From contig JAEILZ010000003.1 of NCBI GenBank assembly GCA_018873225.1, forward strand, positions 2,232,001 to 2,296,000: a stretch of 64,000 nt of DNA. The letters are read 5' to 3'. The notes beneath the pieces were generated by a model that was not told the origin of the DNA, did no database searches, and saw only the letters and a list, made by a program, of their open reading frames with translations. The DNA is from [Phialemoniopsis] sp. UDSM-2020. Lineage: Eukaryota; Ascomycota; Sordariomycetes; Thyridiales; Thyridiaceae. Both the position numbers and the translations under genes were made by a program. Below, in pieces: positions 1-64,000 of the stretch (the stretch's first letter is position 1; the number at the start of each line of letters is the position of its first letter).

Positions 1-61
1 TGTTTACCATTTGGTTGCTTGCCTCGTGTTGGATCCTTTGGACTTGAACCCTCAGACTATT

Positions 62-1241
62 TTACTTGGCTCCAGAAGAGGCTTGCCTCTTACGAGCACC
101 CAAAACGGCCTTTCCTACACTACTGTCGTGAGCCTTCTCCAACTCTTTGGTGATCCACGAGCCGATATCCGCCATGGCATCCAGATCGACCCCAGTGCTC
201 ATGCCGAGGCTCTCGAGGAAGTACACAAGATTCTCGGTGGCCACATTACCGGTCGCTCCCGGACTATAGGGGCACCCGCCGAGACCTCCCACAGCGCTAT
301 CGAAAATCCGAATACCGTGCTCGAGGGATATAGCTGTGTTGACAAGAGCCTGGCCGTATGTGTCGTGGAAGTGCATTGCGATATCCTCATTCCTGATACC
401 TGCCGCAGTCATGCATCTCAAAAGCTCTTTGGTGCGTGGTGCTGTACCCATGCCGGTGGTATCTCCTAGCGATATCTCGTCGGCCCCCATCTCCAGCAGG
501 TCTGTAGCTATCTCGGCCACCCTGCGAGGGTCCACATCGTAACCTTCAAAAGGACATCCCAGAACCACGGAAATGTATGCTCGCACCCTCAGGTTTGCAT
601 CCTTCGCGCCGAGGATAACCTCCTTGAATCGCTCGAGGGAGGTGGCGATGTCGCAATTGAGGTTCTTCTTTGAGAAGGATTCGGTAGCTGCTGCAAATAC
701 GGCTACTTCCACGCCAGGCTTGTTCGGTGAGGACTTGTCTGGTTCTGCTGGTAGTTCGGTGGTGTATGCATTGGGATGTTGTTGAAGTATCTTATTGGCG
801 TTGCCGAGGCCCTTGATGTTGGGGGCAAGGAATGCGTATGATATGGGCACAGGGCTGGGGATTTTGTGCTCAAGAATATGCTGCAGGATTTCTCCAGAAT
901 TGTCCATCTGCCAAAAGGGTTGATTAGTTGCGCCGCTTCGCACTGCAGGCACAATGTCAACGCACCTGGGGCACCCATTTTGGCGAGACGAATGAGCCAG
1001 CTTCAATGGTGGAGAGGCCAGTCTGCGCCAATCGCTCAATCAACTCGATCTTTGTCGGCAATGGAATTGTCTTCTTCTCGTTTTGAAGTCCATCGCGGGG
1101 CCCGACCTCGACAATCTTGATGTGGTTGTCGAATGGTGGTGGAGGTGGCGTGGCTGTGTCGGTCGCCGTGGCCAGCCTTCGAACGTTGCTTGCGAGCACT
1201 TGCCGGACGCGCCGGCGCGCAATGGGTCGCAGTGCTTGCAT
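62..1241 (-). CDS. HMGCL: Hydroxymethylglutaryl-CoA lyase, mitochondrial
   Basis: Cleaves HMG-CoA to acetoacetate and acetyl-CoA, the last step of leucine degradation and a source of ketone bodies in the mitochondrion. Two exons, 1241-966 and 907-62, joined in phase 0 over a 58-nt intron (GTGCGT donor, CAG acceptor), give 373 residues. The first ~30 residues are Arg-rich with few acidic residues, as in a mitochondrial presequence. The TIM-barrel start carries VGPRDGLQNE (about 47-55, with the catalytic Arg-Asp). The family signature GGLGGCPYSPGATGN holds the active-site loop Cys at about 304. The C-terminus lacks a peroxisomal SKL-type signal. The ATG at 1241 opens the only frame with both presequence and catalytic start. 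Length is normal for fungal orthologues. The next gene rightwards lies 1.5 kb away and is divergent. Confidence 0.93.
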
Positions 1242-2748
1242 CTTGAATGGTTACCTCGCACATTCCATGAAGTGGTTGGATCCTCCTTGGAGTTTTCTCG
1301 ACTTTGCCTTGAAGTGAAGGAACAGTGCCGGCGGCGTTCGGTTGAGATGGAGTTCTGACGTCGGCTCATCGCATACCGTCGGCTTGGAAAGTCCGGGGTA
1401 ATCACGTGTGCCAGTGGACGCCTGACTTCGTACTCCGTACCTCCCTCGCTCAACCTTCCATCCCCACACCTCTCCTCACTGTGGGGAATGCCAAAAGAAT
1501 GAACATGGACATTTCACAAATGCCTTTCGATTATCCCACAAACTAGATAAACAATCGACGCATCCTCTGATTCGCTTATTAGGTCTATGAGCCTCACTCA
1601 GCTTCTCAGACCCGAATTGGGCACCCGTTAGCCTTGCCATCAGCTGCTAGAGCACCTCGAAGCAGCCCCTCATGTCGGATTTGATCCGATCCGAGGCGTG
1701 GTCAAGAAAGGCAAGTTTGGTCCTGTATGCACCTCTGTATGCCAATCGCCCAGCTTTTGCTAAAATCTGACCTTCTCCACAGGCAGCGTCAGCACTATAT
1801 ATATACAAGTAACTCTATGCGGATGCCAAGTCTTTGACCGTTGTCGAGTCTAAAAGCTGACCGAAGACCCGAGAACTGTTCATCGGTGCTTCGAAAGCCG
1901 GCACTGCCAAGTGAACACTACCCCGTAATCTATGTTCGGTCATCCCAATTGTTTGTCAACCTCCACGCTCTTCCCAATTTTCCATATCAAGACGCGAACC
2001 ACGCTTTGAAGGTATACGATGTGGTCTTTGCAGGTGACGATTCGGCTCCAAGGTCTTGCCCATCGATCTATCCTCTCCAATGGCAGATTCTTCCAAGTTC
2101 GGGTCAGGTTGAGGCAACGGTCACTTTGTTGCTAATTCATAGTCCGTGTCCTCAACCGGAATTGGGGCTAGAAAGTCAAGTGGGTGTCAGAAAGGTTGTC
2201 GGTTCTGGGCCAATCTCTACCCAAATCACTAACAAACTAAATGATCCATATGCTCTTAGGTAGTGGGATAATCCTGGGTGATCAATTATGAATTGAGGTA
2301 CATTCACGAGGAAAACCGTCAACTAGCCTGTCACCCACTTGAAAGTCTGGGAGTTCAATGCACTATCAAGGAGCTGCGCCGAAGGTTGTATCTTCTCGGT
2401 CTATTAAACCCAGAAACCAGGACATGGGAATTACAAGTCCTGTCAAGCGCATCCATCGCCCACTACTAGCCGTTTCCCCCATTGAGGTCGCTGTCAATAT
2501 TGATCGGCAAACCAGTAAATTGAGCAAGCTATGCAGGGATCTCCGCACTTGATACCTCCACAATGGGCTTGGGGCTCGTACGAACATTCAACCGAAATAC
2601 AAAGCTAGCAATACAAGGTCCGTTGTTAGCCTCGATTCTGTATGAGCTTCTCGGGCATCATGGAAAGGGTAAAAGGGACGTGGTTCTCCCTGCATTGGGT
2701 AGACTGCCTTACCGGGCAACTTCTGCAGGTTGCGTCGATTGAGTAGTC
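1242..2748. other. Intergenic, no supported gene
   Basis: Divergent promoter region between HMG-CoA lyase and the GH78 rhamnosidase. It holds a TATATATATA run near 1796-1805, but the only long frame after it (1841-2263) has no ATG and resembles no family, so I call no gene. Confidence 0.6.
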
Positions 2749-5700
2749 ATGAGGATCCCACTGTCCCTACTGAACTTGCTGCCCATTGTGGCCGGTTTGG
2801 CCATTGACTCAGGGTCCTTGCAAGTCGAAGGTGTCACCGCCCCGTTAGGAATTCACGTTACGAAACCTCGCCTCTCATGGCGCATGTCCTCGGATCTCCG
2901 TGGCGACGGCCAGACAGCGTATCAAGTGCAGGCTTCCTCGGGTAACTCCTTTGACGCTCCCGATCTCTGGGACAGTGGCAAGACGCTCTACAGCAAGCCC
3001 TTTGCTCAGTACAATGGCAAAGAGCTTGGCTCCAGGCAGGCTGTCTACTGGCGAGCTCGTCTCTGGGATCTGAATGACAAGCCCTCAGAGTGGAGTGAAG
3101 CGTCGACTTTCGAGATTGGGTTGCTTGATAAGAGCGAATGGAAAGCGAACTGGATCACCAATCCCAAGTTCAAGACCGGGGTCAATGCTCTGCCCATGTT
3201 CGCGAAAGAGTTCAGTGTCGCTTGTGAGAAAGTCGACCAAGCCCGACTGTACATCACTGGCCTCGGTGTGTTCGCCGCCGAGATCAACGGCAAACCTGTT
3301 AGCACCGAGGTTCTCGGTCCTGGCTACTCCACGATCAACCGGACCATCCTTTATCGCACGTACGATGTGACCGACCTGATCCAGGCTGGAGACAATGTGC
3401 TTGGTGCCGAACTCGGCAAGGGCACTTATGATGCCGAGAAAGGCTTATGGAAGCGATAGTAAGATTTCCATCTCTTGCGCTTCGATTACATCCACAAAAT
3501 TTTGACTTCGAGGAATTCTAGCATGAAGTTTACCGTCGATCCTAAACCCCTGGTCCTCAAAGCTCAACTCGAATACAAGTGCGGCGGACAAGGCGAGACC
3601 ATCCTATCTGATGATACCTGGGTGACCAGTGTAGATGGACCACTCCTAGAGGCCTCGTGGTATGGCGGCGAAGAGTTTGACGCACGCAGGGTCATTCCAG
3701 ATTGGTCAAGCCCCAAAGGAAATCGGTCAACCTGGGAGCATGCCACAGTGTCTTCAGGCCCCCCTGGCCCGGAGGGTGAGTTCTTTGGCCAAATTGCTCC
3801 TCAATTGAAGGTCACCGAGACAGTGCAGGCCAAGTCACTCAAACAGGTAAGTTGAGCCTTTTTACTCTACCCTTTCTTCTACGCAAGGGATATACTAACT
3901 TGAAATGATGACAAGGCTGGTTCACAATGGGTTTATGATATGGGCGTCAACTATGCTGGTTGGTTCACCTTTACGATGGACGGCCGTGGTCATGCTGGCG
4001 AGAGGATTGTGTTCTGGCCATCCGAGAATGTCACTGAAGAGGGTGCACCCGATCAAGAGTCCAGCGGTCGCCCCATCTTTGACGGGTACACACTGGCCGG
4101 CCTGGAGGTGGAGTCTTTCACGCCAAAATTCATGTATCACGGCAATCAATACATCGGGGTATGTTATTCGCAATGTCGTGTGGTATAAGAGGCTCAGTAC
4201 TGACAGTCAATGCCAGGTCAACACCACTTGGGAGCCCAAGCTCTCTGACATGACGGGCTATGTCATCCGGGCAGACAATGAAGTGTCAGGCACCATGAAG
4301 ACCAGCAACACACTGTTCAACCAGATCCACCAGATCATTGAGCGGTCCGTACAAGTAAGTACAGCACAACCTGATAGCGTCAGTCGCCTCTACAAAAGCC
4401 ACTAACATAATACAAGGGCAACATGCACACTGTGCTCACCGATTGTCCAACACGCGAGAAGCTCGGTTGGCTAGAACAAGACCATCTCGCCTTTGAGACT
4501 GTCGCTCGGGCATACGATATCGGCGCATACGGCCACGATTTTGTACGCACAATGGCTGATGCGCAGGCCGTCTGGGGCCCGAAGGGCCTCATCCCTGCAA
4601 CAGCACCGGAATACGTCGTCTTCGCAGGGAAATGGGAGATGTATCGCAGCGACCCTAATTGGGGCAACGCCATCATCCGCTTCCCACTCAAGCTGTGGGA
4701 GTACTACGGCGATACATCTGCCCTCGAGACATACTACCCCATCATGGAAGAGTACATGGACTATGTGGCCACCCGCCGCAACAGTTCTGAGCTGCCTGTC
4801 ATTGACGACGGGATTGGCCTTGCCGACTGGGAGACCATCGACCACTCCACGCCGACTGGGTTCACCAACACGTACGCGTACCAGCAGGCCGCTGCAGGCA
4901 TGGTACAGATCGCCAAAGTCCTGCGCAAGTGCGCCGATGCCAGCAAGTGGGCGAAGCTCGAGAAGGAGATTCAGGTGGCTGCGCACAAGGCGTGGTTCAA
5001 CACGACTGGCGGCAAGCCGCACTATGCCTCAGACAGCGAGGCTAGTAATGCGCTGGCTTTGGATATGGGCATCGTGCCGGCCGAGCATCAGGATGAGATA
5101 TTTGATGCTCTTCTCCGCTCTCTGGAGCGGGAGAACTGGCACTTCACCGTCGGAGAGATCGGAATTCCTGCCCTCTTCCGGGTACTGATGGCTCGTGGCC
5201 GTAATGACATCCTCTTTACCCTCATGAACCAGAGAACTTCTGCTAGTTACGGCTACCAGATCGAACATGGTGCCACAAGTCTGTGGGAACACTGGTAGGG
5301 GATGGCCTCTCCTGACAACTCTTAAGATAAGCAGGCTAATGCGATAATTTAGGGATGGCAACAACGAGGGTGTCGGCTCCCTGAATCACTTCATGTACGG
5401 CTTCCCCGACATGTGGCTGAACCGACTCAGTGGCCTTGCGCCATCCGCTGGCTCCAGCATGTGGAACCGCATCGACTACGCACCCATTGTCGTCGGCGAC
5501 CTGACTGGCGCCAGTGCCAGCTACCGCACGCCGTATGGCCATGCGAACGCAAGCTGGATACTCGACGGCTCGAGTCTCACATATGATGTCGTCGTCCCTG
5601 TGGGCGCCAACGGTTTTGTCTCCCTAAATGGCACCAGCTTCACTGAAAGTGGTATCAGGATGGAGGCTGGCAAGTCGGGCATCCGCACAGTCTCCGAAAA

Positions 5701-5770
5701 GGATGGCATGACCACCATCGAGATCGGATCAGGGAGCTACAGCTTCAAGGGAGATATCCATCGAGCATAG
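2749..5770 (+). CDS. Secreted alpha-L-rhamnosidase, GH78
   Basis: Hydrolyses terminal alpha-L-rhamnose from plant flavonoid glycosides or pectin-derived oligosaccharides outside the cell. Six exons: 2749-3458, 3522-3846, 3916-4158, 4217-4354, 4417-5294 and 5353-5770, with introns of 58-69 nt. All phases agree and give 903 residues. Residues 1-18 are a hydrophobic signal peptide. A beta-sandwich N-terminal part follows (TAPLGIHVTKPRLSWRM near residue 30, typical of GH78). The (alpha/alpha)6 catalytic domain starts around residue 470 with TDCPTREKLGW. The DxxxxE pair here (Asp481, Glu486) matches the acidic catalytic cluster of GH78. A later SLWEHWDGNNEGVGSLNH segment forms the rest of the site. 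Length suits fungal GH78 enzymes. A second, unrelated rhamnosidase lies at 18943. Confidence 0.93.
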
Positions 5771-6500
5771 GCTTTGGTAGCTCATACTGAATTTAAATGA
5801 TTGAGTTATTAATCCCACAGAGCACCTGAGAACTCCTACAAATGCTAGTCAATACAAAATATGAGAACGCGTGACAGAGATAATGTCCAACCAGAAGAAG
5901 AGCTACAAGTGATCATCGTGACTTGAGACTAAACTAAGGAGAATCCATCGGTGATATTTCAAGCGGTTGACAACCATTAGAACCGCAGATATTGTCGAGG
6001 ATTAGGGTCATCCTCATGCACGCCTCCATCTCTGTTTGAGGGATTACAGCAAAGCCAGGTGGCGGGCGATGCGGTTGACTGCCACCTGGCGAGTCTGAGT
6101 GTTGAAACCGTCTGATGCTGTAGCCAGGGTCGTATGGCAATTGAGGTATACAGTCAATATTTACATTGCTGAGGAATTCCAGGTGCTGACCAGGCTTTTG
6201 GTCCGGTTTAACTGGCTTGGCAGGTTCAATGCTGCAGGGGTGGCCATTCAGCAATGATTAGTTCCTAGTAGCAGCAAGAGAGGAGATGGAAACCACAAGG
6301 TGATGTTGAAACATAAAATACAGGAGGGGTTTCTGCAGACTCTGGCAGGCCGAAACAAGAGAAGGGAAGAACGGATGGCTAAAAGTCGGTTTTTGTGACA
6401 CGACATTCCAGAAGACTAAGGAGACCAGAGTGGCTGACAGCCAGCAAGACACGATGGCAAAGTATTGGGCAAAGTAAAATGAAAATTCGTTCAACACAAA
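5771..6500. other. Intergenic, no supported gene
   Basis: 3' flank of the GH78 gene. Minus-strand frames at 5934-6254 and 6258-6497 are open but begin without ATG and have no recognisable motif. I see no splice pair that joins them convincingly to the ORF above. Confidence 0.5.
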
Positions 6501-6842
6501 TTAATTGAGATCGTACATCACTTCAACGTCCAAAGTCCTCCCAGCGGTCACGGAAGAGTGCTCCAAAGCATCGTTGTCCAGGGCGACGACCATGGGTTCG
6601 TCAGATAATTGGGCGATGACGCAGTACGCGGGGTTGGCGTGGGGGTTTGAGAGGTCTGATGAAGGGGCTTGGCAGGGTCCAAGGGCCGCCATTAGGGGAT
6701 CCACGGCGACCCGGTCCGCTGGAACGTGGCTTGCGACCTGCGCTAGGGGCACGACAGGTGCTGTGGCAGGTAATTGGAGCGCTGCCTCGGAGGCGAGAGC
6801 AAGCGGTGCTGGTACGACGGCCGCCGGGAACTCTGTAGCCAT
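6501..6842 (-). CDS. Possible small hypothetical protein (113 codons)
   Basis: Single open frame from a true ATG at 6842 to a stop at 6501. It encodes an Ala/Pro/Val-rich N-terminal half and an acidic C-terminal half ending in VEVMYDLN. I recognise no family. The opposite strand is also open over the same stretch (6505-6870), so openness alone is weak evidence because the DNA is GC-rich here. No signal peptide or membrane segment is visible. It may be a real small gene, an exon of a larger one, or chance. Confidence 0.25.
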   Translation of the reverse strand: MATEFPAAVVPAPLALASEAALQLPATAPVVPLAQVASHVPADRVAVDPLMAALGPCQAPSSDLSNPHANPAYCVIAQLSDEPMVVALDNDALEHSSVTAGRTLDVEVMYDLN

Positions 6843-6918
6843 GATGAATGAGGGCGTGCTGGGTTGTTGATAATGTGTCTTTTGTGAATACTAGCCTAGC
6901 ACTGGACAACATCAAGGC

Positions 6919-7203
6919 CTAATCGTTCGACATAGGGATGGTTTGCTGCACGCCCCTGCGAATTTCGGTCCAGCCAGGTAAGCTCTGAATAACAGTAAAT
7001 TTGATGATACCTGGTCTGGTTAGTCGACAAGGAGACCGTGTTATATACATATCTCCTGTGTAGTCTCCTTCTGCCGGCCATGGGCCCCTTCTTTCCATGC
7101 TGTCAGTATTGGTTGCCCCCACGGGCTTTTCGAACGAGGAAGTGTGGGCGTCCATAGCATAGGTCCCGTGAGGCTTCAAAGTCTGGCCGTTTTCGGTGCT
7201 CAT
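6919..7203 (-). CDS. Possible small gene or first exon, unknown
   Basis: Frame from ATG 7203 to a stop at 6919, 94 codons, hydrophilic, starting MSTENGQTLKPHGTYAMDAH. Inside it lies a plausible intron: GTATAT donor, CGACTAACC branch site, TTATTCAG acceptor, about 64 nt. The true product could therefore be a shorter spliced peptide with a different C-terminus. A TTTTAAG element sits about 30 nt upstream of the ATG. I cannot assign a function. It is in the same orientation as the ORF at 6501-6842 and could share a transcript with it. Confidence 0.25.
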   Translation of the reverse strand: MSTENGQTLKPHGTYAMDAHTSSFEKPVGATNTDSMERRGPWPAEGDYTGDMYITRSPCRLTRPGIIKFTVIQSLPGWTEIRRGVQQTIPMSND

Positions 7204-8574
7204 AGCTCAGGACGAACCCTCCCATCCGCTTAAAAGCCAACAAGAAGGATGGTCGACCGTCTTGGCAGGCGTAATGTTATTCGTCTCTCTAATCTTCCGT
7301 GTCACACTAAATGGCGAGGCCAACTCTGACGGAGCCAGATCGGAATGGCACGGCTGTCAGATCTTTACCGTCGTACGCTAGGCATTAGAAAACAGGCCAG
7401 AATGACGTCCCGAGCAGTTTCTAAACGGTCGTGTCCGTAAGGCATCCAAAGGCTACTTGTGCTCTGCCTAACACCCAGGCTGGTTCGGGGATGCAATAGG
7501 CCACGGCTGCCCACATGGCCATGGCGGGACAACTCAGAGCAGGCTGGAAGCATGCCCGAGTCCAATTACTTGACCCTGTGCCTTGCTTTAGCTTGGATTC
7601 ATGACGTAGAAAACGGACCATAACAGAGCTGTCAAGTCAACTTGGGGGTAAGAGGCTGAATTTGCCACTCGGAAAGTATGGCTTGAGTTCCCCGGCTGTG
7701 CTTGGTGTGGTGACATGTCGGGGTCCAGAGGAAGTACTGAATTGACTAGCCTTGCAAGCGAGCTGAAGAACTGCTCGGTGTACGGCATGATTGCTCACGA
7801 AAATTGCAGTCCTGCTCGAATTCAGCGGCTGCTTTGACAACCCGAAAAATCCCATAAGGCAGGTCATGGGATTCTTAATGATCGGCGGGATCTGCAATGT
7901 ATCTGTCCGTATGAGAACCCTGACTACCCCGACCATCTCCAATCGCAGACGGGATGGCCCGCACTCGTGTCGGCGGGGACAGTACGTACTCCGTAATTTT
8001 TGTGACTTCCAGCATAGAGGGGTCCTAAGCCGTTCTTCCGCGCTCAACGTCAACACTGTCAGATTCGAATTGAGTTCCTATTCCTACCACGTAGATGAAG
8101 ACCGATGGCATCGTAAATGGCACTGCACAAGGCTGCCTCCCACGAATGACGTTCAAAAAGGTACGTATCCTGGGTCAAAAATGATGTCAGCGGCTGGATT
8201 TGTGACAGGACCCTTGGCTCCGCCCACTTGTTGGCGCGTAGTACAATCGTACGATCAATCAATCCGAGGGATTGGTGACGAATTAGAAAAGAGTTCTCGG
8301 CCAAAAACACCACCAACTGCCACACACATGTATTCGCTGGATTCAATTTGGTATTGATGCTGACTCGACCTTGGAACTACCCAGGGAGATACTAGAGAAG
8401 CTCTTCAGTTTCTTGAATTTTGTTTTGCGTCGTGCCATTATGATGGAAGCGTCTCATCGTCAAAGTGTTGTAGTGGATGTCTTCCATGCAAAACAATTGG
8501 CCACATATGCCAGTCGTCATTGGCTTCCAAAAATGAGATAAAGATATTTCGAGTCCTTTTTCTCGTGTTCCTCC
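7204..8574. other. Intergenic, no supported gene
   Basis: Frames on both strands (7637-8056 minus, 7791-8357 plus) overlap each other, show no family motif and have unconvincing composition. The region is likely the 3' flank of the P450 gene plus the promoter of the small ORF at 7203. Confidence 0.5.
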
Positions 8575-10484
8575 TTATGTGGTCTGCTGCCTTGCCTTCT
8601 CACTCAATTTCACCTTGACAAGCATTCCATCCTTTGGCCTGGACGTGACCTGCATAGTCTAATGCATGTCACAGTTAGCATACACCAATCGGAGACAGGC
8701 GGGCATGGGGGTGAAGACTTGCCTGGTACAACTTCTCCTTGACCTCATACTGGCCCATCTTGTTTTCAAAAGGCTTTCCGTCCTTGTCATGCGCCAACTC
8801 GCCCAGGCCGACCTTGACGAAGTCGAATCTCCGCACAACACAGGCCAAGATCACGCGGGCCTCAATATTGGCCAGCTCCTGTCCGATACAGTTGCGCGGG
8901 CCTCGCTCAAATGGTCGCCATGCGCTGGCTGGCGTCTTCTTCTCGTCTTGATTCTTCAGCCCAGCTTTCTCGTTTGTCTCGTCCGCCAGTCCGCTGTTGG
9001 TGGCCTCGGAAGTGTCCGTGTCACCGAGCCAGCGTTCCGGGAAGAAGTCATGGGCCGTCTCGCCATAGACCTTCTCATCGCGTTGAATGATGTAGTGGTT
9101 CAGGTAGATCACCATGCCATCGATCGGGAATTGCTGACCTGTCTCGGTATGCGTGACGACAAAGTTGTTGCCCGGGGGAGATAACCGCGCAGTACCTGCC
9201 GGCGGGTGAAGACGGAGTGTCTCCTTGATAACGGCCGATGTGTACACCATTCGTCGCACAATGTCGTCACCGCTAGAGATGAGCTTGCGCCGAACAACGT
9301 CTGGGTCGGTCTCAGAACCAAAGAGTTCGTCGAGCTCGCTCCGAATCGCCTGCAATGCCCGGGGTGTCCGCGACAGCTCATAGAATGCCCATTGCAACAG
9401 GATGCTGGTGGTGTCATGGCCGGCGAAGAGAAACGATTTCAGTTGGTCGCATGTTGCCTCAACGACAGCGTCGTCGACCTTGTCAAGCCCCTGAAGACTC
9501 AGAGAGAGAACACTTCGTGACTTCTTCTTGGTTTGGCCAGTCTCCTGTCTCTCCGCGTTATACTTTGACCAGACCAATGCCCGAAGCTTCTCCTGTAGCA
9601 TGCGGGAATAGCGGCTTCGCCTAGAGGCAAGGAACGGATTGTAGAACTTGAATCCGCGGTTAGTGTCATTATCGTAAGTCTTCATAAGTTTACGATAAAG
9701 AGTAAGCGTGTCGTCTTGATCCTTCTCATCAAGCTGAGCACCGAAATCTACGTCCATCACAACAGCGCCTGGATAGAGTTCAGCAGATGATTCAGGCACA
9801 GTGAGATCGAGGGGTCAAAGCCTGACTGACCGATGATATCAAAAGTGAGTCCGGTCAGATAGTATTCCAGGACGAACTCTTCCCCTGTCTTAGCAAGGCG
9901 CTCCAAGTGATCAACAAAGAACTTCGTCTTGTCGACGATAAGCGGCAAAAGCGTGAGGAGATGTTGCGGGGCGAAACCTGGATTGAATCGCTTTCGAAGC
10001 GCTTTCCATTGCTCTCCCTAGGGGGATATGTCAGCCGACACCCAACCTCGTGTAAGCCATGCAGGCATAGTTTTACCTCGTTGATCAGAATGGATTGATA
10101 ACCAATGAGTGGCAGCAGATTCGAAAAAGTGGGCGATTTGGGTACACTCCAGTGGTAGGACTTGGAGACCTTGGAGACCTGCTCAGCCAGGTCGTGGTCG
10201 CAGATGATGGCCATGGGATACTGCATCGGCCAGGTATCAATGGCGAACATTGGGGGGTTCCCTAACTTCTCGCGCATTTTGGTGAACGCGAGATCGACGT
10301 GCCCTTGTGGAGGGCCGCTCTGCAGGTACTCATGAATGTTCTTGAGGTCGCCCCATACCAACGACAGAGGTCGCAGCTGTGGCAAGCCAGCAAGCTGCTT
10401 GTAGCGATGGTAGCGGAGGCGCGTGTAGAGGTAAACCAGGACCAGCGGGATCGCCGCGAGAATGAGGGGACCAACCCCGACCAT
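8575..10484 (-). CDS. Cytochrome P450 monooxygenase (CYP4/CYP52-like fungal class)
   Basis: Haem-thiolate monooxygenase anchored in the ER, with unknown substrate. Four exons: 10484-10077, 10017-9831, 9768-8723 and 8649-8575, giving 571 residues. The ATG at 10484 is chosen because the longer open frame (to 10595) starts at a GTG and has no upstream ATG. This start places a hydrophobic anchor at residues 5-22. Hallmarks are the I-helix AGHDTTS (314-320), the K-helix ETLR (381-384), and the haem loop FERGPRNCIG with Cys492. The exon 2/3 junction rebuilds DIIGAVVMDVDFGAQ, typical of this class. The last intron uses a GC donor. The resemblance to mycotoxin-pathway P450s is only at clan level. The nearest other oxidative gene is the ABM protein at 14.5 kb. 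Confidence 0.9.
8650..8722 (-). other. GC-AG intron in the P450 gene
   Basis: Exon 3 ends TACCAG and is followed by GCAAGT instead of GTAAGT. The intron has a GCTAACT branch site and a TATGCAG acceptor. Removing these 73 nt appends VTSRPKDGMLVKVKL and nine more residues, the normal P450 C-terminus. Reading through would end in an unrelated tail. Confidence 0.8.
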
Positions 10485-11824
10485 GGCGGGCAAAAGTTGA
10501 CCGATGTCACTCGAGTAGAAGATGCCAGTAGGTGGTTCCAGGAGGCTGATAGAACAACAGGAGAAAAAGGCGATAGCTAGTAGACTGCTAAACACCAGTC
10601 TTTTTCGGGCTTGAGCAAGACGTGAAAGCGTTGAGCAGTAGAAATACGAAGAAGCACATTGGCTAGTGATTTATTAAAGTGCGTAGGAGTTCCATGGATA
10701 ATTACTCGTGACAGGACCCTGTCACCCCGTCTACTTAGTACCTAATCGAAGCGGCCACGCTAGGTGACTAGTGAAGAAAGGTCCGAGCCAGCACGCAGTC
10801 GCCTCACCACCTACGGAGGTACGGTTACGAGTACTCGCTCACTCGGATTACTAGTGTACTACTACGACGGTTGCAGGCTTTACGTTCCGAAAGGGCCTCC
10901 CTGGTCGCGTCCGCCCTTGGCTCTATCGACACTGAACCCGATCGCATGACTTTTGCCGTCTATCTGCGCGTACGGAGGTACACATGGCCTCAGTCGTGAC
11001 AGGGATAAGATATACGATTCACGGTGTGCCTACCTATCACCACTTTACAGGCTCTTCGTCTCTCTCATGTGGCCTTCGGAAAGGTGAAGACAGCATTGGT
11101 GAGGATTGTCAAGCGATGTTGAGTACGTGCAACCAATGCTCGGAGAGGTGGCGCTACCCTAGACTTTTGTACACACCTACTTTACACTGGAAGATCGACA
11201 ATTCACGCATGCATGTCTGGTCTTTTCTTGCTCGGTAGCTGCTAACCCCATTTGCAAGAATAAACCGTCTTGTCAACGGGACGGAGCCATCAAATGAGCC
11301 GCCTCGCACTCCGTAACGCGACTAGGGACACCCAGCCTGTCAAGATTGCACCGTTGCATGCAGCCCCCAACCGGCTCTGCGTCTGCCCGAACCGAACATT
11401 CTTCCAGGCATGTACAAGATCCACTTTAATTGTACAGCTAAGTCGTACAGAGCAGGGCCAGTTGTGCATGGGTACCTCTCTTGAAGCTCGCATGCTTTAT
11501 CATCAGTTTTTATTGTGATCGGAGACAGTGAATCCTCGAATATTGCAACCTTGGATTTTTATGGATCGGCTCCATTTAGATGATGCTACGACTAACAATG
11601 ATTGCCCCTTCAGCAGGAGGAGTTCGTGATCAGCGCGGCGCAGCACAAAACAGTGGATCATCAACATTAACCTTAACAAGAAACCTTAAATAACCCTGAA
11701 TCCTTATGCGACGACCCGAGAGACTGCAATCACTGTATTTCAAGACAGGCAAAGGTACAATGGTCATGGCGAAAACAATCAAATTCTGACATAGAAAACA
11801 AGGAAAGAGTCTAATCGCGCTGTC
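10485..11824. other. Intergenic, no supported gene
   Basis: P450 promoter and 3' flank of the ankyrin gene. Short plus-strand frames near 10764, 10984 and 11270 show no motif. Several CTACGGAGGTAC-like words occur, as is common in ascomycete intergenic DNA. Confidence 0.55.
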
Positions 11825-14008
11825 CTAGACAAGCCCATCCAGCATTAAGTTCTCCAGCGTCTCCAGCTCAAGCTGCGCACTTTCTGCTCCAAGCCATTCA
11901 TCTCCATCTCCAAGTCCTCGGCTATCTTCTTCGTTGTGCTCGCAACCCCAAAGTGCAGGTGTGCACTCTTCCCTGATCATGTCCCTGTCCCAGCTATCAA
12001 ACCTGTCATTGTAATCCTGGTCGTCCTGGTCGCTATAGTCGTCATCGCTCGGCCAGCTCGCTTCACTATCGTTGTCCCAACTCTCCTGCTCGGGGTATAG
12101 CCACCTCTTGATCCGTGGCAGGCCTTGTGTCACGACCCTCAAGGCAATCTCATCCATTGTGATCATGCCGAACTCCTCAAGAATTCGCAGGGGTTCCTTT
12201 CGATCTCTCGCGATAGCATCATCGAAGATCATCTGTATATAGTTCTTGTCAAGGCCGTGTCCCGAGTTGCTGAAGTAGCGAGCAAAACACTCGAAGATCT
12301 GATAATAAGGTCCTCCTCGCAGATACCACTCCGAAGCTGCGAGGCACGCATGGCTATGAGTTAAGTTCTGTTGGGTTGAATGCCTCAAAATGCAGTCCAG
12401 AGCCTCGTAAGACAAGTTGGGATGTTCCAAGATCAAGCGTAACGGCTGCCGTGATCCTTCCAGGCGAGCGCCATACGCGAGGAGCAACCGAATCTTCTCT
12501 TCGCGGTCGTTGATACGCCATCCATCCAGTCCCGCTAGGTAGACGAGAGGCGACATGTCTATCTGCCCCGTCAGGGCCCACGAATTCGCATTCGCGCCGT
12601 TCTTCAACGCTTCCTCAACGCTTCGAGCGGTGCTGTGCAGCGCAAGCCACAGCGAAAATGACTTTCGTGACCCGAGCATGCATCGAAGGGTTGAGATCTT
12701 GTCGCGATATGGGTACGCTGCTAACAACGCCAATGCCATAGCCGCTCGAGCCTCTCGCCACTTGCTCTGCCATTCCTCTTCGGGTTCTTCGTCGTTCCAT
12801 GCAGGGATTTCGGGCCCGAAATACCAACTCCAATCGTTGCCGGGACAGGAGTAATTGAAGTCATTATAGCCATCAAAATCGAGAAACGTCAGGTATGGTT
12901 GACAAAGATCCTCCAGGTGTGAATCCAGCAGAAGATGGTCACTGTTGTACTGTTCTCCAGCTCCAGCCTCCCACATCACTAAAGCCTCAGGGTAACGGCG
13001 ACAGTTCATTGCGTGTACGAATGGCGATCTGTAAGAAGTTCTAGACGGGTCAGACTGTTGATAGTTCGGGTCGATGCCAGCATTCATCAGTAGAGTAACG
13101 ACGGCAGGGTTGGAGTTATAAAAGCCTGCGTGGTGTAGTGCATTGCTGCCGTCAGAGTCGGTGTGATTCAGATCGCATTCAAGCCGGGCCAAGAGAAGTC
13201 GTACTACGTCCGCGTGTCCATGAGCCGCCGCGGTGGTCAAGGCCGAGAGCCCGTGTGCTGAAAGGCCCTGACTTGGCATGGCCATCATTGCAGTGGTAGC
13301 TCCGTCCACGAAAAGCGACTCGACTGTGCTTGAATGCCCATGGCATATTGCTAGGTGAAGTGGCGTCCAAAGAGTGTTGTCACAGTCTATTAGACCATTC
13401 ACCGACGGGACGAAATGGCAATCGCATAAGCCATTTCCTCCATCTTGAAGATTGGCGCCATGTGCGGAAAGCCAATGAATGATGCGATCATGCCCTAAAG
13501 CTGCGGCGATGTGTGTCAAAGAACACTTCAGCTCATACCTCCGCCATGGAAGAGGATGTCCTGTGAGATTGAACTTCTTATTGCGATCGGCTGAGATCGT
13601 CCACTGTTTGCCAACAATTTGGTCGTCTATATCGAGTAAGCGATCAAGTAGTCTGACCTGATTGTTCGCGACTGCCCACACTGCAAGATCAGCGTCATGC
13701 TCCCTCAGATTCTTCTGGTAGACCTCTTGAGAGAAGACATTGTCGAGGTGCCGATTGACGAGTCTGAGGAGCCCAATTTCGTTCCACGTGCAGTGACTAC
13801 CGATCATCATCAGTAATTCTACTGGTAGATAGTCGAAGGCAAGAATGTGCTGTGGTGCCTGAACCGTAGTCATCGTGGCAAATTGCGGTCGAAGGCTTTG
13901 CAAATATCTCAATCTGTACTGCTTTGATCTAGTTGGCCGTGGTGGGATCCAGGTGCTGTAGCTGAAGTCGAGATTTGTTGTAGAATTGCTGAGGTGAAAT
14001 TCTATCAT
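11825..14008 (-). CDS. F-box-like / ankyrin-repeat protein
   Basis: Single exon. The longer open frame begins with TTG, and true ATGs lie at 14008 (727 residues) and 13873 (682 residues). The second starts MTTVQAPQHILAFDYLP directly before the domain and may be the real start. An F-box-like motif (LPVELLMMIGSHCTWNEIGLL) is followed by ankyrin repeats. Examples are TPLHLAICHGHSSTVESLFV, LTTAAAHGHADVVRLLLARL and ALHHAGFYNSNPAVVTLLMN. The C-terminal ~100 residues are strongly acidic (runs of D, E and S). Such fungal proteins are thought to act as adaptors in ubiquitin ligases or protein scaffolds, but the partner is unknown. No nearby gene suggests a specific job. Confidence 0.82.
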   Translation of the reverse strand: MIEFHLSNSTTNLDFSYSTWIPPRPTRSKQYRLRYLQSLRPQFATMTTVQAPQHILAFDYLPVELLMMIGSHCTWNEIGLLRLVNRHLDNVFSQEVYQKNLREHDADLAVWAVANNQVRLLDRLLDIDDQIVGKQWTISADRNKKFNLTGHPLPWRRYELKCSLTHIAAALGHDRIIHWLSAHGANLQDGGNGLCDCHFVPSVNGLIDCDNTLWTPLHLAICHGHSSTVESLFVDGATTAMMAMPSQGLSAHGLSALTTAAAHGHADVVRLLLARLECDLNHTDSDGSNALHHAGFYNSNPAVVTLLMNAGIDPNYQQSDPSRTSYRSPFVHAMNCRRYPEALVMWEAGAGEQYNSDHLLLDSHLEDLCQPYLTFLDFDGYNDFNYSCPGNDWSWYFGPEIPAWNDEEPEEEWQSKWREARAAMALALLAAYPYRDKISTLRCMLGSRKSFSLWLALHSTARSVEEALKNGANANSWALTGQIDMSPLVYLAGLDGWRINDREEKIRLLLAYGARLEGSRQPLRLILEHPNLSYEALDCILRHSTQQNLTHSHACLAASEWYLRGGPYYQIFECFARYFSNSGHGLDKNYIQMIFDDAIARDRKEPLRILEEFGMITMDEIALRVVTQGLPRIKRWLYPEQESWDNDSEASWPSDDDYSDQDDQDYNDRFDSWDRDMIREECTPALWGCEHNEEDSRGLGDGDEWLGAESAQLELETLENLMLDGLV

Positions 14009-14503
14009 GAGGCTTCTGGATAGTGTCAAATTTATATAGTGAGATCCAAGCTGCCTTCACCCGGCCAGCAAAGGTCATTGAGAGCTCCCAACGTGGTGGA
14101 AGCTGTATGATTCAGGTCTTGGTTCATAACAAGCCCTCAATCAACAGAACAGTGAGATCACCAAATATTCAACAGTTATTGTGACTCGCCATCTAGTGTC
14201 ACTACACAAACAAAAGATTTGGGGCTTTATGCTACAGGTGGGCTGTTCAGTTGATCACTACTGACGTTTTGTCACGGACAAAGGCTATTGAGTCATTTGT
14301 CTGTCACCAATGTATCTTTGCACTCCTATACTCTTCTTGAATGTCTTGGAATTTTCAAAAGCTTTGTGCATACATGTGCGCCTAGCGAGTATGTTAAAAA
14401 GATGACAAAGAACACATACTCTTTCATCATGAGAACCGCCCCTTCTTTGAAGTGCCTGACTCAGAACTACGGGCTCATTCACAGCAAGATGTCAGTTCTC
14501 CTG
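14009..14503. other. Intergenic, no supported gene
   Basis: Ankyrin-gene promoter side and ABM-gene 3' flank. The plus-strand frame beginning at 14288 runs on into the antisense of the ABM gene and is not convincing. Confidence 0.55.
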
Positions 14504-14903
14504 CTACTCGTCTTGCGGTCGAATCGGCTTGACGAATTTGGCCTCAACACTTTTGATGTAATTGTCGGCCAGAAGTTTCTTAATGATTGGTTGGGAATTG
14601 TGGTCATTGAAAGCGTGTCTCCCCGTATATCTCTCAAAGAAATGGAACTTGTTCGTATCGTCTCCATCTCTAGCAATGCAATAATAAATGATACCGGCCT
14701 CGTCCTTGGCGAGCCGCGTCGTCTCAGTGTAGACTGCCTCGAGCGCATCGGCATATTGTGGGTTGGCCCAGACCTGCGAAGGCAGTTAGAGGTGAGTACG
14801 ATGAGTATACTTCAAGGAATGTAGAAAGACCTACAATGCCAAAGACACAGAATTCATCCACGGGAATGGGTGGAAGATTCGGAATGGATACGCCTTCAGT
14901 CAT
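14504..14903 (-). CDS. Small ABM-domain (antibiotic biosynthesis monooxygenase) protein
   Basis: Two exons, 14903-14835 and 14773-14504, joined in phase 0 across a 61-nt intron (GTAGGT donor, CTCTAACTG branch, TCGCAG acceptor), give 112 residues. Exon 2 has no ATG, so simple ORF calling misses it, and a longer antisense frame covers it. The protein reads as a dimeric alpha+beta barrel: VWANPQYADALEAVYTETTR, then AGIIYYCIARD, then FHFFERYTGRHAFNDHNSQP and IKSVEAKFVKPI. This is the usual ABM pattern, with a beta-strand, F-x-E-R-Y and a conserved His. Family members oxidise or degrade small reactive molecules, some without cofactor, in secondary metabolism or stress responses. The substrate cannot be read from sequence. 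It is divergent from SDA1. Confidence 0.85.
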
Positions 14904-15462
14904 CTCGCAGAACGTGGACTAGGCAAGGTGGAATCAGAAATCGACAACAAAGCAATAATGTGTGAATGTTCTCAGGATATGGAAAGAGTTTGTCAAAGAG
15001 GAAGATTATAGATTTGGAGAATTGATGTGCTTCAGTAGGTAATTGCTCCTAGTATAATCGCGTCAGGCCCTCGCTCGGAGCTCCGCTGTTGCACAATATC
15101 AGACGGCGAGGTTTTGAATATTGTAGTCCGATTTTCGAACTTTACGTCTTGTATCAATAAATATATGAACGGTCAAGGGCTCATAATGAAGTCACCAGCT
15201 TTTTCATCCAAAGAGATCCGTGAATAGTTGACGTGTGAATAGGAGATGCTCCCTTACAAGTAATGGATAGGTACACTCAGTATATTCACCCCACCAAAAT
15301 GCTACCCCACCCAGTCTCACATGGCACCTGGGAGCCCCACTCAGAGCTGATAAGATTAGATAGAAGATAAGACAAAAGTACGAGAAGAGCAAAAAAAAAA
15401 GTCAGGACTGACAATTGGACGTATTTCGGACCATTCTCAAGACAACAAACCTGCAAGCCACG
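14904..15462. other. Divergent promoter between ABM gene and SDA1
   Basis: 559 bp with no open frame of note. An A-rich tract sits just upstream of the SDA1 start (around 15391-15400). Confidence 0.6.
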
Positions 15463-17817
15463 ATGGGTAAAAGAAAAGTGGCAGCGCTCGAGAAGATCGA
15501 TGCGGACTTGTAAGTAAATCTCGGCACTCTACATGCCTCTATCAACCATTTTACTGACTTGAACTCAAGCGCGAGTCTGCAATACAAGATTCGCCGCGAT
15601 CCTAAGTATGTGCACCCCAACTCTCTCTCCCCTTGCTTCTGCGCATCGAGTCTTTCTCGAGGTACTATACTGACTCATCTGTATAGATCCTACGAAGATG
15701 AATTTCAGAAACAATATGAGCAATATGTCTCGCAGCGAGAGATATTTCTTATGTCTCCTGCTACGGCTTCACCCGAGCAGAGCCAATCCTTCCGAGACCT
15801 GATTGATTTGCTTGCGCACATCGCCGACTGCTACCCTGATTCGATGCACGATTTTCCAGAAGACTTGAAGACCATTATTGCAGAGCATCATGCCATAATC
15901 GACCCAGAATTACGTGACAAGTTGGTGGGAAGCTTGGTGCTCCTCCGCCGGAAAGAGGTCATTGACTCAACAATGCTCCTTACCACACTTTTTCCCATTC
16001 TCGTCTCAACCCCGAGCAAATCGCTACGCGCGCTTCTGTTCGCCAAGATCGTGAGCGACATGCGTAATTCGAATAGCAAATCGACAAACCACCGTCTCAA
16101 TCGCACGATCCAGACTGTTCTCTACAACTTGGTAACCTCTGACCGCACTTCGCCCAAGGCTATCTGGGCTGTAAAGCTCACGCGAGAGCTTTGGAAGCGC
16201 CAAATATGGAGCGACTCTAGACCCGTCGATATCATGAAGGAGGCCTGTCTCGCGGATAACGAGAAGGTCGTTGTTGGCGGTGTCCGCTTCTTTTTGGGAG
16301 GTGACAAAGAGCGAGAAGAACAGCAGGACGACAGTAGTGACGAGGAGGCAGTTGACCTCAAGAAAATACAGCACCAGCAGATCATCAACAAGAAGTCAAA
16401 GAAGAAGGCGAAAGCTTACGACAAGGCCGTGGAGAAGATCAAGAGGGCGGAGAAGAAGAAGAACCAGCCGCATCCTCTCAATTTCTCGGCGTTACACCTC
16501 CTGCACGACCCTCAGGGCTTCGCCGAAACACTCTTTTCAAAGCATCTGCAAAATTCCAAGTCTAAGCTGGCCCTCGAAAACAAGCTCCTCGTGCTGCAGC
16601 TGGTCACACGCCTCGTCGGATTGCACAAATTGACAGTCATCTCCCTATACTCGTGGTTCACGAAACACTTGACTCCTCGCCAGCAGTCAGTTACCTCGTT
16701 CCTGGCATCTCTCGCGCAGGGTACGCATAATATGGTACCGCCTGATGCCATCGAGCCTTTGGTTCTCAAGATTGCGAATGAGTTCGTTTCAGAAGCCTCG
16801 GCCTCTGAAGTGGCTTCTGCCGGTCTCAATGCAATCCGCGAGATATGTGTTCGTCAGCCACTAGCAATGAATGAAACCCTGCTACAAGATCTCGTCCAGT
16901 ACAGAAAGAGCAAAGACAAGGGTGTCATGATGGCAGCAAAGGGTCTTCTCTCATTGTATCGGGAGGTTGGCGCAGACCTGCTTAGGAAGAGAGACAGAGG
17001 AAGAGACGCAACGATGGGCCTGAAGAGTGGTGATATGAAGCACCGCAAATTCGGCGAGGAAGACGAGGGCGGTATCGAAGGCATTGAACTTCTGGCCAAG
17101 TGGAAGGAGGAAGAAAAGAAGCGGAAGCGTTTGGAGCAGGACCCGAATGGCGACGAAGACAAGGACGGAGAGGACGAGGATGGGTACAACTCTGAAGACT
17201 GGGAGGTGGAGTCTATTGACAGCAGTGACTCGGGCGGATGGATCAATGTCAGTGATTCCGAAGACGACGAGCCTATCGCCAAGCGCCAGAAGAAAGAGGA
17301 CGACGAAGTGCCAGAGCTGGTGGAAGAGAACAAAGAAAACGACGAGATGGAGGCGTTGAGACTGGCAAAATTGGCACAGACTTCTATCTTGACACCGGCA
17401 GACTTGGCGAAGCTACAAGAACTCCGAATGGAGGCCAACATCGACAAGGCTCTGGGCAACAAGAGCAAGCGGGCAAAGGAGCTCCAAGCTCGTCATGCCG
17501 ATGACCCTCTTACCGCGGAACAGATTGAACTCCCAGCCAAATTGCGCAAGACAACAAAGGAGGAGCGTATTGCGCTGGCCAAGGAAGGCAAGCCGGATCG
17601 TGAGGAGCACAAGTCAACACAGGCCATCAAGAGGTCGAAGAAGGAGGCGGAGGGCAAGTCCACGACTAATAAAGAGAAGGCACGCAAGAAGAACATCTTG
17701 ATGACGATGAGCAAGGCAAAGTACAAGCAGAAGCGAAGCTTGGTGCAAACCAAGAAGGTCCTCCAAGGTCATATTGAGAGAAGCAAGCGCGGTGGCAGGA
17801 GGCGCAACGGCGGTTGA
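15463..17817 (+). CDS. SDA1: Sda1, 60S ribosome biogenesis protein
   Basis: Nucleolar/nuclear factor for maturation and export of the 60S pre-ribosome, also linked to actin organisation and G1 progression in yeast. Three exons: 15463-15509, 15570-15605 and 15687-17817, giving 737 residues. The short first exon starts MGKRKVAALEKIDADF and is joined over introns of 60 and 81 nt; all phases agree. SYEDEFQKQYEQYVSQREIF begins the conserved N-terminal alpha-solenoid (NUC130/Sda1 type). LASLAQGTHNMVPPDAIEPL and CVRQPLAMNETLLQDLVQYR belong to the helical core. A long acidic Ser-rich stretch (roughly 500-590) precedes the SDA1 C-terminal domain. The final ~80 residues are Lys/Arg-rich, fitting nucleolar targeting and RNA contact. 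Length matches orthologues. Confidence 0.95.
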
Positions 17818-18942
17818 TGATACAGGAACTTTTTGTGCCATTCTTCTTCTGCCTAGCATGTACAGGATTTCTTCTGATAGCGTACGTTTGCGAACTATCA
17901 ATCGGCGTGCTGCCCTGAACATTCCGTGCCCCGATACTTTTGCTGATCAAGTTGATCAATGGGGTCCTGCCGATCCGGCCGGTCTTGCGATGCTCCATTC
18001 TCTTGGAACTGGCCGCATTGTGTTGTGGCCCACTTCGGACAAGGACTGGAGGGAGGATACTGGAAACAACACCATGTGCTTGTGTTATTTGGGTGCTCGA
18101 GGGGGGACGTTTATCCAGCACAACTGTCCAGGTACGAATGCCTTGTGTATTTGTCGGATTGCCGATAACCGAACGCCTTGGGGCCATGTCCGACTCAAGG
18201 GTCCTAAGTTGAGAAAATTCGAACCTCGTGAAGTATTTGCCCGAGATGAAATAAAGCTCTACCTGAGCAGGTTAGACGTGATGAGAGCAACAGGGGTGTC
18301 CGCATCTTGTCCCCGCATGCAACCCCAGATGGCTTCGTTCGAAGCAGGTACTAGCGCGTTGTCAACGACAGGCTGTGCCACACCTTAATCGAATGCCTTC
18401 GTTTTATCTCGCCCGACGTGGGGAGTAATTATTTCCTTTCCCTTGGCATATCGTGTCACTGGACACACATATCGCGCACCTATCGTCCGGGGACATGGCG
18501 AGATATGCTTAGCTGCACTTTCTCCAAGTCTTCCCCGCCTCCCTGGACGAAAGTACCAAGAGGCGGGGAGGCAATCTTCTCTCGCGAACCCTTGTTCTTC
18601 CACGGGGTACTGCGGAGGAAGATGGGTATGGACTAGGGTCGTTGCTCAGATGGACGCCCCCTGCAAGGCCATCTCATTCAGGTGCAGGCAAATGGTCCTT
18701 GCCGAGATCCTTGATCTCCGTCCCTCTCTCAAGACTCTCAACGGCGGTCTGGCCGGCCACACACCGGCCTGTCGGTCCTGATCTCGCCCACAACTGACCC
18801 GACATTCTGGGCATCGGTAACGTTTCCGAGATGAAAGAATCTGGCATATAAATCGTAATGCGGAATCCCATGGTTACGGTGTAGGGGAACAGCACACCTC
18901 TCTCAAGCGCACGTTCTTCTCGCACGCGGCGTCTAGTTCACG
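17818..18942. other. Intergenic, no supported gene
   Basis: SDA1 3' flank and the promoter of the GH106-like gene. The frame running from 17774 to 18388 begins inside SDA1 and has no motif. It is treated as chance. Confidence 0.55.
18847..18853 (+). promoter_or_regulatory. TATA box of the GH106-like gene
   Basis: TATAAAT lies 90 nt upstream of the ATG at 18943, a usual distance for fungal secreted-enzyme genes. Confidence 0.45.
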
Positions 18943-21900
18943 ATGAAGGTTTCCAAGGTGAGTGAACGTATAAGCTGACTCGGCCAATGATATTATGAAG
19001 CTCCGAGCAAGTCGCTGATCTTCTACACCAGGCGCTCTGGTGGGGGCTACTCTCCCGAGCCATTACTCCGTCGTCCGCTCTGCCCGTTGATCACACCGAC
19101 GATCAGGTCGGCGCCGAGATCGAGGCAGGCACGTTTGGAAATCCTTCTGTCCAAGTACGACCGCGTTTCAGGTACTGGGTTCCCGACGCTTCGGTAGACC
19201 TTGATACCCTCGTCGACGACGTCAAGGAGATCGGCCGCATTGGCGCTTCTGGTTTTGAACTCCTTGGTTTCTACCTGTACGGCGGTCCGCCTGCGGGCTT
19301 TGGCACCTTTGCGCCAGTTGACTGGTCGAAATATGGATGGGGAACCGAGGCATGGCGTAAGTGACCTTTTCTTGTGATGGGAAAGATTGGCGTGCTAACA
19401 CTTGTTAGGTAACTTGTTCAAGCGATTTGCCCAGGCAACCAAAGACAATGGCCTCATCATGGACTTTGCCATGGGCCCGAACCAGGGACAAGGTGTTCCT
19501 GCTCCGTACGACGACGATGGCAAGTCCTGGGACCTGCATGTCATCCAGACCACTCTGAAGGCCAACCAGACGATCGATGGTGTGCTTGAGGGCTGGGGCA
19601 AGGGCCCTTTGGAGGCTGTTGTGCTAGCTGCCAACCCTATCGCCGCGAACAACAAGAAACTCGTTTCTGCTGCCTCCCTACAAGACTTGACCAGCCAGGT
19701 TACCAAAGACGGAAAGCTGACTCTTACTGCTCCGTCATCAGCCGACAACAACTACATCCTTTTCACGGCCTACCTCATCCACTCGGACTGGCAGGCTCAG
19801 GACAGCCCACTGCTGATGGACGGACCGCAGACTCCGCCCGAGTCTTGGGTCCAGAACGGGTCTTGGTCTACCGACCACTTCTCCCGCCGTGGTGCGCAGA
19901 TGGCCATCAAGTTCTGGGAGGAACACATGCTTGTCGATGGAGTCCGGGAACTGGTCCAAGAGGTCGGCAATTATGCCTGGGAGGACAGTGTCGAGCTTCG
20001 TCAGAAGTACCGGTGGACCAAGGGCTACCTCGACCGCTTCCAGAAGGAGCACAAATATGACCTGCGGAGATATTTGCCCGTCATTTTTGGCTTCAAGACA
20101 GACCAGTGGGATCAGGGTGAGAGGTACACTATGGATTACCGGTCCACTGTAAGCAAAATGCATCCACTCTTGTCGATATTCATGCTAAGTCTTGTTTGAT
20201 TCCAGCTTGCCAATGGGTACGGCGAATTTCTCGAAGAGTTCACCACATGGGCGAACGAGAAGGTCGGCGTTCAGTACTCCTGCCAAGTTTCGTACGGCAT
20301 GTCGCTCGACGAGCTTGCCAATATCCCCAAGGTCAACGCACCCGAAGACGAAAGTCTCGAGTACGAGAGTGAGATCGACAGATACTTTCAATATGCTGGT
20401 CCGGCCCACCTCGCCGGCAAGCGTGTCATCTCGAACGAGCTTGGCGCCGAGATTTATCTGGCGTTCCAACAAAGACTTCCTTCCCTTATGGACCAGTTTC
20501 GGCGTGCCGTCGCGGGTGGTGTGAACCAGGTTGTGATCCACGGAAGCCCCTTCTCAGGAAACTACCCTAACACCACCTGGCCTGGCTACACCACGTTCAG
20601 CTACCAGTTCGCCGAGTCTCACAGCCGTCACCAGCCTGCTTGGGACGACTACAACATCTATATGGATGCCATGGGCCGTCACCAGTACATCTTTCAGTCC
20701 GGTGTACCGAAGCGGGATATTGTTTTCTGGCAGAAGAGATTCTGGTACCCTGGCAACACCAGCTACCCGCTCCTTGACCTTCACGACCAGGGTGAGTTAC
20801 ATTATAGAACCTCAAAATGCACTTGGAGGAATGCAATGACGCTGACTTCCACACCCGTACAGGTTACTCTTATGAATATCTGAGCCCAGACAACTTTGTG
20901 CTTCCCGCAGCGGAGGTCAAGGATGGTGTCTTTGCCCCCAGTGCGCAGGCATTCAAGGCAATGGTTGTTCGCATCTACGATTACTTGACAATTCCTGGCG
21001 TCAAGAAATTGGCCGAGTACGCCAAGGCAGGCCTTCCCATTATCTTTGATGGCGGCGTTCCAGTTCGCCTGTGGTCCCAACACGCCCAGTGCGAGGCTGA
21101 CTTCGTCAGCAAGATCATGCACGAGATTGCCGAGCTTGACAATGTCAAGGTCATTGACGGGTTTGACCGTAATCTTGCTGATGAGTTTTCGAAGCTTGGC
21201 ATCGAGCCCCTGACCAGGGTCTCAACCACGGGGTCTTGGTACACCGTGTGGCGCGAGGATGACAAAGCTGGCGCCGACTATGTCTTCGTTTACAACGACC
21301 AAGGCCAGGCATCGAGTGGTACCGTCGAGTTCCTGTCCACAAAGACCCCTTACTTCTTTGACGCGTGGACAGGAGCTCAGACTCCTGTCGCTCTCTACGA
21401 GCAAGACGGCAAGCGGACCAAGATACCCTTCACTCTTCAAGGCAACCAGTCCGCTATCATCGCTTTCCTGGACAAACCCCTGGGCGATCTGCCCGAGAAC
21501 CACGCTGTCTCAGCATCAGAGGGCATCCTCTCCGTCACGGCGTCTAAGAAGTCCGTCAGTGTCAAGGCCGGCAGTTCGGGCAGCTCCCTGGAGGTCAAGA
21601 CCTCCGATGGCAAGACTCACGCGATTGGCGTTGCCAGCGCAGAGCCCTTCGACCTCAAGTCGTGGGATCTCACCGTGGAGCATTGGTCTGCGCCGGCCGA
21701 TCTCATGGATGTCAAGACAACGGCCGTCAAGTCCAACTCGACGCACAAGCTCGAGGAGCTCGTCAGCTGGCAGAATATCGAGGGGCTGCAGGATGTCAGC
21801 GGACGTGGCTATTACAGCACCAAGTTCAACTGGCCCCCTGCCAAGGGTGATGCCGTGGACGGGGCCATGATTGACTTCGGCCGCATCTTTCACACTCTCA

Positions 21901-22154
21901 AGGTGTCGGTGAACGGTCAGCAGCTGCCGCCGCTAGACCCGTCGCAGGCGAGGGCCGACATTGGCCCGTACCTCAAGGAGGGTGAGAACGAGGTGCAGGC
22001 AGTGATTGCGACCACACTGATCAACACGCTGCGTCCGATCTGGAGCCAGCTCAGGTCCTCAGCGACGACGCCGCTGAAGCAGATCCCGCCTGTCCAGGAC
22101 TATGGTCTGACAGGACCGATCACGGTGACTCCTTACAAGGAGACATTGATTTAA
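18943..22154 (+). CDS. Secreted GH106-like alpha-L-rhamnosidase
   Basis: Large secreted glycosidase expected to remove rhamnose from plant cell-wall pectin. Five exons: 18943-18957 (five codons only), 19032-19356, 19409-20148, 20206-20791 and 20863-22154, giving 985 residues with consistent phases. The N-terminus (MKVSKALWWGLL and on to about residue 22) is a signal peptide interrupted by the first intron. The next segment, GNPSVQVRPRFRYWVPDASV, is typical of the GH106 (Glyco_hydro_106) start. The mid-domain has NYAWEDSVELRQKYRWTKGY and GSPFSGNYPNTTWPGYTTF. The C-terminal third ends in a jelly-roll like the sugar-binding domain of GH2 enzymes (GRGYYSTKFNWPP, VSVNGQQLPPLDPSQ). Assignment to GH106 is from overall pattern; enzymatic specificity is inferred. 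It shares substrate logic with the GH78 gene 13 kb upstream. Confidence 0.82.
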
Positions 22155-23119
22155 ACCACGCTGTGCCGGGATTAGCCTCATCAGACTAGATTCGACACAT
22201 AGCTGGAATAATGAAAAGATATGACATGAGTGCAACTTGTGCGAGCCATGAATTGAACAAGAACTCCAGTGTTGCTCCCTAACACTTCCGATGTCTAGGG
22301 TAGGTACCTGGTATGCAGAAATACGTGTGCGCCTTCCTCACATCCTGGCAAGTTCATTTGTACACAGGTATTGCACCTGCCACTCTTTTCGAAGGAAGGA
22401 GAGACCTTCGAGTCTTGTGATCACGCGAGTTCCAGGTGCAGCCCTACGTGCCTTCCTTCTGGTGCATTTGAGCGACAAGTATAAACCCCCCCCTCCATTT
22501 CCACTTCTTTCTCGCATTTATCTCTCTACACAAATTTTGATTGTTTTCCAGGCAGTCGAGCTGCAAGTTGAACCAGTCAGGAGCCCACCGATTTCGTGAA
22601 AGCTGGTAGTACCGTCGAGTCAGTACACGACACACGCGTACGAAGTTGGCTTGTTAAACGGATCCTGCTGTGCATCACCCATGCTTTGTATGTATGAAGT
22701 TATGAGTGAAAGGAAGTGCGAGGACTGGCGTTGAACTAAGGCTTGACGTCGCGTGGGCAGCTGAATGATCGGCGAGCAAATCAGCGGGTTCAGTGGCGGC
22801 ACATGGAACGGTAACGTGCAAGTTTTAGTGGCTTGATTGGCTCACCCGCCCTGTACGCAGCTCTGTGCATGTGCTGCACGTTGCACGCAGATTCAGATCC
22901 ATGGGTACAGTACCTAAACTCCAGTTCATCCGGGTAACGGCCGATCGTTGCGGGCGCAACCTGTACCAGACTTGTAGATCTGGGGTATATATAAAGAAGG
23001 CCTCACCTTGCCAAGACGTTCTCGCAATCAATATCCCCAGACTGCTCGGTTGTTGTATTGAAAGGCGGTTTTGCACCAGCACAATAACAGAACGTCCTCT
23101 TTTCAACTCTGCCTGCAGA
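22155..23119. other. Intergenic, no supported gene
   Basis: 3' flank of the GH106-like gene and promoter of the histidine phosphatase gene. A poly-C/CT tract lies near 22485-22500. No motif-bearing frame. Confidence 0.55.
22986..22995 (+). promoter_or_regulatory. TATA box of the histidine phosphatase gene
   Basis: TATATATAAA lies 124 nt upstream of the ATG at 23120. There is no competing open frame between them. Confidence 0.5.
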
Positions 23120-23752
23120 ATGAAGGGTGCCCTGAGCTTTTTCCTGTTCTCGCTGGCGGCTTCGTCCCCAACAGTCTACTTCATTCGCCATGGTGAGAAG
23201 CCTGACGATGGAAATGGGCTCAGCACGCAAGGCGAGCAGCGCGCCCAGTGCCTGAGATCTGTCTTCGGCCCTGGCTCAGCGTACAACATCGGCCACATCA
23301 TGGCCCAGACACCCAAGTCCAGTGAGTGAACTCCTTCTCAGTTTGTCTCGTTCAGATAGTTTGCTGACTGTGCATATGGTAGATGGAAAGAGACAACGTC
23401 CTTTGGACACTGTCAAGCCCGTCGCGCAAGATCTTGGCCTTTCTGTTGACACCACTTGCGACAGGGATGATCCCAAATGCGTCAAGAAAGCAGTCAAGAA
23501 CTACGAAGGAAGCGGCAACATCTTGATCTGGTAAGTCAGATCCTGCAATCGTTCTCCTGTCGCTCAAATCAGCACTGACTTGAAAACACTAGCTGGGAGC
23601 ACAAGATGCTCACCGACCTTGCTGAAGAGTTGGGTGCCAAGAACGTAGAGGACTACCCTGATGAGAGTTTCAATCTGATTTGGACTCTTCCTCCCGACTA
23701 CAAGGAGATCACCTCAATCACGTCAGAGAACTGTCCTGGTCTGGACAACTAA
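23120..23752 (+). CDS. Small histidine phosphatase (phosphoglycerate mutase-like)
   Basis: Three exons, 23120-23321, 23383-23530 and 23593-23752, give 169 residues. The start MKGALSFFLFSLAASSP looks like a signal peptide but runs almost directly into the catalytic strand TVYFIRHGEKP (His24 is the phospho-acceptor, in RHG). A true cleavage site may therefore be absent, and the protein could be membrane-held or cytosolic. The exon 2/3 join rebuilds ILICWEHKM, holding the second conserved His. The fold is the short version of the family (about 170-200 residues). Substrate unknown; members range from phosphosugar to phosphoester hydrolases. The gene converges on the MFS transporter with only 16 bp between stop codons, so their 3' UTRs must overlap. 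Confidence 0.85.
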
Positions 23753-23768
23753 AAGCAGTCGCAAGCAA

Positions 23769-25885
23769 TCACGCCGATGCAGCCGCGGCACGTGCAGGAC
23801 GCCTTCTAGTGTCATGGACCGGATCTTCGTCGTCAACTTGGGTGCTCGAGCCCTCCACTGGCTCGGGAACGGCTTTGGCCCGCTCAACCCCGAGTACGGC
23901 TCCCTCATGTTCCCGACTGAGAACATGAGCCCGGACGAAGAAGTTGCAAACTGTAGCAAGACCAGCGAAGGCCACATACTGTTACTTAATCATTAGCGTT
24001 TTGGCCAGCATTGATAGATATAGAACAAAGGCAAGAAAGAACATCGCTAGAGACCATGTCGCCACTTACCATAATCCAAGCCGTCCTCAACCCTTTGAAA
24101 TATGCCTGCCTGACAAAAGCTTGGTGGTCTGGAGGTAGTAATTCAATCAAGCCGACATTGGCAGAGGCTCCATTGCCACTGAACCTACTTGCCTCCTCTG
24201 CGCCGATCTTGACAACCAAGCCCGGATTCTCTGTGTTCATCTGGTTCTGGAAGACAACTCCGCCAACTACGATCGAAATGGCCGTAGACAGGGACCGGAC
24301 GAAGCTCATGGTCGCAATAACTGCGGCGTTATCCCGCACAGTCAAGGCTGCCTGGGCCGCTACAAGGGGTGCCTCGAGGTTCATCCCTATTCCGGCGCCC
24401 AAAAGCAGCTGAAATATGAAGAGCTTCGCGGGGCTCTCCCCGTACTCGAGATCAATGAACAACCCGACACCCAGAGTTGTGAGAAGCTGGCCGAAATACA
24501 GAACGGGAAGATACTTGCCAGTCTTCTGGATGTAGACGCCCGAGAAGGCGGCCAGTAGGGACGCCGATACAATAAGCGGTAGAAGGTAGAGACCGGAAGT
24601 CAACGCGCTCGTCCCCAGTACCGACTGAAGGTACAGCGGAAGGTAATACGCCGCACCAAAGAAGACGTACGAGTTGCAGAAACATATTCCGAAAGCGGCA
24701 AAGGACGATGCGCTTTTGAAGAGCCGCAAAGGAATGATCGGGTTGACAGCCCATCTCCACTCATTGAATAGAAACATCCCGATGACAACAGGACCGAAGA
24801 CAAGGAGACAGATCACTGTCGGCGAGGACCAAGGATGACTGACCCCGCCAAACTCGAGACCGAAGAGGGCCATCAGCGTCCCGCCAATGACCAGAGAGCC
24901 CCCAGTCCAGTCAATGACCTTCAGTCCAGCCTTAACAGGCGTGTGAGGACTGGGGATATCCAGATAGAATATGTCCATGAGAAGTACTACTGCGCCGATA
25001 GGGACTACATCGGGAGATAATCAGAATCATGCCATACAATCAGGAAGAGGAAAGCTTACGGTTGATCCAAAAACACCACCGCCAACTGATCAACGTAGTG
25101 AAGACTCCGCCTAGCAATGGACCGATAGCACTTATGACAGCCCATACCACCGACGTGATAGCAAAGTATGCGCCGCGGTCCCGCAAAGAGAACATATCGC
25201 TGATGATGACATTGACCATGGTGCCCATTCCCGCCGCACCAAGACCTTGGATGGCGCGGCCGGCGATGAATGGCCCTAGCTCATTGACGAGGGCGCATAT
25301 GAGGCTTCCCACAAGAAATGTGCAAAGGCAAACTAGTTTGATAATCTTGCGGCCCCAAATGTCAGACAGAGATGCCCAGACAGGCGTGGTTGCTGTCTGG
25401 GCAAGGACGAAAGCACCGCCGATCCAGGTGTAGCCCGAAACGGAACCAAAGGACGCGACAATAGCGGGCATGGCCGTGGTCACAATGGTCAAGTCGAGTG
25501 CCGATAGCACTACCGACAAGCACAAAATCACCATCGATATGGCAATGTTTGTGCGAGACCGTTTCTTGGGAGGTATCTCGACCCCCGGCTCAGCCGGTGA
25601 TGAGGGTGATGGTGGCGATGCGTCAGGTTGGGTACTGTTATTGGGAGGACTGATACTGGACGCGCTGGTGACATCTGACCCGCGCCGTCGGCCAGCCGCA
25701 TTACCTTCTTTCCGGGACGAGTGGCCTGCACGGGGGCCGGTGCGTTCGCCATCACGGCGATCGGATGCATCATGATCAACGGCGCTACGGGCGACGGCGC
25801 CGTCGACTACTGACAACGGGATCCCGGTGCTGGCATCTCCACCAAAGACACCTGTTGCTGGAGCAGCTGAGGCAAGGCGAACCAT
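23769..25885 (-). CDS. MFS transporter, DHA2-like (14-TM drug/toxin efflux type)
   Basis: Proton-driven efflux pump of the plasma membrane. Three exons: 25885-25060, 25004-24070 and 23978-23769, giving 656 residues. The start is the ATG at 25885; the open frame further up begins with TTG. A disordered Ser/Pro-rich N-terminal tail of about 110 residues precedes the first membrane helix (TNIAISMVILCLSVVLSALD). The DHA2 motif LDLTIVTTAMPAI, motif A SDIWGRK and AGRAIQGLGAAGMG are present. Joining at 25060/25004 rebuilds CFWINLPIGAVVLLM, and at 24070/23978 rebuilds RTAWIMYVAFAGLA with the last helix. Such pumps often sit in secondary-metabolite clusters, and this one is 3 kb from a RiPP-like precursor, so product export or self-protection is a reasonable guess. 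Confidence 0.9.
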
Positions 25886-26220
25886 GACGAAAAGCAAAAT
25901 GAACGAATTGTTAAGATTACGATTTCAAGTTCTGTTGCATGCTGGAGTGTCGTTCCCTTTCTACTACTTGTAGGGAAAGGTTTGTCCCAAAGTCCGAGTC
26001 AGTCATGCTATGGCCTAATTTGTGGGTGCTGCGGACTTTTCCACAGTGCCGGATCTCCGCCACGAGGTCCTGGAGGAACAGACAATGTCTCCACTGTAAA
26101 TACCGAAGCCCCGGATACCTCAGCTCATTCCAACATGCCTTGGTTTGCAATGTTCACATTAGTAATTGATCGGAATTATAGGCAACCGCTCTTGAATATG
26201 ACATGCTATTTGCCTTCACT
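25886..26220. other. Intergenic, no supported gene
   Basis: 335 bp between two tandem minus-strand genes: promoter of the MFS gene and 3' end of the 744-residue protein gene. Nothing else seen. Confidence 0.6.
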
Positions 26221-28455
26221 CTAATAAGCAGTCGGTGCTTTCCACGCAACCTCATCATCATACCTCCTGTAGACGACGGGTGGTATCTTGTTTGGCGCAG
26301 CGGATGCTAGTCTTGTCGTTTTAGGCTTCAGCAATATCTCTGTACTGCCCGTGCTCTTCTTCTCCCGTACAAACATTCGTAGATTCCACGTCTCCTTGTC
26401 GATCAACATGGACTGGTCCTGGGACAGGATGCCAAAATGATCTGCCCGCATTGCCAATGCCACGAGCTCGCCCACGTCTGCCCAGCCCACCGTCTTGTGC
26501 GTTCTTTTGCGAAAGAAGTTCTCTAACCAGTGTGCTAGGATCCACACAACATGCAGAAGGAGCAACGCGAACGCCATGGATACAGAGAATCCCCGCAGAC
26601 CATACGCAGATCTGCTTTCCAGATAGGATGAAGAAACACCCGTCATGCTCAAGAAGTCTTCCATTGTAAAGCTTTGGGTGGTCGGGGGAGCGCCCGGCAA
26701 TTGCAGTGAGCACGAGATGTCCTGGGCGTACCAAATGCCCAAGGGGTCCTTGGGGCATCGGATTGTCCCCCAAGAATATTGTAAGCGCGACAGAGCATCA
26801 GTCAAGTACAATGACATTCCGATGGCCAGGCACCTTGTAGTTGAGTCAGTGTTACTCGAGCAAACATCGCTCAAGTGGTCGAACACGAGCATCGTCTTGT
26901 GCTTGCTGTTATTGTCCGAACTCGTGTCAGAAGCATTCAGTGGGGCGTTCAACGACTTTGCCCAGTCTGGAGATATCTGAAGGATTGCATCTCTGCTCTC
27001 AAAAGTCTTGGTGACTTTAGATCTGGGGTCCACTGATATATTTGTCAAAGGAGAGTCCTCGGAAGGCTCGAAGCTTGTCACATCAGATTTGATCCATCTC
27101 GCGAAAACTATACAGAGCGTACGTAAGTCTGCTGCTTGGTGTATGAAAGATGCTGAGATAGGTCCAAGCTCTGGGGTGGATATGTCGATGAACTGGAGGT
27201 TCCCGTTGTCTTGATGAGTTTGGTTAAGATCCATAATTTCTTTGCTTAGCAACAATGGTGAATGATAAGGGCCGTTGGTGAAGTGCACGATGCTTCCACT
27301 TGGTCCTTCTTGAATCAGGGCGCATTGAACGGCAACGGCCGGCTGCTTCCAGAACTGCGTTGAGCCCGTCAAAGCCTTCCCCTCTCCAGCATCTCCGTTA
27401 GGGACCGAGGTAGGAGTGAAGGATATGGAGACTGACTGCGTTTTCAGACGCAGCTGTAGGCGCTCCCGGAGTCCTCTCCCCTGCTCCCGGAGTTCGGAAA
27501 CAACAAAGTCAGAGGCAGTGGTGGAGTAAGCCACAGTACTTCCATCTTCTGAACCATGGTCAAATTTCCAACCCAAAGAGATATCTCTCACATGATGCGG
27601 TGTTTTCACGGTGATGTTTGTTGAGAATTCTTCCTCGTGGACAGCTTTGAACAGTCGTTGGATGTAGTTGAGGATGTCTGAGAACCCACCAAAGGGACAT
27701 GAGGCTGCCTCATCCAAACTCAGAGCCAGTTTGCCAAGTGCAGCCGCCTGACAAGTCCCAGTGATAGTTGACAGATCGATTTTATTAGGATACAGAGAGT
27801 CGAAAGACGTGTGTAGAAGAAGGGGAGTAGTTTCGACGCTTGAGACTATACTGTTGTCTCGGATGGGCCACCAGTCAACTTTGGGTAGCATGACGGTGCC
27901 AGCGCTTGGTCCTGCGAAGATTGCCACCAAGAGAGCGGACACAATGTATAAGAGTGTGGTATGGTCGCCTTGCGCTCCTTTGCGCGATCCTATCGCGACG
28001 GCCCAAAATTGGCGACTGAACGGATAGAGTGGCGAGTTCAGCTGGAACGGGGACGCGAGGAATCCAAGAGGGACACCATGTGAGCTCTGCAAGGCAGATC
28101 GGATGCGATGAAATAGGATGGACGAAAGAGATCCAACAATGGAAAACTCGTACAGCTTGGCGCCCACAAGTAACAAACTGACTTGATCTGGGGTAGGGCT
28201 CCAGGTGAATCGCTTCGCGTGGATTACAAGGAGTCCAAGCGTGACCACTATGCAGGGTATTTGGACAAGAAAGACAGTATACCACGGGAAATCCGTATAT
28301 GTCTTTCCAGTGTGCTGAGGTGGATCGTCACAGAGCGTGTCGGCTGTTGTTGTTCGTTCAAAGCTATCTGCTTTGCAGAAATTGCTGACCGAAGCTTGAC
28401 CACATGAACAAATTCTTGACGAAAGCGTGTGATCTATGGGCGTGCAAGATGTCAT
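26221..28455 (-). CDS. Multi-pass membrane protein of unknown function (744 aa)
   Basis: Single-exon gene from ATG 28455. I recognise no named family beyond a resemblance to large fungal-only membrane proteins. Three hydrophobic segments lie in the first ~190 residues: YTVFLVQIPCIVVTLGLLVI; a second around 95-120; and LLYIVSALLVAIFAGPSAGT. A large polar, probably extracellular, loop of about 430 residues follows, with several N-x-S/T sites. One more helix (SMAFALLLLHVVWILAHWL) precedes a basic cytosolic tail. The Cys-rich N-terminus (SRICSCGQASVSNFC) is unusual. It lies between a drug-type transporter and the RiPP-like precursor, all on the minus strand, but nothing in the protein itself ties it to that pathway. 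Confidence 0.8.
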   Translation of the reverse strand: MTSCTPIDHTLSSRICSCGQASVSNFCKADSFERTTTADTLCDDPPQHTGKTYTDFPWYTVFLVQIPCIVVTLGLLVIHAKRFTWSPTPDQVSLLLVGAKLYEFSIVGSLSSILFHRIRSALQSSHGVPLGFLASPFQLNSPLYPFSRQFWAVAIGSRKGAQGDHTTLLYIVSALLVAIFAGPSAGTVMLPKVDWWPIRDNSIVSSVETTPLLLHTSFDSLYPNKIDLSTITGTCQAAALGKLALSLDEAASCPFGGFSDILNYIQRLFKAVHEEEFSTNITVKTPHHVRDISLGWKFDHGSEDGSTVAYSTTASDFVVSELREQGRGLRERLQLRLKTQSVSISFTPTSVPNGDAGEGKALTGSTQFWKQPAVAVQCALIQEGPSGSIVHFTNGPYHSPLLLSKEIMDLNQTHQDNGNLQFIDISTPELGPISASFIHQAADLRTLCIVFARWIKSDVTSFEPSEDSPLTNISVDPRSKVTKTFESRDAILQISPDWAKSLNAPLNASDTSSDNNSKHKTMLVFDHLSDVCSSNTDSTTRCLAIGMSLYLTDALSRLQYSWGTIRCPKDPLGIWYAQDISCSLQLPGAPPTTQSFTMEDFLSMTGVSSSYLESRSAYGLRGFSVSMAFALLLLHVVWILAHWLENFFRKRTHKTVGWADVGELVALAMRADHFGILSQDQSMLIDKETWNLRMFVREKKSTGSTEILLKPKTTRLASAAPNKIPPVVYRRYDDEVAWKAPTAY

Positions 28456-28975
28456 TTTCGCGGCTAGTCATACTGACTTAGGATCTCCAAACCGGGCGGA
28501 CAAAGAATGCGACATGTCTCATCAGAATTGCGGGCATGGAAATGTATGGAGCATGCAACGCCATTTAGTATGGCGCCGAGCACATTCTATGGTGGTTGGA
28601 GTAAGATCCTGCAGATCTGAATCGGCGTGCAATCTGAATCGGTGTGCAGCTTGCAGCTCCTGGTTAAATACCAAATGTTCTCCGGGATAAACAACCGCTT
28701 TCCGGGGTAGCAATGCATTTAATCTAAATCTAGGTTGCAATCGGTCCTGCTGGTCCTACGATTCACTCCAATCAAAATCCTTCGTAAAGCTGGCTGGTGG
28801 TAAGCTGAGACTTTCACTGCCCTGATGAATACGACGGGTGCCTATGTCTTGATTTGGTTCCCGAGAGTCATATCCTACTCATTGGCTACAGACTATCTGG
28901 ACAGGCAAGCAGGCTGACCAATTCGGAGCTTGACTTTTCTATGGAACCTCGGCGATGAGTTACGATTGGCGCTCC
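28456..28975. other. Intergenic, no supported gene
   Basis: 520 bp between the 744-residue membrane protein and the precursor gene. Short frames only. It contains the duplicated word GCAATCTGAATCGG/AGATCTGAATCGG near 28613-28640. Confidence 0.55.
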
Positions 28976-29421
28976 TCAGTCTGTGCTTTCGTAGAGAGCG
29001 GGAATATAGAGATCTGTGGACTCCCCAGTCTCAGCGTCCTGCTTTGCACTTTCATAGAGTGCCGGGATGTAGAGATCTTCAGCGTCTTCTTTAGCCACGT
29101 CTTTTGCATCGCGCTTCGCATTCCAGTCGTAGATAGTCGCGAAATAGACCTCGTCAACATCTCCGGCATCTGCCTTACGCTCTACGTTGTCCATGCCACG
29201 CTCCTGTTTGACACCTTCGGCTGCCGCCAAAGATAGGGGCCTGTACAACTTCGTCGGCCCATAGACCTCCTGGGGAGCGCGAGGATCAGTCTATACAGGG
29301 CTTGTCAGTGGCGGTATCCGTGAAGGCCGGTCATTAGGGGCTGAAATACTTTTACAGGAGCTGCTGAGATCTCGAGAGTGGCGAAAGCCACAATGAGACT
29401 AGCCATGATAGAAGGACGCAT
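28976..29421 (-). CDS. Candidate RiPP precursor: secreted repeat protein
   Basis: Two exons, 29421-29356 and 29290-28976, join in phase 0 over a 65-nt intron (GTAAAA donor, CACTGAC branch, GTATAG acceptor) to give 126 residues. Exon 1 is almost exactly a signal peptide (MRPSIMASLIVAFATLEISA, 22 residues with the cleavage-like AAP). The mature part is hydrophilic, rich in D, E, A and K, and holds repeated Tyr-bracketed hydrophobic motifs. These are VYFATIYDW (70-78), LYIPALYES (95-103) and again LYIPALYES (116-124), the last reaching to two residues before the stop. VYGPTKLY (31-38) may be a degenerate fourth. Acid- and Lys-rich spacers separate them, including one clear dibasic Kex2-type site (NAKR, 79-82) and an RK at 60-61. 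Signal peptide, repeats and dibasic site match the architecture of fungal dikaritin-type precursors. The gene next door encodes a UstYa-type oxidase. Function is inferred; it could also be an unrelated secreted repeat peptide. Confidence 0.75.
28985..29149 (-). repeat. Imperfect tandem repeat encoding the putative core peptides
   Basis: Units lie at 29149-29123, 29077-29048 and 29014-28985. The last two encode the identical DLYIPALYES, while the DNA differs at the third base of six of the ten codons. Tyr-to-Tyr spacing between units is 25 and then 21 residues, so the units are not a fresh slippage product. Confidence 0.8.
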
Positions 29422-30137
29422 CTTGGTAATGGGTTCGGGTTTTTCCTTGTCGTCAATGTAGAGGAATTTAGAGAATATGTATTATGAGATGAGTTGTGTT
29501 GGGAGCTGTGAGTGAGAGCGAAGATGCTTGCCTGCTCTTTATACTTCAAAGATGTGAAGAGATTCAACGTAAATGTCAATGCAGTTCTCCATAGCCCATA
29601 GACGCAGCTCCTCGCACGATAACTTGTTTCAATAGCCTATTCAATATATTTGACAGCCTACTTTACGGTTTGCTCATTTTGATTTGCAGACATTGCGTGT
29701 CACTGCATTTGAGACGTCGATGATGACAGTGTGGTCGTCCAGTCCTGTTAAATACATCAGCTCGCTGACCATGTTGTCAAAGGCCGGGAATGGAAGGTCA
29801 CACATCAACAATGCGTACACGCAGGAGGTAGGCTATTTTGAAATGCTCAACGATGGACTGCCTGACAAACATCGCTGCAGGGCGATCACTATCGCAGTTT
29901 TGAAAAGTAAAGATTACATAGCCTACTGCATGGAAAGCTGGCCGAGTTTCTCTATTGCTCCCCTTCGAACATGCTCGAGCTGTCAATTCTTTTCCTTTGC
30001 CTTTAGATTGATTCGGCTGCGTGTTCTTTGTCTGAGTTCAGTCATCTCTCAGGAGTAGATGGAACACATGTTAGAACTCACTGCAACACTTATTGCATGG
30101 TCTTTCTTCCAAGCCACAGCATTATTGAACGTCGAAG
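29422..30137. promoter_or_regulatory. Divergent promoter shared by precursor and UstYa-type genes
   Basis: 716 bp separate the two start codons, which face away from each other. There is no convincing gene inside; the plus-strand frame 29684-30058 is motif-free. Such head-to-head arrangement allows co-regulation from common sites. Confidence 0.6.
29537..29543 (-). promoter_or_regulatory. TATA box of the precursor gene
   Basis: TATAAAG on the minus strand, 115 nt upstream of the ATG at 29421. It supports 29421 as the start of a real, probably strongly inducible, transcript. Confidence 0.5.
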
Positions 30138-31192
30138 ATGTCACTTTACTCTGATACGAGCCTTCGCGATCCCGCTGTAAATCAACAAGAGGACATGCAG
30201 GACGAAGACGGCGACGAAAAGCACAGCTTCTTACATCAAGGGCTCATTCAACATTATCCCTTGAAAAGCTACACTAGGACACTTTACATACTCACGTTCC
30301 TCAATGCAGCTATGCTGATACTCACCGGAGGCCTGTTTGCTGCCTGGCTGAATGCTACACACTTGGTTCGAAATGCCGACCTGCGGCGTGTATCGAGCTA
30401 CAGTAAGTCATTCGAGGTGAAGCAAGTAAGAATTTCTTGGCTTGACTAACAGATTAAGGCCCTATCCACAATCAGGTTGATCTCGACATGAGAATACTCA
30501 CTACCAACGGCACGCTCTTTCCTCCTAAACACCCTTCACTCGCGCGGCAGATGCCCAACGATGCAGCCGACCAGCTTTGGAGCGAGTGGGAACTCACTCG
30601 GGTACTTCCCATCACCCGTTCAGACATAATTCGCATGGGCAAGGATCCCAGCACGGTAGCCAAACTCGATGACGCTCTCTGGGGCCTCGGCGACGATGCA
30701 TATGTTGCAACGCTTGATGTCTATCACCAACTTCATTGTCTCAACTCACTGCGCCACTTCGCCTACGGTTCATATTATTCTGTGTCAGGAGCTAATGCTA
30801 CTGGCACATCCATGAACGAGATTCATCTCAATCATTGCGTGGACATGCTGATGCAGGCGCTACAATGCAGTGGCAATGTCAACCTCATCACCATGCACTG
30901 GGTCGAAACACAGTCCTATCCTTTCCCTGATATGTAAGTGTTTCAGTGCGATGTCTCTTCTGCTACTCCTGACACTGTGCGCAGGTCTGTGAACCGGAAG
31001 TGTATCAACTTCGACAGATTGACCGAATGGAGGCGAGAGAATACAATTGACATGGACAAGTATCTCGAGGTGATGCAGAAGCCGGATGGAGTGAAACAAC
31101 GGCCTGCACCGGATGCTCTTTATGCATACCACGGTCTAGATAGTCCGAACCACGAAGGTGGTGCCAATCCTAGCGATGATTTCAATTTCTAG
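30138..31192 (+). CDS. UstYa-like (DUF3328) oxidase
   Basis: Three exons, 30138-30402, 30459-30933 and 30985-31192, with consistent phases, give 315 residues. Residues ~48-73 (LYILTFLNAAMLILTGGLFAAW) form a single N-terminal membrane anchor, the usual UstYa topology. The catalytic part has the two diagnostic HxxHC motifs: YHQLHCLNSLR (HQLHC about 178-182) and IHLNHCVDMLMQALQC (HLNHC about 211-215). Exon 3 adds SVNRKCINFDRLTEW, the conserved RKC/DF..W block. Members of this family catalyse oxidative side-chain cyclisation or hydroxylation in fungal RiPP pathways (ustiloxin-type), and related ones act in other secondary metabolism. The Tyr-rich repeat precursor diverges from the same promoter. 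The first acceptor is AAG rather than CAG; the nearer CAG would give an immediate stop. Confidence 0.92.
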
Positions 31193-32035
31193 CCGTCTAG
31201 TTAGCACGAATTGCTTTTGAGACTTCCACACTTTTGTAACGCATGGCGAATCGGTCTTAGTTGCCATCAATTCATTGACTGTCTGCTGCTGGGCCCGAAA
31301 AAAGTATTCTATCGTGTGAGGACATGGGCATCAGTCTTCACAAGTCTGACCGCTTTGTAAATAAGGCTGGTGACAATTGGATAGGAGAAAGAGAGGAGTA
31401 TTGTTTATATGGGTAGAATTGGTATATTCTCTCTCAGATATAACCTTCACACGTCTTCCAAACCAGTAGAGGCAGCCACACTGGCGACAATTATAGAACC
31501 AGGCCAAACCTGTGGCAGGTCATCCTCATGCGTGATGCGGTGGAACTCGCCGAAGAGAAAGTCGGAGTAAGACTTCTTTCCCTCTTAGCTCCCTCCAAAA
31601 CGGATTCATACTTGTAGTTCAGTCGTCCTCCTCGTACAACTAAGCTGAAAAGGTCCACAATTCAGGTTGAGGCGTTGCAAATCATTCTCAACCATGCAAA
31701 GATTAATAACCTAATCCAATCTTGAACCCACTAGACCAAACGTACTGACCGGTACACAATAGTACCAGCTATTATGGTATAAAGGCCTCCAGGGCTGATT
31801 CTAACAATACCAGTTCATACATGACTCCACGAGAACAGCGTGCAAAAAATCAATATCTCCAACTAATCTATCTTGAGTAAAGTCAAGGAGGAATCGGTAA
31901 ATAGAAAGAACAAGACAAGAAAGGAATACAATCTCCCAAGATACATATCCGGAAATAACAACTATACACGCCTGCTACCATCCATCATAATCCGTAGTAT
32001 ATGCCAAGCAAGTTTTATGAAATTCAGCAGCAGGC
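31193..32035. other. Intergenic, no supported gene
   Basis: Convergent 3' flanks of the UstYa-type gene and the zinc-finger gene, AT-richer than surroundings. No frame with a motif. Confidence 0.6.
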
Positions 32036-32884
32036 TCATTTTTTCTTGCCATGCTTGTCCCGGAGATGCCTTTTGAGGTTATCTTTCCGAGTAAATGTCT
32101 CGCCGCACTTCTCACATTGAGCTTCCTCAGAGGGGATGTTTTGCTCTTTAGCATACTCTTTGTGTGTGTTGTGGTAGTGGCGGTCAAGGTCACGTTTCGC
32201 AGCCTTTCTAGTGGGACATTGTGGATAGAAGTGGCAGAGGAACGGCTTTGTATGCGTGTCTTCATGCTTCCTGATGTAGAATATCATCGTCAGCGATTGG
32301 TTCCCTCATGTCGTCGCCGCCTAGCTCGAACTAAACTTTACTTACTTGAGCTCTGAATGAGTATCGAACCACCTTTGGCATTCTGCATAAGGGCATCTGA
32401 TGCTTGTAGACGTAGTGGCCGCTGTGTTTGTGTTGCTGACACTCCTAGATGCCTGCTGATAGCCGTACTGCTGGTTTCCCTGTTCCTGTGGCAACTGGGA
32501 CGCCACTGTTGGGTCACTAGTCGTCATGTACGATACAGTGGCTGGGATCATGAATGTCGGTGAAGAATTGGTCAAATTCGCGTAGTAGCCGTTGCCCGTG
32601 TTCACCCCTGACTGCTGGTCGTTTCCGGCCAACTGTGCATCGACCGTGGCCTATGGCTGCGGGGAAGGGGGAACATTGGGCATTGGATTTGTGCTTGGGG
32701 AGTAATCTGAATCCCAAAGCTGTTGTGGTTGACCTTGTGTATAATACCCAGAGAAGTTACTATAGCCGTAGAGCTGATTATAGGATCCATCGGACGTCTC
32801 GGGTATCTGTTGATTCTCTTCTCCTTGGCTCTGCGAACTTCGCCCGGACGAGTTCTGCGGCCGATCGTATCTTCGCGACATCAT
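32036..32884 (-). CDS. C2H2 zinc-finger transcription factor, interrupted by an in-frame TAG
   Basis: Exons 32884-32346 and 32270-32036 are separated by a good intron (GTAAGT donor, ATCAG acceptor) whose removal rebuilds HSELKKHEDTH. Three C2H2-like fingers follow: CPYAEC..HEDTH, CHFYPQC..HYHNTH and CEKCGETFTRKDNLKRHLRDKH (classical). A Lys-rich end (HGKKK) closes the protein. The N-terminal half is Q/S/Y-rich, as in activators. The frame holds a TAG at 32653-32651, with matching low-complexity sequence before (PPSPQP) and after (ATVDAQLAGNDQQSG) in the same frame. Options are a true nonsense mutation, an unrecognised intron (excising 32760-32608, 153 nt with GTAACT and GTCAG ends, restores the frame), or initiation at the ATG at 32551 with all fingers kept. 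It may regulate the adjacent RiPP-like genes. Confidence 0.7.
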
Positions 32885-35800
32885 GAAGCAACCGAATCAG
32901 ACTTGTAATGAAATAGAAGTATCATCAGGGCACCGCATATGCAATGGCATGGCCCATGGTTGGATCCGCCTCCGTAGTTGATGGAGTTGCGCGTTCCATA
33001 TATAGTTTTGACTCAGGACAGGAGAGCTGAGTCCTTCACAGAGCCGCAAGAAATCATCAAGAAGACAATGAGTCACGTATGAAGCAGATTGAGTCGGTGA
33101 GTTGGGGCTTAGGTGATGTTCACACGATACCGTCCAATACACACTTGATTGTTGTGCGCCCGCGATGAGAGCCTAGCTTCGCTAATGCGGGAGGCCGACG
33201 CTGCCTTGCCGCTGCACCGTGCCCGACCCGATCCTCGGCAGGCAGCACCGCCGACCATGATCACAAAGTCCTGAGACTGAATCCCTTCATCCATGAGAGC
33301 GCCCGTCTCGCGACCTTTGTCTGTAAAAGACAATCAAGATAGGTCGGAGATAGCCTCATGGGTAGGGTTTGCAGGGGTCCGAGCAAATACCCGGCAGACA
33401 AAGCTCGGTCGTGATAGCGGGCACAGCCAAGTTGACCCGTACGGCAATTGCCTCTGATGAAACACGGCATTTCAGAAACAAACAAGCATTTCGCGCCAAC
33501 AATGCATTCCTTGGATGGCAAAAGTGGGTATCTGAACAATCGTGTTCCTTACTCGTGTCACCTGGAATACCCGTACCCACCAAATCCAAAGGCAAAAGCT
33601 TGTTCTATTTTTGCATTCCTCTCTGGCGTCAGGGACGGGGACCGTTCCATAAATGGTTGGACTGGATGAGACGCCGACGCCACCAGGTGGGGAATTCCCC
33701 TGGTCTGGAGCCGGACTGACAGCGTCGGACGTCACCGAGGCCGACCGCCGAATACATACCTAGCTGTTCCGTAGGTATTGCTCGCGTCGGTCCCGTTTTT
33801 ATTTCTTCAATTTTTTGTCGAATTTTCCTTTTTTCTATTGCAGATTGCGTGTGCCTCGGGAAAAGAAGCATTTTTTATCTGCTCATTAGACTAGTTATAT
33901 TGAAGTCAACATGTAGACAGACAGACACACTGGGTCTAGAAGGGGCTGGGTATGTAAATACCCAGCTGCGTTGAGAGGTACTTTACTCCCCCGTAGTTCT
34001 TCACCAATCACCAAGTACAGCTACACTGTCACGTGATGAAGTCATGTCAAGATCGCAGAGTCGCAACCCCGGGTGGAATGATTGAAAACATGTGCTTATA
34101 TCCGAGATTGTTGCTTTTGACTCCTGGCCTGGGAGTCGTCCTTGGTGTCACGGCTGTGCTGCGAACGAGATTGGGCGCAATCAAGCTGTCGCGGAGGAAG
34201 AGCCCAGTGTGGAAGGCAGTAGAATGATTATTTGGGGCAGTGCAGCAGGCTAGCGGCACCCCGTTCCAGCTGCTGGCAAAGTATCTGCTTGCCCACCACG
34301 GAACAAGCCACGCAACCACGCAACCCACGTCCAATGCGCTGCAGTCCAGTCCAGTGTCGTGTCGTGTCGGGTGCGAAGTCAATGCCCTGTTGCCCGTCTC
34401 CTTGCCCGTCTAGCGAGCATCGCCCGAAGTCTCGGCGATCCGAGACGAGGACATCTTTGATGCCATCAAACGTTTCGATTGGTCTGGTCTTTTCAAACAA
34501 ATTATTCGCTGCCCTTGGCCCCTTTGGACTGACATTATGAGCAACTCAGCAGATAGATACCTCCCTACCCAAGTAATTATAGGTACTCAGTGGGCCATTT
34601 TCAATCACCCTCCCTTGTCTGGCAAGATGAAGCACAATGCATTGCCTCAAGGTACAATTCTCATGCCCAAACAGAAAAACCCACCTGGACTTGATTGCCG
34701 AGGCTTCATCAGCGTCCTCGCGTCGCCGTCGTCAGTCTACATTAAACCCTGGTCATAAAGAGATGGGATCGCGGCACTGCACCACGCAAAAGAATGCTTT
34801 GGAGCGGTCAGCGCCAGTTCGTAGTGGCTTCAACTGGTGTCTCAATGCGGTAATAGGCGTCGTCATCTCGACTGGCGGCAGTGTTCAGACAGGTGGATCG
34901 ATATGTCTGGTGAAGGACAAGGGTACAAATTCCCACTACGGTTTCATAAGTGCTTTTCGAGCCTGCCATCAGTCTGGACAGGCCCAGTGGCCCCAGTGGA
35001 TGTGAAGCGCCGTCGTCGAGGGCCGTTGGCATTCGATTTGTTCGATTCGTCCTCCTTGTCCGTGTCCGTGTGTGTACGAAGTAGGTTTGTACGTACATGG
35101 GAAGGGGGGACGGACGCGAGGATTGGACCCCGACCGACGAACGAGGCGAGGGCGAGAGCGACAGCGACGCATTCTTGGTGCCCTGCTGTAGGAAAAGAAG
35201 CGCCGATCCACTGGCTGTGACGACGGCGTGGATGAATGTCTCTGCCACAGTGCAATCAGATGCGTGTACCTGGCTTTGTAAGGGGGGAGGCGGTGGAGCG
35301 AGGTACCCCCTATCGGCGCATCCATCTGCATCTCACCATCTGACAAGACCCGGCCATGGAGGAAGAAGAGCTTACGCGTCCTCTGCCCTCCTCCCATGTC
35401 CCCTCCTTGCCGAGCGGCCTCCACCCCTGTTCCAGTTTGTCCCTGTCTGTTAGGGAGCACCACCGGCAGTAACCGGTGGTCCTTAACAGCTGTACCACGG
35501 CACCCAAGACCAGCACTGCCAAGACGGGGATACGGTGCCAGCCCACTTTCGTGCGAATTTGGGCCTTGGATCTTCCCTTCTCCTTCTCTCACCCTTCCCA
35601 CCCGCCGGACATTCCAGGCCTTCCAGGCATCCACCCCAATAACAACCATCTCGTTGCCCACTCTTTCCCATTCTACCGGAAGAGACACACCCATGCCATT
35701 CATCCCCCTTCACACATTATCTCTGACACGTTTCTTTCCAAGCCCAATTCTCTCTCCCGTTTCCAACAATTTCTTCACAACCTCGCCTGTAAACAGAACG

Positions 35801-35949
35801 AGATCGAGCAGCGCTTTTCTCTCTCGAACGGAACGCCTCTATTACGATTGTCGCCTCTCTACCGGCACATCCGCCACCACGCTTGTCGATTTTGACTCCG
35901 ATAATACTCTTTTGGCCTCAACCAGGCACGATACAATTCATCCAACACA
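32885..35949. other. Long gene-free region upstream of the bZIP gene
   Basis: Three kilobases with no motif-bearing frame. The minus-strand frame 34969-35703 is Arg/Gly/Pro-rich shadow of pyrimidine-rich DNA. The last ~600 bp are CT-rich with an ATG-initiated 203-codon frame (35396-36007) that overlaps the bZIP start in another frame. Short GTGTC and CCAGT repeats lie near 34345-34372. Confidence 0.55.
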
Positions 35950-37772
35950 ATGTCCAACGATCAGGCCGGCTCCCAGTCCGGTCTCATCGATCCTATCGAC
36001 TCGATGATCGACTTCTCCGAGTATGACAACATCTCTTACCAGTCGCCTGCCTTGTCTCCCGCTGGCAACAAGGCCGTCTTCGCCCGTCCGACGACCACCG
36101 CGACCACCTCTGGCTCGCTGCTGTCGACAAGCCAGCCTCTGAACCCTCCCAGCCATCAGTATGACCAGTACAAACAACAGACTGGCATTGTACCTGGCGC
36201 TCTGGCCAACACCTTCGCCGTGAACCAGAACAACTCGCAGATCACAGGCTACAGCAGCTTCAACATTGACGCTTACCTGGGTATGAGCAACACTGAAGAC
36301 ATGTTTGACTTCAACACGAACCCCTCGCAGAACTCGCTCAGCACACCCGACATGGACATGGACTTCGAGTCGCCCACGAACGACCCGAACTTCTTCTTCG
36401 GCGAGACTGTCAACCCCAATGTGATCGGCGGCCAGGAGAACGGCAATCTCCCGTCCCCGCCTGTGATGCCATCGCAGGCCGGCAATGTCGGACGGGTGTG
36501 GCCTGGTATGCACCAACAGGCCGCTCTCGCCAAGGCTCAGGCCCAGCAGCGACAGCAGCAGCAGATCATCCAGCAGCAGCAGCACCAGCAACAGCAAAGG
36601 CAAAGCCCACCCAAGCAGCAGCATCGCGCCAAGGCCGCACCGCCATCCGACCCTATTGTGGAGCAGAAGATCACTCAACTCCTCAACTCGATGCGCGCCA
36701 AGCCCGCTTCGCCTGATGAATCTCAATCATCCCCCTCCATGCACATCACTCGCGCCAAGAAGGAAGAGGAAGACATGGACGAGGACGAGCGTCTCCTGGC
36801 TAGTGAAGAGGGCAAGAAGCTGAGCAGCAAAGAGCGTCGTCAGCTGCGCAACAAGGTCTCTGCTCGCGCTTTCAGATCTCGCAGAAAGGGTAAGTCCGGT
36901 TTAGCATGCTTACTTGATGAACACCGTTGCTAACATATTGTCTAGAATACATTACCCAGCTTGAGGCAGAGATTGCTGGCAAGGTCAGTGAGAATGGCGA
37001 CCTGAAGGCCCAGAACCGCGCTCTGCAAGAGGAGAACAAACGCCTTGCCGACCTCACACGAATGCTTCTGTCCTCGCCATCCTTCTCGGACTTTCTTGAA
37101 CGCATGACCCCAAACGCCGGGCACGTTCCTCAGCCTGCCCCTCAGGTTGAGCAGAGGCAAGAGTCCCGACAAGTTCCCAAGGATGTTAACCCCTATGTGG
37201 GCCAGCAACAGACTCAGCACCAGAACATTGGCATGGCCATGATCCCTGAGCAGACCATGGATTTTTCGATGCTCAGCCTCGACACCGATTCGGCTTTCAC
37301 TTTCCAGCCCCAGGTCTATGCCGTCCTCGAGACCCCTGAAATCTCGATTGACACGTCAGTCCTATCAGGCAAGACTTCCAACTTTGTTGGCTCCTGTGAC
37401 GACGAAGAGAAGGTCGAGATGCCTATCATCGAGCACCCTGTCGAGGACAAGAAGCGCACCGAAGTTGTCGCGCCCACCATCGTTGATGATGAGTTTGAGA
37501 GCGACCCGACCTTCGCACTGTACCACGATGTACCCAAGTCCGTCGCGGGACGTGTCGAGGAGCCCCGGGAGATCGACACGGATGCCTTCTCTCATGTTGA
37601 TATCTTTGGCGGAATTGAACCTGAGAAGGCTCTGGCTCGTTACGACCTTGTTGACGCAACCGAGGAGAAGGTCAGGGAAGCCGAGGCGTCGCTGGTTCTC
37701 GCTCGCGTTGAGCGCATCGCTGCCAACCTCGACATAATAGCAACCAGGCTGGGCATGCTTAGCTTCGACTAA
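35950..37772 (+). CDS. bZIP transcription factor
   Basis: Nuclear DNA-binding regulator of the filamentous-ascomycete type. Two exons, 35950-36889 and 36946-37772, give 588 residues. The 56-nt intron falls exactly between basic region and zipper. Residues 1-190 are Ser/Thr/Asn/Pro-rich with acidic patches (activation-domain-like). About 195-220 is polyglutamine. The basic region RRQLRNKVSARAFRSRRK ends at 313 and contains the N-x2-S-A-x-x-F-R signature. Leucines at about 319, 333, 340 and 347 form the zipper. The block LTRMLLSSPSFSDFLERM after the zipper and the long conserved-looking C-terminus (FSHVDIFGGIEPEKALARYD) suggest one specific orthologous group rather than AP-1 or GCN4, but I will not name it. 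Confidence 0.9.
36538..36603 (+). repeat. CAG-rich repeat encoding polyglutamine
   Basis: Mixed CAG/CAA codons encode a Gln-rich tract within the bZIP protein. The pattern is interrupted, so it is not a pure expandable microsatellite. Confidence 0.8.
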
Positions 37773-38391
37773 TGATCTTCGAGGACACTCATCCAGATCT
37801 TCCCTTCTCGACCGTACCATATCATTTGTGTATATGTGGTATAATCTCTTTCACTCGAAACAAGGCGTTATCGGCAATATTGGTATAGCGGTCATGGCTC
37901 TAGCATTAGTTGGATTTGCAATTTTTTTACTCTGTGGGCTAGCAATGGCCCAGTCACTTGATGAGTTGACGATTGTTGAAAATGGGCGCAAGGAGGTTGA
38001 CGAGATTTCATGGTTGGCAATGTAAGCCACACTCACATCGGTCGATATTTTCTTTTTCAAAGTATAGAACCCCCAATGGTGGATAGCGATCGCCCGGTAT
38101 ATTCTGCATGTAGCAAACTTGGGACATCTAGGACAGACTCCCATCAATGAAATCACGTTACAAAGTCATATTGCTTGTTCCTTGCTGCCACACAACTAAT
38201 TATCTAATTGCAGGGCGTGACAGATCCCAATAAAAGTAAAGGCAGTCAATCTGACAATAGTATTGCAATATTCCCACACTGGAACCACTTGTTGATTGAT
38301 AAGGTGTGCCCTTATGAGCAGATCAGCATGAAGCATATCATATTCCAGTTCGATTTGTTCCGGACTATCGAAACCAGTTGGTGTTGATCCC
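37773..38391. other. Intergenic, no supported gene
   Basis: Convergent 3' flanks of the bZIP and MFS genes. One short plus-strand frame (37828-38025) contains a hydrophobic stretch but has no other support. Confidence 0.55.
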
Positions 38392-40419
38392 TCAAGCAAG
38401 GGCCTTGAATACCCAGAATCGTCTATGTATGTCGTGCATGACCTTCCGATTCAGCTTGCCAAATATATCTAGAGATCGGTCGGAAAAACTGAGCATCAGT
38501 AAAGTTCAGGTAGGAATGAGACTCCAGAAAAAAAACCCAGCAGATAAATTTAGGATACTTGGGCTGCACTTACACATCGGAATACAGGTTGCAAGCAGAC
38601 AGAGCGAGACAATACCAAAGGTGCGGAAGACGGCGCCGGCTCCTTTCTCACCTGCCCAAGTGTTGATAAAGGTTGAAAACCCGTAGAAGAGGAAGTTCTT
38701 GAGCATCATCTGGAGTACAAATACTTCGGTAGACTGTTTCGGGAAGGAGTCCCTATAGCAAACCCTTTCGTTAGTTTCCTTTCTCCTGTCTCATACGTAT
38801 TTGGAAAAGGTACTCACAGGATGTACAGACCAGCTGATGTCGACGGCACCGATATGGCAAAGCAAATTGCACCGTGGCAGAAGGCGCCAAGATAGTACCC
38901 ATCAGGTCGAGGATGCTCGACATCCCACATGAACAGGAACCAGCCCAGTGCCGCAAAGATGACGCCGAGGATGTTGACCGGTATACGGAACTCGGCCTCG
39001 AAGAGCCCGCCATTCCGCTTCGCCAGCTGCCGCGCGGACCAGTCGCACAGAGGACCAGCCACGATGGCACACAGGCCGCCGACGAGCCCGCCCGTGTAGA
39101 AGTAGCCGTTGGAGGCGACGCCGAGGTTATAGGGCGGGACTGACCAGATCTGCGAGGTGATATAGGCGGTCACGACATACAGTGAAATCAGGACACCCGA
39201 TACCAGCAGAATCCAGATAACAGCCGGGTTGGACAGATGTATGAAGATCTCGCTGAGAAGGTGGAGAATGTTTTTCGAGGTGTAGACGGTCCCTGAGTAC
39301 GGCGCTAGGTTCTGTACGTATGTCCTCCTTGGCACTGCTTGATCGTGGGCATTGCCGGCCTCGGGGCTCTGGTGCTGTACCTCGTCTATCTCCACCGGAT
39401 TCTCTTTGGTCTTTGAGGCCTCACCAGTACTGGCTGCATGCTGTGTCATGGCAGACTTGCGTAGAAACTGTGTCTCTGGCAACAGGAATATTGTGGCCAA
39501 CAGACCCGCAATGTCGAAGGGGAGGGACGCCGTAAACATGTACCTCCAACCGACACGCTCGGTCATGACTGCTCCGATGATGGCAACCAGTGATGCCATG
39601 CATGCTAGCGTCGCTACAAGCGCAGCTGTCCGGAGCCCTCGCTCGTGCAGGTAAAAGATATCACCGACCGCCGCCAGAGACAAGCTCTCCCACGCCGTAA
39701 CTCCAAGACCTTGGACTATACGGCCGGCTAGCAGAGTATTGTATTTCGTCTGGTTTGATCCTACCATGCATATAATCGTGCCAATAGTACCTAGGACGCA
39801 GGCGAAGAGGAATTGCGGGCGTTTGCCATACTTTTGCGCGAGAACGGAAACAAAAGGACTGTTTTCAGTGTGCTGCATCAGCTTCTGACTTCATCGATCG
39901 GCTTCTACATTTCACTATAGATCACTCACCCCAGGGCTGCGACAATAAGCAACTGATAGCCAGACAACACAGCAATCTTTGTCAACGGGACTTTCAAGAT
40001 TCCCGCAAGAGCAAAGGTTGCAGGCGCCATGACTGGACCGGGCAGCGTAGCGAAGATGATCGTGTTGACGAAGAGGACAAAGAAAGCTGCCTCCTTCTTC
40101 CATCTTGGCCAGAGCTGCAGCACGAAGTAAGAGATAGCTCGTCCTGAATAGACACAGCATTCCTTACCAATGGGTCATTGGGGTCATTCTCCGAAGGTTG
40201 AGGGATCAGGATCGTCTCGACACCCTGTCATAGCCGTGTTAGTCTGGCTCGAAGCCCGGAAGACATAATCATGGCACAACTAACCCTGTGCATCACAGAC
40301 TTGAGCTGGGTGGTATCGATGTCGACATCTTGCGTGACAGCCGGACGGTCGCCGCCGATGAGCATCTCCGTTCCCGGCAACCTTTCATGGTGCGAAACAT
40401 CGATGATTCCCAGCGGCAT
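38392..40419 (-). CDS. MFS transporter, DHA1-like
   Basis: Plasma-membrane major facilitator. Six exons: 40419-40285, 40224-40168, 40114-39930, 39858-38818, 38752-38574 and 38468-38392, with phases consistent throughout, give 557 residues. The short cytosolic N-terminus ends DPNDPLLWPRWKKEAAFF, the usual D-P-x-x-W-P lead into helix 1 of fungal DHA1 pumps. The motif A region reads AQKYGKRPQ, and AGRIVQGLGVTAWESL is the motif on helix 4. The central loop is Glu/Gln-rich. The C-terminal exons rebuild AGLYILDSFPKQSTEVF and PMYIFGKLNR, standard ends of this subfamily. Substrate unknown; related pumps carry polyamines, drugs or small metabolites. No biosynthetic gene lies directly beside it. Confidence 0.9.
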
Positions 40420-41672
40420 CCTGAAAGACTCGGTCTATTCTCCAAGCTTTGCACAGTTTAGCTGCGTGTTGGTGTACGTTTCTCAAGGTCTGTCTACTAA
40501 ATTATTCAAAAGAAGAAGACCATAAAGTCCCCCCATAGGTGTCATGATGTGCTGGGAGTTTATATGGGGTAGCATTCTCCATTATACCCCAGGAGATCCC
40601 CCGGATCCTGCCAGTTCCTAATGAGCATCGGCAAGTCCAGGCCTCTCAATCAAGAGGACAATACCACCCCGCACGGCACTTAATCTCATCGACCTGGTTG
40701 AGAATGGTGATCCTTGCCTCCACATTTCAAACAAACTTTGTGATGAGCCCCTGGTGTTACCACGTCGTGACAGGGTGTTGCTGTTCGGCCCGGAGGCATG
40801 TTGCCGATGCGCGAAGCCGACCGCGAAACACCCATCGCGCAGGTATCGAGCTGCAGGCAAATCTTCCGCGGCTGAAATCTGCGGTTCCGCGCATGCAGCA
40901 ATATCTAAGCGATATGATATTGCCACATGTTCGAGAATGCTTGACCTTGATGCCGAGATGCGGATAAGACCGCCGCAATTTCGCGGCCTTTAACATTGCA
41001 TGAGATTAGGCCTCGGCATGTCTACCACATGATTACGCTGAGAGAACAATAAGGTAGGGAGCGACCATCTTAAACAAACAAGTTTGACCTATTTGCAGAT
41101 TTCTAAGAGGAATGGTGTTGTTTACATTGTTTACATTGACTAGGTGGATATTCACACCGAGATGGGTTATCAGCAAGCAGTGGCGCTTGCTGACTACTAC
41201 TGATCTGATTTATACACAATCGAATATGGCGAAAGAACATACATTGAACCCAAAAATACTCGATGTATAATCTATGAATGCATAAATATCCTGTTCTCCA
41301 TGGAGTCTGTGCTTGCTGTGGCGGAACATAGTATTGAGGATGCTGAGGATGCTGAGGTGTAGATCTGGACACTCCAAGGCGGTCCAAATATGATATTGGG
41401 AGAAAAACAACGTCACACGACATCTCAAACGGTCGTCTGCGCCCACGCAAACCTCCCAAGCTGGCTGTGGCTGGCTGACACGAGGCCCGACAATTTATGG
41501 AAACTGCCAAGTGGGGAAAAAACGAGCAGCTCTGCACTACTCAGCTCGAACGAAAGCTTCAGCTCAAACCAAGAAAACACTACCGACGACGACAGACACC
41601 CTTCGCACCGAACGGCGGCGCGTCTGACCGACCTTGTACCTATTAGATTGAACAGCTGACTTGGGGAAAGCC
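40420..41672. other. Intergenic, no supported gene
   Basis: Divergent promoters of the MFS and HRI1 genes. Contains small direct repeats, GAGGATGCT near 41336-41357 and TTTACATTG near 41120-41137. Frames on both strands are short and motif-free. Confidence 0.55.
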
Positions 41673-42442
41673 ATGGGCGGCATATCCGTCCGGGAGCACA
41701 TCCGATGGCTGCCGGACCCACCTTCCGAGCCAACCTCCACCCTTGTGCTCACATCGCCAGGGAACCGCTTTGTCGACGTCCGCGTCCTCCATCCTCGACC
41801 GGGATACCCTGCTGGTAATGATTATTAGGACAAAACTCGATTGAATTGTTCCCTGGCTCACACTCTTGGGCAGATCTCGGCGCAACGCACGGCCTGGACT
41901 GGGCCATCGCCGGCGTCTCCAGCTCTGTACCGCTGCAGGGCTCCAGCGTCGCCGGCGCGAGGCATACCACGTGGTGGCACTGGGTGGACTCGCGTACGAC
42001 GGCCCCGGAGACGGCCCACGACGAAGGGGACGTGTTCCCGCAGCCCGACGGCCGGGCGCTGGAGACCGGCCGCATGGTCAACCCGGACACGGGGCTCGAG
42101 ACCGATTACGAGGAGGTCTGGCGGGACGAGGAGCCCAAGCCCGTGGCGGGGGACGCAACCACGTCGGTCATTGTCCTGCAAGTCGAGGACGACGCAAAGG
42201 GCCAGCGAGGCATGGTCGTGAGGCTCGGAGGTCTCTGCCAGGGCCTGCTGCGCGACGGCGAGGACGTGACGGTCGAGCGCTGGGCCTGGAGCCCGGAGAG
42301 CGGCTGGGAGATGACTGCCAAGATCGGAAAGAGGGCGCTGCCGTGTAGTGATGCGATACAGAACGCGGAGGGCCTGGTCCTGGGGCACGAGATCCGGAGG
42401 AACGACCAGGTGTGGAAAGTCGTGGAAAGGAGCGATCATTGA
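41673..42442 (+). CDS. HRI1: Hri1-family protein
   Basis: Two exons, 41673-41814 and 41874-42442, joined over a 59-nt intron, give 236 residues. The fungal Hri1 pattern is clear. It shows SVREHIRWLPDPPSEPTSTL, then LTSPGNRFVDVRVL, then LDWAIAGVSSS, then WHWVDSRT, DEGDVFPQPDG and GRMVNPDTGLETDYEEVW. Budding-yeast Hri1 is a soluble protein of two calycin-like beta-barrels that binds Hrr25 kinase and affects Sec63-related trafficking; its biochemical activity is not established. Length is normal and no residue looks missing. It faces away from the MFS gene upstream and converges on the amylase gene. Confidence 0.88.
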
Positions 42443-42623
42443 CTGACACAAGGATCAGGTCTTATGAGCAATTAGATTTGAATGTCTTTTTCTGGGACTG
42501 GATGCTTGTTTATTCGAGGTTGTTCGGCAATGTTTGATGTCTATTACATTCTACTCTAGAATTTGAACCCAGGTGGTTTGAACCAGAGTCATTAGATCTC
42601 GCTATTCTCAGCGTGTGCCTCGC

Positions 42624-44416
42624 TCATTCCTCGTAAATATTGCTGTTACTGCATGGTGTCAGCACTTGAAACGGTAGCTAAGTAGAGATGGGAAAAGACT
42701 TACAACTCTTTGGCAAATCTGTCTCGCCCTTCTGCGTCTTTGTTGACGAAGATGCTGACGCTGCACTGGCCGCACACAAAGGTGCCGAACCCATCCTCGC
42801 CAATGTCGACCTCGCGGTCTGACCAGCCGAGAACATCGGTCCATTTCTCACCCTTGTGCATCTCGCCCACATGCATCCTCTTCTCTCCAGGCCCAGCGTT
42901 GCTGATTACGACTGCGCAACCAGAAGGACGATCCCAGGTGCCGTACTTGACCCAGCCGAGGCATGTCTCGTAGTCGAAGTAGTCTTTCTGCTCCCCGTAG
43001 GCGTACAGCTTACGCGCCAGCATAATCTTCGGAAGTATGCCGCCGCAGGAGGGAGGGAAGGGGTGCTCGCCCTTGATGCCGTACAGGTCGCCGTACCAGA
43101 CACATGGGTAACCCTGGCCACGGAGCAGAATGAGGGCGTAGGCTAGCGGCTTGAACCAATCTGCAATGGGAGCTTCGAGAGCCTGGTATGGCTGAGTGTC
43201 GTGGTTCATTACGAGTGTCTAGATTACAAAGTCAGCCATCGATAGTGATCATATGAGGGACAGGCGTGATGGGGGAGAAGCATACCACTGCGTTAATGGG
43301 TTCGGCTTGCACTAGAGTGCCGTCGAAGACTTTCCTCATATCCGAACCGTTGCCTTGACTGATCTCGCTAAAGTTGTAGACCAACGGCGCATCGAACAGC
43401 GAGAACTTCTTGCCCATTCGTTGAAGGTACTCCCTCATGTCTTCGAGACTGTCCTTCCAGAACTCGCCAACGAAGAACCATCCCTGGCCGTATTCCTCAT
43501 CCAGTTGCGTGATGAACTTGCGGAGGAAATCTTCACTGTAATGCTTCACAGCGTCGAATCGGATGCCTTTAAGCGGCACAGTAGCAGCCAACCACTTGCC
43601 CCAGGCGAGGACGTCTGCTTCCACCTCCGGATGCGAGTAGTCCAAGTCGGATCCCATCAGGTAGTCGCTGCAACAGGTCAGTAAGTATTGCAGGGAGGAT
43701 GATACTTTAGAGGTGCTCACTAATTGCCCTTCTCATCATCCACATCTGGAACTGCCGCCCACCCCTGAGACTTTTCGCCCACGATTTTGTAAATCGCGCT
43801 CTTGCCATTCGCAGCGTTGAAGTCGACGCCCCCAAAGTGGTACCAGTGGTACTTCATCTTGCTGTACTTGTCTCCGCGCCCCGAGAAGTCGAAGCCCACC
43901 CAGGCATCGATCTCATACTGATCGCTCACACTCTGGTTGCGGTTGTCCGGGTTCACCTCGATGGCCTGGCACTTTTCCTTGTGGTCGGCCGCGAACTTGT
44001 GGTTTAGCACGGCGTCCCAATACAGTCCGACATCATTGGCCTTTGCCGTATGGCAGAGTTTGTCCAGTTCTTGCTTGTTCCCCCACTTGGTAGCAACGGA
44101 GCCCTTCTGGTCAAACTCGCCGAGGTCGTACAGGTCGTAGATGTCGTACCCATTACCCTCCTTGGATGACCCCTTGCAGCTTTAGATCCGGCGGACTTCA
44201 GTGTCAGTCAATGATCCGCGAGGACAGTGTGCTCACGGAGGCTGGCACAGACGAGTTCACTCACCCTGGAGGGACCCAAATGTTGTCGATGCCCCATGCC
44301 TTCAGCCGCGGGATGTGTTTCTCCAGCCGTACCCAGTGCTTCTGGTCGGCAGGCACATACCACTCAAAACCCTGCATCATGGTCATGTTTTCCGGAGTCG
44401 GCTTTTGTTCCTCCAT
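42624..44416 (-). CDS. Intracellular-type alpha-amylase, GH13
   Basis: Cleaves internal alpha-1,4 bonds in starch- or glycogen-type glucans. Exons are 44416-44265, 44179-43721, 43667-43286, 43218-42704 and 42648-42624, giving 510 residues. There is no signal peptide: MEEQKPTPENMTMMQGFEWY begins directly with the bacterial-like GH13_5 start, so a cytosolic enzyme is expected, possibly acting on glycogen or cell-wall glucan primers. The catalytic residues are Asp242 in GIRFDAVKH (nucleophile), Glu272 in FFVGEFWK (acid/base) and Asp338 in VMNHDTQP. The last eight-residue exon is inferred from GTAAGT at 42703 with a GCTGAC branch and GCAG acceptor; without splicing the protein would end KEL at 42700. 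The first acceptor is AAAG rather than CAG. Confidence 0.9.
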
Positions 44417-46030
44417 TTTGGCGTTGATTAGATGTTTGCAAATAACAGATGCTGAACAAGTGAGATACTCAAGATCTCCAGTGAAGCAACAAGCAGGATG
44501 GACACCCGAGATAAGTCTCAGAAATTTCGACTGAAGAAGGTGAGTAGCAGAGGCAAGCAAGCTGATAGCTTGCAAGCTATCGAGCAACCTTTATAAGCAC
44601 AGCGTAGCTATCGCGAGATAGGATAGGAGACGTTGCCTTGGCATGCAGCTCATTGATTGGCAGGATCGCGAGCACGCCGCCGCATCTGTGCAAGGCCATC
44701 TCACACACCATCACGTACCCGCCCGCTATCGGTCCTGAGCTAGTCAGGCTAAAGATGCCTTGGAAGCTGCACGTTTCAGCAGCAGTGTGTGAGAGCGCGT
44801 TTAGTCTGCCCATCCAGTGGGATGGTGGTCACTAGTGCACATGGTACGATAAGAAAGCGGATTGATGGAACACGTCGAGCGTCTCGTCTCGAGACTGGAG
44901 TGAATTCGTGTTGACAGTAGGACTGGCGAGAGCTACCTATGACGTAAGAAAGTACAGTTCAGCTTGTGCAAATAGCCTATTCGCCTTGGTATCTATTTCT
45001 TGGTAGCTTGAAACAAGCACACGCCAGGCTCGGTTCACTTCAAAGGTTTATCTTCATGTGCTGCAGCAAGGTCTGGTCGGCAGTCTGGTTGGTACACGTT
45101 GAAATCCAGCCTAGAACTTGTCGTGGAATGTATGGAAGGACTTGCTGTTCTGTAGTGGCTTTGGCTAGTACGTTGTATCACTGATGATCATCCCACCAGC
45201 TTGGAGGCAACTAGTCTGGCAAGTCTGGGTAGTGGTAGATCGAGAACCGTCTGTCCATGCCTTTTCCACGATTTGCCATCCGACTTGTGGTTGCATTGAT
45301 TGCATGGCAGGGTTTGCCATCTCAACCCGCTGAGGCGACTCTGATTCAATTGACAGATTGGCGGCTGGCATCCATGGATGGCTCCAGGCGCTGTTAGTTA
45401 ATGACGTCAAAAACCCAGAACCCGCTTTGCTGAACTGCTGGAATGCGCACTGGAAACAAGGTTGCGCCAAGAGGCATGCGCGACGGGAACTAAGGTCGAA
45501 TCAGTCACAACCGGAATGTTGAAACCCTCAAAATCGCAAGGGCATTAAGCAGGAGAAACTTCTCGTGAAATCCTCGACAAAATTTGTCGAACTGAATGAA
45601 CATGCTGGGATTGCATCCTCAACCTGTTGAACCTGCGGTGTGTGTGTTGGCAGTCTAGGTCATTGGCCCAGTGCAGCGGGTCGGTCCAGGGTCCGGGGCA
45701 CAATTGGCCTGGCAACCAATATCAACAATTCGCATGGCCAGGTGCAACGACCGAGTGACCTTGGCTGTGATCACCTTTCAACGCCACGGGACAAGCCAGT
45801 CACAGCATTCAGCCTGCAAAACAATTCAGACAACGACCAGATACGATTTTGCATTTGCCAGCGCAGCCCTGCATTTTGTCCCTGTCCCTCGAATCATATT
45901 GACAGACTGGATTCTCCAGCCAAGCCGGTTGCCGTAGTGCTGTCTTTCTTGTCTAATTCTTTACCGCCACCACCCTGTACAAATAATAAAAGCACGGGAG
46001 GACTGCATTCGTCCTCCAAGTCCACACTCT
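44417..46030. other. Intergenic, no supported gene
   Basis: Divergent promoters of the amylase gene and the 1036-residue protein gene. Frames are short and motif-free. Confidence 0.55.
44588..44594 (-). promoter_or_regulatory. TATA box of the amylase gene
   Basis: TATAAAG on the minus strand, 171 nt upstream of the ATG at 44416. Confidence 0.4.
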
Positions 46031-49000
46031 ATGCCTCGACCTACAGTGGACGACGAATTCAAAATCCACGTTGACGAGTCTTGCCTGAGCACACCAATGG
46101 ACGACGATACCCAAAGCTCCCTTTCCGACAAGGAAAACGACCAGCCCACCGAAGAGAAGCCGCAGAGCCAACCGCCGGAAGCTGCCACACCAGCTACGGA
46201 AGAAGAGCAGGAGGAGACAGCTCAGACATCGCTAGAGGAGTCTAGCTCCCAGGCCGGCGAAGAAGTCGAAGCTTGTCAAGATGAGCCATCCGCTGTGGTC
46301 CCTGACACTGAACCCGTTGTGGTCCCTGACACCGAATCCGCTGCGGAGGATGCTGTAGAGGGGAACGAAACCGCCGATGACAGTGCTCCCGTTAACACTG
46401 AAGAAGATGCCGAGCAGCACGTGGAAGAAACATCAGTCGAAGAAGTGGATGAAGCCGTTGAAGGAGACGACACACCGAGGCCGTCGCAATCGCTAGATGA
46501 TCAGGAGGACCAAGCCGATGCAGATGTCGGGGAAGAAGAATGTGGTCTACAACGCAAAGCTTCCCTGAGGACAGAGGCCCTGATCCATGCCGCTGCTAGG
46601 GCGGTCGTCGCTCATATCGAAGAGCGAGACAAGCCCGTCGAGTCCATCGAGGAGGAAGAAGAGGAAGAGGAGATGGCCGAAGGAGACCAATCCATATTGA
46701 GCCATACCTCGAATGGTACTGATGACCCGGACGAAACCGAGATGCCCAACGACGCTGCCTCGGACTACAGCCGCCGTGACTCGGGCGACTCACACCTCCT
46801 TGCTGCACCCAGCATCCATTCGTCTGAAGGAGTGGAGGGTGGGGACGAAAGCTCTCATCACGGAGGTGACGATGATGTCTTCAGCGATAGGAGCGCCCGA
46901 AGCTCCCTCGGATCATTTGGCAGCGGTGGAGATGAGTCTCGAAGGAAGTCTGGAGACACCGTACATCGTAGTGACGACACATATAGTCGCCGGTCGCACC
47001 GGGTATCTGGCATCTCGGACATCTCGCAATACGAGAAGGAAGAATTCATTCCCACTGCACGTGGCACCCCTCGTCCTGCCTTCAGGACACCTTCGGATGT
47101 CCGCGCCATACAGATGTCTTCCCCCGCACCCTCCATCTTCTCCTCACCCAGGTCTGGCAAACGACATACTGGCCATTCTTCAATGGGGTTTCCGACCGTA
47201 TCCCGTCTCGGGAGTCCGACAGCCTCTGTTCAGTACTCACCCAAGGGCCGCTCAACTCCGCCACGATTCAAGGTCAAGAAGGAGGCGGCACCACTCGTGC
47301 TCCTCCATGTCACTCTTTTGCCTCTACGCTGGATCTGGGGTGGAGTGATCAATGGCTTGGATCATGTCAAGGGTCTTGAGCACTACGAACCCAGCGATGA
47401 GATGAAGAACCTCCGTGATGCCTGGCGGCAGCTTCAGGACCGCGCGGGCGACACGGTCTTGGAACGTGGCATTCTCCTTCCTCATCCCCAAAACGACTAC
47501 GAGGTCCTTGAAGAACGTCTACTGGAGGCCTTAGAGCTCCCGCTGCGACGAAGAGCCCGAATACTTGAGTGTGGACACTATCTGGGGCCATCTAACGTAA
47601 TGGCACCTGAGGACGACGAAGATCTCGATAGTGACGATGATTTCACCTCTCAGGCCGGTCAGAAGCTAGCTGACAAGCGCCACTGGTGCCACACCTGTCG
47701 AAGCGAGATTCGTTACGAAGAGTTGGGCGAAGGGAGACTCTTTCGCGTCAAGGTCTTCGCTAGTAACGGACTTATGAAAGCTGGTGCTTGGGAAGCGTGC
47801 TGGAGAGAGATGGAGCGTATCGACGTGGAGCTGGAGCCGATTGTGGACAATGCACTCCAGGGTGAGATCGAGAAGCTCGCCTCGCTTCAGTTGGAGCTGG
47901 AGGAGCAGGAAGAGCATGGGGAGGACACAATGGAGATTGCTCAACATGACCCGCCCCGAGCCGAGCAATCCCCTGTCAGCCATCCACCTCCCGTACTACA
48001 CGCCTCTCCTGTCGAGCCTCCGGCGACTGCCACAATTGATCTGGATGCTGCCCGACGTCAGCGGGACGAAGAGCGCTTGCGAGAGATCTATGGCCACACT
48101 CCACCACCCCCGGAGCGGCACGAGGCCACCTCGTCACCACCTCGGCACCCCGACAGCTACATTCCACCACCATCGCCGCCCTCGCCTAGTGAGCAGGCGT
48201 ATGAGAGACGCGAAGCCCGGCGCCGATCGTATCAGGGTGCATCACTGCCCGAACTGGCCTTGGAAGCGGTGAAGGTCCTTCTGCAGGATCGCAAGAATAT
48301 TGCTATAATCGTACTGAGTGTGCTGGCCATGATGCTCATCCTCAGGTCGGCTCCTGCGCAATCCGCGACTGCGGCTGACAAGGAGGCGGAGATCCTTCGC
48401 GGTCTCTATGCCAGGCACCAGCAAATCGAACAAGACCATGTACCGCAGATGGCGGTGGAAGTGAGCTCGCAACAGTCCTTGATTGAGCAGATCGGTAGCA
48501 CCACCTCGTCTTTGACTGTGGCAGCGTCTTCAGTGACTGCGGTCACCGCAGCCCCTGCACCCACGATAGTCCCTGCTGTTGCGGATGATGTCGATGAGGC
48601 TAGCTCGGAATTGCCCAGTGAGCCACCTGTTGTCGAACAGCAGAGTGAGACCAATCCCTGCGAGACGCAGGCTGGGCAGCGAGTATCCTCGTCGGCCACC
48701 TCGGTTGAGAGCGAGATCGTCGAACGGAGTACCATCAAGGTTTTCGAAACGGTCACAGAGACGGTCAAAGTGACGGCCACGTCTACATCTACGGCCACAG
48801 AAACGACGATAGACGCGAGCGTTGCCGAGCCGACCCAAACTACATCAGAGCCGGTGACCGAGACCGTGACGGAAACTCTCCGCGTCACATTGACGGAATC
48901 CCTCCCGGCGGCAGAGGAGACGACCAATGACAGTCTTGAGCACGGTTCTCGTGCTGACGAGGAGGAGCATAATCAAATAGAGCCGCCTGAGAGTGAGGCA

Positions 49001-49141
49001 GCTCCGGTCGAGCCCACCCACTACGAGGCTGCTCCCATCGAGCCGATCGAGAGCGAAGTGCCCAGCCAAGAGGCGGAGTCCACCCTCGTCAACGAGACTG
49101 ACTTCCCTGAGCCATCTATCGATGCTCACCAGGAGCTATGA
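46031..49141 (+). CDS. Large acidic single-pass membrane protein, unknown function (1036 aa)
   Basis: Uninterrupted frame from ATG 46031. The first ~280 residues are highly acidic and disordered (E/D/S/T-rich). A structured middle (about 415-640) contains PLVLLHVTLLPLRWIWGGVI, RRRARILECGHYLGPSNVMA and a CHTC pair. One transmembrane helix (NIAIIVLSVLAMMLILRSA, about 754-773) splits it from a Thr/Glu-rich tail with repeats such as VTETVKVTATSTSTATETT. The single late helix and charged N-terminal half suggest an ER/nuclear-envelope or vesicle protein with most of its mass on one side. I recognise no catalytic motif and cannot name it. Orthologues probably exist throughout Pezizomycotina, as the middle looks non-random. 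Confidence 0.8.
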   Translation: MPRPTVDDEFKIHVDESCLSTPMDDDTQSSLSDKENDQPTEEKPQSQPPEAATPATEEEQEETAQTSLEESSSQAGEEVEACQDEPSAVVPDTEPVVVPDTESAAEDAVEGNETADDSAPVNTEEDAEQHVEETSVEEVDEAVEGDDTPRPSQSLDDQEDQADADVGEEECGLQRKASLRTEALIHAAARAVVAHIEERDKPVESIEEEEEEEEMAEGDQSILSHTSNGTDDPDETEMPNDAASDYSRRDSGDSHLLAAPSIHSSEGVEGGDESSHHGGDDDVFSDRSARSSLGSFGSGGDESRRKSGDTVHRSDDTYSRRSHRVSGISDISQYEKEEFIPTARGTPRPAFRTPSDVRAIQMSSPAPSIFSSPRSGKRHTGHSSMGFPTVSRLGSPTASVQYSPKGRSTPPRFKVKKEAAPLVLLHVTLLPLRWIWGGVINGLDHVKGLEHYEPSDEMKNLRDAWRQLQDRAGDTVLERGILLPHPQNDYEVLEERLLEALELPLRRRARILECGHYLGPSNVMAPEDDEDLDSDDDFTSQAGQKLADKRHWCHTCRSEIRYEELGEGRLFRVKVFASNGLMKAGAWEACWREMERIDVELEPIVDNALQGEIEKLASLQLELEEQEEHGEDTMEIAQHDPPRAEQSPVSHPPPVLHASPVEPPATATIDLDAARRQRDEERLREIYGHTPPPPERHEATSSPPRHPDSYIPPPSPPSPSEQAYERREARRRSYQGASLPELALEAVKVLLQDRKNIAIIVLSVLAMMLILRSAPAQSATAADKEAEILRGLYARHQQIEQDHVPQMAVEVSSQQSLIEQIGSTTSSLTVAASSVTAVTAAPAPTIVPAVADDVDEASSELPSEPPVVEQQSETNPCETQAGQRVSSSATSVESEIVERSTIKVFETVTETVKVTATSTSTATETTIDASVAEPTQTTSEPVTETVTETLRVTLTESLPAAEETTNDSLEHGSRADEEEHNQIEPPESEAAPVEPTHYEAAPIEPIESEVPSQEAESTLVNETDFPEPSIDAHQEL

Positions 49142-49595
49142 GATATTATCGAGCAAGGCATGAGTTGGAATTCTAAAGAAGGTACATATGATGGGCAATG
49201 ATCATGGTTCAAGGATTAATGACGACGATTCTGCTGTTTTGTTTCCTGTTTGACGACAATACCTCCAAATGTTCCTGAAAGTTTAGCGTGCGTTCAGAGT
49301 CATGGTAGATAGAAAGGAGATACCGGATCACACAAATTGATATTCATCATGCCATAATCTTTGCGCTCATCTTCCGAGATCTAGCTCCATGAGCCGTGAT
49401 CGGCAGGGTCCATCCTCTTTTCTGGTGATATCTAGATGATTTGAATAGCCACCGCAGCCTCAACCCATATGCCATGATGCAACCAACCTCGTTCCAAGCC
49501 CGCAAGGGAAAGCGTAATACCAGTCCAGTCCAGTCCAGCCTTGCAATCTAAACCAATGATGCCAAAACAACGCCTTTCGCTCCTCCCAGACAGAT
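49142..49595. other. Intergenic, no supported gene
   Basis: Convergent 3' flanks. A short CCAGT tandem repeat lies at 49520-49539. Confidence 0.6.
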
Positions 49596-50909
49596 CTAGT
49601 CGTCTCTATTCGTGGCCTTCTCCTCGTTCTCTTCGCCGTCCTTGCCCTTGCCGCCGAGCTCCTTCTCCTTTTCACCGGCTACCTCCCTAGGGCTCGCCAA
49701 CGGGCTTGTCAGCCCACCGATGCTACCGCTGACGCTGTCCGCCCGTCCGTGACCGAACGCGCCGCTCCGCACACTGGCGCCGTCTCCGCCTCCGCCGGCC
49801 CCGCCACCCAGCTCTCGTTTTGCGTAAAAGCTGTTCCGCTCACTCGACAGAATGCCGCCGGTGGCGCTGTAGATACTGGTGCGCTCTGCTCCCATGCGGC
49901 TGCTCGTGTGTTGCAGGCCCGGAGTCGCGGGGACGACTCCGCCAACTGTGGCACTATCCATATTGGCGGACAGGACCGAGAGGGGCAGGCTCTCGCGACT
50001 GCCGCCCCAGAGGGAGGACGGCGCCAGGGCGCGGACAGATGCGTCCGTGTCAAAGGAGCGACGCCGTCTTCGCTTGCTTGATGATGCGAGCGTCAGGATC
50101 GAGGCGTTGTCCGTGAGCAGGTTGTTTGCGGTTGCGCTTGCATATGTGGTTGGGTTGCCTGGTGTGCTGCCCGACGGCGTCAGATGAGACGGTATAGCGG
50201 AGGCCGGGGTGTTAGGAAAAGGCTGGTTGAAGTGAATGACCTGGGAGCCGCTGTGTTGGTGGTGCGAGCCGTTGGTAGTCGTGGGTGCGATTGCCGCGTT
50301 GGGTCCGAGCGATTGTATTGTTGTCAGTGTTGTCGTGAGTGACCGCACTGACGGCGCGGGTGAAGAGAACGTGCTGTCTTCCCCTCGTCTTGACTCCAAG
50401 CCGCCGTTCGCTGTGCGACTCGTGCCTGCCACAGAAGATGCAGCATGGGATTGCGCCGCGACTGAGTGGGATGCCTCGTGATCCGTTGATACTGTCGGGG
50501 CCATTGACCGTGCTCCTGCGGTTGGCGGTGCATGGCCGTCGATGGACGACCGAAGAGACTCGCTTCGCCGTCCTATTGACGTCTCGCTCGACGTGATGGC
50601 GCTCTGTGCTGTGGAGAAGGATTGATGGCTGTCGTGGTTCTCGTCGCTACCGTCGCCAAGTCTTCCGGATTGTGGGTATGGGTTGTTTTCCTTTGCGCCT
50701 CGTTTCTTTGACATGCGCAGGTTGCGTTTCGTGCTGTTGCCATGGCGGCCGGGCTCGCCGGAGGAGCCGCCCTTGAAGTTGGTAAGCTTCTTGACCCAGG
50801 TGGAAAAGGGGCGCCTCCTGCCCTGCCGGTCTGGTCGGTCTAGCAAGTTGTCAGCAGTGTTGGAGAGGGGAAGGTCGTTCCGTCGACGAAATGATGCGAT
50901 CCGAGGCAT
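49596..50909 (-). CDS. Ser/Thr-rich low-complexity fungal protein (437 aa)
   Basis: Single frame from ATG 50909. The basic N-terminus (MPRIASFRRRNDLPLSNTAD, then FSTWVKKLTNFKGG) is followed by about 250 residues rich in Ser, Thr, Ala and Gly. Next comes a conserved-looking core, NNLLTDNASILTLASSSKRR, a penta-Arg run, then DTDASVRALAPSSLWGGSRE. The end is Gly- and charge-rich (KEKELGGKGKDGEENEEKA). No membrane helix or enzyme motif. The core block is of the kind found in ascomycete hypothetical proteins, with many potential phosphorylation sites. I cannot assign a function. Confidence 0.7.
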   Translation of the reverse strand: MPRIASFRRRNDLPLSNTADNLLDRPDRQGRRRPFSTWVKKLTNFKGGSSGEPGRHGNSTKRNLRMSKKRGAKENNPYPQSGRLGDGSDENHDSHQSFSTAQSAITSSETSIGRRSESLRSSIDGHAPPTAGARSMAPTVSTDHEASHSVAAQSHAASSVAGTSRTANGGLESRRGEDSTFSSPAPSVRSLTTTLTTIQSLGPNAAIAPTTTNGSHHQHSGSQVIHFNQPFPNTPASAIPSHLTPSGSTPGNPTTYASATANNLLTDNASILTLASSSKRRRRRSFDTDASVRALAPSSLWGGSRESLPLSVLSANMDSATVGGVVPATPGLQHTSSRMGAERTSIYSATGGILSSERNSFYAKRELGGGAGGGGDGASVRSGAFGHGRADSVSGSIGGLTSPLASPREVAGEKEKELGGKGKDGEENEEKATNRDD

Positions 50910-51821
50910 GACGACTGCTGCTTAAGAAAAGAAAGGAGCAGTGGGCTGGGTGAAGAGGTGAGAAGGGCGGGAGAAGCTGTACCTTGTGCTGTTGTCTCAG
51001 TCATGGCCATTCCTGCGTGTCCTCTCTACTTGGCGGTCGCAACAAAGAGATGAACTCCCAGTGTCCCCTACAAGCAGCTGCAGTCCCAGTAGAAAACCGC
51101 CTCAGCAACAAGTCAAAGACACACACCAAAGGCGGGCAGGCCGGACAAGGGACGTGGGGGTTTCGCAAAGCTCTGTCGAGCAGGTTTCAAATGTGATGAT
51201 GTCGGGTGCTTTTGGGTTGAAACGAAGGTCATCCAGGTGCGGAGAAGCTTCACAAGGGTCTAGACTCTGAAAAGGGAAAAGGGTCCACGGTGTTGGGTAC
51301 GCCCACTTTAAGTTTGGCACCGTCGGTGGAGAGCATTGGCCTTCGTGGACGGGATCACCAGTTGAAACAGCAAGCATCCAGGCATTTGATCTCCTTGGGG
51401 CCAGGCTAAGAACACAGACAGCGCCCAAATTCGGGGGTTTTAGGTGGGCTAGTCTAGTGGATGGCGAGGCTTCAGTCCCACTAACTAGACCTCAATGCCC
51501 GATTGGCCCACTGAAAGAGCTTCACCATGACCACGTGACGTCACTCTATTGACATGGAGATGCAAGGCTGCTGTTTTGGTCTTGAGAAGTCTGATATCCT
51601 TTCGCGACAATTCGAGAGAAGGCAATAGCTCTTACTAGGAACTCTTCTTCTTCCTTGCTGATCTTTCATGTTGACTTACTCATATTTGCTCGTGCATGAG
51701 CCACAAATCCGACTGATGAGAGACGGATCCGACCTCGCTTTGCACTCTTCACTTGCAGACCGATATTGCACCCTACCCAGTCCAACTGAGCGACAGTGTA
51801 CGAGATGAAATCTTGGAAGAA
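50910..51821. other. Intergenic, no supported gene
   Basis: Divergent promoters of the low-complexity protein gene and MLH3. The frame upstream of the MLH3 ATG begins with TTG at 51753 and looks like 5' UTR. Confidence 0.55.
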
Positions 51822-54800
51822 ATGCCTATCAAGCCGCTACCGGAGGATGTTGTCGCTCAAGTCAAGTCCTCGGCCGTCATCACTTCGCTGAACTCTGTAG
51901 TACTTGGTCTTGTCCGCAATGCTCTCGATGCAGAGGCTACCAAGGTGAATGTCTCCGTAGACTTCTCCCGAGCAAATTGCTCTGTTGAGGATAATGGACT
52001 TGGAATTACTCCAAATGAGTTCTCGCAGGACGGGAATTTGGGCAAGCCATATTGTTCGTTTGATTATTTAAACCCCCCTCTCCATTAGATACTAACCATT
52101 ATCGCCAGGCACTTCAAAGTACCCTCGATCCCCAGACGTCTTTGGAAAACATGGCACCTTTCTGTCCTTGGCTGCCTCTTTATCCTTGCTGACCATTACG
52201 TCCCACCATCAATCGTACAATTCTCACAACTCGCTGAGCATTCACGATTCGCGCATCATTGCTAGGCAGACCCCAGCACTGCCAGACCAACGCATACTTA
52301 CGTTCCATCATGGGACAAGGGTCATTGTCCGTGACCTTTTTGGAAGGATGCCTGTTCGCATTAAGCAGCGAGCTCTCATAGCAGAAAAGACTGGATTTGG
52401 CAAGGAATGGGATAGCCTCATCATCTCCTTGATCGCGCTCATGCTTGCCTACCCTAAGCCTGCCAGTATCTTTGTTCGCAACGCTACTAGCCATCAAGCG
52501 ATACAAGCAATGTCCTTGAGGAATTTTGTTTCGGATTGTGCTCCGGAAGAGCGCTTGAGCAGCACTTTACCCGACCTTGTTTCGCGCACACCCAGTCTGC
52601 TGAAACAGGCCTCTCTGGGCGATTTCGTCGAGGGGAAGCAATGGGTACCTATCGGGGCGTCTTCTGGGCAAGTTCGCCTCAATGGCTGTGTCGCCTTGAC
52701 TCCTGCTGCCACCAAACGCATCCAGTTCATCAGTGTTGGGCTCGAGCCTCTTGAGAACGACGGAAACGCCAACGTGCTGTTTGATGAGATAAATCGGCTA
52801 TTTGCAAATTCTGATTTTGGAGTGACAGAAGAGCTTGCGTATGACCCTGTCGGGGTCCGTAACGAAGGTGGGCATGCCAACAGAGAATTACGGACTAGGA
52901 AGGGCGTCGATCGTTGGCCGATGTTCTATCTCTCGATCGTATTGGAATCTAGTTCGGATCGAAGAGCACACACGACAGATGACATCCTCGAGGGGAGAGA
53001 GCAGAGTCTTGCAGGGCTCCTAGACCTTATTACAGTGATGTTTCACGAATTCCTTAGAAAGCATCACTTTCGGCCGCAAGTTATGAGCCGGCATTTGTCG
53101 AGGGACTTGACGTTACTGAGTACTGGGGCTCCGCTGACTGGGAGCAATGCGGGTGGTGACGAAACAACAGTACCAGCAGACCACAGCGGCACCATGCCCG
53201 TGCCAAGGCCCAGACGATCACATCAATCTCGGACACTGTCCAGATCCAATAGCTCAGACCCCCTTCGAGCTACTACAAGAGGATCTAGAAGGCCAAGCCG
53301 CTCTGAATCTCCCTTCGCAATGTGGTCGCGTGTTAAATCTGGCCATGCTCAGAACAACCACACACGATGCGAGAGCGCCTCCGCTCCTGTTAGTAAGAAC
53401 AGCAGGAACGGGGAAGAGCCGGATGACAGCGACTCAATGAAGATGAGCTCCTCGGAACCCCGTCGATATGTGGCATCCTCAGGTCATCTCCTAGGACGCC
53501 CATTTCCCGATCGAACACTCACTACTCCGGTAGATAGTCACTCACGTCCGTCATTGACTTTGGAACCAGCGAAGACCTCAAACAGCAAAGACACGCCTTC
53601 TGGGGGCTATATAACATGGATGGATCCCAAGTCGAAAACCAAGGCAGTCGTCGATACAAGAACTGGGTTCATAGTCCGACCTGAGTCGACACAACAACGA
53701 ACCGCGGCAGCGCAAGTTGACTCAGAAGGATTTAAGACAGACAAACCAGGGATTCCAACCACAAAGACCCCGACTTGGCTCACAGATATCCGGTCGAGAT
53801 GGGAAAATCCCGTCTTTGAAGCATGCGAGATGCCAATTCCGCGCATAGCAGACTCCAGTGGCGATTTAGTTGCTAGAAGCGTGACAACGATGCTACCCGG
53901 GAACATGTTCGATGGCGATATATACCAGACAGCAACGTCTATAGAGAAGCACATATCCAAGGATGCGCTGCGCAGAGCAGTAGTGGTTTCTCAAGTTGAT
54001 CGGAAATTCATCCTGATCAGGATGCACACTGAAGCCTCTACAGGCGAGCGCGGAGCAACAGCAAAATCCGACTTGCTAGTGCTGGTAGATCAGCATGCAG
54101 CAGACGAAAGATACAGGGTCGAAGCACTCATGAAAGAGTACTTCGCACCTGTGGAAGGTCCCGATGAAACGGTTTGGACGGCACGTACTGAAGCTCTGGA
54201 ACGACCCCTTGTCTTCGAGCTACCCACCGCCGAGCGAAAACTCCTGATTCAATCCCAGGACTACTTCAACAGATGGGGGATTATCTACGAAGTCGGTACC
54301 CATGCCATGGAGGCTGCAAAGGAATCTCCGACAGGAAGCGCCACTATCACGATTCAGCGATTGCCTCCGAGTATACTTGAAAGGTGCCGCGCGGAGCCTA
54401 AAATACTGATTGAAATCATTCGAAAACAGGCGTGGAAACTTGTGGAAGACCAAGCGGTCGGAAATGCAATGCCTACAACAGTTCGGCCTAACTTGTTGGG
54501 CCAATCCAGTTGGTTCTCACGTTTTCATGGCTGTCCTGATGGGATCTTGGACTTGATCAATTCGAGATCCTGTAGGAGTAGGTATTTTCCGATCTACAAC
54601 AAAATGGCTAAAGCTAAGAAAATATAGGTGCTATCATGTTCAACGACCAGCTGTCGCTAGAACAATGTAACCAGGTGCTTGAAAGGTTAGGCCAATGTGC
54701 CTTTCCTTTCCAATGTGCGCATGGTCGGCCTTCAATGGTGCCCATCGTGCAACTGGGTGCAGAAGAGTCTGGAGGCCCCTTTCTCCTCGACAATAATGAA

Positions 54801-54863
54801 AGTGTGGGAAATTTTGCAGTCGACTTCAAGCAATGGACAGAGAAGAGTAAAAAACGTTCCTGA
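51822..54863 (+). CDS. MLH3: Mlh3, MutL-family mismatch-repair endonuclease subunit
   Basis: Pairs with Mlh1 to form the MutL-gamma nuclease that acts in mismatch repair and meiotic crossover resolution. Three exons, 51822-52053, 52109-54577 and 54628-54863, give 978 residues. The ATG at 51822 starts MPIKPLPEDVVAQVKSSAVI, matching the family start; the longer frame begins with TTG. The GHKL ATPase part has NALDAEATKV, DNGLGITPNEF and KHGTFL. The disordered centre is Ser/Arg-rich. The C-terminal nuclease domain has the metal-binding motif DQHAADERYRVE at about 738-749, a perfect DQHA(X)2E(X)4E. The last exon adds CAHGRP, also metal-binding. The 54577/54628 join rebuilds SCRSAIMFND. At residue 29 a Gly stands where MutL proteins usually carry the catalytic Glu. 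Confidence 0.94.
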
Positions 54864-55151
54864 GATAGATATTATGATACCCCAATCAATAGACCGATTG
54901 CTAGACTACGCAGAGGAGCACTTGAAGCCCAGAATGACCCCCCTAAAGGACATGCCTAAGTGTGGACGGCGCTAGCCATATGTGGCACCAAGAGCCACCA
55001 CTAGCGCAAGCGCTGGGGGGAACGTCATTGCCTGGCCAGAGCTTCTCCTTCGGAATCTCGAGCTTCCTGCATGTGCCACACCTCTGAAGCTTGCCTAGAG
55101 AATCAACACATCCTCATCCAGTTGCGCTCTTGGCCGCCGAAAGATGTGACA

Positions 55152-58100
55152 ATGGCCCTAGCTGTATGCACTCTTGTACTCTAACAATGAAGCTCAAGCT
55201 AACGCGCTCGCGCCCGTGTCACAGTGGAAGTCCTTCGACTTCTTTGAAGTCAACCAAGTCAAGCTCGGCGACGACGAAACCAAGATCTTCTTCGAGAGCA
55301 ATCAGATATCGAGTGTATGCTCTGGCTCGGATAGCCTCTTTCTCGCTAGTCACGATGGATACGTGCGGATTGTCGGGCCGCGGTGGACGGTCATCCGCAG
55401 TTTCCAGGCGCACGAATCGGGCAACATCACACATATGCGCCAGGTTGAAGGGACGAGTTTGCTGGTCACTGTCGCTGTAGGTGCAGGCAGACCCTTGTCC
55501 AAGATGACACATACTAATCTTTCACAGGAGGATCTCAGTAGCGAGCCGGTGCTGAAGGTCTGGGCTCTGGATCGGCCAGTGAAGAAGACTGGGTTACCGA
55601 CGTGCCTCAGCACGCTGCAAATAAACAATGGGAAGAAGCCGTTTCCGGTATGTCACAACCCGCTGCCAGGTTATTGTATAGGATTAACAGCGCCGTAGAT
55701 CTCTGCCTTCGCCGCTACGGACGACTTGTCGCAAATCGCTGTCGGCTTCGGAAACGGTGCGGTCACACTCATCCGCGGCGACCTCATTCATGACACCGGT
55801 ACGCGGCAACGCATAGTACACGAATCAGACGAGCCGATCACGGGGGTGGAGCTCTGGGTAGACTCGAAGCTGACAACCCTCTTCATCGCGACGACTGCCC
55901 GCATCCTGAAACTCGTCATATCTGGAAAGGGCAAAGGCCAGGCACCTAAGATCGTGGAGGATTCCGGATGTGCACTGGGATGCATGACCGTGGACAAGAG
56001 TACTGGGGACATCGTTGTTGCACGAAATGATGCGATATACTATTACTCCCTCGAGGGGCGCGGACCTCCTCGAGCGTATGAAGCGCCAAAGGAGCTGGTG
56101 TCCGTCTACGGGGACTACATCGCCCTTGTGTCACCACCCGCTACCGCCTCCGGCTCGGGAGAGCCGGACTCGATGCGACGACAGTTTGGGTCGTCCACAG
56201 ACGCGATATTCAGCACATCGACGTTCGCTCTGCTCGAGACAGAGTTGAAGCTAATTGCTCATACGGAATCTTTGGTGTCCAAAATCACGTCGCTTTTCGA
56301 GATATGGGGCGATCTGCACGCGATTCTCCAGGATGGCAAGGTAATTTGCGCCAACCATGTCTGATCTTAGCTTGATACTGATGCAACTCTTGTATTCAGG
56401 TCTTCCGTTACCATGAAAAGTCGCTACAACAAAGACTGGAAATGCTGTACCAGCGCAACCTCTACCATCTTGCAATTGAGCTTGCGCAAAGATCAGGGAT
56501 GGACGGGAAACAACAAAACATCATTTTCAAGAAGTTTGGTGATCACTTGTACCAGAAGGGCAACTATGACGACGCCATGACCCAGTACATCAAAGCTATT
56601 GACAGCACAGAGCCGTCCCAGGTTATCAGGAAGTTTCTTGACACCCAGAGGATACACAATCTGATCGAGTATCTCGAGGAGTTGCACGAGCATCACAAGG
56701 CTACATCAGATCACACAACACTGCTTCTGAATTGTTATGCCAAGCTAAAAGATATCGACAAGCTTGAGAAGTTTATCAAGTCGCCAGGCGACCTCAAGTT
56801 CGACCTTGACACAGCGATCTCCATGTGTCGCCAGGGCGGCTACTACGAACAAGCAGCCTACCTGGCCAAAAAGCATGGAGAGAACGATCTGGTCGTTGAC
56901 ATACTGATAGAAGACTCTAAACAATATGCCGATGCTCTCAACTTCATCTGGCATTTAGACCCTGAGACGGTAAGATGACTCGTCGCCTCGTAAAGAAGCC
57001 AGGAAACTAATGCAACTCGCAGGCCTATGCATGTCTCATGAAGTACGCCAGGACTCTGATTGAACATTGCCCTTCAGATGCAACCCAACTCTTCATAGAC
57101 TACTATACTGGAAGATACCGGCCAAAGGTCGATATATCGCCTGTGGATTCAACGGTCGTCCCTGCAGCTGGGGGCCTTGCTGCCGGCGCTGCTTCTGCAG
57201 TGCAAAACCTCACGAACCTCCTTCCTCTACCTTATATGAACACCTCCGCCATTGCTTCCCCTGGTACTCAGGGGAATGTCAAGCCAACAGGAGCCGATGC
57301 GCAATTGATGGTGAACCCTGAAAGCCAACTAGCAATAGAGTACACCGCTCCACCACCGAGGTCGGCCTTTTCGTCGTTCATTGATCATCCTGACGAATTC
57401 ATCGTCTTCTTGGAGGCATGCCTCAAAGAGAACAATCTCTCAGGTTCAGACAAGACAGACATACACACGACCTTGTTTGAGATGTACCTACACAAATCCT
57501 CAGAAAAGAAAGGGGAAGAGCGCCGAGCAGAATGGGAGGCCAAAGCTAAGGCCCTGATATCGGGCAGAGATCTCCCCATAGAGGATTCGAACGTCCTTCT
57601 TCTCTCCGACCTTTCGAACTTCCGGGAGGGCACGACCCTCGTCAAAGAACAATCAGGCCTCCTCTTTGACATCTTCCGGTCTTATACCTCTGCAAAGGAC
57701 ACAAGGGGGACCATTAAAGCCCTGCACAAATACGGCCCTGAAGAGCCGCAGCTCTACCCCGCCGCCTTGTCATACCTCACCTCAGACCCACGGACCTTGG
57801 AGGAAGCCGGGCCCGATGAGATATCATCGATTCTCTCCCGCATCGACAAGGGGGGCCTCATGGCTCCGCTTCAAGTTGTACAACTCCTGTCCAAGAACGA
57901 CGTTGCTACTATGGGCATGCTCAAGCCGTATCTTCTGGAGATAATTGATCGCGAGCGGCGGGAGATTGCCACCAATCGGCGTCGTGTTACCGCTTTTAGA
58001 GAAGAGACAGATCAGCGCCGAGCCGAGATCAAAGATCTAGGCTCCAAACCAGCGGTTTTCCAGAACACTCGCTGCAGCCAGTGCTCATTACCGCTGGAGC

Positions 58101-58351
58101 TCCCGGCTGTGCACTTCCTCTGCAAGCACTCCTTCCATCAGCGGTGTCTAAAGGGAGGCAGTGGCTCCGAGGGCGAGTGTCCGCTCTGCGCGCAGGCCAA
58201 CGCTACTGTAAGGGCAATCCGCCGACAACAGGAGGAGTATTCTACAAGACACGATGTTTTCAAGACGGAGCTCGAGAATAGCGAGGATAGGTTCGGCACG
58301 GTGGCCGAGTGGTTTGCCAGAGGCGTCATGAGTGTACCTAACCTGGAGTAA
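55152..58351 (+). CDS. VPS11: Vps11, HOPS/CORVET vacuolar tethering subunit
   Basis: Core subunit of the class C tethering complexes driving endosome and vacuole fusion. Six exons: 55152-55163 (MALA only), 55225-55476, 55528-55647, 55699-56340, 56400-56969 and 57023-58351, giving 974 residues. The N-terminal half is a beta-propeller (WKSFDFFEVNQVKLGDDETK, SHDGYVRIVGPRWTVIRSF, VTVAEDLSSEPVLKVWALDR across a splice). The alpha-solenoid includes RNLYHLAIELAQ and GDHLYQKGNYDDAMTQYIKA, typical of the clathrin-heavy-chain-like repeat. The C-terminus has a RING-H2 finger, CSQC..CKHSFHQRC..CPLC, preceded by a coiled coil. Vps11 RING fingers help bind Vps18. All introns have CTAAC-like branch sites. 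It lies 288 bp downstream of MLH3 in the same direction. Confidence 0.95.
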
Positions 58352-58460
58352 TTTTGCTTTCTTTTGAGAATGCCAGCACGATGTTGGCATTCGGGGTATC
58401 GTCTAGAGGTCTATAGATGTACAACAGATAAAAAAATCTGTAAATGGTGGATAAAGTCCA

Positions 58461-59799
58461 TTATGAGTCAAGGCCGAAGAGCTTGTTGAACCATTTTCCA
58501 ATTGCATCGTCTGCCAAAGGCACAGGACTGGCCTCCTTGAACAGGCCAGTCCAGTCCGTAATGCGACTGAATTGCCTTCCGACTAGTGCATTTGATACGG
58601 CCTGGTCCTGGCTGATGCTGTCAAGACTGTCGCGATAAGGAAGCCCAGAGAAGACTGCCTCCTGAATTTTGTCGTGGCGCACAGTGAACGAGGCGCGGAA
58701 CTGCCGTGGTCAGATATTAGCTCGACGGCTGGCGAAGAGGTGATTTTGTCTTACATTGTCTGAGATGCCGTTAGGCAGGTGCGGTCTCTCGCGCTCATCA
58801 CCTTCAAAAGCATGCGTGGAAAAGGTAAACTGCGGTGTTTGACCAAATATCCAATCGGGAGACTGGAGTGCAAGTCAGTAAGATGTCTTCAGTTATATTG
58901 GATGGGTAGCGTACCTTCAATTCGGCGATGCCCTCGGGGAGTTTCGGGAAGGACGACACGTCGATGTCTTTCTCTTCGAACTCCTCGTGAACATCGCTGC
59001 GTTGATACATGCGCTCAAATTCCTCTCTGACAGCGGCATAGAAATCCATCGGGCGCAGGTCAACATTGCGAATCTTGGACCGAACGCTCTCTACCCCGCG
59101 AGCCTTGACATACGGCTCGGCGGGGGACCGCAGCAGGCCTGATATGCTGGACAGGTTGTCGGACTGTAGCAGGCAGGTGCCGTGGTGCAGCGAGCGCAGG
59201 CGGGTCAGCTTGTACGCCGAGCCGGAGACCTTGAACGTCTGCCGGGCAGCAGCGCCGGAGTCGACGTCAACGACGATGTCGTGGCGCTCGTTGACGCGCG
59301 CGGCGGCCACGCCGAGCCGGCGCAGGGCCCGCACAACCATCTCGGCGTGCTTGTCGCGGTCAAAGGCCGGCGGCGGGCAGATGACGCTCCAGTTGAGGTT
59401 GCCCTGGTCGTGGAAGACGGCGCCGCCGCCCGAGCGCCTGCGCACGAGGTTGATGGGCTCTTCCGAGGAGGCGCTGCGGCGCAGGCGGGCGAGGTTGGTC
59501 TCGACCCAGGGGTTCTGGTTGCGGCCGATGACGACGCAGGGGTCGTTGGCGTAGCAGAACAGGACGGTGCTGTCCGGGCGCGAGTTCTGGAGCATGTAGT
59601 GCTCGACAGAGAGGTTGAAGTAGGGGTCCCGGCTGCGGGAGAGGTAGGACTGTATGGGGAGACCTGGGTTTGATAGCGATTGGAGGAAAGACGACGACGA
59701 TGATTTTCGGATTTGAGATGAGAAGGCTCTGTAAGGAGATGAGCATGGTGAAAGCCTCCGGATAGGGGTGGCGAGCCCCATCCGCACAGAGAAGGCCAT
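58461..59799 (-). CDS. AIM22: Lipoate-protein ligase A family (Aim22/Lip3-like)
   Basis: Transfers lipoyl or octanoyl groups to E2 and H proteins in mitochondria. Three exons, 59799-58915, 58862-58755 and 58700-58461, give 410 residues. The N-terminal ~35 residues are Arg/Ser-rich without acidic residues, a mitochondrial presequence. The BPL/LPL domain shows DPYFNLSVEHYMLQN, CVVIGRNQNPWVE and VRRRSGGGAVFHDQGNLNWS (RRSGGGAVFHD about 121-131). KVSGSAYKLTRLRSLHHGT follows, with the catalytic Lys at about 197. Exon 2 rebuilds SPDWIFGQTPQF, the conserved adenylate-binding end. The C-terminal extension is like the accessory domain. It converges on VPS11 with 109 bp between stop codons. GC content within exon 1 is very high, giving long antisense frames. 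Confidence 0.93.
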
Positions 59800-60353
59800 G
59801 AGAGACAGAAATCAACAGAGCCTCCCGCAAGTTCCTGGTGTTATGAACTACACATTTCGTGATCATTCAATGGCTGTTGTGAATACTACTTCACACAAGG
59901 TGTTGGTGTTGAGAGGAAGGAATGGTGATGATTTTCGTCATTAGCCTTGAATAGCCGCGTACAGCCAGCACGGTCTCCAGCGCTAGTGAGTTCCAGACTG
60001 AACCCAGCACAGCAGGTCCGCTCTCAGCTCCAGGCCTGTTCGCGCTAAAAGTAACACCAGCAATTGAGCCTAGCTCTTCTCCTAACATTCAATCATTGAT
60101 GCGTACTGCATGTGCAGGCGCCTAAAGATAAAGGGGTCACGGAGAAGTCTAGGAAGGCATTGCTATTTCAAATTTAAAGCTTAGCACAACACAAATATGG
60201 TACTTTATGTACAGTAATTGGGAATACACAATCTGATATGAACATGCCCTCAAGCCGATTAAATTAACTTGCGATGTCCATTGCATTCTGATCTGGACAA
60301 AGCTCTCTTGTCAACCTGGGGTCAATACAAAGTGGCAACACCGGTGCAGCTCT
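59800..60353. other. Intergenic, no supported gene
   Basis: AT-rich promoter of the lipoate ligase and 3' flank of the nitrilase gene. No frame of note. Confidence 0.6.
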
Positions 60354-61774
60354 TCAGTATGGCAGTGGGTTCAGATCAAGGCCATTGACGGCAAACTTGA
60401 ATGAGTCGTTCCTAGAACCGTATCAGCTTTTGCTGCGAGTGGAGGGTAAGAACGGAATGCTTCTTACCTGGAGTAGCTTCCCCCAACATCAAGGTCCAGT
60501 CTGCCTCTGATGCAATCGTCAAAGTCAACATCCGCAAAGACAATCTCGTCACTGTCCTCCCACTGCGGACCTGCCAGCACATCACCATATGGGTTGACTA
60601 TGCAAGACCCTCCACGGCTCAGATACTCCTTCGCCCCGTCCTGCTGGCGGGTCTGCGACTTAGCATTCGACTTGTGCTCGTCCTTGCAGAGCACGATCTC
60701 GTTGCCATCTGGATCAAAAACAGACCTCCGACGGCCGTGCTTACGCACCGGACTGTTTCCATTCGTCTGCTTGGGCGACGTCTGCTGACTATCGTGGGTC
60801 GTCGACTGATGCTCGGTATTCTGGTCATCGGCACACAGTACAATCTCGTTTCCGTCCTCGTCGATGACCGACCGTCTCCTTCTCCTAGGTCCGTCATATG
60901 GCGCAGGTTCCTCCTTGTCCTCTTCCTCGTTCGTCCCTTCGGCAATCGCGCTATCTCCCACCGTTGTAGTGGCCGACGCCTGCTTAGCGACGCACATATT
61001 GGCGCTGACGACGAAGCACCTCCCCTCAATGCCGACCGTCCGCATGAGCGACAGCCACGCATCGCGAGCGTCGGCCGTCGGCGCGAGCCACAGGTTGATG
61101 TTTTGCGCGTACAGCGCCTGCCGCACGAGCGGCATGTAGTTCTCCCAGCAGATGGCGGCCGCGAGGTTGACGCGCACGCCGCGGACCGTCGTCGACACGG
61201 CGCGCAGCGTCGAGGGCGCGCCCTGCGCCCACACGAGCCGCTCCGAGCCCGTCGGCATCACCTTGCGCCGCTTGCCCAGCGTCCCCTCCCGCGGGCACAC
61301 GTACACGGCCGCGCAGTACAGGCTGCCGCCCGCGCGCTCGATGCAGCCCGTCACGAGGAAGACGCCCGTCTCGCGCGCGATGCGCTCGAGCTCCTCGCGC
61401 GTGCCGTCGCCGGCCGGGGTCGTCTTCTTGTTGCCGCCGGCATCGCCTGCCTTGACCGCCGACTCGCCGCCGAGCTCTCGGTTGACCCACCGGGTCCCGC
61501 CGCCGGCGCCGGACTCGCCGACGATGTCGCCAAAGTCGACGGCGGACTGGAAGTAGCGCAGATACTCATCGCGGCCGGCCTCGGTGCGGCCACCGACGAC
61601 GCAGCCGAAGCTGGAGCCCCGCGGGTAGCCGCCGATGAAGGCCTCCGGGAGGAGGAGGATGTCTATGCCCTTGGCGGCGGCGCGGTGGGCGAGACGGGAG
61701 ATGAGGGCGACGGTCTCGGGCGTGGTCGCCTGAGTTGCTGGGGAGCAAGTCCCGAGGCGGATCTTGGTAGGCAT
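60354..61774 (-). CDS. Nitrilase-superfamily hydrolase with a repeated insertion
   Basis: Carbon-nitrogen hydrolase, probably converting a nitrile to acid plus ammonia. Two exons, 61774-60468 and 60411-60354, give 454 residues; splicing (GTAAGA donor, TTCTAG acceptor) adds NDSFKFAVNGLDLNPLPY in place of an early stop. The catalytic triad is Glu44 (LLLPEAFIGGYPRG), Lys171 (GKRRKVMPTGSERLVW) and Cys209 (AAICWENYMPL). The surrounding motifs are those of true nitrilases rather than amidases. Between Cys209 and the conserved SRGGSCIVNPYGDVLAGP lies a hydrophilic insertion, about residues 265-382. It contains two copies of an Arg-rich module. Usual fungal nitrilases are about 340-360 residues, so the insertion and a smaller Gly/Lys-rich loop (about 87-125) explain the extra length. 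Confidence 0.92.
60677..60880 (-). repeat. Duplicated 18-19-residue module inside the nitrilase insertion
   Basis: Copy 1 is residues 299-317 (RRRSVIDEDGNEIVLCADD) and copy 2 residues 348-366 (RRRSVFDPDGNEIVLCKDE). Thirteen or more positions are identical while the codons differ widely, so the duplication is old. RRRS resembles a basophilic-kinase site. Confidence 0.8.
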
Positions 61775-62553
61775 GGCGACTGGATATAATATGTGCTCTG
61801 CGAAGGTTTGGCTTTTGGTGGTTTAGGTGAGGTATAACCCCCCGTGGTTGTGTCTGCAGGAGCCCAGGTGAGGAAACAAGCTTGAGACTCCCGACGAGGG
61901 TGAAGTCTCGATGTCGGTGCAGGATGGCAATTGCGGAATCAGAACCAGTCCGCAATAACCGTAGAAAATGGTATGTCGTCTCGAGGATCCTTGACAAACG
62001 ATGGTAGAAGATCATGTCTCCAGTTACCCCGCTTATGGTGACAGAGACGCGGTTGTTCGCACCAAGGAAGCTTAAATAATCCACGGAACGAATCCCGAGG
62101 AGCAAGCCAGTCTAATCAACAAGACACCTCATAATCGTGATGATTCGAGAAGCGTGCACTGGACGGCCATGAGATGAATCTGTCTCATCTCTCTCTAGCT
62201 AAGCACTGACATATCGAGTGATAGATGTCCCGTGTAAGGACCCAGATCTTTTCGTGGAAGTTTGAGGAACACTGCAATTCATTTATACGAATAGTCTTAT
62301 GCTCAGTAGTATGGAAACGAGTGTGTAGCTTCCATTTCCCTCGGGATCTGCCCGGACGTGCCCGCCCCTTGGTCTATCGGCAATGTGTCAATACCGGTGA
62401 TGAGCCCCACAAGTCCGACTTACACCAAATCCCGGGCACAGGAAAGCCCCATGAGTCCTTTGTAAGATTGAGATGCATGTGAGCATGTATGCTCTGTCAA
62501 AATAAGTCAAGCTAAAACCGCTAATGAAACAAAACGCCCTGCCGTTCAAGCCC
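61775..62553. other. Intergenic, no supported gene
   Basis: Promoter of the nitrilase gene and 3' flank of the oxidoreductase gene. The frame 61566-62105 is an out-of-frame shadow crossing the nitrilase start. Confidence 0.6.
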
Positions 62554-64000
62554 TCAATCACTCATGAACAGACTGGCCAGATCAGATATGTCCATCTTCT
62601 GCACCCGATCAGGTGTCGCATAAAGATCATTAGGAAACCAATCCGCGAGTGCACCTCCCGGACGACCTGGCACTGACGGGAGCTTGTGTTGCTGCTTCCC
62701 GGTAATCATGACTCCCAAGGCCGTTCCGCAGAGCCACGCCCACACCATCCCATCGCCCGTGTAGCCCGCTGCTATCCACTCCCCCGTGCTGGCTTGCTCT
62801 ACCTTGCGCCCTGTCAAGCGATGGTCGAGCTTCCCAACGACTGGTCTGAAGTCTGCCGAGACGGCCACAACGCCTGACCAGACGCTCTTCATACGACCTC
62901 CTGAAGCGTCGTCACCCCACTTCGGGGAGAAGATTGTCGGCATGATACCCTCGAGATATGCTACTGTCAGGGTGTTCAGTTGACCGTCATCAAAGACCCC
63001 CAACTGGTCGGCTCCCTGCTTCTCAGACTGAGAGAACCCTCCCCCAAGCATGATTTCGCCTGGAGCGCCGTTGATGGTAGGACGCTGGGTGATGTAATCG
63101 AACCCGTGGCCAAACATGATCGACCACGAACGGCTGCCGTTCAGGTCTGGGAATTCCCTGCCAGGTCGCTGAGCTGACATGTGAGCGAGAATACTGGTCA
63201 TCTTGCCGCGCAAGCCAGGCACGAGCTGGGTTGAGAAGGCGTTCGTAGCGTGAACGACATGTCGGGCCCGAACGATACCACGATTGGTCTTGACTAGGTA
63301 CGGATAAGGCTCCGAACCAGGTTTTGAAGGGTTTGGAGAGCCAAGCTCGATATCTTGGACAACGGTCGACGTCTCTATACTTAGGGACTTGCTGTGACAG
63401 TTCAATAGATCCCTCCAGATGGCTGTTACAAATCTGTACGGCCACAGTGCAGCTGCAGTATAAGAGATGGCCCCGATGACATGCTCGTTCACCGAGAATT
63501 TCTGCAGCCAAGTTAGCGTCGTGCAGAACAGGTAATGGGGGGTTTGATGAGACTTACTTCACGGGCTTCCTGTGCTGTCCAGACATTCAATTCGAATTCA
63601 GGTATCCATTTTCTCATTTGCTCCACCTGGCGCAAGCCATCGGCAAGGTCCTTCTCCCCGAGATAGAAGTCGACAGACTCGACCTCGCGGCATTCAGCAA
63701 CGCCAATCTTTTCGGCCTGCGTGAGCTCAGTCAGCACCGGTAGGTGCCTGATCATGAAGCGCACGAGGGTGGCAGCTCTCTCGGGAGGTACACTCTGCAA
63801 CAATTGATCGAAAGTGACATGAGGCGAGACTTTGATATGTCCGCCGTTTCGGCCCGTCGCGCCGCTGCACAGCTGGCGGGCTTCTAGGACGACGATGCTG
63901 TCAAGAGGGTTGGAGGCATCGGTGTCGCGCTCGGCTAGTACGGATCTGGCAATCGCAGCGCCAGTGATGCCCGAGCCGATGATGACGACGTCGGCGCGGT
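62554..64000 (-). CDS. FAD-dependent oxidoreductase (DAO family), 5' end outside window
   Basis: Flavoprotein of the D-amino-acid oxidase/glycine oxidase-like family, oxidising an amine or amino acid. Partial: exons visible are 64000-63558 (open at the edge) and 63501-62554, joined over a 56-nt intron with a GCTAAC branch. The visible part begins RADVVIIGSGITGAAIA, the Rossmann FAD-binding GxGxxG, so only a short N-terminus is missing. Then come EARQLCSGATGRNGGHIKVS (FAD-contacting), RARHVVHATNAFS (the ATG-like motif) and the C-terminal GEWIAAGYTGDGMVWAWLCG. The last is the conserved G-x-x-G-x-G-x-x block of the family. No membrane helix. At least 463 residues. Substrate cannot be read from the sequence. 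Confidence 0.9.

Follow-up and report, generated by a model that had tools for sequence, protein, structure and literature searches.

The minus strand of the window at 28976-29421 most probably carries the gene for a secreted precursor from which a dikaritin-like ribosomal peptide is made, whose tyrosine is predicted from the sequence to be oxidised by the product of an adjoining UstYa gene (30138-31192, plus strand), with a ring closed in each repeated unit. The window is the whole 64-kb stretch of DNA that was analysed, and it lies on contig C5 of a genome of 44.2 Mb in 11 contigs. The reading is based on the repeat protein, on the head-to-head position of the UstYa gene, on seven further pairs with the same layout in the genome, and on the synonymous-only divergence of the repeated unit. 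A fungal RiPP precursor of the dikaritin type was what the original prediction proposed, and this part is strengthened by the head-to-head UstYa gene and by the same layout at 7 of 10 other UstYa loci, while release of each core by Kex2 and ring closure through two tyrosines, which belonged to the same proposal, found no support.

The predicted precursor gene

The gene runs from 29421 to 28976 on the minus strand, and joining its two predicted exons gives, by reading of open frames and splice sites, a protein of 126 residues. The gene model had been described before, with the 65-nt intron, the units VYGPTKLY, VYFATIYDW and LYIPALYES (twice) and one NAKR site, and all of this was reproduced from the minus-strand sequence, with a 59-nt intron as an alternative.

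29356..29421, minus strand: precursor exon 1, MRPSIMASLIVAFATLEISAAP, signal-peptide-like by inspection; extends to 29350 under the alternative donor
29291..29355, minus strand: predicted 65-nt intron, GTAAAA..TAG; alternative donor GTATTT at 29349
28976..29290, minus strand: precursor exon 2, repeat units and stop codon, from the sequence
29243..29266, minus strand: weak unit VYGPTKLY, from the sequence
29123..29149, minus strand: unit VYFATIYDW, from the sequence
29111..29116, minus strand: sole KR dibasic site (NAKR) of the precursor, by site count
29048..29077, minus strand: first DLYIPALYES unit, followed by AKQ in place of KR
28985..29014, minus strand: second DLYIPALYES unit, running to the stop (YESTD)

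The 65-nt intron is a predicted one, and a CTGAC branch-type motif, found by eye, ends 13 nt before its 3' end. The donor GTATTT at 29349 would also keep the frame, giving a precursor of 128 residues (VK added). The frame also stays open with further acceptors, and both candidate donors are non-canonical. The signal-peptide-like start was judged by eye, with no predictor score behind it. The TATAAAG reported upstream of the gene is present at 29543..29537 on the minus strand, 116-122 nt 5' of the ATG. The protein contains no Cys, eight Tyr, one KR and one RK, and its units are surrounded by acidic spacers.

The repeated cores with an oxidisable aromatic residue are two Tyr units of the same sequence and one or two variants. 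Between the two DLYIPALYES copies 6 of 10 codons differ, each of them only by a synonymous change, a pattern with p of about 1e-4 to 4e-4 under random substitution (kappa 1-4), which implies that the peptide, and not the DNA, has been selected or kept. None of 60 simulated 64-kb sequences built on the trinucleotide statistics of the window had a stretch of 9 residues repeated exactly in the same frame at a distance of up to 60 residues. In a looser test (7-mers, one mismatch) the precursor was the top segment of the window, with 6 pairs against 5 for the next.

The adjoining UstYa gene and its neighbours

The original prediction had not mentioned a UstYa gene next to the precursor, but one is present, head-to-head at a distance of 716 bp.

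29422..30137: region of 716 bp between the divergent start codons, likely a shared promoter
30138..31192, plus strand: UstYa (PF11807) gene, 315 aa, three predicted exons (30138-30402, 30459-30933, 30985-31192)

The protein matches PF11807 with E=8.8e-52 and 176.6 bits, well above the curated cut-off of 25, and carries both motifs of the HxxHC type, HQLHC and HLNHC, and can be counted as a member of the family. The His and Cys of these motifs are invariant in all 16 sequences of an alignment made of the window protein and 15 chosen from 120 listed relatives. A membrane-anchor-like stretch is visible by eye near the N-terminus. Several splice choices are possible for the first intron, and the chosen one gives SSYSPIH, in agreement with the relatives P0001 and P0002. 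There are 175 relatives at E<=0.001, and the 120 of them that were listed come, where named, from many ascomycete genera, Metarhizium, Hypoxylon and Ascochyta included. Among these 120, the best long match is P0002 (66% identity over 75% of the query) and the highest identity is that of P0090 (68% over 56%). A PDB sequence search gave no match, and a profile scan of viral and prokaryote contigs brought up pattern matches without any relative among them, which is what a fungal gene would lead one to expect.

A dikaritin-type RiPP needs a UstYa/DUF3328 gene in its cluster, and the window locus has one. Because the precursor lies head-to-head with it, the precursor is likely to be the template of a ring-shaped secreted peptide. 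Two more genes of the window are possible partners of the pair, the first as a candidate for export and the other as a candidate regulator:

23986..25897, minus strand: MFS transporter, TRI12-like, in two open-frame pieces, by Pfam search
32039..32305, minus strand: C2H2 zinc-finger-like open frame, by inspection

Adjoining the precursor there is also an open frame of 744 residues (26221-28455, minus strand) with hydrophobic stretches, for which neither Pfam nor the 10 UstYa regions read besides the window gave a match. A cytochrome P450 gene (8675-10595, minus strand; PF00067 in 8675-9799 and a further open frame at 9855-10595) lies about 20 kb from the precursor/UstYa pair, with no evidence of belonging to it.

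UstYa loci in the genome

The PF11807 profile gave 34 exon matches in the genome, grouped into 18 loci, and 11 of these were read, the window and 10 others (10-kb stretches on each side). The 264 kb read are thus the window or sequence within about 10 kb of some UstYa gene. A clear repeat precursor was found at seven of the 10 other loci. By the repeat criterion it was absent from the 10-kb flanks of the remaining three, which means that a UstYa gene alone does not imply a precursor. Exact 9-residue repeats occurred in the 264 kb only in the eight precursors and in one antisense frame of one of them. All eight have a signal-like start, as judged by eye. An intron shortly behind it is required in six (the window and five of the seven others), its sites and phases being approximate across these loci, and two read straight through.

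The units of the seven other precursors are of the types ILPYKITTF, QVYGAHQLKxKEDDF, ILYNNAAGWG, VEPAYVWASPG, VRPYYDGHQLAFKE, DYIYPIP and I/V-WLW, in the same order as the loci below (joined coordinates for each):

L012/L013, ~8381-9668 (C9:2658 kb): six ILPYKITTF units split by KR, UstYa head-to-head at 754 bp
L014/L015, ~8155-9359 (C4:4053 kb): four QVYGAHQLKxKEDDF-type units
L016/L017, ~10971-12285 (C1:513 kb): five ILYNNAAGWGRKR units, precursor between UstYa genes
L018/L019, ~13125-15248 (C8:1.88 Mb): nine VEPAYVWASPGKR units; at least four UstYa matches cluster next to the precursor
L020/L021, ~10431-11758 (C6:3862 kb): four VRPYYDGHQLAFKE-type units, single KR
L022/L023, ~7115-9112 (C9:492 kb): eight DYIYPIP units with two kinds of tail (ASDAPE; PSVAPE or PSVSPE)
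L024/L025, ~10415-11586 (C5:1.295 Mb): five I/V-WLW units, no Tyr and 11 Trp, last junction SKQ; the substrate of the UstYa partner would here be Trp

In all eight precursor loci, window included, a UstYa gene is head-to-head with the precursor, at 716-1538 bp from ATG to ATG when UstYa start codons are picked by eye and possible intervening genes are disregarded. Further UstYa-like motifs are found at other places and orientations in L016/17, L018/19 and L022/23, and for this reason the nearest upstream UstYa was taken as the partner there. Where a locus has just one UstYa motif pair, as in five cases (the window, L012/13, L014/15, L020/21 and L024/25), the layout is always divergent, which by our own arithmetic has a probability of about 1e-3 if the chance of divergence is one in four. 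No convincing promoter motif was found in the eight divergent regions, where an 8-mer was common to at most four (no shuffled control). Six neighbour proteins of the window (two MFS pieces of one gene, the 744-residue frame, the zinc finger, the P450 and a second MFS) gave, in a comparison with the UstYa regions of the 10 other loci, a single weak MFS match of 53 aa, and the shared unit is thus the two-gene pair.

Closest relatives of the pair

The nearest enzymes to the window UstYa within the genome are, by tblastn, those of L020/21 (66% over 159 aa), L012/13 (60% over 210 aa) and L014/15 (40% over 208 aa), and all three have divergent precursors. A TATA-type site at 99-122 nt 5' of the precursor ATG is found only in the window and the two closest sisters, L020/21 and L012/13, three of the eight loci; in the sisters the site starts 104 and 99 nt upstream, respectively. 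A fourth precursor locus has such a site at 186 nt. The L020/L021 locus also resembles the window in its divergent layout (819 bp), in the start of its precursor, MRSSI as compared to MRPSI, and in the one KR and one RK of that precursor. It differs in having a VRPYYDGHQLAFKE-type core in four copies, and the two precursors cannot be aligned by BLAST.

BLAST of the window precursor against its sister precursors showed no similarity (best non-self E 1.2), a Pfam search gave no domain, and among 5.8 billion proteins 69 candidates shared words with it, none at E<=10. A search of its own genome returned the precursor and one match of E 0.58 on C10 (L011), taken as chance. Three of its units and six words of the other precursors had no match in the open papers searched. 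A profile was also made of four precursors, and among the first 7993 candidates, which were the ones scored, it matched one, P0121 of Coniochaeta sp. PMI_546. P0121 was rejected as a relative of the window precursor, being instead a homologue of the L014/15 precursor, and at least one of these precursor families thus exists in another fungus.

A MAFFT alignment of the window precursor with those of the three closest UstYa partners, four repetitive sequences in all, pairs IPALYES with RPFYDGHQ, LPQVYGAHQ and LPYKITTF. The Pro and the Tyr after it are invariant, and the first Tyr of YIPALY is variable. Oxidation is on this ground likely to fall on the second Tyr of YIPALY, although such an alignment is only suggestive. 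Closure of YIPALY through both Tyr side chains, as originally suggested, is not supported, since only the Tyr after Pro is invariant.

Core release and the putative pathway

A Kex2 dibasic site does not flank each core of the window precursor, whose 126 aa include a single KR and a single RK. The L020/21 precursor also has a single KR, and the other six have between three and nine. The two LYIPALYES units are not separated by any dibasic site, the first being followed by AKQ and the second by the stop, and the proposed release of each core by Kex2 is therefore not supported. Cut after NAKR, the protein would leave a tail of 44 residues holding both LYIPALYES units. The cores are then either released by another protease, or the tail is itself the product.

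In the proposed pathway the shared 716-bp region would drive both genes, and the precursor chain would enter the secretory pathway and meet the membrane-anchored UstYa. A cut by Kex2 after NAKR would give the 44-residue tail with both LYIPALYES units, and UstYa would then cross-link the Tyr following Pro to a residue near it, which may be the first Tyr of YIPALY. Trimming of the cores by other proteases would then release the cyclic peptide. A more speculative proposal, which we put forward as a possibility with the odds against it, is that the window and L020/L021 precursors form a Kex2-poor branch of UstYa peptides. After one cut at NAKR, UstYa would here close two identical Tyr-x4-Tyr rings within the 44-residue tail. 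The product would be a tandem two-ring peptide, and the divergent two-gene cassette behind it would escape searches for Kex2 repeats or homology.

Alternative explanations

The precursor could be a secreted repeat protein that yields linear, unmodified peptides of the signalling or pheromone type known from Kex2-repeat genes, with UstYa serving something else. In the PMC7329392 survey only 22% of the Kex2-repeat genes have a UstYa-type gene near, and KR is present once in the window precursor. The same survey found a UstYa-type gene near none of the alpha-mating-factor genes and near only three other pheromone genes; the UstYa gene is head-to-head here and at seven other precursors, and there are few cleavage sites to free linear peptides, which makes this explanation unlikely. 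We find it quite improbable, too, that the precursor is decaying, with repeats and Kex2 sites being lost and the locus now making little or nothing. The repeats are few and uneven, AKQ stands where KR might be expected, and the splice donors are non-canonical, but the reading frame is kept open, all six codon differences between the LYIPALYES units are synonymous, the partner UstYa retains the residues that are invariant among its relatives, and the closest sister precursor is equally poor in KR.

Many fungal effectors are Cys-rich. The window precursor, small, secreted-looking, acidic and repetitive, with its single KR, might be taken for an effector or wall protein that stays intact and is neither cut nor cyclised, but it is without any Cys and its layout is the same as in the other precursor/UstYa pairs of the genome, and we regard this as very improbable. 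That it is a chance open reading frame is hardly credible: no homologue was found in the protein collection, but the repeat criterion was satisfied in none of the 60 simulations and the DLYIPALYES copies diverge by synonymous changes only, which together contradict it.

Comparison with known fungal peptides

The dikaritin-like precursor read here can be set beside several known systems. The ustiloxin and phomopsin dikaritins, which have a signal peptide and a Tyr cross-link, share with the window locus the repeated cores and the DUF3328/UstYa neighbours, and the window precursor has a signal-peptide-like start. In these dikaritins KR stands at the repeats, a tyrosinase is present and the rings are Tyr-Ile, whereas KR is single in the window precursor and contig C5 has no match to tyrosinase (PF00264). 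The only S41 peptidase match (PF03572) in the genome is on C11. Neither a tyrosinase, which belongs to the ustiloxin and phomopsin clusters and not to that of asperipin, nor an S41 peptidase is thus found in the cluster, and the pathway therefore resembles that of asperipin-2a rather than those of ustiloxin and phomopsin.

The core of asperipin-2a is a Tyr-containing stretch of six residues, and a single gene of the UstYa type goes with it (PMC6514808). Its cluster in Aspergillus flavus has four genes, with a transporter and an isoflavone reductase among them, and no tyrosinase is listed for it in PMC6514808 and PMC12048977. The window's gene pair is like it in the precursor, here predicted to be secreted, in the Tyr-bearing six-residue core and in the one UstYa-type enzyme, and unlike it in the core itself, YIPALY as compared to FYYTGY. 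The epichloecyclins (GigA; PMC7317419) also have a multi-core precursor and a DUF3328 gene, theirs in a four-gene cluster, but this cluster has its own kexin gene, whereas the sole kexin-type P-domain match in the window genome is on another contig (C10).

The KEPs of PMC7329392 are, like the window precursor, secreted-looking and repeated. Their definition asks for three or more tandem repeats, each 8 aa or longer, that lie between KR/KK/RK/RR sites, and the window precursor, judged by hand and not by the published code, falls outside this rule because it has one KR. The survey also reports that DUF3328 (UstYa-type) genes peak at the position adjoining Kex2-repeat genes (PMC7329392). We found no description of a head-to-head precursor/UstYa layout in our literature search, which is not proof of its being unpublished.

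Implications

The dikaritins include the tubulin-binding ustiloxins and phomopsins. Precursors, being short and variable, may be missed when homology is searched for, which is what happened with the window precursor. Eight precursor/UstYa pairs of the same layout were found among the 11 UstYa loci read, and one of these precursors misses the published repeat rule. With the window precursor it could be tested in what way cores become free where dibasic sites are lacking. The layout also suggests a search recipe, which is to inspect the 1.5 kb or so in front of every UstYa gene for a head-to-head partner, and it could be aimed at the UstYa group that has Metarhizium, Hypoxylon and Ascochyta among the 120 of 175 relatives listed. 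The precursor/UstYa layout could in this way serve as a practical guide to such peptides.
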